Below, piece by piece: positions 1 to 44,681 of a stretch of DNA of 44,681 bases (within the stretch, counting starts at the first letter, position 1; each line of letters opens with the position of its first letter). Position numbers and translations under genes: made by a program. The stretch comes from Candidatus Kaiserbacteria bacterium RIFCSPHIGHO2_01_FULL_53_31 (GTDB lineage: Bacteria > Patescibacteriota > Minisyncoccia > Phycocordibacterales > Phycocordibacteraceae): NCBI GenBank assembly GCA_001781095.1, contig MFKU01000011.1:25669-70349 (forward strand), read 5' to 3'. The notes beneath the pieces are model-generated. The model was not told the origin of the DNA and did no database searches. It worked only from the letters and a program-made list of their open reading frames with translations.

Positions 1-33
1 CGATTGTGTTCGACCACAGTAAATCCGATCTGC

Positions 34-405
34 TTAGCCTGAAGATGAAGAAAACGATAAGGGGAAGCGGAGCACTCGAATACGCCAATCCCGCGCGAGG
101 GAACAAACATTTTCAGGAGATACAAGAATTTGCACGAGCTTATCATTATGCATTTCGATCTTTACAAACGAAGGGAAGGACTGGCTCGGTAATTGCTCGA
201 ATGGCAGGAATAGCTCAGCGATCACGCGCAATCGTCCGTCTTTCGTCTTGTTACTGCTGCCCAGATTGCTTGCCACTGGTGCAGTTGCGACCTGATAAAG
301 GGCAGACTCAACCTTGAGTTGGCAAGGGATCAAAAACGGTACAGCAATCCAAAGCACAACCAACAACAGAAGTACTATGCCCACCAGTTTTAAAAGATGT
401 TTCAT
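34..405 (-). CDS. Small membrane-anchored protein, unknown function
   Basis: The product is 123 residues and I do not recognise its family. Residues 5-27 are strongly hydrophobic after MKHLLK, giving one N-terminal anchor or uncleaved signal segment, with the rest predicted outside the cell. The start is supported by a TATAAT box ending 6 nt upstream of ATG with no Shine-Dalgarno, the arrangement expected of a leaderless mRNA. An overlapping plus-strand ORF has no comparable start signal and was rejected. The gene ends 33 nt from the window edge. Confidence 0.6.
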   Translation of the reverse strand: MKHLLKLVGIVLLLLVVLWIAVPFLIPCQLKVESALYQVATAPVASNLGSSNKTKDGRLRVIAELFLPFEQLPSQSFPSFVKIEMHNDKLVQILVSPENVCSLARDWRIRVLRFPLSFSSSSG

Positions 406-411
406 AGCGCA

Positions 412-417
412 ATTATA
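412..417 (-). promoter_or_regulatory. -10 box (TATAAT) for the 123-aa anchored protein
   Basis: On the minus strand TATAAT is followed by 6 nt and then ATG. Transcription would begin at or next to the start codon, so the mRNA should be leaderless. No clear -35 was assigned. Confidence 0.5.
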
Positions 418-442
418 ACTCAGTCAGGCGAACAGAGTGAGA

Positions 443-464
443 AAGTTGCCGGATCCGGCAACTT
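443..464. repeat. 22-nt perfect palindrome (AAGTTGCCGGA arms)
   Basis: Arms AAGTTGCCGGA and TCCGGCAACTT meet with no loop. A similar hairpin (AAAAAGTTGCC/GGCAACTTTTT) lies at 44575-44602 near the other end of the window. It may serve as a transcription terminator or belong to a repeat family. The surrounding 406-533 stretch otherwise shows nothing I can assign. Confidence 0.6.
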
Positions 465-533
465 ACCCCGTCTTGAAGTGAATCCAAACTCGCCTACGCT
501 AAAGGACACGCAGGTGTGGCTCGTGATTACGGG

Positions 534-797
534 TTAAGCGGCCCGCTTGCGGATACGAGCGTCTCCGATCTGCTTCAAAGAAGCGGAGTATTGAGCGCAC
601 CAGAAAATGCCACTTTTCATTGTAGTTTGAACGTCTATCGGGTCGCCGCACTGAAAGTTGCTTAATATAAACCCGCTAGTTTGAGTAGGTTGTTCGGGAT
701 TGCTTTCTTGTTGATTTCGACAGAACGCCGCTTCAAGATTCAAAAGCGCATCAAAAATCGGAGCCGAAACAGATTTTATTATAATCCCGTTCAGCAC
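534..797 (-). CDS. Hypothetical ORF, weakly supported
   Basis: This 87-codon frame begins with GTG and lies downstream of the 183-aa anchored protein in the same reading frame: after that gene's TAA the frame stays open through about 11 further codons to this GTG. No motif, signal sequence or ribosome-binding site supports it. It could be the remnant C-terminus of a longer protein or simply an open frame. I list it because there is no better explanation for the stretch. Confidence 0.25.
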   Translation of the reverse strand: MLNGIIIKSVSAPIFDALLNLEAAFCRNQQESNPEQPTQTSGFILSNFQCGDPIDVQTTMKSGIFWCAQYSASLKQIGDARIRKRAA

Positions 798-830
798 CTC
801 AAAGTGGTCCCGGTTTTGGTGAATAGTTGA

Positions 831-1382
831 TTACTCTTCACCGGAAATGGTAAAGAAATCTTTGCTACGACCAACGAGTTCTCGTCCGCCTGCTGGATAA
901 ACTTCAATTCTGTATCTGTTCTCGGCACTTTCAGAAGTCACTATCCACTTGTAGGTTCCGGTTGAGGCGGCGGGAACACTGGAAGCAACAATTTTGACAG
1001 AAACTTGGTTGCTTGGTGTTGTAGCTTGCAGAGCGATAGTCAGCGGTTCTTTTCCAGAATAATTTGTCCAGCGCACATCATATGTCTTGCCAACTTCTAG
1101 CTTCTCGCCACCATTTGGAGAAGATACCTGAATTCTATCCTGTTCGGGAACAAAACTAGCACCTTGTCCTTGTTGCGATTGGTCTACGAAATTCTGACCT
1201 CGAAATTCACATTGAGCAGGCAAAGTTTTTATGATAAACCCTCGAGTAGCCCCCTTACATTCTTCAAAGTTGGTTGGGGTTTTAGTCCAGTATCTTATAG
1301 GTGGTAACCCATAAAAATAAAAACCAATCCCAGCTAATAGAATCAATGAAACTATAATTAATATTATCTTTCTTGAAATCAT
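831..1382 (-). CDS. Membrane-anchored Kre9/Knh1-like extracellular domain protein
   Basis: The product is 183 residues. Residues 5-24 form one hydrophobic anchor and the rest is predicted extracytoplasmic. From about residue 86 it carries IQVSSPNGGEKLEVGKTYDV, the opening of the Ser/Thr-rich Kre9/KNH-type beta-sandwich domain ('SPNGGE..W..G....I.W'), which is frequent in surface proteins of candidate phyla. The domain ends near FFTISG at the C-terminus, so there is one copy. The ATG lies 4 nt after the stop of a possible 31-codon upstream ORF. A cell-surface role is inferred; the ligand is unknown. Confidence 0.75.
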   Translation of the reverse strand: MISRKIILIIVSLILLAGIGFYFYGLPPIRYWTKTPTNFEECKGATRGFIIKTLPAQCEFRGQNFVDQSQQGQGASFVPEQDRIQVSSPNGGEKLEVGKTYDVRWTNYSGKEPLTIALQATTPSNQVSVKIVASSVPAASTGTYKWIVTSESAENRYRIEVYPAGGRELVGRSKDFFTISGEE

Positions 1383-1386
1383 ATGA

Positions 1387-1482
1387 CTAAAGATTTTCTT
1401 CTTCCAAAATTAAAACATGGTTCGAGCCGATGTTTTTCTCCGGGTTCTTTTGCGGTTTTGAGCGGTGCAGGTTCAAGTTCAT
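1387..1482 (-). CDS. Possible 31-aa leader-type ORF
   Basis: ATG to TAG encodes 31 residues, is charged and polar, and ends with LEEENL. It stops 4 nt before the ATG of the 183-aa anchored protein, an arrangement that would allow translational coupling. No family or clear ribosome-binding site was seen, so it may be chance. Confidence 0.25.
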   Translation of the reverse strand: MNLNLHRSKPQKNPEKNIGSNHVLILEEENL

Positions 1483-1503
1483 CTTAACATAATTTCCTAT
1501 CTG

Positions 1504-1580
1504 TGGTGCGCCCGCCTGGATTCGGACCAGGGACCCATCGCTTAAGAGGCGATTGCTCTAACCAACTGAGCTACGGGCGC
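1504..1580 (-). tRNA. tRNA-Lys (CTT), CCA encoded
   Basis: Cloverleaf on the minus strand: acceptor GCGCCCG/CGGGCGC, D-arm GCTC..GAGC, anticodon stem ATCGC/GCGAT with loop CTCTTAA (anticodon CTT, T33 present), T-arm CCTGG/CCAGG, discriminator A and a genome-encoded CCA. Its 5' acceptor strand overlaps the last 10 nt of the upstream same-strand HTH gene. Confidence 0.93.
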
Positions 1581-2323
1581 ATGGTCCTAATATAATTGAG
1601 ATTAACCGGTTTTTCAATGCTTCGCAGGTGTATCCACCTATTATGTATAGTGTCTGATCTTTTTTTATATCGATGTAATGCGCCTTGAAGCCATCCGTAT
1701 ATTCGATGCTTATTATCCGTACTCTTTGGCACTCGTATCTTGATAGTTCCGTAATACAGATTATTTTTCTTTATTCCTTTTGAGATTGGCTTCACAAAAC
1801 TTTTCCCAAATTGCGAAATCGGGATGCCGGTCAGCGATGACCAAAATCGCTTAAGTTCTCTATCGTCCTGTTGTGGATAGATATTTAGCCACGCTTTAAA
1901 TGTCACTGGAGGAACTTTAAATATATCGGCGAACCAGTCTGTCATAAAAAGAATTAAAAGCGGATCAGAATTCGTTATTTCAATAGCACCGCCCTTGGAA
2001 CCTTCTGCCCAATACAGACCTGCGCCGAGCAGGCGGTAGGCTTCTGACGAAATCGGCGATGATATTTCTGCCTTGGCTGATTCGATAATAGCCTCGACTT
2101 CGCGCCGGCGACGCTCCTTGTTGCTCTGTGATCCAAGAGACATATTTCTAATACGTGCGGTATAAAGTCGCTCGCGATGCTCATTGGATAACGGAATGCT
2201 TTTCAACCAGAAGCTCAGAGTGCTTTTGGACACCCCGAGTTCGCGACCGATAACGGTATAACTGATGCCACGTTTTCGCATTGATTGAGCTCTCCTTTTC
2301 AATTCCTTTCTGTTTATATCCAT
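1571..2323 (-). CDS. HTH protein with LAGLIDADG-like C-terminal region
   Basis: The product is 250 residues. Residues 1-45 form a helix-turn-helix of the resolvase/transposase type (RGISYTVIGRELGVSKSTLS). From about residue 95, LLGAGLYWAEGSKGG resembles a LAGLIDADG dodecapeptide, followed by NSDPLLILFMTDWF and later NNLYYGTIKIRV, which fits the homing-endonuclease-like fold used in several HTH regulators. Catalytic competence cannot be judged. It has TATAAT 8 nt before ATG. The last codons and the TAG stop lie inside the 5' acceptor strand of tRNA-Lys on the same strand, so full-length mRNA and mature tRNA cannot come from one transcript. It could be a regulator or a domesticated mobile endonuclease. 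Confidence 0.7.
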   Translation of the reverse strand: MDINRKELKRRAQSMRKRGISYTVIGRELGVSKSTLSFWLKSIPLSNEHRERLYTARIRNMSLGSQSNKERRRREVEAIIESAKAEISSPISSEAYRLLGAGLYWAEGSKGGAIEITNSDPLLILFMTDWFADIFKVPPVTFKAWLNIYPQQDDRELKRFWSSLTGIPISQFGKSFVKPISKGIKKNNLYYGTIKIRVPKSTDNKHRIYGWLQGALHRYKKRSDTIHNRWIHLRSIEKPVNLNYIRTMRP

Positions 2324-2331
2324 ACCTCGGT

Positions 2332-2337
2332 ATTATA
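2332..2337 (-). promoter_or_regulatory. -10 box (TATAAT) for the HTH/LAGLIDADG-like gene
   Basis: On the minus strand TATAAT is followed by ACCGAGGT and then ATG. The 8-nt gap predicts a leaderless or near-leaderless message, although GAGG could act as a weak ribosome-binding site on a longer transcript. Confidence 0.5.
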
Positions 2338-2426
2338 CCATATGCAGATGCTGGACTTAATGGTTATCAACAGGGTTCTGATATAGTAACTATATGCCCT
2401 TCTTCGCATAAAGCCTCGAAGGACAA

Positions 2427-2508
2427 GCTGGGGTGGCGAAATTGGTAGACGCACTAGCCTTAGGAGCTAGCGCCGCAAGGCATGGAGGTTCGATTCCTCT
2501 CCCCAGCA
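2427..2508 (+). tRNA. tRNA-Leu (TAG)
   Basis: Acceptor GCTGGGG/CCCCAGC with discriminator A; anticodon stem CTAGC/GCTAG with loop CTTAGGA (anticodon TAG); long variable arm GCGCCGCAAGGC typical of a class II tRNA; T-arm GAGG TTCGATT CCTC. CCA is not encoded (the next bases are CA). It is followed by a tRNA-derived structured element that copies its 3' end. Confidence 0.93.
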
Positions 2509-2533
2509 CAAATGAGAGTGGAACGAACGATTG

Positions 2534-2685
2534 TGCTGGGAGCACGACGCCTGCGCGTCGTGCTCGAGAGGACTCGAACGCCGGAGCATGTTTTCTTCAG
2601 CAGAAGAAAACGGCGAGGTGGTGCCTAGCCCGAATGCGAGCGACGGCGAGCACGAGAGACGAGGGAGAGATTCCTCTCCCCAGCA
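2534..2685 (+). repeat. tRNA-Leu-derived structured element (pseudo-tRNA)
   Basis: Outer arms TGCTGGG (2534-2540) and CCCAGCA (2679-2685) reproduce a tRNA acceptor stem. The 18-nt stretch GATTCCTCTCCCCAGCAC at 2669-2686 is identical to the 3' end of tRNA-Leu at 2492-2509. The interior is not a cloverleaf: it holds an 11-bp hairpin (2540-2550/2555-2565, loop CTGC) and a 9-bp hairpin (2590-2598/2603-2611, loop AGCA). It has no credible ORF and no intact anticodon arm. It could be a degenerate tandem tRNA copy, an attachment-site duplication or a tRNA-tail repeat. Confidence 0.55.
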
Positions 2686-2785
2686 CTGCTTGACTTTTAG
2701 TATGATTAGTGTATTATGCACATTGGTATAAGAGGTCTTTGAGCAATCCAACAACAAACAATCAGCACAAAGGAAGGAGAAGTGC

Positions 2786-3871
2786 ATGATAAGCCCAAAA
2801 ACGAGCCAGGTCACTGGTCTGGCAGTTAGTGTGATCGTCCTCGTCGCAGTCTACTTCATAACGTCGAGCCTCTTCGCTTACGTGCTGGATTTCTGGCACA
2901 TCGGTGAGGTGCTCGGCCCCGTGGCAGGAATTGGTCTCGGCGGTCTCGCGGCCTTCGAGATGTATACACTCCAACAGCGGGAAGTCCCTCTCTATTGGGT
3001 CGGTGTCGTCCTTTTCCTCGGCAAGCCAACTGGCTGGATATGTGAAAACGGTATCCATTGGATTTTTCCGCTCTGTTCTCTCCAAAACGTGCCGGGGGAA
3101 GATAAGAAATACATCGTCATGATGCCCCAAGAGAAGATCAGTGCGCAAGATGGCGCGTTGATTTTCTTCGGGGTTTCAGATGAACCCATGAAGAGAAATC
3201 GCGTGCAATACTCGGTGATTGATCCGTTGTTGTACATAGCGACGGACAATCCCGAAGACTCGCTCAAAGAAGCGTACCTTGAGCAAGCGCGCCTCTTCTT
3301 CAGTCAGGCAGCGAGCCCGATTGGAGTAAAAGACGAAAAGACGGTCTTCAGCGACTACGTCATGCTTCCACCAGAGGATGATCCCGACCCAACTGGATCT
3401 CGCGATGACTTCAGAGAACGTCTGGGGAGCATGACGTACCTTGACACCGGAGTCCCCGACGCTTCTGGGAAAAAGTCCCGCCCGTGTTTATTCAGTAAAG
3501 AGTCGGTTGCCACAATCATGGCGAATGCCGGCGAGTTCAGAGAGAACGCGGCCAAATGGGGGCTCGGCCGGATAATGGCCTTTACGCCGAACGTCCGGGC
3601 TAACCCGGCAACGGAGGAAGCGGCGGCGAAGAAGCAACAAGAGAAGGAAGCCGCCGAGAGCCTCCGGATCGAGGCGGAGAATGTGATTCGGCTTGCGAAG
3701 AAAATGATTGACGACGACGGAGTCAGTCCCGACCTCGCGGGAACCTTGATTGCCGCAATTGGAGGACAGAACGTCAACGTTGATAACAAGACGTTTACTA
3801 TTTCCGGACTCCCTGAGGTGATCCGCCTTCTCGGGGAGAAGGCGATCGAAAGCCTGAAAGACAAGAAATAG
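2786..3871 (+). CDS. SPFH/band-7-like membrane protein
   Basis: The product is 361 residues. Three hydrophobic segments lie near residues 10-32, 42-58 and 68-80. They are followed by a region (about 105-175) with the pattern of a band-7/SPFH domain: a polar strand after KKYIVMMPQEK, then VQYSVIDPLLYI. The C-terminal part (about 270-330) is Ala/Glu/Lys-rich and probably helical, as in stomatin-type proteins. Known family members are membrane scaffolds; the role here is inferred. The start has a strong Shine-Dalgarno (AAGGAAGGAG), unlike many genes in the window. It is followed after 10 nt by a second SD-led gene, so the two form an operon ending at the terminator near 4349. Confidence 0.6.
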   Translation: MISPKTSQVTGLAVSVIVLVAVYFITSSLFAYVLDFWHIGEVLGPVAGIGLGGLAAFEMYTLQQREVPLYWVGVVLFLGKPTGWICENGIHWIFPLCSLQNVPGEDKKYIVMMPQEKISAQDGALIFFGVSDEPMKRNRVQYSVIDPLLYIATDNPEDSLKEAYLEQARLFFSQAASPIGVKDEKTVFSDYVMLPPEDDPDPTGSRDDFRERLGSMTYLDTGVPDASGKKSRPCLFSKESVATIMANAGEFRENAAKWGLGRIMAFTPNVRANPATEEAAAKKQQEKEAAESLRIEAENVIRLAKKMIDDDGVSPDLAGTLIAAIGGQNVNVDNKTFTISGLPEVIRLLGEKAIESLKDKK

Positions 3872-3881
3872 GAGGACAAAC

Positions 3882-4334
3882 ATGGCTAATAATCCATCAG
3901 TGCTGAAGCCGCCACCCGCGCCACCAGAGAGCAAAAAGGATACTCCGGGGGCGCGTGTACCCATCTCGGCGGACGTGAAAAAATGGACATTGCTGATGCT
4001 CGGTGCGTTACTGGTCATCATTACCATAACTCGCATAGCTGCACTCATGCGACACGACCAGGATCAAGAGCGACATGACACCTGTGCGGCCGTAAGCGCG
4101 TACAAGACGCTTCGGTGTTCAGTCGGCACATCGTGTTCATATTGGTTCGGCTCGGAACCGGACGCAGCATTGCCCGGGTACAATGCGTGCAGCTTCCCCA
4201 AAGAGATGGTACGAAGCGAGTACCGTATCAACAAACGCGGACTCGGCGAATACCGTCTCTGTGCGGAGACAGGGAGAGTTGACGTCGCCTACCGGGCGAT
4301 CAAGGGCGACTGCCCACTTACCCTTCCTGAGTGA
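3882..4334 (+). CDS. Single-pass membrane protein, unknown function
   Basis: The product is 150 residues. A Pro-rich N-terminus (PSVLKPPPAPPESK) is followed by one TM helix at about residues 34-53 and a Cys-containing extracytoplasmic tail with about six Cys, which suggests disulfides. I do not recognise the family. A perfect AGGAGG lies 6 nt before ATG. It is the second gene after the band-7-like gene and ends 15 nt before a strong terminator, so the two proteins may act together at the membrane. Confidence 0.65.
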   Translation: MANNPSVLKPPPAPPESKKDTPGARVPISADVKKWTLLMLGALLVIITITRIAALMRHDQDQERHDTCAAVSAYKTLRCSVGTSCSYWFGSEPDAALPGYNACSFPKEMVRSEYRINKRGLGEYRLCAETGRVDVAYRAIKGDCPLTLPE

Positions 4335-4348
4335 GCTGTTGTTTAGGC

Positions 4349-4383
4349 CCGCGGCGCCCCTGGCGCCGCGGTTTTTCTTTTTT
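4349..4383 (+). terminator. Rho-independent terminator
   Basis: A 10-bp GC stem CCGCGGCGCC/GGCGCCGCGG with loop CCT is followed by TTTTTCTTTTTT. It ends the band-7-like operon. The last two bases overlap the stop of the convergent minus-strand array. Confidence 0.9.
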
Positions 4384-4654
4384 ATGAACCAGCCGGCTTT
4401 TGTATAGGCGCCAGATCAAATGTCCCGAGCGCGATATTAATAATGCCGAACGCTCCGAAGATAATCACAAGCCCGATGAGCCCCCAAAATATCGCACTGC
4501 GTCCCTCCTCGCGCTTCTTTACATCTCCTGCGTGCGCAATAAACTCAAACACGCCCCAGATGAATACTATAAAGGCGCCCGCGGAGAGAAGCAAGATAAC
4601 CGGATTGATGATCTGCGTGACAACCTTCGCGATGAATCGTTCGAGTACGATCAT
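4382..4654 (-). CDS. Two-TM 'WG' protein, array copy 1
   Basis: The product is 90 residues. TM1 spans about 17-37 (AFIVFIWGVFEF), a short charged loop follows (GDVKKREEGR), and TM2 spans about 55-77 (FWGLIGLVIIFGAFGIIN) and ends in GTF. It has no signal peptide. It belongs to the same paralogous family as the next four upstream genes, with the pattern AFxxFxWG - K..GR - WGxxG - WGxxNxxxGTF. This architecture resembles TrbC/VirB2-type pilins and is common and uncharacterised in candidate phyla. Its ATG overlaps the TAA of the preceding gene by 1 nt, so translation is probably coupled. It is the last gene of the array. Confidence 0.75.
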   Translation of the reverse strand: MIVLERFIAKVVTQIINPVILLLSAGAFIVFIWGVFEFIAHAGDVKKREEGRSAIFWGLIGLVIIFGAFGIINIALGTFDLAPIQKPAGS

Positions 4655-5028
4655 TAATCGCCGATCTGAACACCAGCATCCGGCGTGCCGCCCGCAGGGC
4701 CAGTGTTATCCCCGAACCGTATGGTGCCGGTCAGGATATTCACGAGACCCCAAATGGAAACCATCACGAAGAAGCCAATAAGACTGTAGAGCATAAGGTT
4801 CTTCCCCTTGTCCTTCACGTCATCGGAGTTAGCGCCCAAGATGAAAGTGTTAAACGCGCCCCACAGGAAGAAGATAAACGCAATTGCGAAGAGGACCGGT
4901 ACAATGACGTTGTTGATCGTATTGATGATAAACGAGCCGACGTCCGAGACGTTGTTTATCGCGGCGAGAGAGACGAGCGGAAGCGTGAAGGCGGTAGCGA
5001 GCGAGACGAGAGCGAGGACTTTTTTCAT
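4654..5028 (-). CDS. Two-TM 'WG' protein with signal peptide, array copy 2
   Basis: I chose the ATG giving MKKVLALVSLATAFTLPLVS, a typical signal peptide with a likely cut after LAA. The longer frame from TTG at 5085 adds 19 polar residues and was rejected. The mature part has TM1 (AFIFFLWGAFNTF), loop GANSDDVKDKGKN and TM2 ending SIWGLVNILTGT, followed by a Gly/Pro tail. The product is 124 residues. Same family as its neighbours; the secreted topology supports pilin-like export. Confidence 0.75.
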   Translation of the reverse strand: MKKVLALVSLATAFTLPLVSLAAINNVSDVGSFIINTINNVIVPVLFAIAFIFFLWGAFNTFILGANSDDVKDKGKNLMLYSLIGFFVMVSIWGLVNILTGTIRFGDNTGPAGGTPDAGVQIGD

Positions 5029-5096
5029 AATGTAGGTGAGCTGGTAACGTTGATAAGTATAGCTTTCCCGCGGCAGAGCGGTCAAACCTTCCCTGC

Positions 5097-5396
5097 TTAC
5101 AGTAGTGGATAACGCGGCGCGACGCCGCCCTGCGGGAGATTAAAAGTGCCGCTCACAATATTGACGAGGCCCCATATCGAGAAAATGACCGCGAAGCCGA
5201 TAATACCCCACAGGACAAACTGTCTTCCGTCAGCGCGGTTCTTCTCGTCGGTTGCGCCGAGAATGAAGTAGTTATAGACACCCCAGAGGAAAGTAATGAA
5301 TGCGATAGCCAGCAGCACCGGCACAAAGAGGCGGTTGATGATATCGATAACGCTCCTCGAATAATACTGGAGATACGCGATGTTGATCCCATTCAT
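5097..5396 (-). CDS. Two-TM 'WG' protein, array copy 3
   Basis: The product is 99 residues from ATG (a GTG two codons upstream is the alternative). TM1 AFITFLWGVYNYF, loop GATDEKNRADGR and TM2 WGIIGFAVIFSIWGLVN ending in SGTF. It has no signal peptide; the N-terminal RSVIDIINRLFVPVL is amphipathic to hydrophobic. Of all the copies it most closely matches the 5866-6135 copy (shared YFxL..AD...R..GRQF). Function unknown. Confidence 0.75.
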   Translation of the reverse strand: MNGINIAYLQYYSRSVIDIINRLFVPVLLAIAFITFLWGVYNYFILGATDEKNRADGRQFVLWGIIGFAVIFSIWGLVNIVSGTFNLPQGGVAPRYPLL

Positions 5397-5405
5397 AGGC
5401 ACTTT

Positions 5406-5846
5406 TTAATACGATGTTGGGGGAGGTGGTGCGTAGTAGCCGGCGAGACCGAAGGTACCCACGACGACGTTCACCAGGCCCCAGATCGATATCATGATGG
5501 CGAACGCGACGACGCCCCAAAAGACGAGTTTGTGCCCTTTCTTAATTTCCTCCGGATCTCCGTTTGAGAAGATATATGCACTTGCAATGCCATAGAGAAA
5601 AACGATAAACGCAACCGCGAACAATACCGGAATCAACACGCCATTAATGATATAAAGAATCGTGCCAGCGACTTCACAGATTGAGCCGGCGCACCCGCCC
5701 CAGCCGCCGCCACCCCCATTGCCCCACGAGAATCCGAGAAAGCCGCTGCCATTGCTCGAAAGGCCCCCTACAACGGTCTGTGCCGATGCAAGAACTGGTG
5801 CAATAAAAATAGCGCTGATAACAATGGTGCGGGCGATTGATTTCAT
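5406..5846 (-). CDS. Two-TM 'WG' protein with signal peptide and Gly-rich linker, copy 4
   Basis: The product is 146 residues. The signal peptide MKSIARTIVISAIFIAPVLA is probably cut at ASA-QT. A Gly-rich stretch (about residues 32-52, NGGGGGWGGCAG) precedes TM1 (AFIVFLYGIASAYIF), loop GDPEEIKKGHK and TM2 (WGVVAF...SIWGLVN, GTF). The tail is YYAPPPP. The linker holds two Cys. It is the longest copy and the most likely to expose a surface segment. The downstream copy starts 9 nt after its stop. Confidence 0.75.
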   Translation of the reverse strand: MKSIARTIVISAIFIAPVLASAQTVVGGLSSNGSGFLGFSWGNGGGGGWGGCAGSICEVAGTILYIINGVLIPVLFAVAFIVFLYGIASAYIFSNGDPEEIKKGHKLVFWGVVAFAIMISIWGLVNVVVGTFGLAGYYAPPPPTSY

Positions 5847-5865
5847 ATGTGCTCAGTATGACACG

Positions 5866-6135
5866 CTATGCGGGAGGCAGGACGCCGAGCGTGGATAACA
5901 AAATATTAACGACTCCCCACACAGAGAAGAGCAACGCCATGCCGAGTATCCCCCAGAGAATAAACTGGCGCCCTTCCGCCCGCTTTGACTCATCAGCGCC
6001 CTGCAGAAAGAAATAATTGATAACTCCCCAGACAAAGACGAGAAACGCAAGTGTCATGATGACCGGTACAACGACGATATTTAGTGCGCCAATAATGCCC
6101 GTTGAACCGTCGCCTACGTATTGTGCGAAGGTCAT
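5866..6135 (-). CDS. Two-TM 'WG' protein, array copy 5
   Basis: I chose ATG at 6135 (TGA-T-ATG junction with the upstream gene) over a longer frame that runs 15 codons into it. The product is 89 residues. It opens MTFAQYVGDGSTG, then TM1 AFLVFVWGVINYFFL, loop GADESKRAEGR and TM2 WGILGMALLFSVWGVVN. No signal peptide. Translation is probably coupled to the pilin-like gene upstream. Confidence 0.75.
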   Translation of the reverse strand: MTFAQYVGDGSTGIIGALNIVVVPVIMTLAFLVFVWGVINYFFLQGADESKRAEGRQFILWGILGMALLFSVWGVVNILLSTLGVLPPA

Positions 6136-6136
6136 A

Positions 6137-6568
6137 TCAATTCCCGACGCGTAGCGCCTGTACGGTCTCGTAGATACCAACCGCGATTACTTGAGCACCA
6201 AGCAGGATAAGCGCACCGACTAGGGTCCAGAGGAGCGCAGTGCGGGCCGCAGTGAGCTTGCCCGGGTCGCCGCGCGCGACGACGAAGAGGAACCCGACAT
6301 ACACGAGCATGAAGATAACGACCACCGGGCCGACAATATCGGTAATTATTTCCAAAATATCGAGAACGAACGAATTGATTGTGGTGCCCGTGCCGAGCGG
6401 ATTAATCAGAGTGACCTCAGAGCCAGCGTTTGGCGACGGAGCGGTCGGTCCCATGTTGTTGGTACTCTGCGCAGGAACGGTCGGACCCATTAGATTAGTG
6501 GCCGCAAATGTCACTGGCGCGAATGCGAATAGAAGTAAGAAAGCGACGACTGAAAGGCGCGTGATCAT
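6137..6568 (-). CDS. TrbC/VirB2-family pilin-like protein
   Basis: The product is 143 residues. The signal peptide MITRLSVVAFLLLFAFAPVTFA is followed by a Pro/Asn/Thr linker with a repeated MGPT motif. Two TM segments (about 72-98 and 109-132) are separated by ARGDPGKLTAARTA, the small basic loop of TrbC/VirB2 conjugative pilins. Known members are exported, trimmed and polymerised into type IV secretion pili. No VirB4 or VirD4 ATPase lies in the window, so the assembly machinery must be elsewhere or absent. It overlaps the solute-binding protein stop by 4 nt (ATGA). Confidence 0.72.
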   Translation of the reverse strand: MITRLSVVAFLLLFAFAPVTFAATNLMGPTVPAQSTNNMGPTAPSPNAGSEVTLINPLGTGTTINSFVLDILEIITDIVGPVVVIFMLVYVGFLFVVARGDPGKLTAARTALLWTLVGALILLGAQVIAVGIYETVQALRVGN

Positions 6569-7872
6569 GGTTGTAATAGCGAAGTAAGCGAGCGTGCAGC
6601 ATTCGAAACCGCGGTATCAGACATCGAGCGGCCGCTCACCACGTCTCCAATCATACTTGAGAAAACCTTATCGACGTCGAGCGGCGCTGGGGACAGCCAG
6701 CCCTTTGCGTAGAGCGCGGACGTGTAGGCGACGACGGCAGTCGGATCTGCCGGTGCGGTTGAAAGCGCACCCCGCGTAGCCGGAGCGAGTCCGGTCATCT
6801 TAGCTGCGATGTCTTGCTCCGCAGAGTTTGTGAAGAGCGCGGCAGCTTGATAGGCGCCGGTCGGGTTCTTCACACCGCGTGGGATCATAAATGCATACAC
6901 GAGACCGTAGGTGCCTTTCCCTAACGCCGTAACCGGCTGCGGCAATGGGGCAACACTAAAGGCGAGGTTTGGATTCGTCGCCCGTAGAAAAAGTACTTCA
7001 GAGGCATAGCCGAGATAGAGCGCAAGATCACCCGCCCCGAATGCTTGTTGCGAATCCGGCTCGGAGCTATTCCACGTGTACGAAACCTTTGACGGATCAG
7101 CGAACTGGGTATAGAAGCCGACGACCGCCTCGCCAGTGGGCACACCGCCTCCCGTTTGCTCGCCAAGATCAGCCGAGAGGACGCCTCCCGCCGAATATCT
7201 GACCATAGGCACATTGGTCTGGAGAAATAGCGCGGATAGTATGCCACGCGCATTATGCACATTGTCATACGTGCCAAGCGCGATCAAACCGCGGGTAACC
7301 TGCTTGCTCGGAGTGAGTACGGCAACATTTGGCATGAGACCGATGAGCGCCTCCCACGTTGCTGGCGGTTTCGCGATGCCGCTCGAAGAAAGGATGTTGT
7401 TATTCCAAAAGAGGACGAGCGGATCGACCAGAAATGGTATCCCGAAGTACCCCGCTCCGCCGGGAGCGGTGAACAGATTACCTTCGTCAATGAAAGTGCT
7501 CGTGAATGTACTCGCGGATATTGTGTCTGTTCCGATAGGTGCGATGAATTTCGCGAGTGCGAAAAGCTCTTCCTGTGACGCGAGCACGAGATCGGGGGCC
7601 GTTTCCGTCGCAATCGCCGCAGCTAGATCGGCTGGCAGGGTCGAAGGATCTTTCTCGACATATGAGACATTCTTCATGCCTTCATCAACCTGCGTAACGG
7701 AAGTCAAAGTGGCATTCATCGCCTCCTTCGGGAGCGTACCCCACACCTTGACTGTGCCGATGGTATTGTTACCGCTTCCATTGCTGCTGTACGTTGCGAA
7801 GACGAAGAGTCCCACGAGCGCCCCGAAGCCGAAGACGCCGATCAGAATGCCCTGAAATAATGAGATTTTCAT
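6565..7872 (-). CDS. Membrane-anchored extracellular solute-binding protein (family 1-like)
   Basis: I chose the ATG giving MKISLFQGILIGVFGFGALV; a longer frame adds 57 low-complexity residues and overlaps the next gene. The product is 435 residues. Residues 7-27 are a TM anchor with no lipobox Cys. The body follows the MalE-like type: KVWGTLP near residue 42, PDLVLAS, FGIPFLVDPLVLFWNN, and FGAGDLALYLGYASE. Such proteins normally deliver sugars or peptides to an ABC permease, but no permease or ATPase gene lies nearby. The 4-nt overlap with the pilin-like gene ties it to the array, where it may act as a receptor or adhesin. Confidence 0.75.
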   Translation of the reverse strand: MKISLFQGILIGVFGFGALVGLFVFATYSSNGSGNNTIGTVKVWGTLPKEAMNATLTSVTQVDEGMKNVSYVEKDPSTLPADLAAAIATETAPDLVLASQEELFALAKFIAPIGTDTISASTFTSTFIDEGNLFTAPGGAGYFGIPFLVDPLVLFWNNNILSSSGIAKPPATWEALIGLMPNVAVLTPSKQVTRGLIALGTYDNVHNARGILSALFLQTNVPMVRYSAGGVLSADLGEQTGGGVPTGEAVVGFYTQFADPSKVSYTWNSSEPDSQQAFGAGDLALYLGYASEVLFLRATNPNLAFSVAPLPQPVTALGKGTYGLVYAFMIPRGVKNPTGAYQAAALFTNSAEQDIAAKMTGLAPATRGALSTAPADPTAVVAYTSALYAKGWLSPAPLDVDKVFSSMIGDVVSGRSMSDTAVSNAARSLTSLLQP

Positions 7873-7879
7873 ATTGGAA

Positions 7880-8422
7880 TTATGCTGCAGGTTTGGTGAA
7901 TACGATAGCGTAATGGTGCGGGCCGGCCTTAAATGACTTCTCCTTCGCAAAGGCGTTGCTGACGAAGAATTCCTCTGCGGTGTGTTCGGAAACGACGCAC
8001 TCTGGCGCGGGACCCATGCCGCTGTAGCTGCCCGACCAATCAATCAACAATAATTTACCGGTCGGCTTTAACACACGCTTGATTTCAGCTACTAATCCTT
8101 CCCTATTCTCAATTTGAAACAATGTGTTCGCGAGGATAACGGCGTCGAGCGACGCATCACGCAGGTGGGTGCCGCCCGACTTCTCGATGTCGCCCCAGAC
8201 AGTCTCGATGACGCTCTTGTGGTGATCGTGCGTATTCAGCTTCAGATGCTTGAGAACGTCTTCCTGTACGTCGATCGCATAGACCTTGCCGCTGTGGCCA
8301 ACAATTGCCGCCGCCGCTCGCGAATAGTGACCGCTGCCAGCACCGAAGTCGCCGACCTTCATCCCTTCGCGTAGTCCAAGCTGTAAAATGTTGTCGCGCG
8401 GCTCGCTGAACGAGGCAGTCAT
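7880..8422 (-). CDS. Class I SAM-dependent methyltransferase
   Basis: The product is 180 residues, a compact Rossmann-fold methyltransferase of the Methyltransf_11/UbiE-like type. Motif I is VGDFGAGSGHYS (about 22-33), the acidic residue closing strand 2 is in YAIDVQED, and the post-motif region LDAVILANTLFQ precedes RVLKPTGKLLLIDW. The substrate cannot be read from the sequence. It ends 7 nt before the solute-binding protein, so it may head the pilin-like operon. A TAGTTT box 6 nt before ATG could start a leaderless message. Confidence 0.8.
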   Translation of the reverse strand: MTASFSEPRDNILQLGLREGMKVGDFGAGSGHYSRAAAAIVGHSGKVYAIDVQEDVLKHLKLNTHDHHKSVIETVWGDIEKSGGTHLRDASLDAVILANTLFQIENREGLVAEIKRVLKPTGKLLLIDWSGSYSGMGPAPECVVSEHTAEEFFVSNAFAKEKSFKAGPHHYAIVFTKPAA

Positions 8423-8428
8423 ACCTTT

Positions 8429-8434
8429 AAACTA
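8429..8434 (-). promoter_or_regulatory. Possible -10 box (TAGTTT) for the methyltransferase/pilin array
   Basis: On the minus strand TAGTTT is followed by AAAGGT and ATG. If used, the array transcript would start at the start codon. AAAGGT is also a weak ribosome-binding site, so this is less clear than the TATAAT cases. Confidence 0.35.
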
Positions 8435-8438
8435 CCAC

Positions 8439-8461
8439 GCGCGGCCCCTCCAGAGCCGCGC
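8439..8461 (-). terminator. GC hairpin downstream of speD
   Basis: Stem GCGCGGC/GCCGCGC with a 9-nt loop lies 20 nt past the speD stop. The U-tract is poor (GTGGTAGTTT), so termination is plausible but not certain. Confidence 0.45.
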
Positions 8462-8480
8462 AATCAACATAATTAATGTA

Positions 8481-8867
8481 CTAATAAATATTCGCCTCGG
8501 GATACCGTGTGCCACGCTTGAAGAAATTCACCTCAACGTCTTTGAGTCCAAATGCGTTCACGATGAAATTCTTGATGTACTCCATATCCATACCGTTCTT
8601 ACAGGTATATACATCCGCGGAGACGAACCCGCGCTTGGGGAAGGTGTGTACTGCCACGTGACTCTCGGCAATAATCACGACGCCGGTGATACCACCCGGG
8701 TCTTTAATGTCATTTCCGTCTGTCCGGTAAACCTTTGGTTCCGATAAAAGGTGCATACCGAGGTCGATAGGCAACTTCTCGAGGCACGAGAAGACAACCG
8801 ACTCATCGTCCAAGAGGCGTTCGTCGCCGTTATAGCCGTCAACCGTATAATGCTCGCCGAAATGCAT
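8481..8867 (-). CDS. speD: S-adenosylmethionine decarboxylase (SpeH-type)
   Basis: The product is 128 residues, the usual size of the short bacterial/archaeal class. It makes decarboxylated SAM, the aminopropyl donor for spermidine. The proenzyme self-cleaves before Ser69 in [13 protein letters not shown], producing the pyruvoyl cofactor; His74 and Cys89 (DVYTCK) match the conserved processing and catalytic residues. No spermidine synthase (speE) lies in the window. The gene sits between gyrA and the pilin-like operon, with a hairpin after its stop. Confidence 0.93.
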
Positions 8868-9026
8868 ATTTCAATCTGTGATTACAGTTCATAGTAAGAG
8901 TGTTGCCCGAGGGAGCCCGAACAATGTTTGAAATATAACAGGTACTCCCGTTCAATTCGAGAAGCGCGAAGTGAACTGTGTATAAATACACTACAGAACG
9001 AGCCGCTCCCAAGAACGTCCGACGAA

Positions 9027-11504
9027 CTACAACGCAACCATGCTCGCGATCGAGTCGCCTTCGTACAGGCGCATGACGCGGACGCCTTGGGTGGCGCGGG
9101 AGAGGAGCGAGATTTGAGCGACGGGCGTGCGTATCACCTGCCCCTTCCTCGAGATAACGACGAGTTCTTCACCATCGAGAGCACCTATGATAATTTTAGC
9201 GCCGATAATTTCGCCCGTCTTCGGTGTCACCTCTGCGGTCTTGATGCCCGAACCGCCGCGCCCTTGGACCTTGTATTCAGACATCTTGGTCCGCTTGCCA
9301 TATCCCTTACTCATCACGACAAGAAGCGATGCTTCTTTTGCATTTTGTGCCGGAATGACCTCGGCCGAGACAACACGATCTCCCTTTCGCACACTCATGC
9401 CGCGGACACCGCCGGCGGTACGGCCCATCTCGCGAGCGTCTTCGACATCGAAACGAATCGACTGCCCTTTCGCCGTTACGATCGAAACAGTGTCGCCTTC
9501 TGCAGCGAGATTCGCCGAGACGAGCCTGTCTCCCTTCTTAAGATTAATAGCGATGATCCCCGAGCGTCGCACGTCGGCGAAGCTCTTCGCGGCGACACGC
9601 TTCACGACGCCTCCTTCAGTCACGAATGCAATTGATGTTGCGTCGAGCGCGGCTCCCTTCGGGACGGGCAAAATTGAGGTCACTTTCTCATCTCCCGCAA
9701 GCGAGAGGAAATTCATGATGCTCTTGCCCTTGGTCGCACGCTTGCCTTCAGGGATTTCGTACATCTTGAGCTGATACGCTTTGCCGAAATCGGTGAAGAA
9801 GAGGAGATCGTTATGCGCGCTCGTGACGAGGAAGTGCGTGACCACGTCTTCTTCCTTGGTCGCGATATCGACAACGCCGACGCCGCCGCGCTTCTGGCTT
9901 TTGTATTCGCTCGGGTTCGTCCGCTTCACGTAGCCGCCCTGCGTGAGAAGGAGCATCGACTCCTCGTCGGGTATGAGGTCCTCGACGGAGATACTCTGCA
10001 CGCCGCCCTTCACAATCCGCGTCCGCCGATCATCGCCATATTTCTCGCCAAGCTCTTTGAGTTCGGACTTCACCACAGCGAGAATTTTCTTCGCTGACGA
10101 AAGAATCTCCTTCAGCTTCTTGATGAGCGCTTGCACATCGGTAAGCTCGTCTTCGAGCTTTTTGCGCTCGAGACCGGCGAGCTTGGAAAGACGCATTTCC
10201 AGAATGGCGGCGGCTTGGAGCTCCGAAAAAACGAACTTCTTCTGCAATGCAGCACTCGCGGAGGGAATGTCCGCAGCCTTTTTGATTATCAAGATGACTT
10301 CATCAATATGGTCAAGCGCTTTACAGAGCCCGAAGAGGATATGCTCGCGCGCCTCAGCCTGGCGCAGATCAAACTCCGTGCGGCGCTTCACGACCTCCTG
10401 TCGATGCTTGACGAAGTGCCCCAGCATGCCCGGCAGAGACAGCATCTCTGGCACACCATCGACGAGCGCCAGCATGTTGTAGTGGAAGGTGCTCTCGAGC
10501 TCGGTGTGCTTATACAACGCGTTCAGAACTGCTTGCGGATGCGCCGTACCCTTCAGCTCAACGACAACGCGGATGTCGCTCGTGGATTCATCGCGCAAGT
10601 CCCGAATGCCTTCAAGCTTTTTTTCCTGCACGAGATCAGCGATGCGCGAAATGAGTTCGCTCTTATTCACGCGATAGGGAATCGACGTGATGATAATGCG
10701 CGAATCCTTTTTTCCATCGTCGACGATCTCTGCTTCGCCGCGTACGACCACCGGACCTTTGCCCGAGCCGTATGCGTGTTTAATATCGGTCTGATTAAAT
10801 GCGACTCCACCGAGCGGGAAATCGGGTCCCTTCACAAATTGAAGGAGATCGCCAGTCGTCGCGTCCGGATTGTCGATCAAGTGCATCGCCGCATCGACGA
10901 CTTCGCGCAGGTTGTGCGGTGGAATGTTTGTAGCCATGCCGACTGCGATACCGAGCGTACCGTTCAAAAGAAGATTCGGGAGCGCCGCCGGAAGCACGTT
11001 CGGTTCTTCACGCGTCGCGTCATAGTTTGGATTCCATGCAACGGTGTCTTTCTCAAGATCGGTGAGCAGCGCTTCGCCGATGCGCGACATTTTGGCTTCG
11101 GTGTAACGCATCGCGGCCGGCGAGTCTCCGTCAATTGAGCCGAAGTTGCCTTGACCGAGCACGAGCGGATAGCGATGAGAGAATTCCTGCGCCATCTTCG
11201 CCATCGAGTCATAGACGGCGATATCGCCGTGCGGGTGGTATTTACCAAGCACTTCGCCAACCACAGTCGCACTCTTGCGGAACTTCGCTCCCGGTACGAG
11301 CCCCATGTCCTTCATTGCGTAGAGAATGCGGCGATGCACTGGCTTCAATCCGTCGCGAACATCCGGGAGCGCGCGCTCCGTGATAACAGTCATCGCGTAG
11401 TCGATGTACGACTGACGCATCTCCGACACTATCGGCTGATGTATGACATTTGCGGCGACTGGAGTCACTGCATCATTCTCCCTGCTCTCTTTTCCGCGGG
11501 CCAT
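9027..11504 (-). CDS. gyrA: DNA gyrase subunit A
   Basis: The product is 825 residues, full length. The N-terminal breakage-reunion domain opens with [20 protein letters not shown]. The active-site tyrosine is Tyr134 in [12 protein letters not shown] coiled coil follows (about 430-480), then the C-terminal beta-pinwheel with the GyrA box as QKRGGVG (QRRGGKG in E. coli), which supports gyrase rather than topoisomerase IV. In the quinolone-binding helix, HGDIAVYD has Ile95 at the E. coli Ser83 position while Asp99 (Asp87) is kept. AGGA lies 6 nt before ATG. It follows a small anchored protein by 18 nt. gyrB is not in the window. Confidence 0.95.
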
Positions 11505-11522
11505 GAGATTCCTAGTACAACA

Positions 11523-11882
11523 TTAAAACGGCAATATCGTCCGCTCGCTCTCACCTTGGACTGGCGACGACGAGGCGACGTTTACGATCTCGATGCGCGC
11601 TGGCAGAGACGAATCGTTCGTAAGTGCGGCCGCGGCGCCCGCAAGATTTTTATCTGCGCCGCTATTCATATTCGAAGCGCCCGCCACTTGGAGAGAACCT
11701 TGACCCGCACTCGTAGCAAATGAGCTCCCTTGAATCGCGAACGCTCCTGCTGAGAGGGAGGCCACGAGCCACACTAGCGCGACAAGTGAAGTGCCCCCGA
11801 TCGCTGACCCAAACGCGATCCGCTTGCGCACGTGACGCGGCTTCCCTTTTATATTCTCGAGATGATCAAAAAGCGTTTTCAT
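11523..11882 (-). CDS. Small membrane-anchored protein, unknown function
   Basis: The product is 119 residues. The cytoplasmic N-terminus is basic (GKPRHVRKRIAFG). One TM spans about residues 27-50, and the remainder is a low-complexity Ser/Ala/Gly-rich extracytoplasmic tail. Placed 18 nt before gyrA on the same strand. A TAGCAT box lies 10 nt before ATG. I do not recognise a family. Confidence 0.6.
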   Translation of the reverse strand: MKTLFDHLENIKGKPRHVRKRIAFGSAIGGTSLVALVWLVASLSAGAFAIQGSSFATSAGQGSLQVAGASNMNSGADKNLAGAAAALTNDSSLPARIEIVNVASSSPVQGESERTILPF

Positions 11883-11892
11883 TGTAAAAATG

Positions 11893-11898
11893 ATGCTA
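11893..11898 (-). promoter_or_regulatory. Possible -10 box (TAGCAT) before the gyrA-linked gene
   Basis: TAGCAT on the minus strand lies 10 nt before ATG at 11882, overlapping the end of the MBL-fold gene. It would give a very short leader for the small gene plus gyrA. Confidence 0.35.
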
Positions 11899-12540
11899 AT
11901 GGGGAGTAATCACCACTATACTCCCATCTCGACCGACCAGATCCTTTTTCTTCAGTGTGAGCTTATCGACCGTCTCACTCCCATTGCCAGCTTCCTTCAA
12001 AAAGGCTTCGAGCGCACCTTGCTGACCGATACCACTCCAATGCATCGGCACGATGATTTTCGGTTCGAGCGATACGGCAAGCTCATGTGCGGCGGAGGGC
12101 GAGAGAACCCCTTTCCCGCCGATCGGCACGAACAACACATCGATGTCATCGATATTTTCGCGCGCTTCCTTCGGAAGCTCGGTATCGACGAGCGCGCCTA
12201 AATGTACGAGGGTCATATCCTCGAGCTGAACACTATATATTGTGTTGACGGCATCCTTCGCGTCTTTGGCGAGGCCGTATGCGCTCCTAGAAAGGAACCC
12301 TTGGACGACGACGTCCTGCCGCTCATATTCGCCGGGCCCGAGGATCGCAAACGGCTTCTTCTCGCCGTAGGACACCTCTTCAACACCGTTCATATCCGGG
12401 TAATCACGTGAGACAAGCGCGATATCCGTGCCAAAACGCACTGACGGCAGGGTCGCGCCCTTCGCAATAGGGTCAAAAACAAGGGTCAGATCGCCAAATG
12501 TCACTTTGAAGCATTGCCCTCCATGATGGGTGATAACCAT
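11896..12540 (-). CDS. MBL-fold metal-dependent hydrolase (UlaG-like)
   Basis: The product is 214 residues. It begins MVITHHGGQCFKV with strand LTLVFDPI, as in the short UlaG/YcjY-like beta-lactamase-fold proteins. Later elements are LVHLGAL, DVLFVPIGG and IIVPMHW, the usual positions of metal-binding His and Asp. The canonical HxHxDH is not visible: the second block reads LVSRDYPDMNG. Metal binding may therefore be partial. Substrate unknown. A TACAAT box lies 7 nt before ATG with no Shine-Dalgarno. It is divergent from rpsA. Confidence 0.75.
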   Translation of the reverse strand: MVITHHGGQCFKVTFGDLTLVFDPIAKGATLPSVRFGTDIALVSRDYPDMNGVEEVSYGEKKPFAILGPGEYERQDVVVQGFLSRSAYGLAKDAKDAVNTIYSVQLEDMTLVHLGALVDTELPKEARENIDDIDVLFVPIGGKGVLSPSAAHELAVSLEPKIIVPMHWSGIGQQGALEAFLKEAGNGSETVDKLTLKKKDLVGRDGSIVVITPH

Positions 12541-12547
12541 TGCGTGT

Positions 12548-12553
12548 ATTGTA
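12548..12553 (-). promoter_or_regulatory. -10 box (TACAAT) for the MBL-fold gene
   Basis: On the minus strand TACAAT is followed by ACACGCA and then ATG. The 7-nt gap predicts transcription from the start codon itself. Confidence 0.5.
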
Positions 12554-12574
12554 GCATTTTTAACCTTTATTTGC

Positions 12575-12670
12575 TATAGTATTCACGTTGCGTGCGGGAG
12601 AAATACGAGCCGGCTAACACCCCGACAGTAGGTTGGAGCACCGTCTCGGAAAATCCCCACCGCTTAATAT
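12575..12670 (+). promoter_or_regulatory. rpsA promoter and about 85-nt leader
   Basis: TATAGT at 12575-12580 is the best -10 box; transcription from about 12587 leaves a leader of about 85 nt. The leader is GC-rich and lacks a Shine-Dalgarno next to the ATG (the bases before it are CCGCTTAATAT). S1 autoregulates through its own leader in E. coli; a similar role here is inference. I could not establish a fold by eye. Confidence 0.4.
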
Positions 12671-13795
12671 ATGCCTGATGAGACTCCGGCCGTAAAAGCA
12701 GCTCCGGTTCCTACTATCCACCTTGCCGAAGGGCACCCCATGGAGGCCTTCCTTGAGGAAATTCAAACACCGCCGAAGACGGGCGACCTCGTCGAGGGCA
12801 CGATTATTGCCATCAGCCGCGGCCGCGTGTATGTCGACCTGCCACCCTTTGGTACCGGCATCATCTATGGTCGTGAATATTTGAACGCCGCTGACGTCCT
12901 GCGTAAGGCTAACCAGGGCGACATTATCAGCGCAAAAGTCATTGACCCCGCCGGACGCGAGGGCTATATCGAGTTGTCGCTCAAGGAGGCTCGCCAGGCG
13001 GCCATTTGGGGCGAGGCTGAGCAGGCGATTGTCGCGCAGACTCCGTACAATCTCACGGTCGAAGAGGCCAACAAAGGCGGCCTTATTCTCACCTGGCAGG
13101 GCATCGCCGGGTTCCTTCCCGCGTCACAGCTCGCGAAGGAGCACTACCCTCGCGTTCCTGAAGGTGATAAGGAGAAGATTCTCGGCGAGCTCATGCGCCT
13201 CGTCGGACACCCGCTCTCAGTTCGCATCATCACGGCCGACGCGAAAGAGGGAAAACTTATTTTCTCTGAACGCACTGAAAACGAAGCGGAAGAGAAAGCA
13301 TCACTCATCGATAAATATCAAGTGGGCGACGTTGTGCAGGGCGAGGTCACCGGTGTCGTCGACTTCGGCGTCTTCGTGAAGCTTGAGTCCGGACTCGAGG
13401 GTCTCGTGCATATCAGCGAGATCGACTGGGGCCTCGTCGAGGATCCTCGCACACTCTTCGCCGTCGGTGATGCGGTCAAGGTCAAGGTTATTGAAATCAA
13501 GGAAGGTAAAGTCTCGCTCTCGATCAAGGCGCTAAAGGAGAACCCGTGGCACACGGCCGGCGAGCGCTACAAGAAGGACATGGAAGTGCCGGGCGTTATT
13601 ATCAAGTACAATAAGCACGGCGCGCTCGCTTCGATCGAAGAGGGTGTTGCGGGCCTTGTGCACGTAAGTGAGTTCACCTCTCCTGCACAGCTGCGCGAGA
13701 CGCTCGAGCTCGGGAAGACGTACCCCTTTACGATTACTCTCTTCGACCCGAAGGAACAGCGTATGACGCTCACCTATACCGGAAAGAAGAAATAA
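12671..13795 (+). CDS. rpsA: 30S ribosomal protein S1 (four S1 domains)
   Basis: The product is 374 residues. Four OB-fold S1 repeats start near residues 37 (GDLVEGTIIAISRGRVYVDL), 120, 215 (GDVVQGEVTGVVDFGVFVKL) and 300 (VPGVIIKYNKHGALASI). GLEGLVHISEI and GVAGLVHVSEF are hallmark RNA-binding segments. Four repeats is the short form seen outside Proteobacteria (six in E. coli). It binds mRNA at the 30S platform and helps initiation. The ATG lacks a Shine-Dalgarno. A degenerate copy of its last codons lies about 140 nt downstream. Confidence 0.9.
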   Translation: MPDETPAVKAAPVPTIHLAEGHPMEAFLEEIQTPPKTGDLVEGTIIAISRGRVYVDLPPFGTGIIYGREYLNAADVLRKANQGDIISAKVIDPAGREGYIELSLKEARQAAIWGEAEQAIVAQTPYNLTVEEANKGGLILTWQGIAGFLPASQLAKEHYPRVPEGDKEKILGELMRLVGHPLSVRIITADAKEGKLIFSERTENEAEEKASLIDKYQVGDVVQGEVTGVVDFGVFVKLESGLEGLVHISEIDWGLVEDPRTLFAVGDAVKVKVIEIKEGKVSLSIKALKENPWHTAGERYKKDMEVPGVIIKYNKHGALASIEEGVAGLVHVSEFTSPAQLRETLELGKTYPFTITLFDPKEQRMTLTYTGKKK

Positions 13796-13882
13796 AGGCT
13801 TCGGCGAATGCGATTTCGAATCAAGAAGCGTCTCGGCCTCTAAGCACATGCCGAACAAGAGTGTCCGCCTGCCTCAGCCGCG

Positions 13883-13913
13883 CCGCCCCGAGTAAAGGGG
13901 CGGTTCCTTTTTT
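13883..13913 (+). terminator. rpsA terminator
   Basis: Stem CCGCCCC/GGGGCGG with loop GAGTAAA is followed by TTCCTTTTTT. It lies 88 nt after the rpsA stop. Confidence 0.8.
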
Positions 13914-13935
13914 AAGTACATCTGATATCCGCAGA

Positions 13936-13980
13936 CCGAAGGGACAGCGCGTGACGCTCACGTACACTGCGAAGAAGTAA
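13936..13980 (+). pseudogene. Duplicated 3' end of rpsA
   Basis: Fifteen codons ending in TAA read PKGQRVTLTYTAKK. The true rpsA C-terminus reads PKEQRMTLTYTGKKK, and the nucleotide match is also close. It has no start codon, lies after the rpsA terminator and is followed by another GC hairpin (14005-14031). It looks like a relic of a tandem duplication of the gene end. Confidence 0.7.
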
Positions 13981-14004
13981 TGATTTCGTTCGTAAGAACG
14001 CTTG

Positions 14005-14031
14005 CACGGCCGCGGCTCCACCGCGGCCGTG
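14005..14031 (+). repeat. 11-bp GC hairpin after the rpsA relic
   Basis: Stem CACGGCCGCGG/CCGCGGCCGTG, loop CTCCA. There is no T-tract, so termination is uncertain. It may be the diverged counterpart of the rpsA terminator hairpin, carried along with the duplicated gene end. Confidence 0.5.
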
Positions 14032-14044
14032 TCCAATGCTATGC

Positions 14045-14050
14045 TATAAT
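14045..14050 (+). promoter_or_regulatory. -10 box (TATAAT) of the interrupted membrane gene
   Basis: Perfect TATAAT ends 6 nt before ATG at 14057. This supports 14057 as the original start, upstream of the in-frame TGA. Confidence 0.5.
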
Positions 14051-14056
14051 ATTTTG

Positions 14057-14335
14057 ATGAAACAAAGAACTTATTTTTTTATTATTCTCCTTCTTTCATG
14101 GGCATGAATGATCGGCGTTATCACCGTTAGCAATAAGATTTGGAAAATATACGCTGGTGATCAATATGTTAACCTAAGCAAAATTACGTCATTACTTGCA
14201 GCTGTCCTTACTCCTCTTGCTTTCTCATATTTCATTCCGTCCATCAGAAGAATTGTCTGGTTTGCCATACTCTCTTGCAGCGTGTTAATCATCATGATCC
14301 TTCTTATGGGGGCAGGTGTGAATTCGTTTTTCTAA
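14057..14335 (+). pseudogene. Small membrane protein gene interrupted by in-frame TGA
   Basis: From ATG at 14057 the frame encodes MKQRTYFFIILLLSWA, meets TGA at 14105-14107, and continues in the same frame from ATG at 14108 for 75 residues with two hydrophobic segments (SLLAAVLTPLAFSYFI and the IVWFAILSCSV region). Read through, it would be a protein of about 92 residues with three TM segments and a proper N-terminal anchor. Either the gene is broken, or the 75-residue part is made from the second ATG. The region is AT-rich compared with its neighbours. Family not recognised. Confidence 0.5.
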
Positions 14336-14414
14336 GATTGAAATGCCGGCTCCCTTCACCATTTATGGACATCGTAAGTCCATTAGAAATCGCACGGGTG
14401 ATTTTGCAACCGAT

Positions 14415-14680
14415 TTATACAAATAATGGAAATGCCTGTTGCAATAGGAAAATAAATAGCGCAAAAGCAATGATAATTCCAAGACTTAAATACTTGTGTG
14501 AAACTGTTATAGGTTTACTAGCATCATCATGTCTAAACGACAAATAAATTAACGCAATCGAAACAAGTAAAATTAGTGCGGTTAAACCACCAAAGTGGGG
14601 CCGCATTTGTATGAAGTAAAAATGATGTTAATCCCGATTGATAACACCGTTATTGTTCCAGCTATCAAATAATTCTTCAT
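14415..14680 (-). pseudogene. Small membrane protein gene with an apparent frameshift
   Basis: ATG at 14680 opens MKNYLIAGTITVLSIGINII and runs to YKCGPTLVV then stop. A second frame starting at ATG 14606 overlaps the end of the first and encodes 63 residues with two TM segments (LTALILLVSIALIYL and LGIIIAFALFIFLL). Joining the frames near the CCCC/TTTGG run gives about 89 residues with three TM helices. A frameshift mutation, a sequencing error or two overlapping genes are all possible. AT-rich like the plus-strand broken gene beside it. Confidence 0.45.
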
Positions 14681-14692
14681 GGATTAAAATTA

Positions 14693-15289
14693 TTAACGCG
14701 TGTTGGCGAACTGAGTGGCGGTGGCGACGTCTTCAGTAGCGAAGAGGCGCACGGCTTCGGCAGCTTTCTTCAATACTTTTTTAAATGCTGCTTCTTCGCC
14801 CGGTTTCCATTTGCCGATTACATACTTGATGACTTTTTCTTCGCCCGAGACTTTTCTCGCTTGATTCTTCTTGCCCGCTGCTGAGACGCCGATACGTAGA
14901 CGCACAAAATCTTTTGTCTTGATCGTACGCATGACGCTCTCAACGCCCTTGTGACCGCCACTCCCCCTCCCGACAACCATTTTGATCGTGCCGAGCGGCA
15001 AATCGAGGTCATCGTGGATCACGAGCAAGTTTTTTGCAGCCTTCGGACTCTTCACAAACACGCTAACGGCTTTGCCGGAGAGGTTCATCATCGTCTCTGG
15101 AAGTACTAGTTCCATTTTTTCTCCTTTCACTACACCTTTTGAGACGAGTGAGTTCGCTTTTTTATTAAAAACAAACTCATCGAACTCCTCTTGCTTTGCG
15201 AAAAGCTCTACCGCGCTTCTCCCCGCGTTGTGTCGCGTCTTTTCATATTCTTTTCCCGGGTTCCCGAGACCGACGATGACGAGTGACAT
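14693..15289 (-). CDS. pth: Peptidyl-tRNA hydrolase
   Basis: The product is 198 residues, the usual length. It cleaves peptidyl-tRNA released by stalled or aborted ribosomes. Catalytic His20 lies in KTRHNAG, Asn10 in GLGNPG, Asn69 in MMNLSG and Asp93 in IHDDLDLP, all at E. coli-like numbering. The Asn114 position, which contacts the tRNA CCA/peptide region, is Lys (GGHKGVES). The C-terminal helix region is Lys/Ala-rich. Divergent from lepB, with about 86 nt between the two starts. Confidence 0.95.
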   Translation of the reverse strand: MSLVIVGLGNPGKEYEKTRHNAGRSAVELFAKQEEFDEFVFNKKANSLVSKGVVKGEKMELVLPETMMNLSGKAVSVFVKSPKAAKNLLVIHDDLDLPLGTIKMVVGRGSGGHKGVESVMRTIKTKDFVRLRIGVSAAGKKNQARKVSGEEKVIKYVIGKWKPGEEAAFKKVLKKAAEAVRLFATEDVATATQFANTR

Positions 15290-15363
15290 GCAGCAACTCT
15301 AACACAATACTTGCCCACCACTGAAGATTTTAGTGCTGGGCTTGCGTGCGTTTGCAGTACGAG

Positions 15364-15369
15364 TACAAT
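15364..15369 (+). promoter_or_regulatory. lepB promoter (-10 TACAAT, leaderless)
   Basis: TACAAT ends 6 nt before ATG at 15376. TTGCGT at 15342-15347 is a possible -35 with 16-nt spacing. The GTG at 15346 lies inside this promoter and was rejected as a start for that reason. Confidence 0.55.
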
Positions 15370-15375
15370 GCGCAC

Positions 15376-15966
15376 ATGCAAGATACTGGAAAGGGTCTCT
15401 TGAAGGATCTTTTCATGCTCGCGCTCCTTATTGTCATCGTGGTCATCCCGATTCGCGTCTTCGTGGTGTCGCCATTTATTGTCGACGGCGAATCAATGCA
15501 CCCCACGTTTCGGAATCTCGACTACCTTGTCGTCGACGAACTCGTCTACAACTTTCGTTCACCCGAGCGCGGCGATGTCATCGTCTTTCGCTATCCGAAT
15601 AATCCTTCTATTTTCTACATTAAGCGCATTATTGGACTTCCCGGCGATACGGTTTCCATCGATCATGGAGTTGTCACGATCGCCACAGGCGACGGAGATA
15701 ATTTGGCGCTCAACGAGCCCTATCTCGTGAATGAAGATGCGACGTATACCAAGAATGTCACACTCAATCAAGACGAGTATTTCGTCATGGGTGATAATCG
15801 TCCCAACAGTTCCGATTCGCGCGTGTGGGGCGCATTGCCTGCAAAAGACATCATCGGCCGAGTTGATCTGCGGCTTCTGCCGCTCGCACAGGTTGGCTTC
15901 TTCCCGGGCGATGCGACCTACGCACTAAGCTCAACCTCCAGCACTTCAACTGTCCCGGCACCATGA
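15376..15966 (+). CDS. lepB: Signal peptidase I
   Basis: The product is 196 residues. A single TM anchor spans about 13-34, then the catalytic domain: box B VDGESMHPTF with Ser40 as nucleophile, box D FYIKRIIGLPGD with Lys83 as general base, and box E GDNRPNSSDSRVWG. It removes signal peptides from exported proteins, which here include several of the array and cohesin-like proteins. The C-terminus is a Ser/Thr-rich tail. The TGA stop overlaps the next gene's ATG (ATGA). Confidence 0.93.
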   Translation: MQDTGKGLLKDLFMLALLIVIVVIPIRVFVVSPFIVDGESMHPTFRNLDYLVVDELVYNFRSPERGDVIVFRYPNNPSIFYIKRIIGLPGDTVSIDHGVVTIATGDGDNLALNEPYLVNEDATYTKNVTLNQDEYFVMGDNRPNSSDSRVWGALPAKDIIGRVDLRLLPLAQVGFFPGDATYALSSTSSTSTVPAP

Positions 15967-17108
15967 TGCGCTCGATTATTCCGGCGGAGGAACTAGTGAG
16001 TAAGGCACGGGCCGTCGGTCAATATTATGGGTTCATTCCTCTCGCAACGCTGACAAGCAAGACACGCGGCAGTGCGCGCACGAATGCAAACGACGCTCTA
16101 ATGCTCGCCGATCTCGTGCTCGACCCCATTGCGGACACCGTCGTACATTTTTTGAAGCAATGCCGCAATGCCGCGTGTGCTCCGACAGCACGACAGCCGC
16201 TTTTCATTTGGCATACGAATATTGCACAGGGCCGCCCCGCACCAAAGAAAGCTACAATACAATTCCACGCGCTCGGTGCAGACCGTGCACTCGCGGACGC
16301 TGTCGTGATCCGCGCGCTCCTTGCGCTTACGCGCGACCTCTTCCACTCCGAACCGTCGATCCGTATCAACTCGATGGGCGACAAAGAGACCCGCGCGCGA
16401 TATGCACGCGAACTCACGAACTACTTTAAGAAGCGCGCGGCAACACTGCCGGAAGAATGCGTCACTTCTGCTAAGGAAGACGCCTTCCTCGCCGCCGAGA
16501 TCGCCATAGCCCGCGAATGCGTAGAAGATTTGCCATCGCCAATCGAACATCTCTCGGACGCGAGCCGCAAGCGTTTTGAAGACTTGCTTGAGTATCTCGA
16601 GATGACGGAAACGCCCTATGAACTCGCGCGCAACTTGATCAGCCGCGGCGGCGTATGGAGTGATGCCTGCTTCGAGCTCGTCGTCGACGGGCAGCGAGTC
16701 GCCTGGGGCTCGCGCTATAGCGATCTCGCACGTCGCTTTTTTCCCGCGGCACCATTCTCGGCGATCGGCGCAGTACTCCAGATTGCGAGCGAAGGATCGG
16801 CCGTGAAGAAAGCTTCTCTGCCCCGTTTGCGCTTCTCATTCATCCACATTGGCGACGAAGCCAAGCGCCACTCGATCCGTCTCGCAGAAGATTTCAAACG
16901 AGCGCACGTTCCGCTTGCCCAACATATCGGTATTGAGTCCCTCACCGAGCAATTAAGTATCGCTGAGAAAAGCGCGAGTACTTATCTCCTCATAATGGGA
17001 CGCAGAGAAGCGCTCGAGAACTCGGCGATCCTGCGTAACCGTCAGACCCAAGAAGAAACCATCCTTCCGCTCGAAGGCCTCGCCGAACGTCTGAAGGCGG
17101 TCGCGTAG
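15963..17108 (+). CDS. Degenerate histidyl-tRNA synthetase-like protein
   Basis: The product is 381 residues. Class II HisRS-like core: QFHALGADRALADAVVI corresponds to motif 2, RINSMGDKETRARY to the HisRS INS.GD segment, and RGGVWSDACFEL aligns with the HisA motif RGLDYYTGTVFE but has lost the D-Y-Y residues. GSRYSDL then corresponds to GGRYD.L. The C-terminus (LIMGRREAL...ILRNRQT) is the anticodon-binding fold. The N-terminal LRPE.T segment that contacts ATP is not visible. It is probably a non-catalytic paralog in the manner of HisZ/GCN2 domains, or a very diverged HisRS. Overlaps lepB by 4 nt. Confidence 0.75.
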   Translation: MMRSIIPAEELVSKARAVGQYYGFIPLATLTSKTRGSARTNANDALMLADLVLDPIADTVVHFLKQCRNAACAPTARQPLFIWHTNIAQGRPAPKKATIQFHALGADRALADAVVIRALLALTRDLFHSEPSIRINSMGDKETRARYARELTNYFKKRAATLPEECVTSAKEDAFLAAEIAIARECVEDLPSPIEHLSDASRKRFEDLLEYLEMTETPYELARNLISRGGVWSDACFELVVDGQRVAWGSRYSDLARRFFPAAPFSAIGAVLQIASEGSAVKKASLPRLRFSFIHIGDEAKRHSIRLAEDFKRAHVPLAQHIGIESLTEQLSIAEKSASTYLLIMGRREALENSAILRNRQTQEETILPLEGLAERLKAVA

Positions 17109-17129
17109 ACAATTTAGGTTGTGGTGTGC

Positions 17130-17135
17130 TAGAAT
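17130..17135 (+). promoter_or_regulatory. -10 box (TAGAAT) for rpsU
   Basis: TAGAAT ends 9 nt before the rpsU ATG. TAGACA at 17106-17111 is a possible -35 with 18-nt spacing. No Shine-Dalgarno is present. Confidence 0.45.
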
Positions 17136-17144
17136 CTCAATACA

Positions 17145-17405
17145 ATGACAGCCGGTACGCGAGTGGAAGTGGTGCGCGGGAAGAACGAAAGTTCTTCTGC
17201 GCTTATTCGTCGTTTCACCCGCCGCGCGCAGGACCTCGGCCTCGTGCGCGAAGTGCGCGACAATCGCTACTGGAAGCGTGCTCTCTCGAAGAATGTCGGC
17301 CACAAGCGCGCCCTTATTTCTAAGACCCGCCGTGAGAATTACAACGAGCTCGTAAAGCTTGGGAAAATCGACCCCGCTGCTAAAAAAGTGCGCGGCAAGC
17401 GCTAG
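17145..17405 (+). CDS. rpsU: 30S ribosomal protein bS21
   Basis: The product is 86 residues. The signature VEVVRGKNESSSALIRRFTR is followed by basic helices (DNRYWKRALSKNVGHKRA), as in bS21. It is somewhat longer than the 71-residue E. coli protein. bS21 contacts the anti-Shine-Dalgarno region of 16S rRNA; lineages with altered bS21 can depend less on Shine-Dalgarno pairing, which is relevant to the SD-less genes here. It heads a run with ybeY, ftsA and ftsZ; the ybeY ATG is 4 nt after its stop. Confidence 0.88.
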   Translation: MTAGTRVEVVRGKNESSSALIRRFTRRAQDLGLVREVRDNRYWKRALSKNVGHKRALISKTRRENYNELVKLGKIDPAAKKVRGKR

Positions 17406-17409
17406 ACGA

Positions 17410-17910
17410 ATGGGAAAAGGGGTCGTCAGAGTTTCGATAAAGAATTTTACCCGCCAGAATCTGAAAGTCTTGACGGGCGTTCCTTTTTCTACTGTTTCCG
17501 ATGCCGTTCTCCCCGGTTGGGAAGTCTCACTTGTCTTTGTCGGCGCTACGAAAGCGCGCTCTCTGAATCAAAGTTTGCGGAGCAAATCGTACATACCAAA
17601 TGTACTCTCCTATGAGGTGGGGACGAAAAGCGGCGAGATCATCATCTGCCTTTCTGAAGCGGCGACCGAGTCGCCGCGATTTGGCATGAATGAACGCAAT
17701 TTTGTCCTCCTTTTATTTATCCACGGTTTACTGCATTTGGAAGGGAGGGCTCATGGCGCTACCATGGAGCAATGCGAGCAAAAGCTCTTGGCTAAATTTT
17801 TGCCTGCGCAGGCAAGTGCCAAGGGTCGTGTTCGCACCTCACCAAATGTCTCGACGAATCGCAACCGGAATCGACATCGGCACATACCAGGTAAAACTGG
17901 TCGTGGTTGA
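17410..17910 (+). CDS. ybeY: Endoribonuclease YbeY
   Basis: The product is 166 residues from ATG at 17410, placed 4 nt after rpsU. The UPF0054 zinc motif HxxxHxxxxxH is present as His105, His109 and His115 in IHGLLHLEGRAHG. LNQSLRSKSYIPNVLSYE matches the conserved LN..yR....TDVLSF block, with TDV altered to PNV. It acts in rRNA 3' maturation and ribosome quality control. The last 22 residues (from about position 145) are basic, low-complexity and overlap ftsA by 65 nt in another frame. The long overlap is unusual; the functional core ends near residue 135. Confidence 0.88.
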   Translation: MGKGVVRVSIKNFTRQNLKVLTGVPFSTVSDAVLPGWEVSLVFVGATKARSLNQSLRSKSYIPNVLSYEVGTKSGEIIICLSEAATESPRFGMNERNFVLLLFIHGLLHLEGRAHGATMEQCEQKLLAKFLPAQASAKGRVRTSPNVSTNRNRNRHRHIPGKTGRG

Positions 17911-19003
17911 AGAAGTTGCTGATAAACGCGAAGGACGAACATTGCGCGTTCTCGGTACCGGCCTCGCAGAATCAAAGGGCTTGCGGCATGGGTACATTGT
18001 TAATAAGGAAGAAGTCGCGACGAGCATCCGCGAGGCCAAGCGGCAGGCGGAGTCTATCGCGCGTGTGCCGATACGCGCCGGCTTCCTTGCGGTCGGCGGC
18101 ATCTCACTCGACGAGGCACGGGCGTCGGGCAGTGTCATTATTTCGCGCGCCGATCAAGAGATAACCACGCTCGACCTCGAGAAAGCAGCCAAGGTGGCGC
18201 GTGAAGCGGCTGCACCTGGATTTCTCAATCGGCACGTTCTTCACAGCATCCCACTCGAGTATCGCGTCGATAGAACGAAGGTGCTCGGTGATCCAGTCGG
18301 TATGAAAGGCGTGCGTCTCGAAGTAGATTACCTTTTTATAACCTGTCTCGCCCAGCACGAGGAAGCCCTCGCCGAGGCCGTCGAGGACGCCGATATTGAA
18401 ATTATCGACCAAATGGCGTCTCCCCTTGCCGGTTCCTACGTGCTCCTCGAAGGCGATCAGAAAATGAAGGGCTGCGTGCTCGCTAATATCGGTGCAGAGA
18501 CCATTTCCATAGTGATATATGACGAAGGTATTCCTGTGTCGGTCAAAGTCTTCCCCATGGGCTCGAGCCAAATCACTGATGACATCGCTCTCGGCTTACG
18601 CATATCACTCGACGAAGCGGAACGCGTGAAGCTGAAAAGACTTTCCGGACAAATGTATCCGCGTAAAAAGGTTGACGATATGATCGAGAATCGACTGCTC
18701 ACCATGTTCACGCTCATCGATAAACATTTAAAATCGCTTGCGCGCCGCAGTCCTTTGCCCGCTGGCATCATCATCTCCGGCGGCGGAGCTGGCGTCGGAT
18801 CTGTCACGGACGTCGCGAAAGGATCGTTGAAGCTTCCCGCACGTCTCGCGGAGTTTCGTCTCTCGACGGATACGAAGATTCGTGATGCGACATGGGCTGT
18901 CGCCTACGGTCTGGCGCTCTGGGGACTCACGGGAGATACCCGTGCACCAAAAAAGAGTCTGAGCGCGCACTTTGGAAAATTTTTCCGTCAATTCCTTCCT
19001 TGA
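17846..19003 (+). CDS. ftsA: Cell division protein FtsA
   Basis: The product is 385 residues. I chose the ATG giving MSRRIATGIDIGTYQVKLVV; a longer frame within ybeY adds 52 non-homologous residues. The actin-fold phosphate-1 motif is GIDIGTYQVK, the 1C subdomain lies near residues 85-160, phosphate-2 is CVLANIGAETI and the adenosine motif is GIIISGGGAGV. The C-terminal FGKFFRQFLP is a plausible amphipathic membrane-targeting helix. FtsA tethers FtsZ filaments to the membrane; ftsZ follows after 79 nt. Confidence 0.92.
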   Translation: MSRRIATGIDIGTYQVKLVVVEEVADKREGRTLRVLGTGLAESKGLRHGYIVNKEEVATSIREAKRQAESIARVPIRAGFLAVGGISLDEARASGSVIISRADQEITTLDLEKAAKVAREAAAPGFLNRHVLHSIPLEYRVDRTKVLGDPVGMKGVRLEVDYLFITCLAQHEEALAEAVEDADIEIIDQMASPLAGSYVLLEGDQKMKGCVLANIGAETISIVIYDEGIPVSVKVFPMGSSQITDDIALGLRISLDEAERVKLKRLSGQMYPRKKVDDMIENRLLTMFTLIDKHLKSLARRSPLPAGIIISGGGAGVGSVTDVAKGSLKLPARLAEFRLSTDTKIRDATWAVAYGLALWGLTGDTRAPKKSLSAHFGKFFRQFLP

Positions 19004-19056
19004 ACAGCGGCCTACATTCCCTCTATTGTCAATATTTGCATATTGCGTGGCTCTGC

Positions 19057-19062
19057 TATGAT
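19057..19062 (+). promoter_or_regulatory. ftsZ promoter (-10 TATGAT)
   Basis: TATGAT lies 20 nt before the ftsZ ATG, with TTGCAT at 19036-19041 as a weak -35. The leader would be about 14 nt and has no Shine-Dalgarno. Confidence 0.4.
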
Positions 19063-19082
19063 GGGCCTTACAAGACCCTGAT

Positions 19083-20357
19083 ATGTCAAAGCGCGTTGAA
19101 CCCGAAATAGAAACATTCGCAAGGATTCGCGTCGTTGGAGTCGGCGGCTCGGGTAAGAACGCGATTAACCACATGATCGATTCGAAGGTGCGCGGCGTCG
19201 AATTTATCGCCGTCAATTCTGATGCACAGGATCTCCACCGATCGCTCGCCAAACGCAAGATCCATATCGGCAAGAATCTGACCCGCGGCCTCGGTACGGG
19301 CATGAATCCTGAGCTCGGGAAGCGAGCAGCGGAAGAGACACGCCAGGAGATCCAAGAGGCCCTCTCGGGCAGCGACATGGTATTCATCACGTGCGGCATG
19401 GGCGGCGGTACGGGTACGGGTGCTTCGGCCGTTGTCGCAAAGATCGCGAAGGAGATCGGCGCGCTCGTCATCGCGGTTGTCACGAAGCCGTTCTCATTTG
19501 AAGGAGCGCAGCGTAAAGATATTGCCGAGCGCGGTCTCGCCGAACTAAAAAAAGAAGTCGATGCATTCATCGTCATTCCAAATGATAAACTCCTTGCGAT
19601 CGTCGACATGCAGACATCGGCAAAGAGCGCATTCGCTATGTGCGATGAGATTCTCCGCCAAGCAGTCGAGGGTGTCTCTGACATCATCACGACACCCGGT
19701 GAAATCAATACTGATTTCAATGATATTAAGGCGATTATGGAGGGGGCAGGCCCCGCGCTCATGGGCATTGGCATTGCCGAAGGCGATGAGCGCGCTCGAG
19801 ATGCCGCGCAACAGGCTGTTAATTCCCCACTGCTTGACGTTTCCATCAGCGGCGCAAAGGGCGTCCTGTTCGTCGTCGCCGGCTCTGACGATCTCGGCAT
19901 CATGGAGGTGCAGGAAGCCGCCAAGGTCATCAGCGAGTCAGTCGAGAAGAATGCGAAGGTTATCTTCGGCATCATGCGCGATGAGAAGCTCAAGAAGGGC
20001 AGTCTCCGCATTATTGTCATCGCTACTGGCTTCCCTGAGAGCGCCGCGCACGCGTCGCACTCTGGACTCGAACGTTCCCTCTTCGCTCAGCCGGTTGAAC
20101 AACGTGAGGAGGAGCGCGGTCGCATCTATCATGAGATCCTGAAGCGTGATGAAAGAAAAGAGACCGAGAAAACGGCGAAGGAAGATATCGACGATAAGAA
20201 TAAATTTGAAATGAAAAAAGAAACTCCTATTTCGATTGATATGGAGGGACCTATAGTGACGGCGATGCCCCACAAGCGCGAAGACGCGCCTCCTTCTCCT
20301 GAAGACGACGACGCATGGGGTGCTATTCCGGCATTTCTGCGTAGACACAAAAAATAG
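19083..20357 (+). CDS. ftsZ: Cell division protein FtsZ
   Basis: The product is 424 residues. GTP-binding elements are VVGVGGSGKNAINHM (about 17-31) and the tubulin signature GGGTGTG (107-113). The T7-type synergy loop is in NTDFNDIKAIM. After the globular core (about residue 330) comes a charged, disordered linker rich in Glu/Lys, then the conserved C-terminal peptide DDAWGAIPAFLRR, which binds FtsA. Polymerises into the Z-ring. Downstream of ftsA in the usual order. No Shine-Dalgarno before ATG. Confidence 0.97.
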   Translation: MSKRVEPEIETFARIRVVGVGGSGKNAINHMIDSKVRGVEFIAVNSDAQDLHRSLAKRKIHIGKNLTRGLGTGMNPELGKRAAEETRQEIQEALSGSDMVFITCGMGGGTGTGASAVVAKIAKEIGALVIAVVTKPFSFEGAQRKDIAERGLAELKKEVDAFIVIPNDKLLAIVDMQTSAKSAFAMCDEILRQAVEGVSDIITTPGEINTDFNDIKAIMEGAGPALMGIGIAEGDERARDAAQQAVNSPLLDVSISGAKGVLFVVAGSDDLGIMEVQEAAKVISESVEKNAKVIFGIMRDEKLKKGSLRIIVIATGFPESAAHASHSGLERSLFAQPVEQREEERGRIYHEILKRDERKETEKTAKEDIDDKNKFEMKKETPISIDMEGPIVTAMPHKREDAPPSPEDDDAWGAIPAFLRRHKK

Positions 20358-20369
20358 GAACTAGGTTGT

Positions 20370-20432
20370 AGGGAATAGGTTGTAGTAGAATGCAACGATG
20401 CACTATACCCTAAAACCTATCACCTATTCCCT
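20370..20432. repeat. Spaced inverted repeat between ftsZ and trxB
   Basis: AGGGAATAGGT at 20370-20380 is matched by its perfect complement ACCTATTCCCT at 20422-20432 with 41 nt between. The short direct repeat AGGTTGTAG also occurs twice on the left side. It may be a dispersed intergenic repeat or a regulatory hairpin before trxB. Confidence 0.6.
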
Positions 20433-20438
20433 TCTCAT

Positions 20439-21362
20439 ATGTTTGATTTGATAATAATTGGCGGCGGCCCAGCAGGAGTCGCCGCCGGCGTGTATGCGGC
20501 GCGCAAACGCCTCACGACTGTGCTCATCGCAAAAGAAATCGGCGGGCAGTCGAGTGTCTCAGAAGGTATAGAGAACTGGATCGGTACGCCGATGGTGAGC
20601 GGCACTGATCTCGCGAAATCGTTTCGCACGCACCTTGATGCTGTTAAAGACCAGATCATGACCCTCGCGCTCGGCGAAAGAGTTACCTCACTCGTAAAGA
20701 CTGATGGTGGATTTAGCGTGAAGACTGGTGGGGACAAAACATTTGCTGCGAAGGCAGTCCTTATTGCCACTGGCGCCGGGCGCCGCAAGCTCACTGTCCC
20801 CGGTGCAGACGTTTTTGAGAACAAGGGCGTCACCTATTGCGCCTCCTGTGACGGCCCTCTCTTCGCGGATATGGATGTCGTGGTGGTGGGCGGCGGCAAC
20901 GCGGGCTTCGAGACCGCGGTGCAACTTCTCGCATATGCAAAATCGGTAACGCTCATTCATCGACACAAGGAATTCAAGGCCGATCCGGTCACAGTGGAAA
21001 AGGTCTTTGCTTATCCACACATGCGCGTTATTACGTGTGCCGAGCCTGTCGAGGTACTGGGTGACAAATTCGTTACCGGCCTCACCTATACTGATACAGA
21101 ATCGGATGAAATTAAAAAGATATCGGCCTCAGGCATTTTCGTTGAGGCGGGCGTAATCCCGAATACCGACTTTGCCGAGAAGCTCGTCGAGCTCGATCCG
21201 CTAAAGCGCATCAAGGTCGACCCTCACAATCAGCGCACGAATATCGAGGGTGTTTGGGCTGCGGGAGATTGCACCGATGAGCTCTATCACCAAAATAATA
21301 TTGCTGCAGGCGACGGCGTTAAGGCGATTGAAGATATCTATCTCTGGGTAAAGAGGCAGTAA
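20439..21362 (+). CDS. trxB: Thioredoxin reductase-like FAD protein
   Basis: The product is 307 residues. The FAD-binding motif is IIGGGPAGVAAGVYAAR (6-22), the redox-active pair Cys134-Cys137 is in TYCASCDGP, the second nucleotide motif is GGGNAG (151-156), and the FAD motif near the C-terminus is GVWAAGDCTD. The NADPH-selecting block HRRxxxR is HRHKEFK (174-180), lacking the second Arg. It passes electrons to thioredoxin or a glutaredoxin-like partner; the reductase at 38004 and the glutaredoxin at 29961 are plausible clients. No Shine-Dalgarno. Confidence 0.9.
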   Translation: MFDLIIIGGGPAGVAAGVYAARKRLTTVLIAKEIGGQSSVSEGIENWIGTPMVSGTDLAKSFRTHLDAVKDQIMTLALGERVTSLVKTDGGFSVKTGGDKTFAAKAVLIATGAGRRKLTVPGADVFENKGVTYCASCDGPLFADMDVVVVGGGNAGFETAVQLLAYAKSVTLIHRHKEFKADPVTVEKVFAYPHMRVITCAEPVEVLGDKFVTGLTYTDTESDEIKKISASGIFVEAGVIPNTDFAEKLVELDPLKRIKVDPHNQRTNIEGVWAAGDCTDELYHQNNIAAGDGVKAIEDIYLWVKRQ

Positions 21363-21380
21363 CGGGTCGCAAACAATACT

Positions 21381-21674
21381 TTATCCTGGACAGGCCACAA
21401 GTTGTTTGATTCTGTTTGGATTATTGCGATTCCAGCACGTAATACTAGTGCGCTTCCCGATACAAATGCTATTGGTATAGCCGAGGACACTTTTTGATAG
21501 CTTCAAACCTGAACATGTGCACTCTATATTGGTCGCCTCAATGGACGAACCAGAAGAACCGCAGGCGCTGGTTGGGTAATATATATCAACAAGATAATCA
21601 CTAAGCGAATCTACAACTAAGAGAGCGACTAATCCCAAAGCAATAACTGAGACGACGATTGCGACTTTCTTCAT
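21381..21674 (-). CDS. Small Cys-rich anchored protein, unknown
   Basis: The product is 97 residues. It begins MKKVAIVVSVIALGLVALLV, a signal anchor or signal peptide, followed by a tail with at least six Cys (ACGSS, ECTCSG, SICIG, ITCWN, VACPG), suggesting an extracytoplasmic disulfide-rich module. Family not recognised. Convergent with trxB, 18 nt between the stops. Confidence 0.55.
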   Translation of the reverse strand: MKKVAIVVSVIALGLVALLVVDSLSDYLVDIYYPTSACGSSGSSIEATNIECTCSGLKLSKSVLGYTNSICIGKRTSITCWNRNNPNRIKQLVACPG

Positions 21675-21728
21675 AAATTGAACGATACCACACGCATCGA
21701 TTAAATTTTCGCAACTACCTAAAATTCC

Positions 21729-21820
21729 TGGCGGAGAGGGTGGGATTTGAACCCACGAAGAGCTTTCGCCCTTACTGGTTTTCGAAACCAGCGCGTTCGA
21801 CCAGACTCTGCCACCTCTCC
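21729..21820 (-). tRNA. tRNA-Ser (CGA), CCA encoded
   Basis: Acceptor GGAGAGG/CCTCTCC, discriminator G and encoded CCA. Anticodon stem CTGGT/ACCAG with loop TTCGAAA (anticodon CGA). A long variable arm (TAAGGGCGAAAGCTCTT) gives the class II shape. T-arm GTGGG TTCAAAT CCCAC. Confidence 0.93.
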
Positions 21821-21870
21821 CGTGTTCGCTATCCTAGCATTTCGGCGCGGAAATGATAAGTTGATGTAAC

Positions 21871-21942
21871 GGCCCTATCGTCTAACGGCTAGGACAGCGC
21901 CCTTTCACGGCGTAAATCGGGGTTCGATTCCCCGTAGGGCTA
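21871..21942 (+). tRNA. tRNA-Glu (TTC)
   Basis: Acceptor GGCCCTA/TAGGGCT (one G-T pair at the first position), anticodon stem GCGCC/GGCGT with loop CTTTCAC (anticodon TTC), T-arm CGGGG TTCGATT CCCCG, discriminator A. CCA not encoded. Confidence 0.93.
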
Positions 21943-21994
21943 CAAGTTGAGTTGGACAGGCAAACCTTTTCTAATATGATATATTCCAATAACT

Positions 21995-22067
21995 GCGCGG
22001 TTAGCTCAATTGGTAGAGCGCCACATTGACGTTGTGGATGTTATAGGTTCAAGTCCTATACCGCGCA
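21995..22067 (+). tRNA. tRNA-Val (GAC)
   Basis: Acceptor GCGCGGT/ACCGCGC, anticodon stem CCACA/TGTGG with loop TTGACGT (anticodon GAC), T-arm TATAG GTTCAAGT CTATA, discriminator A. CCA is not encoded; one C follows and then the rlmB ATG begins at 22069. Confidence 0.93.
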
Positions 22068-22068
22068 C

Positions 22069-22887
22069 ATGCGAGCCAAAAGGCAATTCGGCAAACATAT
22101 CAAACACGCAAAAAGGCGTGAACCTTTACGGGGCAAACCCGCGAGTGGAGGGAAGATTTATATATACGGGAAGCATGCGCTTACCGAGGCTATTCAGAAT
22201 ACGCCGCAGGTCATTCGCAAAGTATTTCTCGCACGCGACCTGCATGACACTGAATTGAGGACGCTTCTCACAAAGCACAATATCCCTACCGCCGAACTAG
22301 CGACCGGCAAGGGCAAAGAACTCGTGGGGAGGGACACCGCGCACCAGGGCGTCATCGCGACGATGGATCCTGCTTCCCTGCTTATGTCGCTCGATGATTT
22401 TCTTAAGACCTTGGACACAAGTCGGAATCCTGCGGTGGCAGTCCTTGGTGAAGTCCAGGACCCTCACAATGTTGGCGCCATTATCCGCTCGGCCGCTGGC
22501 TTTGGCCTCTCCGGCGTGCTTATTCCAGAACACAATCAGGCAGGCGTCACCGGCGCGGTTGTGAAGAGTTCTGCCGGAATGGCCTTCCGCATCCCGCTCG
22601 TCTCAATCAGCAATGTGAACCACGCATTGCAGGTGCTGAAACAGCACGGATTCTGGATTTACGGACTCGCGATGCACGGTACCACATCGCTCGGCACCGA
22701 GACATTCAACGCGCCGAGTGCGTTTGTTGTCGGGAACGAGGGCACAGGCGTCCGGGAAAAGACGCTTGAGACATGCGACGTTACGCTCTCTATCCCGATG
22801 CACAAGCGCACAGAATCATTGAATGCAGCTGTCTCTGGAGCGATCGTCTTCTACGAATGGTCGCGAAAACACCCGGAGGCGCTATGA
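22069..22887 (+). CDS. rlmB: TrmH-family 23S rRNA 2'-O-methyltransferase (RlmB-like)
   Basis: The product is 272 residues. A basic N-terminus (MRAKRQFGKHIKHAKRREPL) leads into IYIYGKHALTEAI, the RlmB substrate-binding domain. The SpoU catalytic motifs are GEVQDPHNVGAIIRSAAGFG, FVVGNEGTGVRE and LSIPMHKRTESLNAAVSGAI, which form the knotted SAM site. RlmB methylates G2251 in the peptidyl-transferase P-loop; the exact target here is inferred. The ATG lies 1 nt after the tRNA-Val discriminator base, so its mRNA probably arises by tRNA 3' processing or starts inside the tRNA gene. Next-gene overlap ATGA. Confidence 0.88.
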   Translation: MRAKRQFGKHIKHAKRREPLRGKPASGGKIYIYGKHALTEAIQNTPQVIRKVFLARDLHDTELRTLLTKHNIPTAELATGKGKELVGRDTAHQGVIATMDPASLLMSLDDFLKTLDTSRNPAVAVLGEVQDPHNVGAIIRSAAGFGLSGVLIPEHNQAGVTGAVVKSSAGMAFRIPLVSISNVNHALQVLKQHGFWIYGLAMHGTTSLGTETFNAPSAFVVGNEGTGVREKTLETCDVTLSIPMHKRTESLNAAVSGAIVFYEWSRKHPEAL

Positions 22888-23819
22888 TGAAAAACGACGA
22901 ACATCTTGTCGCGCTCCCGTGGAGCTCTTACGAGTTGCTTGACTCGGGCGACAACATGAAACTCGAACGCTTCGGCGACATACTCCTCGCGCGACCCGAA
23001 ACGCAAGCCATTTGGAAGAAACAGCGACCGGAACTCTGGGACGATGCACACGCCACTTTTGCTCCGCCAGCTGGCGGACCGGACAAGAAAGGCCTGCCTG
23101 CCGATAGGCAGGGCCGATGGAATATAAAAAAATCTGTACCGGAGTCATGGGAACTTTCATGGAACGATGCGCATTTCAACGCGCGCCTCACGAGTTTCAA
23201 ACATACCGGTATCTTTCCCGAGCAGGCACCGAATTGGGTTTGGATTAAGGATCACGTTAAGGACATCGGAAGTCCCACATCAGATGTGGGACTTCCGATG
23301 TCCTACATTCCAAACGTGCTCAACCTCTTCGGCTATACGGGTATCGCGAGCATTGTCGCCGCACAAGCTGGGGCGCATGTCACGCATGTCGATGCATCGA
23401 AGCAGTCGCTCGATTGGGCGCACGAGAATGCACGACTTTCAAAAATATCAGAAGATGCTATTCGCTGGATACCGGATGATGCGTTCGCGTTCGTTAAGCG
23501 CGAGGTCCGGCGGGACGCAAAATACGATGGCATCATTCTCGACCCGCCGGCATTCGGTCGCGGCGCAAAGGGCGAAGTGTGGAAAATCGAAGAGGACCTT
23601 CCAAAATTGCTCAATACTCTTAAAAAATTATTATCGGAAGCGCCGGGCTCATTCTTCCTCGTAAACGGCTACGCCGCGGGCTACGCCCCACGCTCTTTTA
23701 CGCAGGCAGTCGAGAGCGCCTTTGGTCCGACAGACGGAGAGTCGGGAGAATTGCATATTAAGGAGTCTTCCTCAGAGCGTGTTATTCCCGCCGGCATCTA
23801 CGTGCGTTTTATGCGGTAA
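22884..23819 (+). CDS. Class I SAM methyltransferase (RlmI/K-like C-terminal type)
   Basis: The product is 311 residues. I chose the ATG in the ATGATG cluster, preceded by GGAGG and overlapping the rlmB stop. Motif I is NLFGYTGIASIVAAQAGA, with the acidic strand-2 end in THVDASKQSLDWA; the catalytic block is DGIILDPPAFGRG, typical of the RlmI/YccW methyltransferase family (PF10672-like) acting on rRNA bases. The usual N-terminal PUA domain is replaced by about 100 unplaced residues. Two palindromic clusters lie in-frame in the coding sequence (23064-23115 and 23261-23303), encoding segments without clear homology. Confidence 0.8.
   Translation: MMKNDEHLVALPWSSYELLDSGDNMKLERFGDILLARPETQAIWKKQRPELWDDAHATFAPPAGGPDKKGLPADRQGRWNIKKSVPESWELSWNDAHFNARLTSFKHTGIFPEQAPNWVWIKDHVKDIGSPTSDVGLPMSYIPNVLNLFGYTGIASIVAAQAGAHVTHVDASKQSLDWAHENARLSKISEDAIRWIPDDAFAFVKREVRRDAKYDGIILDPPAFGRGAKGEVWKIEEDLPKLLNTLKKLLSEAPGSFFLVNGYAAGYAPRSFTQAVESAFGPTDGESGELHIKESSSERVIPAGIYVRFMR
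23064..23115. repeat. In-frame palindromic cluster in a methyltransferase gene
   Basis: CCGCCAGCTGGCGG (23064-23077) is a perfect 14-nt palindrome. GGCCTGCCT (23091-23099) and AGGCAGGGCC (23106-23115) form a second stem with loop GCCGAT and one extra G. Both are translated, giving PPAGG and GLPADRQG. Conceptual peptides of this kind recur in candidate-phyla proteins (recalled, not checked here). Confidence 0.55.
23261..23303. repeat. 43-nt near-perfect palindrome inside a coding sequence
   Basis: A 21-nt arm at 23261-23281 (begins GGACATCGGAAG, ends CCACATC) and its exact complement at 23283-23303 flank the single base A at 23282. The frame stays open through it and encodes the DIGSPTSDVGLPMS region of the methyltransferase, just upstream of motif I. 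Confidence 0.85.
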
Positions 23820-23823
23820 AGGG

Positions 23824-23829
23824 TAGACT
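23824..23829 (+). promoter_or_regulatory. Possible -10 box (TAGACT) for the DHH gene
   Basis: TAGACT ends 7 nt before ATG at 23837. No Shine-Dalgarno (AAGTCA precedes the start), consistent with the leaderless pattern. Confidence 0.35.
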
Positions 23830-23836
23830 GAAGTCA

Positions 23837-24700
23837 ATGCATTCTAAAGAAATAGCGGTCTTATACCACGCGAGCTGCCCGGACGGTTCAGGAGGTGCGT
23901 ATGCGGCGTGGAAGAAATTCGGCGATAGTGCAGAGTACATTCCTGTCAAACATAATCGTCCAATCCCCACCAATCTTGAAGGAAAGGATTTGTATTTTAT
24001 CGATTTCTGCTATCCGCAGAGCGTTATGAACGCAATCGCGGACAAAGCGAAGTCCATCACGGTTCTCGACCACCATGAGGGCGTGCGCGACGTTGCGACG
24101 AGATTTCCAGGTGTTTTCGATCCTTCTCATTCAGGCGCGATTATCGCGTGGAATTACTTTCATGCGACAACGCCAGTACCGACATTCCTAACGTACGTCG
24201 AGGATGGTGACCTCTACCAGTTCGCATTGCCTCATTCACGCGAAATACTTGCGTATACGTATACGTTCCCACTAAGCTCATTTGAACACTGGGAGACATT
24301 GGTACGCGAAATGGACGATCCCTCGCAACACGAGCGCATTATTGCGACGGGAACGCTCTTTGCTCAATATCACAAGCACATAGTCGACACGGGGATTCTT
24401 CATGCTGAGCTTGTGCGATTTGAAGGATATGAATGCTATCTGGCGAGCTCCTTTGGGGAATTTATAAGCGATACGGGGCATACTCTCGCGCTTGAAAAAC
24501 CGCCACTCGCGCTCATTATTTCTGCGGACGCGACCGGCCTCCGAGTATCGCTCCGAAGTGATGGGAGTGTTGACGTGTCCGCACTGGCTCGGAAATATGG
24601 CGGGAATGGCCACCCGGCCGCAGCTGGATTTAGAATCCCGTTTGGTACGGCAGTTCCATGGGAACCCGTCGAGAAAAAAGATGAAAATCCTCGCGATTGA
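23837..24700 (+). CDS. DHH-family phosphoesterase
   Basis: The product is 287 residues. The DHH domain carries HASCPDGSGGAYA (11-23), FIDFCYP (Asp56) and the name-giving LDHHEGV (Asp78-His79-His80), all Mn-binding positions. The DHHA1 domain ends with KYGGNGHPAAAGFRI. Relatives include NrnA oligoribonucleases, cyclic-dinucleotide phosphodiesterases and pyrophosphatases; the substrate cannot be assigned here. Its last 20 nt overlap tsaD. Confidence 0.85.
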   Translation: MHSKEIAVLYHASCPDGSGGAYAAWKKFGDSAEYIPVKHNRPIPTNLEGKDLYFIDFCYPQSVMNAIADKAKSITVLDHHEGVRDVATRFPGVFDPSHSGAIIAWNYFHATTPVPTFLTYVEDGDLYQFALPHSREILAYTYTFPLSSFEHWETLVREMDDPSQHERIIATGTLFAQYHKHIVDTGILHAELVRFEGYECYLASSFGEFISDTGHTLALEKPPLALIISADATGLRVSLRSDGSVDVSALARKYGGNGHPAAAGFRIPFGTAVPWEPVEKKDENPRD

Positions 24701-25880
24701 GACCAGCTGCGACGAGACCGCGATAGCGATACTAGAGTGTGCGCGCAATGAGAATCGTGCTGAGTTCACGATTCTCGGCAATACGCTACTCTCGCAGATA
24801 GAGATTCACAAACAATACGGCGGCGTCTTCCCTGCGCTTGCGAAGCGCGAGCATGCAAAGAATCTTGTGCCGATTCTCGAAGCAGCACTCGAGGAGGCGG
24901 AGTTACTGTGTGAAGACAAGCAGGAGATTCCCGACGAAATGCGCGCCAGGATTTCTGAGCTCTTGGCGCGAGAAACCGGCCTCGCTGCAGCGTTTCTTGA
25001 ATTCCTCGGTGAATGCGAACCGCCGATGATAGATGCAATAGCGGTCACATCTGGACCCGGACTCGAACCTGCTCTCTGGGTCGGCATTAACTTCGCCAAA
25101 GCGCTCGCGCTTCTTTGGAATAAGCCCCTCGTTGCCGTGAACCATATGGAAGGGCACATTATGGCTGCGCTCGCCCCGCAACAAGACGGTCCATTGGTAA
25201 TCGAGGACGTCGCAATGCCTGTGCTCGCGCTCCTTATCTCCGGTGGACACACTGAGCTTGTGCTCATGAAAGACTGGCTCACGTATGAACTCATCGGGCA
25301 GACGCGTGATGATGCTGTGGGCGAGGCCTTTGACAAGGTCGCGCGCATGCTCGAACTCCCGTACCCGGGCGGTCCCGAAATTTCGCGTCTCGCCGAATCA
25401 GTAAGGTCGAACCTTAATTCAGATTCCCAAGGTTCGACCTTAGAATTCAAGCTTCCGAGACCGATGATTCACGACGCGAACTGCGACTTTTCATTTGCAG
25501 GACTAAAGACGGCTGTGCTCAACCTCTTAAAAAAATACCCATCTATCACCGAGGAGCAGAAAATGCTTGTTGCCCACGAATTCGAAAACGCCGTCGCTGA
25601 CGTGCTCTGGAAGAAGACATCGCGCGCGCTCGAAGAGACGGGTGCGCAGACGCTGGTCATTGGCGGCGGCGTCTCGGCAAATACCCAAATTCGTCGCGTT
25701 TTCACAGCTCAAATCGCTGCTGATGGTGAACATCCTCACGTATCTCTACGTATCCCCGCTGCATCTCTCACGACGGATAACGCTATCATGATCGGACTAG
25801 CAGGGTACTTCCGTGCACTCCGAAAGGAATTTGCCGATCCAGTCACAATCAAAGCGAACGGAAACCTCCATTTGTCATAG
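24681..25880 (+). CDS. tsaD: tRNA threonylcarbamoyladenosine transferase TsaD
   Basis: The product is 399 residues; I chose MKILAIETSCDETAIAIL because the longer frame lies inside the DHH gene. TsaD transfers threonylcarbamoyl to A37 of ANN-decoding tRNAs. The metal-binding His155 and His159 are in VNHMEGHIMAA; ISGGHTELV and the later VIGGGVSANTQIR are ASKHA nucleotide motifs. It is about 60 residues longer than E. coli TsaD (337): residues 75-115 form a Glu-rich insert before IDAIAVTSGPGL, and residues 241-254 are encoded by an inverted repeat (25402-25442). The C-terminus is LHLS. Confidence 0.92.
   Translation: MKILAIETSCDETAIAILECARNENRAEFTILGNTLLSQIEIHKQYGGVFPALAKREHAKNLVPILEAALEEAELLCEDKQEIPDEMRARISELLARETGLAAAFLEFLGECEPPMIDAIAVTSGPGLEPALWVGINFAKALALLWNKPLVAVNHMEGHIMAALAPQQDGPLVIEDVAMPVLALLISGGHTELVLMKDWLTYELIGQTRDDAVGEAFDKVARMLELPYPGGPEISRLAESVRSNLNSDSQGSTLEFKLPRPMIHDANCDFSFAGLKTAVLNLLKKYPSITEEQKMLVAHEFENAVADVLWKKTSRALEETGAQTLVIGGGVSANTQIRRVFTAQIAADGEHPHVSLRIPAASLTTDNAIMIGLAGYFRALRKEFADPVTIKANGNLHLS
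25402..25442. repeat. In-frame inverted repeat in tsaD (family also at 31419)
   Basis: Arms at 25402-25415 and 25429-25442 (core AAGGTCGAACCTT and AAGGTTCGACCTT) pair perfectly over 14 bp around loop AATTCAGATTCCC. The frame stays open. A related copy with the same loop type lies at 31419-31456. Confidence 0.85.
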
Positions 25881-25905
25881 GAATGCGTCAAAGTTGGTGT
25901 GGTGG

Positions 25906-25911
25906 TATATT
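25906..25911 (+). promoter_or_regulatory. -10 box (TATATT) for valS
   Basis: TATATT ends 9 nt before the valS ATG (TTGTAGGCA between). No Shine-Dalgarno, so a leaderless or near-leaderless start is predicted. Confidence 0.45.
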
Positions 25912-25920
25912 TTGTAGGCA

Positions 25921-28086
25921 ATGCCGGAGAAATTCTTGAAACCTTTTGATCCCTCGGCCACCGAGGGACGCATCTACGCTGAGTGGGAGAAGAGCGGCTA
26001 TTTCAACCCTGATAATCTTCCGGAAGGCTCAAACAAGCAGCCATTCACGATAATGATGCCACCGCCGAACGCGACCGGCGTCCTCCATATGGGCCACGCG
26101 CTCGGTCTTACCATTCAGGATATTCTGATCCGCTACAAGCGCATGTGCGGATTCGCTACGCTCTGGCTCCCCGGAACCGATCATGCCGCCATTGCCACAC
26201 AATCAAAAGTAGAAAAAGAAATTTCAAAAAAAGAAGGGAAGAGCCGCCACGACCTCGGACGCGATGAGTTACTGAAGCGCATTGACGCATTTGTCGCGGA
26301 AAGTCGTTCGACTATAGAGAAGCAGATTCGCGTGCTGGGAGCATCCTGCGACTGGTCACGGGAAGCGTTCACGCTCGATGATACGCGCAATCGTGCGGTA
26401 AATACCCTTTTTAAGCATATGTACGATGCGGGGCTCATATATCGCGGCAATCGCATAGTGAATTGGGATCCGAAGGGCCAGACGACGATCTCTGATGATG
26501 AAATTGTGTACGAAGAACGTCCGGCGAAGCTCTATACCTTCCGCTATAGCAAAGACTTCCCCATCCCTATCGCGACGACGCGACCCGAGACCAAGGTGGG
26601 AGATGTTGCGGTTGCTGTGCATCCCGATGATGCACGGTACCAATCATATGTTGGAAAAGAATTTGATGCGGTCTTCTGCGACGTTCCAATCCACATAAAA
26701 ATCGTGGCTGACAAGGAGGTGGACCCGGCCTTCGGGACGGGCGCGGTGGGCCTCACTCCTGCCCATAGCCACATCGACTGGGACATTGCCGAGCGACACG
26801 CGCTCACACACGAGGTCATGGTGATCAACGAGTATGCAAAGATGACCGTTTCAGGCTGCCTCGAGGGGAAAAAGACCACTGATGCTCGCGAAATAGTTGT
26901 CGAGTGGCTCACGAACGAAGGATTGCTCGAAAAAACAAAAGACATTCAGCAAAACGTCGCGACAGCCGAACGTACGGGTGGCGTCATTGAACCCTTACCG
27001 AAACTGCAGTGGTTCGTCGAAGTGAATAAAGAGATACTGGGCCGCAACAAGACGCTGAAGGAGATGATGCTTGATCCAGTGAGATCTGGATCAATCGCAA
27101 TGATGCCCGAACACTTCGAGAAGACATACGTCCACTGGATCGAAAATCTGCGCGATTGGTGTATCAGTCGGCAAATATGGTACGGGCATCGCGTGCCCGT
27201 CTGGTACAAGGGGGAGGAAATTGTGGTCGGTGCTGCACCTGCTGACGAGGGATGGACGCAGGACGAAGATACACTCGACACATGGTTCTCCTCCGGGTCG
27301 TGGACGTTCTCCACGCTTGGCTGGCCGGACAATACCGCTGATCTAGAGCGCTTCCACCCTACGGACGTTCTCGTCACGGCGTATGAACTCATCTTCTTCT
27401 GGATTGCTCGCATGATTCTCATGACCGAGTTTGCACTGAACACTATCCCTTTCCGAACTGTGTACTTCACCGGCATCATTCGTGACGCTAAGGGCCAGAA
27501 ATTTTCGAAATCGCTCGGCAACGGCGCTGATCCGATCGATATCGTCGAAAAGTTTGGCGCGGACGCCGCACGCATGACACTCGTGGTCGGTAACACACCT
27601 GGCACTGACATGCGCCTCAGCGACGACAAGATAAAGGGCTATAAACATTTCGCGAATAAGCTCTGGAACATTGCGAGGTTTGTTTTGGCGAATGCGAACG
27701 AGGAGAAAAATGGTAATAAGACTTGGCCTAGCGGCCCGGAGCGCGACCATCTTTCGCCTCGCGAGCATGAGCTATTGACTGAATGCGACGCGCTCACGCA
27801 AGACGTTACTAAGGACCTCGAAGAATACCGTATCTATCTCGCGGCCGATAAGCTCTATCACTACGCGTGGCACGAGCTCGCCGATAAAATCCTGGAAGAG
27901 TCAAAGCCTATTTTGAGTGGGTCCGACGCGCCTGCAAAGGCGTCGCGACAGGCGCTCTTGCTCACACTGTTTGACCGCACACTCCGACTCCTCCATCCCT
28001 TCATGCCATTTGTGACGGAGGAGATATACCAATCCATGCCGACGAGAGATTCGGAATTTCTGATGATCGCGAAGTGGCCGGAGTGA
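25921..28086 (+). CDS. valS: Valyl-tRNA synthetase
   Basis: The product is 721 residues. Class Ia enzyme with the HIGH-type motif PPPNATGVLHMGHAL (47-61) and KMSKS-type motif KFSKSLGN near 527. The CP1 editing domain is present (ATTRPETKVGDVAVAVHP, later GTGAVGLTPAHSHIDWD), which clears mischarged Thr. WCISRQIWYGHRVPVWY and DTLDTWFSSGSWTFSTLGW match ValRS. The anticodon-binding domain ends at FMPFVTEEIYQ, and the C-terminal coiled-coil arm of E. coli ValRS (951 residues) is absent. tRNA-Val (GAC) lies at 21995. Confidence 0.95.
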   Translation: MPEKFLKPFDPSATEGRIYAEWEKSGYFNPDNLPEGSNKQPFTIMMPPPNATGVLHMGHALGLTIQDILIRYKRMCGFATLWLPGTDHAAIATQSKVEKEISKKEGKSRHDLGRDELLKRIDAFVAESRSTIEKQIRVLGASCDWSREAFTLDDTRNRAVNTLFKHMYDAGLIYRGNRIVNWDPKGQTTISDDEIVYEERPAKLYTFRYSKDFPIPIATTRPETKVGDVAVAVHPDDARYQSYVGKEFDAVFCDVPIHIKIVADKEVDPAFGTGAVGLTPAHSHIDWDIAERHALTHEVMVINEYAKMTVSGCLEGKKTTDAREIVVEWLTNEGLLEKTKDIQQNVATAERTGGVIEPLPKLQWFVEVNKEILGRNKTLKEMMLDPVRSGSIAMMPEHFEKTYVHWIENLRDWCISRQIWYGHRVPVWYKGEEIVVGAAPADEGWTQDEDTLDTWFSSGSWTFSTLGWPDNTADLERFHPTDVLVTAYELIFFWIARMILMTEFALNTIPFRTVYFTGIIRDAKGQKFSKSLGNGADPIDIVEKFGADAARMTLVVGNTPGTDMRLSDDKIKGYKHFANKLWNIARFVLANANEEKNGNKTWPSGPERDHLSPREHELLTECDALTQDVTKDLEEYRIYLAADKLYHYAWHELADKILEESKPILSGSDAPAKASRQALLLTLFDRTLRLLHPFMPFVTEEIYQSMPTRDSEFLMIAKWPE

Positions 28087-28104
28087 GCCAGCGATGCGGC
28101 CTGC

Positions 28105-28110
28105 TACAAT
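28105..28110 (+). promoter_or_regulatory. -10 box (TACAAT) for prsW-hsp20
   Basis: TACAAT ends 6 nt before ATG at 28117. It is one of the clearest leaderless arrangements in the window. An ATG at 28113 is in another frame. Confidence 0.5.
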
Positions 28111-28116
28111 ACATGC

Positions 28117-28860
28117 ATGACCGCGACGACGCTCGGCTATGCATTTCTCGGAGGACTTCTGCCCTCCCTTATTTGGCTTTATTTCTTACTCAGAGAGGAT
28201 GCGCGGCATCCAGAACCGAAGCTCCTCGTCTCCTTCGCTTTCGTGACAGGCATGATTGCGGTGCCGCTCGCGCTCCCGCTTGAACAATGGGCCTGCACGC
28301 GCCTCGCTATCGATCCGTTCCTCGCCTGCGCTCTCCAGGCCCGCGGGCTCGATACGATCATTAGCTGGGCGCTCATCGAAGAAGTTCTGAAATACATCAT
28401 GGCGGCGGCGTTCATCCTCTGGCGTCGTGCCGTCGACGAGACGCCGGATTACGTCATCTACATGATTACCGTCGCCCTCGGCTTTGCATCAGCGGAAAAC
28501 ATGCTATTCCTTGTCGCACCGCTCTCGGAGGGTCAACTCGCCATGAGCGTCTTCACCGGCGATTTGCGTTTCTTGGGCTCCACGCTGCTGCACGTTATCG
28601 CCTCGGCGGCGATCGGTCTTGCGTTCGCATTCTCGGCAAAATTCCGTCCGCTGGCACGTGCTATCGCCGCTGCACTCGGAGTTATACTTGCCATCACGTT
28701 GCATACTGCGTTCAACATGCTTATTATCAAGCAGGGTACTTCGACTGCGCTTGTCGCATTCTTTCTCGTATGGATGGTGGCGGTTATCTTCTTTGCCGCA
28801 TTTGAAGTACTAAAATATTTCCAGTATCGCAATTTTCCTAACAACACTTACTCACAATGA
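28117..28860 (+). CDS. prsW: PrsW-family intramembrane protease
   Basis: The product is 247 residues with about seven or eight TM helices. The PrsW/CPBP-type motifs are ALIEEVLKYIM (the EExxK block), GFASAENMLF and LHTAFNMLI, which supply the catalytic Glu and His residues in the membrane. Known PrsW proteins cleave anti-sigma factors in response to envelope stress; the client here is unknown. It overlaps the hsp20 start by 4 nt, so a stress-linked operon is plausible. Confidence 0.82.
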   Translation: MTATTLGYAFLGGLLPSLIWLYFLLREDARHPEPKLLVSFAFVTGMIAVPLALPLEQWACTRLAIDPFLACALQARGLDTIISWALIEEVLKYIMAAAFILWRRAVDETPDYVIYMITVALGFASAENMLFLVAPLSEGQLAMSVFTGDLRFLGSTLLHVIASAAIGLAFAFSAKFRPLARAIAAALGVILAITLHTAFNMLIIKQGTSTALVAFFLVWMVAVIFFAAFEVLKYFQYRNFPNNTYSQ

Positions 28861-29369
28861 ATATGAAACTTTCGTTTTTCGATCGTCTTGCCGGTGGCTC
28901 CTCTGCTTCCGACGCCTTTGACTCTTTCGACGAGGAACTCCCGACCGCGACGATACCCGTGCGTAAGGGAGAACGCGAACACGCGATCGAGGGCGTGCAC
29001 CGGCCGGCACCGCTCGATGACGATGTCTCCTCCGCAGGGGAAGGACAACTCCCCGTCGACGTCCATCAGACAGCGAACGAGATTATCGTTCGCGCCTTTG
29101 TCGCGGGCGTGCGCCCTGACGAACTCAATATTTCTATAAGCCGTGATATGGTCGAGATCGAGGGGTCGCGCATGGAGCGTGGGCAAATCGCCGGCCCTGA
29201 CTATTTCACCCGCGAGCTCTTCTGGGGATCATTTTCTCGGACTATTATGCTGCCACAAGAAGTCGACGTCGACGCCGCCACCGCAGGCGCTAAGGACGGT
29301 CTCTTAACCATCGTTCTCCCCAAGCTCGATAAAAAGCGGCAGACGAAACTGCGTGTCAAAGCGGGCTAG
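28857..29369 (+). CDS. Hsp20/alpha-crystallin small heat-shock protein
   Basis: The product is 170 residues. An N-terminal variable arm of about 55 residues precedes the alpha-crystallin domain from QLPVDVHQTANEIIVRAFVAG to GLLTIVLPKL, which keeps the strand pattern and the DGLL.I.LPK signature. ATP-independent holdase that forms oligomers. ATG overlaps the prsW stop (ATGA); a second ATG two codons downstream is the alternative start. Confidence 0.9.
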   Translation: MNMKLSFFDRLAGGSSASDAFDSFDEELPTATIPVRKGEREHAIEGVHRPAPLDDDVSSAGEGQLPVDVHQTANEIIVRAFVAGVRPDELNISISRDMVEIEGSRMERGQIAGPDYFTRELFWGSFSRTIMLPQEVDVDAATAGAKDGLLTIVLPKLDKKRQTKLRVKAG

Positions 29370-29402
29370 CGTGCTGCGCACTGCGTAGCTTTAGCGAAGC
29401 AG

Positions 29403-29475
29403 TGCTTGGACCCGGGCTCGAACCGGGGACCCCTTCCTCTTCAGGGAAGTGCTCTACCAACTGAGCTATCCAAGC
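29403..29475 (-). tRNA. tRNA-Phe (GAA)
   Basis: Acceptor GCTTGGA/TCCAAGC, D-arm GCTC..GAGC, anticodon stem CTTCC/GGAAG with loop CTGAAGA (anticodon GAA), T-arm CCCGG TTCGAGC CCGGG, discriminator A. CCA not encoded. A GCACTGC/GCAGTGC hairpin lies between hsp20 and its 3' end. Confidence 0.93.
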
Positions 29476-29485
29476 AAAGAGCTGG

Positions 29486-29773
29486 CTATTGTTGCCCAGC
29501 TTTGTAAGAGTTTATCAGCTTTTGTATGTCGACGGAAGTCGGAAGGCCGAAGAGGTTTGAAGTCGTCGTCGTGGACGCCGCAGAGAACTTGGATACGATG
29601 GGGTACAGATATTGCTGATACAGATAGAGAGGCAGGAGCAGAACGATAGTCCAGATAATTATTCTGGCAAAAAAACTGGCCCACTGATACCGCCGTATCG
29701 CACGCAACATCCGATGATTATCTTTCGAAAGCGCGTGTATCTCCTCGAGCTGCCGTTTAATCTCTGGATCCAT
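29486..29773 (-). CDS. Small single-TM protein, candidate-phyla type
   Basis: The product is 95 residues. A cytoplasmic helix with heptad-like spacing (DPEIKRQLEEIHALSKDNHR) precedes one TM (about 35-57) and a short external tail. This layout is frequent in Parcubacteria and uncharacterised. TAGAAT lies 9 nt before ATG with no Shine-Dalgarno. It sits between tRNA-Phe and tRNA-Arg on the same strand. Confidence 0.65.
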   Translation of the reverse strand: MDPEIKRQLEEIHALSKDNHRMLRAIRRYQWASFFARIIIWTIVLLLPLYLYQQYLYPIVSKFSAASTTTTSNLFGLPTSVDIQKLINSYKAGQQ

Positions 29774-29782
29774 GTACTGTGT

Positions 29783-29788
29783 ATTCTA
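29783..29788 (-). promoter_or_regulatory. -10 box (TAGAAT) for the 95-aa membrane protein
   Basis: On the minus strand TAGAAT is followed by ACACAGTAC and ATG. It lies 10 nt past the 3' end of tRNA-Arg, so tRNA transcription could also feed the gene. Confidence 0.45.
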
Positions 29789-29797
29789 GCACCTGTG

Positions 29798-29869
29798 TGC
29801 CCTTGCCAAGAATCGAACTTGGATTTTCGCGTTAGGGGTGCGAAGTTCTATCCGTTGAACTACAAGGGC
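29798..29869 (-). tRNA. tRNA-Arg (CCT), atypical anticodon loop
   Basis: Acceptor GCCCTTG/CAAGGGC, D-arm GTTC AACGGATA GAAC as in tRNA-Arg, anticodon stem TTCGC/GCGAA, T-arm CCAAG TTCGATT CTTGG, discriminator A, no CCA. The loop reads CCCCTAA with an A-C mismatch closing it: anticodon CCT but C instead of the near-universal U33. Identity as Arg is therefore inferred. Confidence 0.8.
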
Positions 29870-29960
29870 GAAGCGAGGTCAAAAGAACGTTAGTAATCTA
29901 ACATTCTTTTGCGCCGAACGAACCTGCGTATCGAGTCTTCGAAGATATAGCGGCTGAAGC

Positions 29961-30203
29961 TTATGCGACAACGCCAAGGGTGGACACGAGCTTCTCCTTG
30001 TCGAAACCGACAATAAGTTCATCCCCAACGAGTATAACGGGTACGCCCATTTGGCCGGACTTCTGGATCATTTCCTGACGCTTCTCGAGATCGTGCGCGA
30101 CATCGAACTCCGTATAGGTAATCCCCTTTTCTTTAAGGAAATCTTTGCTCATCTGGCAAAAGTGACAGGTCGGGGTGCTGTAAATAGTGACTTGTTTATC
30201 CAT
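29961..30203 (-). CDS. Glutaredoxin-like (NrdH-type) protein
   Basis: The product is 80 residues. I chose MDKQVTIYSTPTCHFCQMSK; the longer frame adds 38 residues without homology. The redox pair Cys13-Cys16 (CHFC), the cis-Pro turn GVPVIL and the GFDKEKL end match small glutaredoxins/NrdH that reduce ribonucleotide reductase. trxB (20439) and the class II reductase (38004) are plausible partners. No Shine-Dalgarno is visible. Confidence 0.88.
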   Translation of the reverse strand: MDKQVTIYSTPTCHFCQMSKDFLKEKGITYTEFDVAHDLEKRQEMIQKSGQMGVPVILVGDELIVGFDKEKLVSTLGVVA

Positions 30204-30265
30204 AGTGCTGGTGGTTATGGAGCGAGTATACCATGTGGAGTTATCCACACCACAATCAAAAACCA

Positions 30266-30291
30266 AAGAGCCGCACATTCGTGCGGCTCTT
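30266..30291 (-). terminator. Terminator downstream of the HHI-motif gene
   Basis: On the minus strand AAGAGCCGCAC/GTGCGGCTCTT forms an 11-bp stem with a 4-nt loop, followed by TGGTTTTTGATT. It lies between the HHI-motif gene and the glutaredoxin. Confidence 0.7.
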
Positions 30292-30363
30292 CTGGGCACA
30301 AAAGATCTATATAACATAATTACGTTCGAATCCGTGGCTCATGTCGCCTGGCTCGGGCATCCC

Positions 30364-30849
30364 CTAGCCATTTGTCCCCGACCTGAGTCGAAGTGTGTCC
30401 GCCGAAATCACTACGGCAGTCTTCTGCCGCCTGGCATGAGTCCGTTCCTTCCATTCCTGACAGCAAAGAATCAGTACCGCTGCCTGTCGATACGTCTTGC
30501 CTCGGAAAAGAAGGTACCATGCTGCTCGGAGTCTGACGTTCATCCGAAGTAGCCCTGCAATCGTTGTTCCCTCAAGGCGATTCGGGATGTGGTGACGATT
30601 ATACCCCGCATGCCACCACTCCTCACACTGGAGAAGTGCCACTGCAGACTGCCGAATCGTCATGTTTCCGAACAGGACATGCCACGCCGCATGACGCCTC
30701 ACATCCAATCTGAGCATATTTTCAAGCGTCGTCCGTCCACCGTTGACCGCATTAACGATATGGTGATTGTCGAAGCGCCCTGCGCGATTCCATGCGCGTC
30801 TCCGGTGGTATCGTACGATATACCTTCTCTTATCCCTTCCTCTCCCCAT
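30364..30849 (-). CDS. HNH-like protein with a duplicated HHI...AWHxLF module
   Basis: The product is 161 residues from the ATG with AAGGAG 7 nt upstream; a longer frame adds 16 residues without a ribosome site. Two similar modules occur: FDNHHIVNAVNGG...HAAWHVLFGN and YNRHHIPNRLEGT...RAAWYLLFRG, each followed by an aliphatic helix. The HHI segment resembles the first part of HNH nucleases, but the rest of a typical zinc site is not evident. The N-terminus is very basic, suggesting nucleic-acid binding. The last residues (DTLRLRSGTNG) may come from a repeat. Confidence 0.6.
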   Translation of the reverse strand: MGRGRDKRRYIVRYHRRRAWNRAGRFDNHHIVNAVNGGRTTLENMLRLDVRRHAAWHVLFGNMTIRQSAVALLQCEEWWHAGYNRHHIPNRLEGTTIAGLLRMNVRLRAAWYLLFRGKTYRQAAVLILCCQEWKERTHARRQKTAVVISADTLRLRSGTNG

Positions 30850-30951
30850 GTAGCACTCCTTTATAAATGAAAATGTGCTCCATTCATCTTCTGTCAAACA
30901 CCTCCCGCTTATAAGTATATATCACTAAAATTGCCGTCCGTTAGTCACCTG

Positions 30952-31022
30952 TGCGGGTACCGAGAATCGGACTCGGGTCCTTTGCTTGGGAAGCAAATGT
31001 TCTGCCATTGAACCATACCCGC
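30952..31022 (-). tRNA. tRNA-Gly (CCC)
   Basis: Acceptor GCGGGTA/TACCCGC, anticodon stem TTTGC/GCAAA with loop TTCCCAA (anticodon CCC, U33 kept), T-arm CCGAG TCCGATT CTCGG, discriminator A. CCA not encoded. Confidence 0.92.
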
Positions 31023-31054
31023 GCGCCCTTCGTAGTCCCATGGGCGAAGTAGGG

Positions 31055-31396
31055 CTACTTAAACCAGTTTAATATCTTTTGCCACCAGGGCGGAGTCGAG
31101 GTTGACACCGTTGTTGCCGGCGGCACCACTACGATAACTTCTTCTCCGGGACGCGCAACTCCAAAGGCCATGCGGATAGCCGCATCCTGCCCGCGTTCTG
31201 TCTCAAGCGCAGCGAGACTTGCCTGGAGCTTCGCCTTACGTTCCTCGATCATCTGAAATTGCCGCTCCGCGTCATGCGCCTCGGTGACGGCAACCTGCGC
31301 CTTACCGGCAAGTCCCCAGATGAGCGACACGAGCCAGAAAGCAGCGAGTAACAAGACCCCGATCGTTATCCCCTGCCGCAGTTGCTTCGCGCGCAT
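31055..31396 (-). CDS. FtsB/DivIC-like septum formation protein
   Basis: The product is 113 residues. Short basic N-terminus, TM at about 9-30, then a coiled coil (about 40-72, HDAERQFQMIEERKAKLQAS), then RMAFGVARPGEEVIVV, the conserved block after the FtsB/DivIC coil. It would join the division complex with FtsA/FtsZ. The start lies 63 nt from the lepA stop, and a repeat of the tsaD type fills the gap. Confidence 0.75.
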   Translation of the reverse strand: MRAKQLRQGITIGVLLLAAFWLVSLIWGLAGKAQVAVTEAHDAERQFQMIEERKAKLQASLAALETERGQDAAIRMAFGVARPGEEVIVVVPPATTVSTSTPPWWQKILNWFK

Positions 31397-31418
31397 ATGC
31401 GAAGTATAACGCAAAACA

Positions 31419-31456
31419 TGGTTCGACCTTAAATTCAAATTCCCAAGGTCGAACCA
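31419..31456. repeat. Intergenic copy of the tsaD-type inverted repeat
   Basis: Arms at 31419-31430 (core GGTTCGACCTT) and 31445-31456 (AAGGTCGAACC) pair perfectly over 12 bp around AAATTCAAATTCCC. Loop and arms match the tsaD copy, with paired changes that keep the stem. Confidence 0.85.
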
Positions 31457-31459
31457 CGT

Positions 31460-33304
31460 TTACTCGGTCGAGGACTGTACCATTTTCATAAAGACGTCCT
31501 CAGGTATTTGAACGCGGTTCTTGTCGAACTGAGCGCGATGTTTCTTCCCCTTCTTCTGCTTCTGGAGGAGTTTATTCTTGCGCGAGACGTCCCCGCCGTA
31601 CAGATAGCCGGTCACGTCTTTGCGCATGGCTGAAAGGGTTTTTGACGAGATGATGCGTCCTTGCGACAAGGCTTGAATCTTGGTCACGGAGAGCTGGCGC
31701 GGCATAATTGATGCAAGTTTCTCAACCATCTTTTCAGCCTCTTCCTGTACCCGGCGCCGAGCGATGACACGCGCGAAGGCCGGTACCGGTTCTTTGGCAA
31801 CAAGTACATCAAGTCGCACCACGTCGGCGAGTCGCTCGCCCATAATCTCGTACGAGAGCGACGCATAGCCCGAAGAGATATTCTTCAACTTGTCAAAGAA
31901 GCCACGCATAAGCTCACGAAGCGGCATCTCTACCGTCATCTCGACATGTCCGTCTTGGTAAGTCTCGGTACCGAGTGTCTGTGCCTCGTGCTCGTAGAGT
32001 AGCTGGACGAGGGAGCTCAACGAATCAGCTGGTGTAATGATAATGACTTTCGCCCATGGTTCCTCTATCTGAGCGATGTCTCCGTGCGGAGGAAATTTCG
32101 AAGGCGTATATATAACCTCTCGCTTGCCGCTCGTCGTCGTGACGATGTATGAAATGGTTGGAATGGTGACCACGAGAGCAAGACCGAACTCTCTTCGCAG
32201 GCGTTCGGTAATTATTTCGAGATGCAGGAGCCCGAGGAATCCACAGCGGAATCCTCTCCCAAGCACGCCCGAAGACTCCTCTTCAAAGGAGAGCGAGGAA
32301 TCTGAAAGCCGCAGGCGCTCGAGAGACTGCCGTAAAAGGGGAAGATCGTCCTGGCTCTCTGGATAGACCGAGGCCCATACGACCGGTCGAGGCTTTTCAT
32401 AGCCCGGGAGCGCAGGCAGTGTTCCTTTCGCAGCAAGGATTGTATCGCCCACCGCGACGATGCCCGGCTCTTTGATGCCAGTCACGATATACCCGATCTC
32501 GCCCGCCGACAGTACATCAGCCGGCGTCTCCTCTGGAGAAAAGGTACCGACTTCGAGAGCGGTAAAATCTTTCCCCGCGACGCTAAACGTTAACGGCTCT
32601 CCTTTTTTGAATGCACCATCGAAGACGCGCAAATACACTGAAACGCCCCGATGGGTCGAGTACGAAAAATCGAAAATGAGTCCTCTCGGATCATCGGCGT
32701 TTATTCCCTCTCTGTTCTCTGTGCTCGCCGGCGACGGCGCTGGAATGCGCTCAACAATGGCCCTGAGCAGTTCGTCGACGCCTTCACCAGTCTTCCCTGA
32801 TACGGCGAAAACAGCCCCCTCCGACACTTGCAAACGCTGCGCTATCTCAGCCTTCACTTCATTTACGCGTGCTATTGGTGAATCGATCTTCGAAATAACC
32901 GGGATAATCACGCATTTCTGCGTCTCAGCTGCGGCGAGCGTGGTGAGCGTCTGTGCCTGTATGCCCTGCGTCGAGTCCACTAAGAGCAACACACCCTCGA
33001 CTGCTTTAAGTGCCCGCGAAACTTCATACGAAAAATCAATGTGTCCGGGCGTGTCAATCAAATTAAGAATGTAATCTTGTTCGCCGCCACTTACGGTGCT
33101 CTTAGCGCGATATTTCATCCGTACGGGCTGCATCTTTATCGTAATGCCGCGTTCTCGTTCGAGATCCATGCGGTCGAGCACCTGGTCGCGCATGAGACGT
33201 GCGGGAATAGTTCCCGTGCGCTCGAGCAAACGATCAGCCAACGTCGATTTACCATGATCGATGTGGGCGATTATTGAGAAGTTGCGAATATATTTTTGGT
33301 TCAC
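31460..33304 (-). CDS. lepA: Elongation factor 4 (LepA)
   Basis: The product is 614 residues, full length. G1 is HIDHGKST, the switch I region ERERGITIKMQ, G3 DTPGHIDF and G4 near VISKID. LepA lacks EF-G domain IV and has its own C-terminal domain, seen here from VKLAS/PRQLSVTKIQ to KKGKKHRAQFDKNRVQIPE. It back-translocates stalled ribosomes. GTG start overlapping the murJ TGA (GTGA), so translation is coupled to murJ. Confidence 0.96.
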   Translation of the reverse strand: MNQKYIRNFSIIAHIDHGKSTLADRLLERTGTIPARLMRDQVLDRMDLERERGITIKMQPVRMKYRAKSTVSGGEQDYILNLIDTPGHIDFSYEVSRALKAVEGVLLLVDSTQGIQAQTLTTLAAAETQKCVIIPVISKIDSPIARVNEVKAEIAQRLQVSEGAVFAVSGKTGEGVDELLRAIVERIPAPSPASTENREGINADDPRGLIFDFSYSTHRGVSVYLRVFDGAFKKGEPLTFSVAGKDFTALEVGTFSPEETPADVLSAGEIGYIVTGIKEPGIVAVGDTILAAKGTLPALPGYEKPRPVVWASVYPESQDDLPLLRQSLERLRLSDSSLSFEEESSGVLGRGFRCGFLGLLHLEIITERLRREFGLALVVTIPTISYIVTTTSGKREVIYTPSKFPPHGDIAQIEEPWAKVIIITPADSLSSLVQLLYEHEAQTLGTETYQDGHVEMTVEMPLRELMRGFFDKLKNISSGYASLSYEIMGERLADVVRLDVLVAKEPVPAFARVIARRRVQEEAEKMVEKLASIMPRQLSVTKIQALSQGRIISSKTLSAMRKDVTGYLYGGDVSRKNKLLQKQKKGKKHRAQFDKNRVQIPEDVFMKMVQSSTE

Positions 33305-35028
33305 GGTCGTATCGGTTCCTCAGCAGAAGGAGACAGTATCTGAGACGGCTCTTTCCGACCGCGGAGCAGCTTTCCGACTACCCTTGTTATAACCGCAAAT
33401 TCCTCATTACCCATAAGGTAGAGAGCGACCGCACAAGCCACGAGTCCTACGACGCCTGCCGTAAATCCCTGCGCGAAGACACTCACGAGAGTCGTGAGGG
33501 GCGCAATGCCGCCGAGGAGCGCGAGGGAAGTGTAGGCAGCGGCGGCACCGGCAATAGCGGCAACAGAACCGTCAATGCAGGGACGCACAAGGGAACGCGA
33601 GAGTCCCGGAGCGATGTTCCGAAGAGCCACAAGCGAGAGAACCAGAAGAAAGAGCTGCCCGATCGTGGACGCAAACGCAAGGAGCAGAATAGATGTTTCC
33701 GATATATCGCCTACTCGCAGTAACGAGGCAAGGGCTGCGGGCATTCCGCCCTGCGGCATCGCTAGAAACTGGAGCGCGAGAAATACCGTGAGACCGCCAG
33801 CGGCGAGCTGATAGAGAAACGGACGCCAGGATTGCCGCGCCGCGTAGAGCGCACGGGAAAATAGCAGCTTCAAAGCATCCGCCACAAGACCTACCGCGAG
33901 AACGACGAGAAGCGCAGCGGTCAGACGGGTCGCGTCCCAATCGAAGGCGCCGGTTCCTAGAATCACACGAACAACATGTGCTCGCAGAACCGTGATAAGA
34001 CCGAGTGCAATGAGCGACCATAAGATGATATGCCGCGCGCTCGCCGATAAAATGTGTGTGAATTCACCGCGCTTCTCGAGCGCTGATGCTGCGGACAGCG
34101 CAGGAAAGGCGGCGATGGCGTAGGACGATCCGATAAGAGCAAGCGGAACCGCCTCAAGATTCCCGGCGAGAGTAAATACGGACACAGACCCCGTGCCGAT
34201 TCTCGAAGCGATTGCGGTGAGCGCTAGCGCGGTGATTGAGTTCATGCCGAGAGCAAGCGAGCGCGGCACCGAATCGCGCACGATGGGCAACATGCGCGAG
34301 AGTCGAGGAAAGCGCAAAACTGGCACGACGCCTCCCTCAATAAGCACCGGGATATTGACCATGAGATACGCGAGCGCTCCTATAACGACACCAGCGCCTA
34401 TCCCGGGTAGACCGAAGCGCGGATAGAGATAGACCGTACCCAATATGATGCCAAGGTTATACAGCACCGGTGAGAGCGCGAAGAGCGCGAAACGTCGGTT
34501 TACCTGCGTCACGCTCCCGAGTATGCCCGAAAGGCCAAGCAGAATCGGTTGCAAAAGCAGAATACGCGCGAGCATGATGAACTCTCCCTGCGCGGGAGAC
34601 GCGGCAAGATCCGGATAGAGAAACGCGAGGAACTGCGGCATAAAGAATGCGAGCGCCAGGCAGACCAACCCGCCCACGCCGAAGAGAAATGTTGCCGACT
34701 CGGAGAGTAAGCGTCTCGTCTCCTCTTTATCCATTCCCGTAATGCGCGGAATGATGACATACGCGCTCACGAGCGAAGCGACCACCGCGAAGACGAGATC
34801 CGGGATGCGGAATGCCGCGTAATAGATATCGAGCGTCTGGCCGGCGCCGAACGTATGCGCGAACGTCCTGTCGCGCAAAAGCGCAAGCGCCTGTGAGGCG
34901 AGAGTGAGGGCCGCGAGCACATAGGCAGCCTGATGAAGCCCTTGCACCGGCGCAGTAATGCGCTCATAGGCGACCGTAGGTAGGACGCGTATTTGCGTCG
35001 TAATGCGCTTCAGCGTCTGACGAACCAT
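33301..35028 (-). CDS. murJ: Lipid II flippase MurJ
   Basis: The product is 575 residues with about 14 TM helices, MOP/MVF superfamily. ALLRDRTFAHTFGAGQTLDIYYAAFRIPD is split here as RDRTFAHTFGAG and LDIYYAAFRIPD, the conserved N-terminal signature with charged residues of the central cavity. It moves lipid II outward for peptidoglycan synthesis. The start has AAGGAA just upstream of ATG. Downstream lepA overlaps by 4 nt; the upstream ligase-like gene ends 24 nt before it. Confidence 0.92.
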   Translation of the reverse strand: MVRQTLKRITTQIRVLPTVAYERITAPVQGLHQAAYVLAALTLASQALALLRDRTFAHTFGAGQTLDIYYAAFRIPDLVFAVVASLVSAYVIIPRITGMDKEETRRLLSESATFLFGVGGLVCLALAFFMPQFLAFLYPDLAASPAQGEFIMLARILLLQPILLGLSGILGSVTQVNRRFALFALSPVLYNLGIILGTVYLYPRFGLPGIGAGVVIGALAYLMVNIPVLIEGGVVPVLRFPRLSRMLPIVRDSVPRSLALGMNSITALALTAIASRIGTGSVSVFTLAGNLEAVPLALIGSSYAIAAFPALSAASALEKRGEFTHILSASARHIILWSLIALGLITVLRAHVVRVILGTGAFDWDATRLTAALLVVLAVGLVADALKLLFSRALYAARQSWRPFLYQLAAGGLTVFLALQFLAMPQGGMPAALASLLRVGDISETSILLLAFASTIGQLFLLVLSLVALRNIAPGLSRSLVRPCIDGSVAAIAGAAAAYTSLALLGGIAPLTTLVSVFAQGFTAGVVGLVACAVALYLMGNEEFAVITRVVGKLLRGRKEPSQILSPSAEEPIRP

Positions 35029-35052
35029 TTCCTTATAGTACTATTGTAGATT

Positions 35053-37431
35053 CTATTGTTCCACTCCCGGCGAGGGTGACATAGAAAGCAGGTTTGCAGG
35101 GAATGGATTCTTGCCCGTTTCAAGCGAGGCAATAAGCGGTGCGACTGTCGAGGCATTTTCGCTTGAGAGAGACGAGACCAGCTTCAGCTGCTCGAGCGCT
35201 CCCTGATTGTTCCCTTGTTTTGCGTACACGGCGGCGAGGAAATAGCGCGCGTTTGCAAACTGCGGATTCGAAGTGACTGCGCCAGAGAGCGCTTCACTTG
35301 CGCCCGGCAGATCACCTTGCGCTGCACGGAGGACACCGACCTGGAATAGGATATTCGGGTCGTTCGGCGCGAAATACGCAGCAGCGAGCGCCGCGTCAAG
35401 CGCACCCTTCACATTGCCCTCCTGCACCTCGAGCTGTGAAAGAAGGAAAATGGCGGTGGTGTAATCCTGCTTAAGCGCGATTGCTGCTTTGAGATCGTCT
35501 TTAGCTGCCTTACTGTCTTTGTGTGCAATATCGAGCTGCGCAATAATATACAGGATCTCTGGATTCGTGGGATTAAGTGCTTTCGCCTTGTCATACGCTG
35601 TTTTAGCACTCTCGTATGCGCCAGAGACTGAAAGCGGCACTGCTTGCGAATAGAGATTCCCGAGAGCGAGCCAACTTTGATAGTCGGACGGAGCAAGGCG
35701 CGTTGCGGTCAGGGCGGCATTAATGCCTGAAGAAAGTTCTGTCTGGAACGCCTGTTGCGCCGCCGTGGCCGGCATCGTTGTCGAAGCCGCTATTTGGCGC
35801 AATCGCACGAGCGCGATATCTGCCTCGGCCACATACGCCGCGGAGGAGGGGGCGAAGGAGATTGCATTCTGCACGGACTGGCCGGCCGCAGTTAGATCGC
35901 CAGCAGCAAACTCAATATTCGCGCTCGCAAGCTCCGTTGTCGCGATATAGCGTTCAACCAAGGTATACGCCACGACGATTGACGAGAGAAGAAGAAGAGT
36001 GAGCGAGAACACAATCACGAAACCGAGACGAGGACTTCGGGAGAAGATGACGCCCCATTGTCGAGCGCGCGTTCCGAAACGTGTGGTCGACGCGAAGAGA
36101 CCCGCGAAGACAAATGCGAGCGCAAGAATGACGGCATTCGGTAATTTGAATATCGCTGCTCCGAAGAGGTACACCAGTGCAACGAACGACAGTATTGCTA
36201 CGTACCGAATGAAGGCGTCCTCAGGCGTACGCGCGATAAGCGTACGCAGGCCGAATACGATGAACAGCACGAGGAATGCTAACCATGCGATAGCTCCGAC
36301 GAGACCGGTCGTAACAAGCGACGTAGGAATGAATCCAATGCCGGAGGAGAAATCGACATTCCAGAATATCGTTGAATTGAGCGATACGTCACGGTATTTG
36401 AGCCACTCAACACCAAAGGTGCCCGGACCCGTACCGAAGACCGGCGAGGTCGCATACGTTTGCTCCGCAACGGCGAGTGTCGACTGCCACGATGGCGTAA
36501 CGGAAAGCACATTTACATGGAGAGCGCTCGCGAGAGCGCCGCCGAGCTGTCCGCCGACGAGAAAGAAAAGAGAGACGGCAAGGACGGCAAGCGGTAAGAC
36601 AATGGGATGTCTGGTCGTCTCGCTTTCGAGAAGAGATTCTTCCATCACCGCCACGTCGTCGAGATCAGCATCATCCGGCTTTGGCCCGCGCATCATTATC
36701 GTCTCGATAAAGAGACCGAGCGAAACCAGAGCAAGAATGACCCACACGAACGAGGAGTTCGCGATAGCGAGTAACACGAGCGATACGACCGTCACTACAA
36801 TCAGAATACGGCGCGCGCGCAACCCGAGCTCATGAAATCGGAATGTGATGAGAGCGCACGTAACGCCGAGACCGAGCAGAAATGCAAGATCCTCGAACGA
36901 ACCGACAATCGAAAACGCTGGCGAGACGGTCGCCGGCGAAAATTGTCCAATGATAATGATCGCGGCTTGAATAACCGCTATGAGAACAAATACTGATGCG
37001 CCGGCTGAAAGGAAAGATCGGTACTGCTCAGCGCGCCTAAGAACAAGCGCAGTGAGCGTACCAAGACATGCCACCACGAGCATGAGGCCGAGCGTGTCCG
37101 GCTCAAGCGATGATCCCCACAAGGCGATCGCGAGAGGCGTTCCAGAAAAGGCAGACGAGAGTGCATATGCAATCACGGGAAGCCAGAGCGCGCCCACGAG
37201 TGCAAAAGGCGGCAACACAACATTGCCGCGAGAAAGACGGGCAAGAATGTAGAGCGCTAGGGTGAGGATTGTGCCCGCTGCAAGAATAAAGGTCTTTGTG
37301 GTGATGAGCGAAACTGAGAGAAACGGCGTGACGGCAACGAGTGCCGCAGCAAGTGTTGCGACGAGAGCCCATACACTCCACGTCTCGAGCGAACGACGGC
37401 TTTGGACGAGCACTGATGATTGCGGTGGCAT
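35053..37431 (-). CDS. O-antigen ligase-like membrane protein with C-terminal TPRs
   Basis: The product is 792 residues from the ATG with a TACAAT box 4 nt upstream; a longer frame adds 13 residues. About 13 TM helices fill residues 20-480, and a periplasmic loop has GTGPGTFGVEWLKY, the Wzy/WaaL-type loop. From about residue 540 there are at least five TPR units (for example NPEILYIIAQLDIAHKDSKA and DPNILFQVGVLRAAQGD). Wzy-C/PglL-like enzymes polymerise or transfer glycans from undecaprenyl carriers; the exact reaction here is unknown. It sits just upstream of murJ, fitting an envelope operon. Confidence 0.8.
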   Translation of the reverse strand: MPPQSSVLVQSRRSLETWSVWALVATLAAALVAVTPFLSVSLITTKTFILAAGTILTLALYILARLSRGNVVLPPFALVGALWLPVIAYALSSAFSGTPLAIALWGSSLEPDTLGLMLVVACLGTLTALVLRRAEQYRSFLSAGASVFVLIAVIQAAIIIIGQFSPATVSPAFSIVGSFEDLAFLLGLGVTCALITFRFHELGLRARRILIVVTVVSLVLLAIANSSFVWVILALVSLGLFIETIMMRGPKPDDADLDDVAVMEESLLESETTRHPIVLPLAVLAVSLFFLVGGQLGGALASALHVNVLSVTPSWQSTLAVAEQTYATSPVFGTGPGTFGVEWLKYRDVSLNSTIFWNVDFSSGIGFIPTSLVTTGLVGAIAWLAFLVLFIVFGLRTLIARTPEDAFIRYVAILSFVALVYLFGAAIFKLPNAVILALAFVFAGLFASTTRFGTRARQWGVIFSRSPRLGFVIVFSLTLLLLSSIVVAYTLVERYIATTELASANIEFAAGDLTAAGQSVQNAISFAPSSAAYVAEADIALVRLRQIAASTTMPATAAQQAFQTELSSGINAALTATRLAPSDYQSWLALGNLYSQAVPLSVSGAYESAKTAYDKAKALNPTNPEILYIIAQLDIAHKDSKAAKDDLKAAIALKQDYTTAIFLLSQLEVQEGNVKGALDAALAAAYFAPNDPNILFQVGVLRAAQGDLPGASEALSGAVTSNPQFANARYFLAAVYAKQGNNQGALEQLKLVSSLSSENASTVAPLIASLETGKNPFPANLLSMSPSPGVEQ

Positions 37432-37435
37432 GATA

Positions 37436-37441
37436 ATTGTA
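37436..37441 (-). promoter_or_regulatory. -10 box (TACAAT) for the ligase-like gene
   Basis: On the minus strand TACAAT is followed by TATC and ATG, a 4-nt gap, the shortest in the window. Either the message starts downstream of the A of ATG and another start is used, or the true -10 lies elsewhere. Confidence 0.35.
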
Positions 37442-37524
37442 TTAATTCTTCCCTGTGATAATGAGCTCAAGTATACCTTACAATTCCGCGTGTCCAGACA
37501 CTATTAATCCACAGACGAATGTGG

Positions 37525-37530
37525 TATAAA
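37525..37530 (+). promoter_or_regulatory. rnpB promoter -10 (TATAAA)
   Basis: TATAAA lies 4 nt before the start of the P1 helix of RNase P RNA at about 37535, at the expected distance to a transcription start near 37536-37537. Confidence 0.5.
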
Positions 37531-37534
37531 AGCA

Positions 37535-37937
37535 GCGGACTAGGCAAGATGATCGACCCGCCCTTTCTTTTGAAAGGGCGGGTAGGAAAGTCCGAACATG
37601 CTCCCACCTGTTCTTGAATACAGGAACAGGCTGGGAAAACAGGTAGCGGGTAACGCCCGCCGTCCGCGAGGACAGAGGTGCCTACAGAGACGCCTCCGAA
37701 CGAAAGTGAGGAGGTATCCCGAAAGGGATAAGTCTTCGTATAAGCTTGAGGCTTGCCCTGAGCGAAGTCGAAGGGTGAAACGAGCAAATCCTTACTCGCA
37801 TGCAAGGCCGTGCTGCCAATGCTCCGCGTTGGTGGAGTGCCGCTCGAGCCTATAAGTAATTATGGGCCCAGATAAATGATCATCCATGTTTGCCGTGAGG
37901 CAAACGGGACAGAATTCGGCTTACTACCCTAGTCTGC
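37535..37937 (+). ncRNA. rnpB: RNase P RNA (bacterial type A-like)
   Basis: P1 pairs GCGGACTAGG (37535-37544) with CCTAGTCTGC (37928-37937). The conserved CR-I block AGGAAAGTCCG is at 37584-37594, GGTAACGCCC and GTGCCTACAGAGA mark the CR-II/III core, and GACAGAATTCGGCTTA (CR-V) is near 37909. The ribozyme removes tRNA 5' leaders. An inserted repeat (37752-37776) lies in a peripheral helix. Ends are set from P1. Confidence 0.93.
37752..37776. repeat. Repeat insertion inside rnpB
   Basis: CCCTGAGCGAAGTCGAAGGG at 37756-37775 sits in a peripheral part of the RNase P RNA. Its six-frame products (CPERSRR, FDFAQGKP) are ones I recall as recurrent in candidate-phyla and other metagenome translations, so this is a dispersed repeat. 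Boundaries are approximate. Confidence 0.6.
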
Positions 37938-37939
37938 GA

Positions 37940-37979
37940 AAATGCGAAAGCCCGCGCTCCTGCGCGGGTTTTCGCATTT
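37940..37979. terminator. Bidirectional terminator between rnpB and nrdJ
   Basis: Long stem: AAATGCGAAAGCCCGCG (37940-37956) with CGCGGGTTTTCGCATTT (37963-37979), loop CTCCTG, one G-T pair. It follows rnpB by 2 nt and faces the end of nrdJ. Confidence 0.8.
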
Positions 37980-38003
37980 GGAGAACACGCTGTTCGTAAC
38001 TAC

Positions 38004-40391
38004 CTACACTATCTCGCAGGTTCCGCCGGCACACGCTAGCTCTTTCTTCATTTCGGTCTCGTCCTGGCGCTCATACGCAAAGAGTTTCGAATAATCGACC
38101 TTCGGGAAGCGATCCATACGTGCCTCATAGTCCTCCCTAGTGATCGCTTCGTAGGGCGCGAGGCGATACACGTGATTTGTGCGAGGAAGGAATGAGAGCC
38201 CGCCGATAATATCCCAGTTCTTCTGGATCCAGTCGACCACGCTGATCCACTCATTCTCGCTCACTGAGATCGTCGCTGACGGATTATGATCAGTGAAGTT
38301 CAACTTCACCCGCTTCCAGTACTCGAGCTGATCGAGCGCGGTGAGGTCGTCCTTGAAGCGCGCTTCTTTCGAATGATCAGGCGCTTTAACCGGAAACTCG
38401 AGCACATAGGTGTTCGCACTCTCTATGGTCTGCCCGACTTCCGGATAAAACGGCACGCCCTGATCACACATCATCTTAAAGAGCGAGTCAGTTGCGCTGA
38501 TACGCACACGGCGAATGTAGTACGGTGCATGGCGCGGGTGAATACCTGACGCACAGTTAAAGGTCTGTGAGACGGTGCCAGACGGCTTCACTGCAGTCAC
38601 GGCCATCGACTGAGCTACGCCAAATCGCTTTGCGTAGGTCGCATTCACTTTCGTGGCGATATCACGCATCTTACGCATGACCTCGGGCCGGCGCGCGATT
38701 GGCGAATCCCATTGGCCCGTAATCGAGACGCCGAGGAGCCGCTCTGTGGCACAATGATCTGCCCACTCTTTTGATATATATCCGAACTTCGTCAGTGTTG
38801 ACTGATACGTACCCAGAATAGCCGCAAGACGCGCCTTACGGGCAAGCGATGCCTCGGTGTCCTGTGCACGCGCGATGACCTCTGAGAGATTGCAGAACTG
38901 TTTCGATTGCAGAATGATCTCGGCACAGGGGTTCGTCCCGATTGAGCCGCGTACCACACCGTCTTCACCTATAAATCCGACTTTCTTGAAATACTCCGTG
39001 CGTCGCTTCGGAAACGTGACCGCGAGCGAAGCGCGGTTGAAGATGCCGCGCTCGCCCGCTCCGCTCTTCATGAGCGCTACCCATTCGTCCATGAGCTCGG
39101 CATTGGTCGGCTGCGCCTCATACACCGCCGAATTGTTCGCGACCGAACGATGGGGCTCGGTTAGGTAGAACTGACCCTTTTTCGCATCGCGCATCTCTAC
39201 ATCGTCGAGATCAGAGAGCGAGATCATCGCCGTGCGCCGCACTCCGCCAGCGACAACGCATTCACCAATCTTGCAGATGACATCGTGTACGTCGATCGCG
39301 CGCAAGCGTCTTCCCTGACGCCGAAGCACGCGTTCGCGCGCGAATGCCAGCAAGCTTTGCAGCGGTTCGGGGCCGCTCGCCTTCCCACCCATAGTCTTCA
39401 GGCGCGCTCCCGCAGGACGAATCAATGAGAAATCGAAGTTGATATCTTTTCCGGAATACCAGATCTTCAACCCGAGCGTGAGCGCGTCGCACCAACCTTC
39501 CTTTGAGTCGGCAACAACGTGCGTTGGCAATTTCTCGCCCCGTTGCTTCATGATTTGTGGAAGCTGTTCAACGTTCTGACTCTCGACAGCGAATCCCACA
39601 CCGCATCCTTGCATCGATAGATACATTATTTCGGCGAGATCTTCGAGTTTGGTCGGCGCGGTGAAGGTGCAGTTATACGCGCAGGTATTGCAACGGCGCG
39701 CCGCTTCGCCAGAGAATTGCATCAGACGCATAGAAGGCATCACTTCTTGCTTCAGGATGCCCATGCGCACTTCGACGTACTCCTTCTCGGTGAGTTTATT
39801 GCCGAGATTTTCGCGCATGAAAGACATGTAGCGATCAACGGTTTCGATCCACGTCTCACGACGCCCTTCCTTCGGAATCCACTTCGCATAGGTGCGTAGG
39901 TAGACGAATTCTCCGAGTGCATTACCGGCAAAATATTTCTTACTCTCCTCAACCAGTTTCTGCACACGTTCGGGAACTTCTACATGCGCGGCGCGCAGCT
40001 GCGCACGCTTATCACGGTAGAGAATATACGCCTTCGACGTCTTCACGTAGTCGTTCAGAATCAGATATTTCTCGACAGAATCCTGTATTCCTTCAACGGT
40101 CGGAAGAAAATTGCGATATTTTTTTGCAAATCGGCCGAGTTCACCCGCGACTTGGTGTGCAATCAGACTGGAGTCTTCTTGATTACCCTCCTCTGCTGCT
40201 GACATCGCCTTCCACACTGCGGCCGCTATCTTATCGAAATCAAATGGTACGAGGCGCCCGTCTCGTTTCTCGATCTGCGGAACCATTTCGCGATATCGGA
40301 GTGTCTGTTTCGACACAGGCGGCTCTGTCTTTTCAACATTCGCATGTACGCGCGTCTTCACACGAACAGGAGCTTTTGCAGTCTTAGACAT
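38004..40391 (-). CDS. nrdJ: Class II ribonucleoside-triphosphate reductase (adenosylcobalamin-dependent)
   Basis: The product is 795 residues; I chose MSKTAKAPVR because the longer frame adds 47 residues without homology. An ATP-cone spans about 37-125 (EKRDGRLVPFDFDKIAAAVW). The catalytic barrel has RRCNTCAYNC, GTNPCAEI with FCNLSEV (radical Cys and the adjacent Glu) and ends in the redox tail CAGGTCEIV. This is the monomeric RTPR type of Lactobacillus, which reduces NTPs with B12. Candidate-phyla genomes rarely make cobalamin, so uptake is inferred. Reductant is probably the trxB/glutaredoxin pair. Confidence 0.9.
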   Translation of the reverse strand: MSKTAKAPVRVKTRVHANVEKTEPPVSKQTLRYREMVPQIEKRDGRLVPFDFDKIAAAVWKAMSAAEEGNQEDSSLIAHQVAGELGRFAKKYRNFLPTVEGIQDSVEKYLILNDYVKTSKAYILYRDKRAQLRAAHVEVPERVQKLVEESKKYFAGNALGEFVYLRTYAKWIPKEGRRETWIETVDRYMSFMRENLGNKLTEKEYVEVRMGILKQEVMPSMRLMQFSGEAARRCNTCAYNCTFTAPTKLEDLAEIMYLSMQGCGVGFAVESQNVEQLPQIMKQRGEKLPTHVVADSKEGWCDALTLGLKIWYSGKDINFDFSLIRPAGARLKTMGGKASGPEPLQSLLAFARERVLRRQGRRLRAIDVHDVICKIGECVVAGGVRRTAMISLSDLDDVEMRDAKKGQFYLTEPHRSVANNSAVYEAQPTNAELMDEWVALMKSGAGERGIFNRASLAVTFPKRRTEYFKKVGFIGEDGVVRGSIGTNPCAEIILQSKQFCNLSEVIARAQDTEASLARKARLAAILGTYQSTLTKFGYISKEWADHCATERLLGVSITGQWDSPIARRPEVMRKMRDIATKVNATYAKRFGVAQSMAVTAVKPSGTVSQTFNCASGIHPRHAPYYIRRVRISATDSLFKMMCDQGVPFYPEVGQTIESANTYVLEFPVKAPDHSKEARFKDDLTALDQLEYWKRVKLNFTDHNPSATISVSENEWISVVDWIQKNWDIIGGLSFLPRTNHVYRLAPYEAITREDYEARMDRFPKVDYSKLFAYERQDETEMKKELACAGGTCEIV

Positions 40392-40467
40392 AGGCGAGGC
40401 GATTACGCGAATAATGTATTTCTTAGAAAGTTTACTCCTGCAAAAATAAAACGCACTGTGGATAGTG

Positions 40468-40935
40468 TTACTGCAAAACGGTTGGGAAAGTTGGCAACAT
40501 AAGCAGCGCGCCCGTCGCGATACGGTGCTCACGCGCGAATCCAGATTTCGTCTCTAGGACATACCGAACCGGTGCTGGCGGGTAAAAGACATTTGGATAG
40601 GTCGAGACCACCACATCGGGAGTGATGAATATGACTTGTCCTTTATCATCGAGCCAGAATATGTCGATAGGGACGAGCATATCTTTCATCCAGAATCCAT
40701 ATCTGTCGGCTTTTTCGAATATAAACAACATGCCGTAATCATCCCTAAGACCGCTTCGGCCACTCAAGCCTCTTTCCCGAGCAGTAGTTGTGGTCGCGAA
40801 TTCTATGCTCAAGGACACACCGCCAAATGTTGCAATCGTCAGAGATTCTGCTGGTTTGAGATTTGTCCTATAGAAAAATAACCCGGTAAAAATTGCCACT
40901 CCGAGCAATAGCAGACCAAAAAGGAATCGAGACAT
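40468..40935 (-). CDS. DUF192 family protein
   Basis: The product is 155 residues from the ATG 1 nt after the stop of the cohesin-like gene; longer frames reach into that gene. TM anchor at about 5-22. The DUF192 core follows: TTTARERGLSGRSGL, YGMLFIFEKADRYGFWMKDM and VPIDIFWLD. The family is a small extracytoplasmic beta-fold of unknown function. Coupled to the two surface proteins upstream. Confidence 0.88.
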   Translation of the reverse strand: MSRFLFGLLLLGVAIFTGLFFYRTNLKPAESLTIATFGGVSLSIEFATTTTARERGLSGRSGLRDDYGMLFIFEKADRYGFWMKDMLVPIDIFWLDDKGQVIFITPDVVVSTYPNVFYPPAPVRYVLETKSGFAREHRIATGALLMLPTFPTVLQ

Positions 40936-40936
40936 C

Positions 40937-42667
40937 TTATCCACCCGCTTCATCATCGATCTGTTCCAGACGCGTGAGAATGTCATCTTCTAGCTTCCTC
41001 AAGTGAAGTTTCAATTTCTCCAGAATCACGTCCTCCTCTTGTGTTAACTGACGCCGCTGTTTCGCCTTATGCAACAACACGGCAAGTGAATGGAGGTCGT
41101 CCATGATGAGTTCAAAATCATGTTGAGCTCCGCGTCCCGAACGTACCGTGAGCTGTTTGAGACGGCGACGCAAATGCGAGAGTCGGTACCACAGGATGTA
41201 GCTCGCACCTACAACAAGCACGACTGCAGCAACGACGGCGAATGCAAATAAGAGATATCCAAACACCGTACTTCCCCACTGCGCAAGTGGCGTACCCGCC
41301 ACCACGAAAATGTGCGATTCGGTCGGCAGACTCGTAGCTCCTGCGGCATTCCTAGTCACTGCCGTAAAGGAATATGCACCCGCATCAAGGTGTTTCGTCC
41401 ATGCGAGTGAGAAGCTCCCTGAACCATCAGCAACGGTCGATTCAGTCTCTATGTCGCCACTCGAGTCCTTTATTGTTACTAGCACACTTGCGCCCGGATA
41501 GGTGGTGCCGGAGAGTGAGAACGGATCACCGACTCTGAGTTGTTGGCTGTATGTCGTAATGGTTGGCGATTCAATCGCTACGATGTCGAGTGTGATTGAA
41601 TCCGTGGCGGTATTCCCCGCACGATCATACGCTTTTACCACAACCGTCTGTTGACCAGATTCCTCGACCGAGAGCGCGTATGGGCCTTTTGCGATTTCGC
41701 TCGGCAGCACTATCACGGGATCGGCATCGCCGATTGTCACTGTGTAATGATCGACACCTGAGGTTGCGTCGCTCGTCCTGAAGGAAATAGTTGCCTGTGG
41801 ACTGTTCGTGTCACTTTGATGCACAACGGCGATAGAAAACGGTTTTGGTGCTGTCGTGTCTATCTGAAACCGTATATGGGAAACGGCTCCCCAACCGCTT
41901 GCATTTTCAAACTGCGCGTGGAAATAATAGGTACCGTCACTGACGTCCGTTAACTGTTTGCGAGCAACGGCGGGGCTATAGAGAATACTCGGTGACGAAA
42001 CGGGACTTCTATCATAGAGGAGTCGCGCAGCGATGATATCCGTCGGTACCTTCCAAGAGAAGAGTGGACTTCCGTTCTTATACCGTGTGCTTGGATTCGG
42101 GTGTGTTGACGAGGTAATGACTGGTGCGAGTGGCGCACCGCGTACGGCGCCTGGACTCGTGGCCTCTGGTGCAGAGTCGCCGAGCGAGAGTGTTTTCGCA
42201 TACGTTTTCGAGAGAATGTTACTGCCGAGCCCGTCGTTCGCGAGTATGGACGCACTCGAGAATGAAATAGTTGCCGTGCCAGATGCTTTTACTTTGAATA
42301 CGAACGTTACGACGGTCCCGCTCTGGCCGCTCCATCCCGGATTAGGCACGACGCCTTGGAGCGATGCGGTGCCGTTGCTATTTGAGAATGAAGGATCTTC
42401 AGCCCAAAACGACATGACACTGCCAACCTTCGAAATCGATTGAAGGGTCAGCGCTTGTGGAGGGAACCGTACTTCTGCAGATACTGCATTCAGTACCTCG
42501 CTCCCTTCGGTAGAAACAAGAAGAGGTATCTGTATCGTTTGACCGATGGTGGCACTATCACCCGATGAGAGTGAGAGGGTTGCCGCTACTGCATGCGGCG
42601 TGACACCAGCAACACTACCGATGAACAACGCGAGTGTAGAAAAAAGGAATAATTTATGGCGAAGCAT
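40937..42667 (-). CDS. Cohesin-domain surface protein with Ig-like repeats and C-terminal TM
   Basis: The product is 576 residues. The signal peptide is MLRHKLFLFSTLALFIGSVA, cut near AVAA-TLSL. A cohesin-like beta-sandwich spans about 30-165 (GQTIQIPLLVSTEGSEVLNA start; VTFVFKVKASGTATISF end). Two or three Ig-like domains follow (TTAPKPFSI, DSITLDIVAIESPTITTY, GTTYPGASVLVTIKD). A TM spans about 475-500, then an Arg-rich cytoplasmic coiled coil. It is anchored the reverse way to a sortase substrate. Ligands may be dockerin-like proteins or glycans, inferred only. Overlaps the upstream gene by 14 nt. Confidence 0.78.
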   Translation of the reverse strand: MLRHKLFLFSTLALFIGSVAGVTPHAVAATLSLSSGDSATIGQTIQIPLLVSTEGSEVLNAVSAEVRFPPQALTLQSISKVGSVMSFWAEDPSFSNSNGTASLQGVVPNPGWSGQSGTVVTFVFKVKASGTATISFSSASILANDGLGSNILSKTYAKTLSLGDSAPEATSPGAVRGAPLAPVITSSTHPNPSTRYKNGSPLFSWKVPTDIIAARLLYDRSPVSSPSILYSPAVARKQLTDVSDGTYYFHAQFENASGWGAVSHIRFQIDTTAPKPFSIAVVHQSDTNSPQATISFRTSDATSGVDHYTVTIGDADPVIVLPSEIAKGPYALSVEESGQQTVVVKAYDRAGNTATDSITLDIVAIESPTITTYSQQLRVGDPFSLSGTTYPGASVLVTIKDSSGDIETESTVADGSGSFSLAWTKHLDAGAYSFTAVTRNAAGATSLPTESHIFVVAGTPLAQWGSTVFGYLLFAFAVVAAVVLVVGASYILWYRLSHLRRRLKQLTVRSGRGAQHDFELIMDDLHSLAVLLHKAKQRRQLTQEEDVILEKLKLHLRKLEDDILTRLEQIDDEAGG

Positions 42668-43550
42668 AGTGACGCTTCTTCCTCCGCAGCCACCACGAAA
42701 AGAGGACGAGAGTCGCTATCAGTATACCCATCAAGAGGCTCTCAAACCATGGAAACGGGCGCGATGATGTGAACAACTCGGTTCGAGCATTCCCTTGTTC
42801 ATCAACGGCGCGCACATAAATATACCTCGTCAGCGATTGATCGGACAGTTGGTACGGGCTCTCTGCCTTTGTCCAATTGAGAGCGCTTGAGTCTGCCCTA
42901 CGCGCGGGCGATTCACTGACCTCGTACCGCGCGATGCCGGAGCCCTTGTCCTGCGTCGCGAATATAAGCGTCCATGCGCCGTCATATAGTTGCGGAGTGC
43001 GAATCACTATTGGCGTGAATGCTTCGGGCGGTTCAGTATCAATGGCTGGCACCGAAGTTCTCGCCGTCCCGTTCACAATCTGCAACACGAGTGGCTCTAT
43101 GGTTGTCGGTTCAGGAATGCCGCTCGGGCCATTCTGATACAGCGTTGTATGAGCGGGATCGAAGGAGAGTGTATATGTGCCGGGAGCACTTGTCTTTAGC
43201 GTGAGCCCTAAAAGTCGTCTTGTCCCGGAAAAACCATTCGGTGTGATGCCAGAGAACGTAAGCGTGCGCGTCTCACGGTCGTAGCGCGGCTGTTCTATCC
43301 AGAAGTTTATGAGGGAATTGCCGTTATTCGTGTTCACTAGCTCAAGCCCATGAGGAATAATGAGAGCGGCTTCAATAGCGTTGATGTCGTTCTTGGTGCT
43401 GAGAATCACATTAATCTCAAATGGATCTCCGGTTCCGACCGTTGTTTGGAGCATGGTAAACGATAGCGTCGCGGCACCGGCAAATACCGGCGCGAAGAGA
43501 GCACTCAACTGGCCAAAGACCTCTCCATCATGGAGAGGCTCTTTCCCCAC
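42654..43550 (-). CDS. Cohesin-like anchored surface protein, start uncertain
   Basis: The product is 298 residues from GTG. A cohesin-like domain occupies about 25-160 (GDPFEINVILSTKNDINAIE, then GTYTLSF). An Ig-like part follows (DKGSGIARYEVSESPA, RYIYVRAVDEQGNA), then a C-terminal TM (about 268-289) and a basic tail. The N-terminus is odd: the hydrophobic FGQLSALFAPVFAGAA signal core follows an acidic stretch, and the DNA upstream holds a palindrome (43520-43538). A frameshifted start at ATG-ATG-GAG would give a better signal peptide. Same organisation as the downstream gene. Confidence 0.65.
   Translation of the reverse strand: MGKEPLHDGEVFGQLSALFAPVFAGAATLSFTMLQTTVGTGDPFEINVILSTKNDINAIEAALIIPHGLELVNTNNGNSLINFWIEQPRYDRETRTLTFSGITPNGFSGTRRLLGLTLKTSAPGTYTLSFDPAHTTLYQNGPSGIPEPTTIEPLVLQIVNGTARTSVPAIDTEPPEAFTPIVIRTPQLYDGAWTLIFATQDKGSGIARYEVSESPARRADSSALNWTKAESPYQLSDQSLTRYIYVRAVDEQGNARTELFTSSRPFPWFESLLMGILIATLVLFSWWLRRKKRHYASP
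43520..43538. repeat. Palindrome at the 5' end of the cohesin-like gene
   Basis: CCTCTCCAT and ATGGAGAGG flank a single base. It lies inside the first codons of the predicted gene and may be part of a translation-start hairpin or a small insertion that altered the start. Confidence 0.55.
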
Positions 43551-43638
43551 ATTGTCAGGTCGGACGATTCTGACAGCAAGAAGGGGAAACTTGCTGCGTG
43601 AGATTTCTCAACCTCAAATATGCTTAATCATTGCGGTG

Positions 43639-43644
43639 TACAAT
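43639..43644 (+). promoter_or_regulatory. -10 box (TACAAT) for the BECR-like gene
   Basis: TACAAT ends 10 nt before ATG at 43655. It supports that ATG over one 24 nt upstream, which lies inside the promoter. Confidence 0.45.
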
Positions 43645-43654
43645 ACATCTACTC

Positions 43655-44131
43655 ATGGGACTGCTAGCTCGATACAAACGCGAGAAAGAGAAGGCCGATA
43701 CGCTCTATAGGAACATCGGCAAAGTCCGCTGTCCCTATTTCGGTACCGATATTGTCTTCAACTCCGACGGATTCCACCACCTCCAATTCTCCGCTGAGCG
43801 CGAGCGACCAAAAGAGGAACAAATGCTCAAGTTTAGTCTCCTGCCTGCTGTGCCACCCATTTTAAGAAATGCCGGCACCATTCAGGAATACCGACATACC
43901 ATGGAGCCCGTGGGCCAGAAGAGATACTCAGATGGCGCCCGCGAGATGCGAGAGATCGAGTACTGGGGAATCGTCGCGATTACCAAAGGTGAAAGGCCGA
44001 TACGCATCAAGATCATCCTACGCAGGGTAGGGAACGGGAATATTATTTTCTGGAGTGTGATGCCAACCGTTAAACTGAAAGATGGTGATGCCTATCTGCG
44101 CCTCGCGAGTCCCACTATCGCGAGCGAATGA
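43655..44131 (+). CDS. Uncharacterised protein, possibly BECR-fold nuclease-like
   Basis: The product is 158 residues. A basic helix (ARYKREKEKADTLYRNIG) leads into DIVFNSDGFHHLQF, then SLLPAVPPILRN, then YWGIVAITKGERPIRIKII and FWSVMPTVKL. The order of 'F-nSdG-x-HL', a helix and two antiparallel strands resembles phage/toxin BECR (barnase-EndoU-ColicinE5/D-RelE) nucleases. I cannot confirm catalytic residues, so the function is tentative. There is no adjacent antitoxin-like gene. A terminator follows its stop. Confidence 0.55.
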   Translation: MGLLARYKREKEKADTLYRNIGKVRCPYFGTDIVFNSDGFHHLQFSAERERPKEEQMLKFSLLPAVPPILRNAGTIQEYRHTMEPVGQKRYSDGAREMREIEYWGIVAITKGERPIRIKIILRRVGNGNIIFWSVMPTVKLKDGDAYLRLASPTIASE

Positions 44132-44137
44132 AACGAC

Positions 44138-44164
44138 AAAACCCCTGCACGTGGCAGAGGTTTT
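44138..44164 (+). terminator. Terminator after the BECR-like gene
   Basis: AAAACCCCTGC pairs with GCAGAGGTTTT (one C-A mismatch) around ACGTG. It lies 6 nt after the stop, and the T-run of the stem continues into TTTTC. Confidence 0.7.
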
Positions 44165-44309
44165 CTCGTCGTGCCTGCCTTCAGCTTACGGTTGTTAGCT
44201 GAACGGGGCTTTCGCCCACAGGCACATTACTACTATACACTATCTACCCTTCTCCACAACTACTGTGCACACTGTGGGAATAAGGCGTAAATGTGCCATC
44301 ACGCAGATT

Positions 44310-44444
44310 TCATTGTGTCAGGAGTCGCCACAGCCGTAACAGCCGGATGGCTTCTTCGGCAGCCTCGTCGTCGGAGAGCTCAACGCCAAGCTCCTTCTGA
44401 TAAAGATACTTGAACTCTTCGATCGTTTTTGTGGATAAGTGCAT
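44310..44444 (-). CDS. 44-aa conserved-type small protein
   Basis: The product is 44 residues, MHLSTKTIEEFKYLYQKELG followed by VELSDDEAAEEAIRLLRLWR and LLTQ. It is a compact amphipathic helical protein of a form I recall as very common in Parcubacteria ('EFK.IY.KE.G...SDEEA...A..LL.L'), of unknown function. The minus-strand TATGTT box 6 nt before ATG fits a leaderless start. A longer overlapping frame on this strand was rejected because it reads through a tRNA-like sequence. Confidence 0.6.
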   Translation of the reverse strand: MHLSTKTIEEFKYLYQKELGVELSDDEAAEEAIRLLRLWRLLTQ

Positions 44445-44459
44445 AATTTCAACATAGGG

Positions 44460-44510
44460 GCATCTAGTCGGCTAAATAATGAGGTTCGAATCTCTCCGGA
44501 CCTCTCTAGC
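44460..44510 (+). other. tRNA 3'-half-like fragment
   Basis: GAGGTTCGAATCTCTCCGGA resembles a T-arm plus the start of an acceptor 3' strand, but the T-stem pairs poorly and no matching 5' acceptor (AGGTCCG) or D-arm is present. It may be an attachment-site relic or coincidence. Confidence 0.25.
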
Positions 44511-44574
44511 AAACTAGCCAGAAGTGGCGAATTTCCCCGTACGTGAAAAAGCCTGCAAATACGTGCTGAAATGA

Positions 44575-44602
44575 AAAAAGTTGCCGGAAGTGGCAACTTT
44601 TT
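44575..44602. terminator. AAGTTGCC-type hairpin with T-tract
   Basis: AAAAAGTTGCC and GGCAACTTTTT flank loop GGAAGT: an 11-bp stem with A and T tracts on either side, so it can terminate on both strands. It shares the AAGTTGCC core with the palindrome at 443-464. The rest of 44511-44681 shows no gene. Confidence 0.7.
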
Positions 44603-44681
44603 GGGTCTTGCGGTGTGTATTATACAAAGTTCGAATGTATTTTGAAAGCAACCCTGATGCCGACTAATCGCACGCGCGGAG

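Follow-up and report, generated by a model that had tools for sequence, protein, structure and literature searches.

What is an orphan, MalE-like solute-binding protein (SBP) doing at the head of a tandem array of small membrane proteins? The question is raised by a 44,681-nucleotide stretch (the window) of the genome of Candidatus Kaiserbacteria bacterium RIFCSPHIGHO2_01_FULL_53_31, which, like its kin, is a tiny and probably host-dependent bacterium. The initial annotation had described five adjacent genes for "WG" proteins, a VirB2/TrbC-type gene and the SBP gene as a possible multi-subunit surface or secretion structure.

All genes of the operon are on the minus strand. The SBP gene (6565–7872; SBP_bac_8, E 1e-18) is followed by six small genes, which we designate q1 to q6 by their slot. 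The q1 gene (6137–6568), which is the VirB2/TrbC-type gene mentioned above, overlaps the SBP stop by 4 bp. The WG proteins are encoded by q2 (5866–6135; the open frame starts at 6180 and the ATG is at 6135), q3 (5406–5846; with a Gly-rich insert), q4 (5097–5402), q5 (4654–5028; the open frame starts at 5085 and the ATG is at 5028) and q6 (4382–4654), which is the last gene. Just past q6, before a convergent gene, a pattern scan located a GC-rich 10-bp hairpin followed by T (4349–4371), which is terminator-like as a consensus match only. The operon should be extended at its other end by a gene for a UbiE-like class I SAM-dependent methyltransferase of 180 residues (7880–8422; Pfam Methyltransf_11, E 9e-17), which is then its first gene. 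The surrounding genes are housekeeping genes (gyrA, ftsA/Z, lepA and rnpB), with gyrA adjoining the operon. Because of these surroundings, and because there were no PHROGs matches and no relatives of the SBP in IMG/VR, an origin from a mobile element or phage was rejected.

All six small proteins match the Pfam family T4SS_pilin (PF18895), with E values of 2e-6 (q1), 3e-8 (q2), 1e-5 (q3), 6e-9 (q4), 5e-9 (q5) and 2e-8 (q6). When the proteins were scanned singly, five were over the cut-off and q3 was 0.8 bits under it; a search of the whole genome recovered these six and one more on another contig, all above the cut-off. Their common profile match indicates that the six pilins form one family, of which q1 is the divergent member. 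The five WG proteins are mutually 31–50% identical and q1 is 22–38% identical to the rest, far above chance. Thus, the five WG proteins belong together, as initially annotated, but their separation from the VirB2-like pilin as another kind of protein does not hold, all six being T4SS pilins. As judged by reading the N-termini, here and per slot in other species, two of the five WG copies (q3 and q5) have a signal peptide-like N-terminus and three (q2, q4 and q6) do not, again as first described; q1 also has one. This feature is variable in slot q4, being absent in the window copy and present in some orthologues.

In the AF2 model of q5 (mean pLDDT of 73, about 83–94 in the helices), a signal helix is followed by a two-helix hairpin (helices 27–67 and 69–99). 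A fold search with this model gave no significant match; therefore, the hairpin by itself is not diagnostic of T4SS_pilin. In slot q1, all 22 aligned members match PF18895 and 20 of the 22 match TrbC/VirB2 (PF04956; E up to 0.05, best 4e-8), the window copy being below the PF04956 cut-off; a search of the PDB with the q1 profile returned no pilin among its matches. A weak match of q1 to DctQ (4/22, E 0.003) suggested a TRAP transporter, which was rejected because q1 is a better fit to PF18895 and TrbC and because the SBP does not belong to the DctP type. Taken together, the operon very probably supplies pilins to a type IV secretion system (T4SS).

Tandem arrays of 2–11 T4SS pilins have already been described in Patescibacteria (Quinonero-Coronel et al. 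2025, PMC12102498). The published VirB2-like arrays (PMC12102498; PMC10633639) consist of the same PF18895 pilins, are of similar size, diverge within the array and likewise belong to MPF-FATA-type systems with VirB4, PrgI and TrsD, often near dnaA. They have been discussed as possible sources of antigenic variation or host versatility, whereas the slots described here are orthologous across species. The pilin tree groups the sequences by slot and not by genome (q2, q3, q4 and q6 each fall in a slot-specific clade), which indicates that the six genes encode old, position-specific subunits. Orthologues in the same slot have median identities of 52–72%, compared with 22–50% for paralogues, and q5 is the best conserved slot, with a median of 72% across relatives. 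An antigenic-variation array (a Bartonella-type cassette formed by recent lineage-specific duplication) was rejected because of this grouping and the closer similarity of orthologues. Against the mycoplasma family NF045849 of the ICE pilin-like Mbov_0395 (cut-off 40 bits), five of the pilins score 28–38 bits and q1 scores 17; that family serves element-borne conjugation, whereas the present operon is chromosomal and includes an SBP.

The initial annotation had proposed a search for VirB4 and VirD4, and both were found elsewhere in the genome. It encodes VirB4 (605 residues, on a different contig from the pilin operon), PrgI/VirB3 (E 3e-10), a TrsD-like protein (210 residues) and a VirD4/TrwB-like coupling protein; the presence of VirB4, PrgI/VirB3 and TrsD is as expected of an MPF-FATA-like T4SS. 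The TrsD-like assignment is based on homology to the protein preceding VirB4 in a related genome, G552, and the name is taken from PMC12102498. VirB4 was detected in 273 of 287 genomes of the phylum. In G552, the order methyltransferase–SBP–pilin–pilin–PrgI–TrsD–VirB4 is contiguous. Two single-contig genomes (G348 and G314) have only two PF18895 genes, both behind the SBP gene, and PrgI–TrsD–VirB4 follows on that strand after about 10 kb. The pilin operon is also on the same strand as virB4 and within about 12 kb of it in three families (f120, f130 and f113). The T4SS and its pilin array are essential in Southlakia epibionticum (S. epibionticum; PMC10633639; PMC12857230), the only species in which this has been tested, and T4SS pilins rank among the signal-peptide genes with the highest expression in Paceibacteria that parasitise archaea (PMC10936435).

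The SBP consists of an N-terminal transmembrane (TM) helix (residues 5–27), a linker and a full two-lobe SBP fold, and it is over the cut-off for both SBP_bac_8 and SBP_bac_1. This SBP has no lipobox; in other lineages, the anchor is either a TM helix or a lipobox. The best PDB match of its AF2 model (pLDDT 91, pTM 0.87) is a beta-1,2-glucooligosaccharide-binding protein (Z of 36.0 over 367 residues). The oligosaccharide-binding proteins of MalE/UgpB-type ABC systems (5ysb, 7bvt and 4r9f) share the full fold (Z of 33–36) but are only 16–18% identical to the SBP, which is anchored by a TM helix or a lipobox, is encoded in an operon with pilins and has no MalFGK-type partner. The conservation of the SBP across relatives is 65% identity, compared with 86% for GyrA, corresponding to a moderate, steady rate of evolution; nothing in these identities points to the hypervariability that would be expected of some host-range receptors.

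No BPD_transp_1 permease was found anywhere in the 667-kb genome (94.9% complete), so the SBP has no partner of the MalF/G type, in agreement with its first description as a membrane-anchored MalE-like protein lacking a permease. ABC permeases were detected in 41 of the 287 phylum genomes (14%) and in none of the other 246, with positive controls in 14/14 cases. Among the SBP-bearing genomes of the phylum, 176 of 215 are without any ABC permease, as are 57 of 99 genomes of the family. In none of the permease genomes with both positions listed is the permease near the SBP. An ordinary sugar importer was therefore rejected, the permease being absent from this genome and rare in the family and phylum. 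With no ABC permease to feed, the SBP would most likely be a recognition or capture subunit of the T4SS.

The linkage between the SBP and the pilins is widely conserved. Of 197 genomes from the order, 185 have the SBP, as do 215 of the 287 sampled from the phylum. Among close relatives, a pilin gene is located no more than 600 bp downstream of the SBP gene in 73/73 testable named genomes, and the methyltransferase gene is upstream in 76/76. In phylum samples of one genome per family, a pilin gene directly follows the SBP gene in 46 of 60, always on the same strand and usually overlapping it or within tens of bp. The methyltransferase gene is replaced by galU in most of the other families sampled; the upstream neighbour and the anchor thus change, whereas the SBP–pilin pair persists. 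Since the pairing is kept in most sampled families, the SBP is a candidate surface receptor of the T4SS. In the remaining 14 samples, no pilin was detected beside the SBP; a single clade accounts for 12 of these SBPs. No SBP was detectable in about 25% of the sampled phylum genomes, whereas pilins are kept in 98% and VirB4 in 95%, which indicates that the T4SS can work without the SBP. The initial annotation had tied its reading to a profile shared by the five proteins and to conserved synteny with the pilin-like and binding-protein genes, and both were found. Together with the T4SS core elsewhere and the missing permease, the conserved gene order supports the surface or secretion structure that it proposed.

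We therefore consider that the locus has about an even chance of being a T4SS pilin operon with the SBP as its recognition or capture subunit. The T4SS would be the chromosomal system thought to be used by Patescibacteria on host cells, and the SBP at the head of its pilin operon would be a co-opted oligosaccharide-type protein. Each pilin, with a signal peptide or a short N-terminus, would form a two-helix membrane hairpin, and the six, as distinct and non-interchangeable subunits, would build a hetero-polymeric pilus or conduit on the machine of VirB4, PrgI and TrsD, whose genes are near dnaA. Held outside the membrane by its TM helix (or, in other lineages, a lipobox), the SBP may bind a glycan or small molecule from the host and then, by closing its lobes, license adhesion, extension of the pilus or transfer. 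In doing so, it would fill the place of VirB5 (pilus tip) or PrgB (adhesin) in other T4SSs; the likeness to these proteins is the proposed surface recognition beside the pilus and is an analogy only. To our knowledge, the SBP has no fold or sequence relation to either of them. No PrgB-type adhesin was found in Patescibacteria (PMC12102498). From the genetic linkage, it is likely that the SBP works with the T4SS, presumably in physical association with the pilus. That it acts as the recognition or capture subunit is plausible, at somewhat below even chances. Weighing against this reading are the position of the operon apart from VirB4 in this genome, the genomes that keep pilins and VirB4 without a detectable SBP, the 14 samples with no pilin detected beside the SBP, and the steady divergence of the SBP.

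Other functions would also place an SBP beside pilins. It might gather host oligosaccharides and pass them to the T4SS pilus, as an uptake conduit, or to a non-ABC carrier. We know of no precedent in which an SBP loads the pilus of a T4SS, which weighs against such a role, as do the missing permease partner in most genomes and the absence of sugar catabolic genes among the genes of the operon. The sugar-binding fold of the SBP fits nutrient capture, Patescibacteria are without most biosynthesis, reviews have speculated on uptake through the T4SS (PMC11665869; PMC12857230), and the SBP was earlier listed (K02027; PMC7137472) among the components of sugar transport that are retained; on balance, we consider this role unlikely. 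Alternatively, the SBP might detect a host compound and control the T4SS by signalling, in the manner of PrgZ (with a pheromone and a chromosomal permease) or ChvE/VirA. The case of ChvE, a binding protein that signals through VirA to T4SS control, speaks for a sensor. Like the SBP, PrgZ, which is encoded on pCF10 and related pheromone plasmids, is an extracellular binding protein without a permease of its own, and its gene accompanies those of a conjugative T4SS (PMC6540685). However, PrgZ binds peptides and needs chromosomal permeases, whereas the present SBP is of the MalE type in a genome lacking BPD_transp_1 permeases, and there is no kinase or regulator gene among the genes of the operon; a sensor is thus improbable.

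The direct overlap of the SBP gene with the first pilin gene, which it precedes, and the fixed presence of the SBP with the array in the order would also suit a purely structural part, in which the SBP fold has lost ligand binding and serves as a rigid tip, cap or pilin chaperone. There is little chance of this, given an intact two-lobe fold over 360–375 residues with oligosaccharide-binding relatives, and Trp, Tyr, Asp and Asn positions that vary hardly or not at all between the aligned SBPs. Very improbable, in our view, is that an ordinary SBP whose transporter went unrecognised is merely adjacent to the pilins through co-expression or slow rearrangement. The housekeeping genes upstream (gyrA, galU) and the 14 samples without a detected pilin neighbour would agree with it, but the pair is kept in 46 of the 60 families while its upstream context varies, and permeases are both rare and, where positions are listed, distant from the SBP.

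The recognition subunit remains our preferred reading. We could not find such wiring described for any T4SS. The papers on the published patescibacterial arrays do not report an SBP, and the literature searched contained no paper describing an SBP linked to such an array; the statement in the initial annotation that no such system had been described therefore stands for the linked SBP and falls for tandem pilin arrays. Tentatively, it appears possible that an ABC-type SBP is, across the phylum, a dedicated ligand-recognition or capture subunit of the T4SS, in which a bound host glycan gates a hetero-polymeric pilus for attachment or for drawing host material. K02027, the "multiple sugar transport substrate-binding protein" counted among the transporters that the phylum has retained (PMC7137472), is, in large measure, probably not part of a transporter, and we suggest that this reading be corrected in Patescibacteria. 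The role of the patescibacterial T4SS has been called completely unknown (PMC11665869). A permease-less SBP of the sugar-binding type is a concrete, expressible protein, and its ligand could reveal what this T4SS recognises or takes.

The operon runs on the minus strand from 8422 to 4382 and encodes, almost without gaps, a UbiE-like methyltransferase, a MalE-type solute-binding protein (SBP; 6565-7872) and six small two-helix proteins (slots 1-6, from 6568 down to 4382), with a strong hairpin followed by T marking its end. The genome (667 kb, 16 contigs, 94.9% complete) has Candidatus Kaiserbacteria and other Parcubacteria as its nearest named relatives. Each of the six small proteins matches T4SS_pilin (PF18895), and a search of this genome with PF18895 returned the six and one pilin-domain protein near VirB4. 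The initial annotation had set the slot 1 gene apart, as VirB2-like, from five 'WG' proteins; it is the most divergent member of the same PF18895 family, and 20 of the 22 aligned members of its slot also reach the TrbC/VirB2 profile. Downstream of the operon are two convergent genes (2786-4334, +), whose products are a 361-aa protein with a very weak Band_7/SPFH match and a 150-aa protein with one TM-like segment. Elsewhere in the window, a product with cohesin-like and bacterial Ig domains (40937-42667, -) is a possible surface adhesin, and a 250-aa protein with an N-terminal helix-turn-helix, whose gene (1571-2323, -) abuts that of a tRNA-Lys (1504-1580), resembles an orphan DNA-binding protein or a homing-type gene product.

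A tree of the window's pilins and those of 22 relatives grouped the sequences by array position, not by genome; in more distant relatives, whose arrays have five genes, the positions are shifted by one slot. Median identities between orthologues of different species were 52-72%, and paralogues in the window shared 22-50%. Whether a pilin carries a signal peptide also tracked its slot, with slot 4 variable. The array pilins are old, distinct subunits. We rejected a reading of the array as antigenic cassettes because the tree follows the slots and orthologues are closer than the window's paralogues. Several genomes of the GTDB family also encode proteins of ~300-400 aa with a PF18895 domain, 10-15 kb off the array (L042:15973-17157 and L042:17764-18663; equivalents in L043-L045, L047 and L057), possibly VirB6-like or fused pilins. 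The SBP matched three times in genome G088, which also has 20 pilins; this bin (4% contamination) is probably mixed.

The SBP is anchored by a TM helix at its N-terminus (aa 5-27), which a lipobox replaces in some other families, and has a complete two-lobed domain (AF2 model, pLDDT 91), whose best PDB relatives are oligosaccharide-binding proteins (VIA-align; Z 36.0, 3.2 Å, 367 residues). It was found in 94/99 genomes of the GTDB family, 185/197 of the order (129/137 genera) and 215/287 of the phylum, nearly always as one copy. BPD_transp_1, the permease family serving such SBPs, is absent from the window's genome. It occurs in 42 of the 99 family genomes (single copy in all but two of these) and in 41/287 phylum genomes, versus 14/14 control genomes. 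When the two genome lists were compared by hand, 176 of the 215 phylum genomes with an SBP had no permease; in genomes with both positions listed, no permease lay near the SBP. Most of the genomes analysed are metagenome bins; absence is weak in one bin, but the phylum-wide pattern is not.

Of 80 named relatives, 73 offered enough sequence to look for a downstream pilin, and in every one of these a pilin gene begins within 600 bp of the SBP; 76 could be examined for the methyltransferase, and all have it upstream. An order-wide search gave SBP followed by pilins in 28 of 30 loci; the remaining two (L145, L148) stop ~125-560 bp beyond the SBP. With one region sampled per family across the phylum, pilins lay directly downstream on the same strand in 46/60; one of the 46 also had a pilin upstream, and none was upstream alone. 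E-values from the in-house pilin profile depend on a profile made from these same loci. At ~7 pilins per 900 genes, well under one adjacency is expected by chance; because a naive binomial estimate ignores shared ancestry, the weight of the linkage rests on its persistence. The pair persists while the upstream neighbour (galU in 28/46 linked regions, methyltransferase in 8/46) and the anchor type change between lineages; a GalU-type nucleotidyltransferase lies immediately upstream of the SBP in most sampled families outside the window's class (e.g. L204:4014-4919). The SBP tree included 14 sequences lacking a pilin partner, of which 13 come from unlinked families and the other is a second copy; 12 of the 14 fall into a single fully supported clade (L235-L237, L239, L242, L247, L249, L251-L255). 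Several of its members adjoin an unassigned protein with a common 'FDYPL' motif near its start.

VirB4, PrgI and TrsD lie near dnaA and dnaN in the window's genome, a VirD4/TrwB-like coupling protein lies on another contig, and VirB4 occurs in 273/287 phylum genomes. In genome G552, methyltransferase, SBP, two pilins, PrgI, TrsD and VirB4 form one contiguous run; in families f120, f130 and f113, PrgI-TrsD-VirB4 lies on the same strand, some 10-12 kb downstream. Two conserved opposite-strand genes with weak PEGA-like and EccD-like TM matches lie between the pilins and a VirB6-sized protein upstream of PrgI in f120 and f130 (L276:8834-12266, L278:8419-11955). Two single-contig genomes (G348, G314; 97-99% complete) have only two PF18895 matches genome-wide and two PF18895 genes behind the SBP; the SBP-linked pilins are therefore the T4SS pilins there.

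A published survey described, in 383 Patescibacteria assemblies, 441 arrays of 2-11 VirB2-like pilins, proposed that they provide versatility against hosts, and found no PrgB-type adhesin (Quinonero-Coronel et al., PMC12102498). The T4SS, including pilins, is essential in S. epibionticum (PMC10633639; PMC12857230), and in Paceibacteria on methanogens the genes for T4SS pilins rank with the most expressed of those that encode signal peptides (PMC10936435). A sugar-transport SBP (K02027) was earlier listed as a retained transporter component (PMC7137472); we found no published link between it and the T4SS in the open-access literature searched. Import, signalling and a purely structural role are less likely for the SBP. 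Most safely, the locus can be described as the pilin operon of the Patescibacterial T4SS, with an orphan SBP as a conserved member. We infer both binding and association with the T4SS, and the SBP most likely acts at the cell surface, in recognition or capture.
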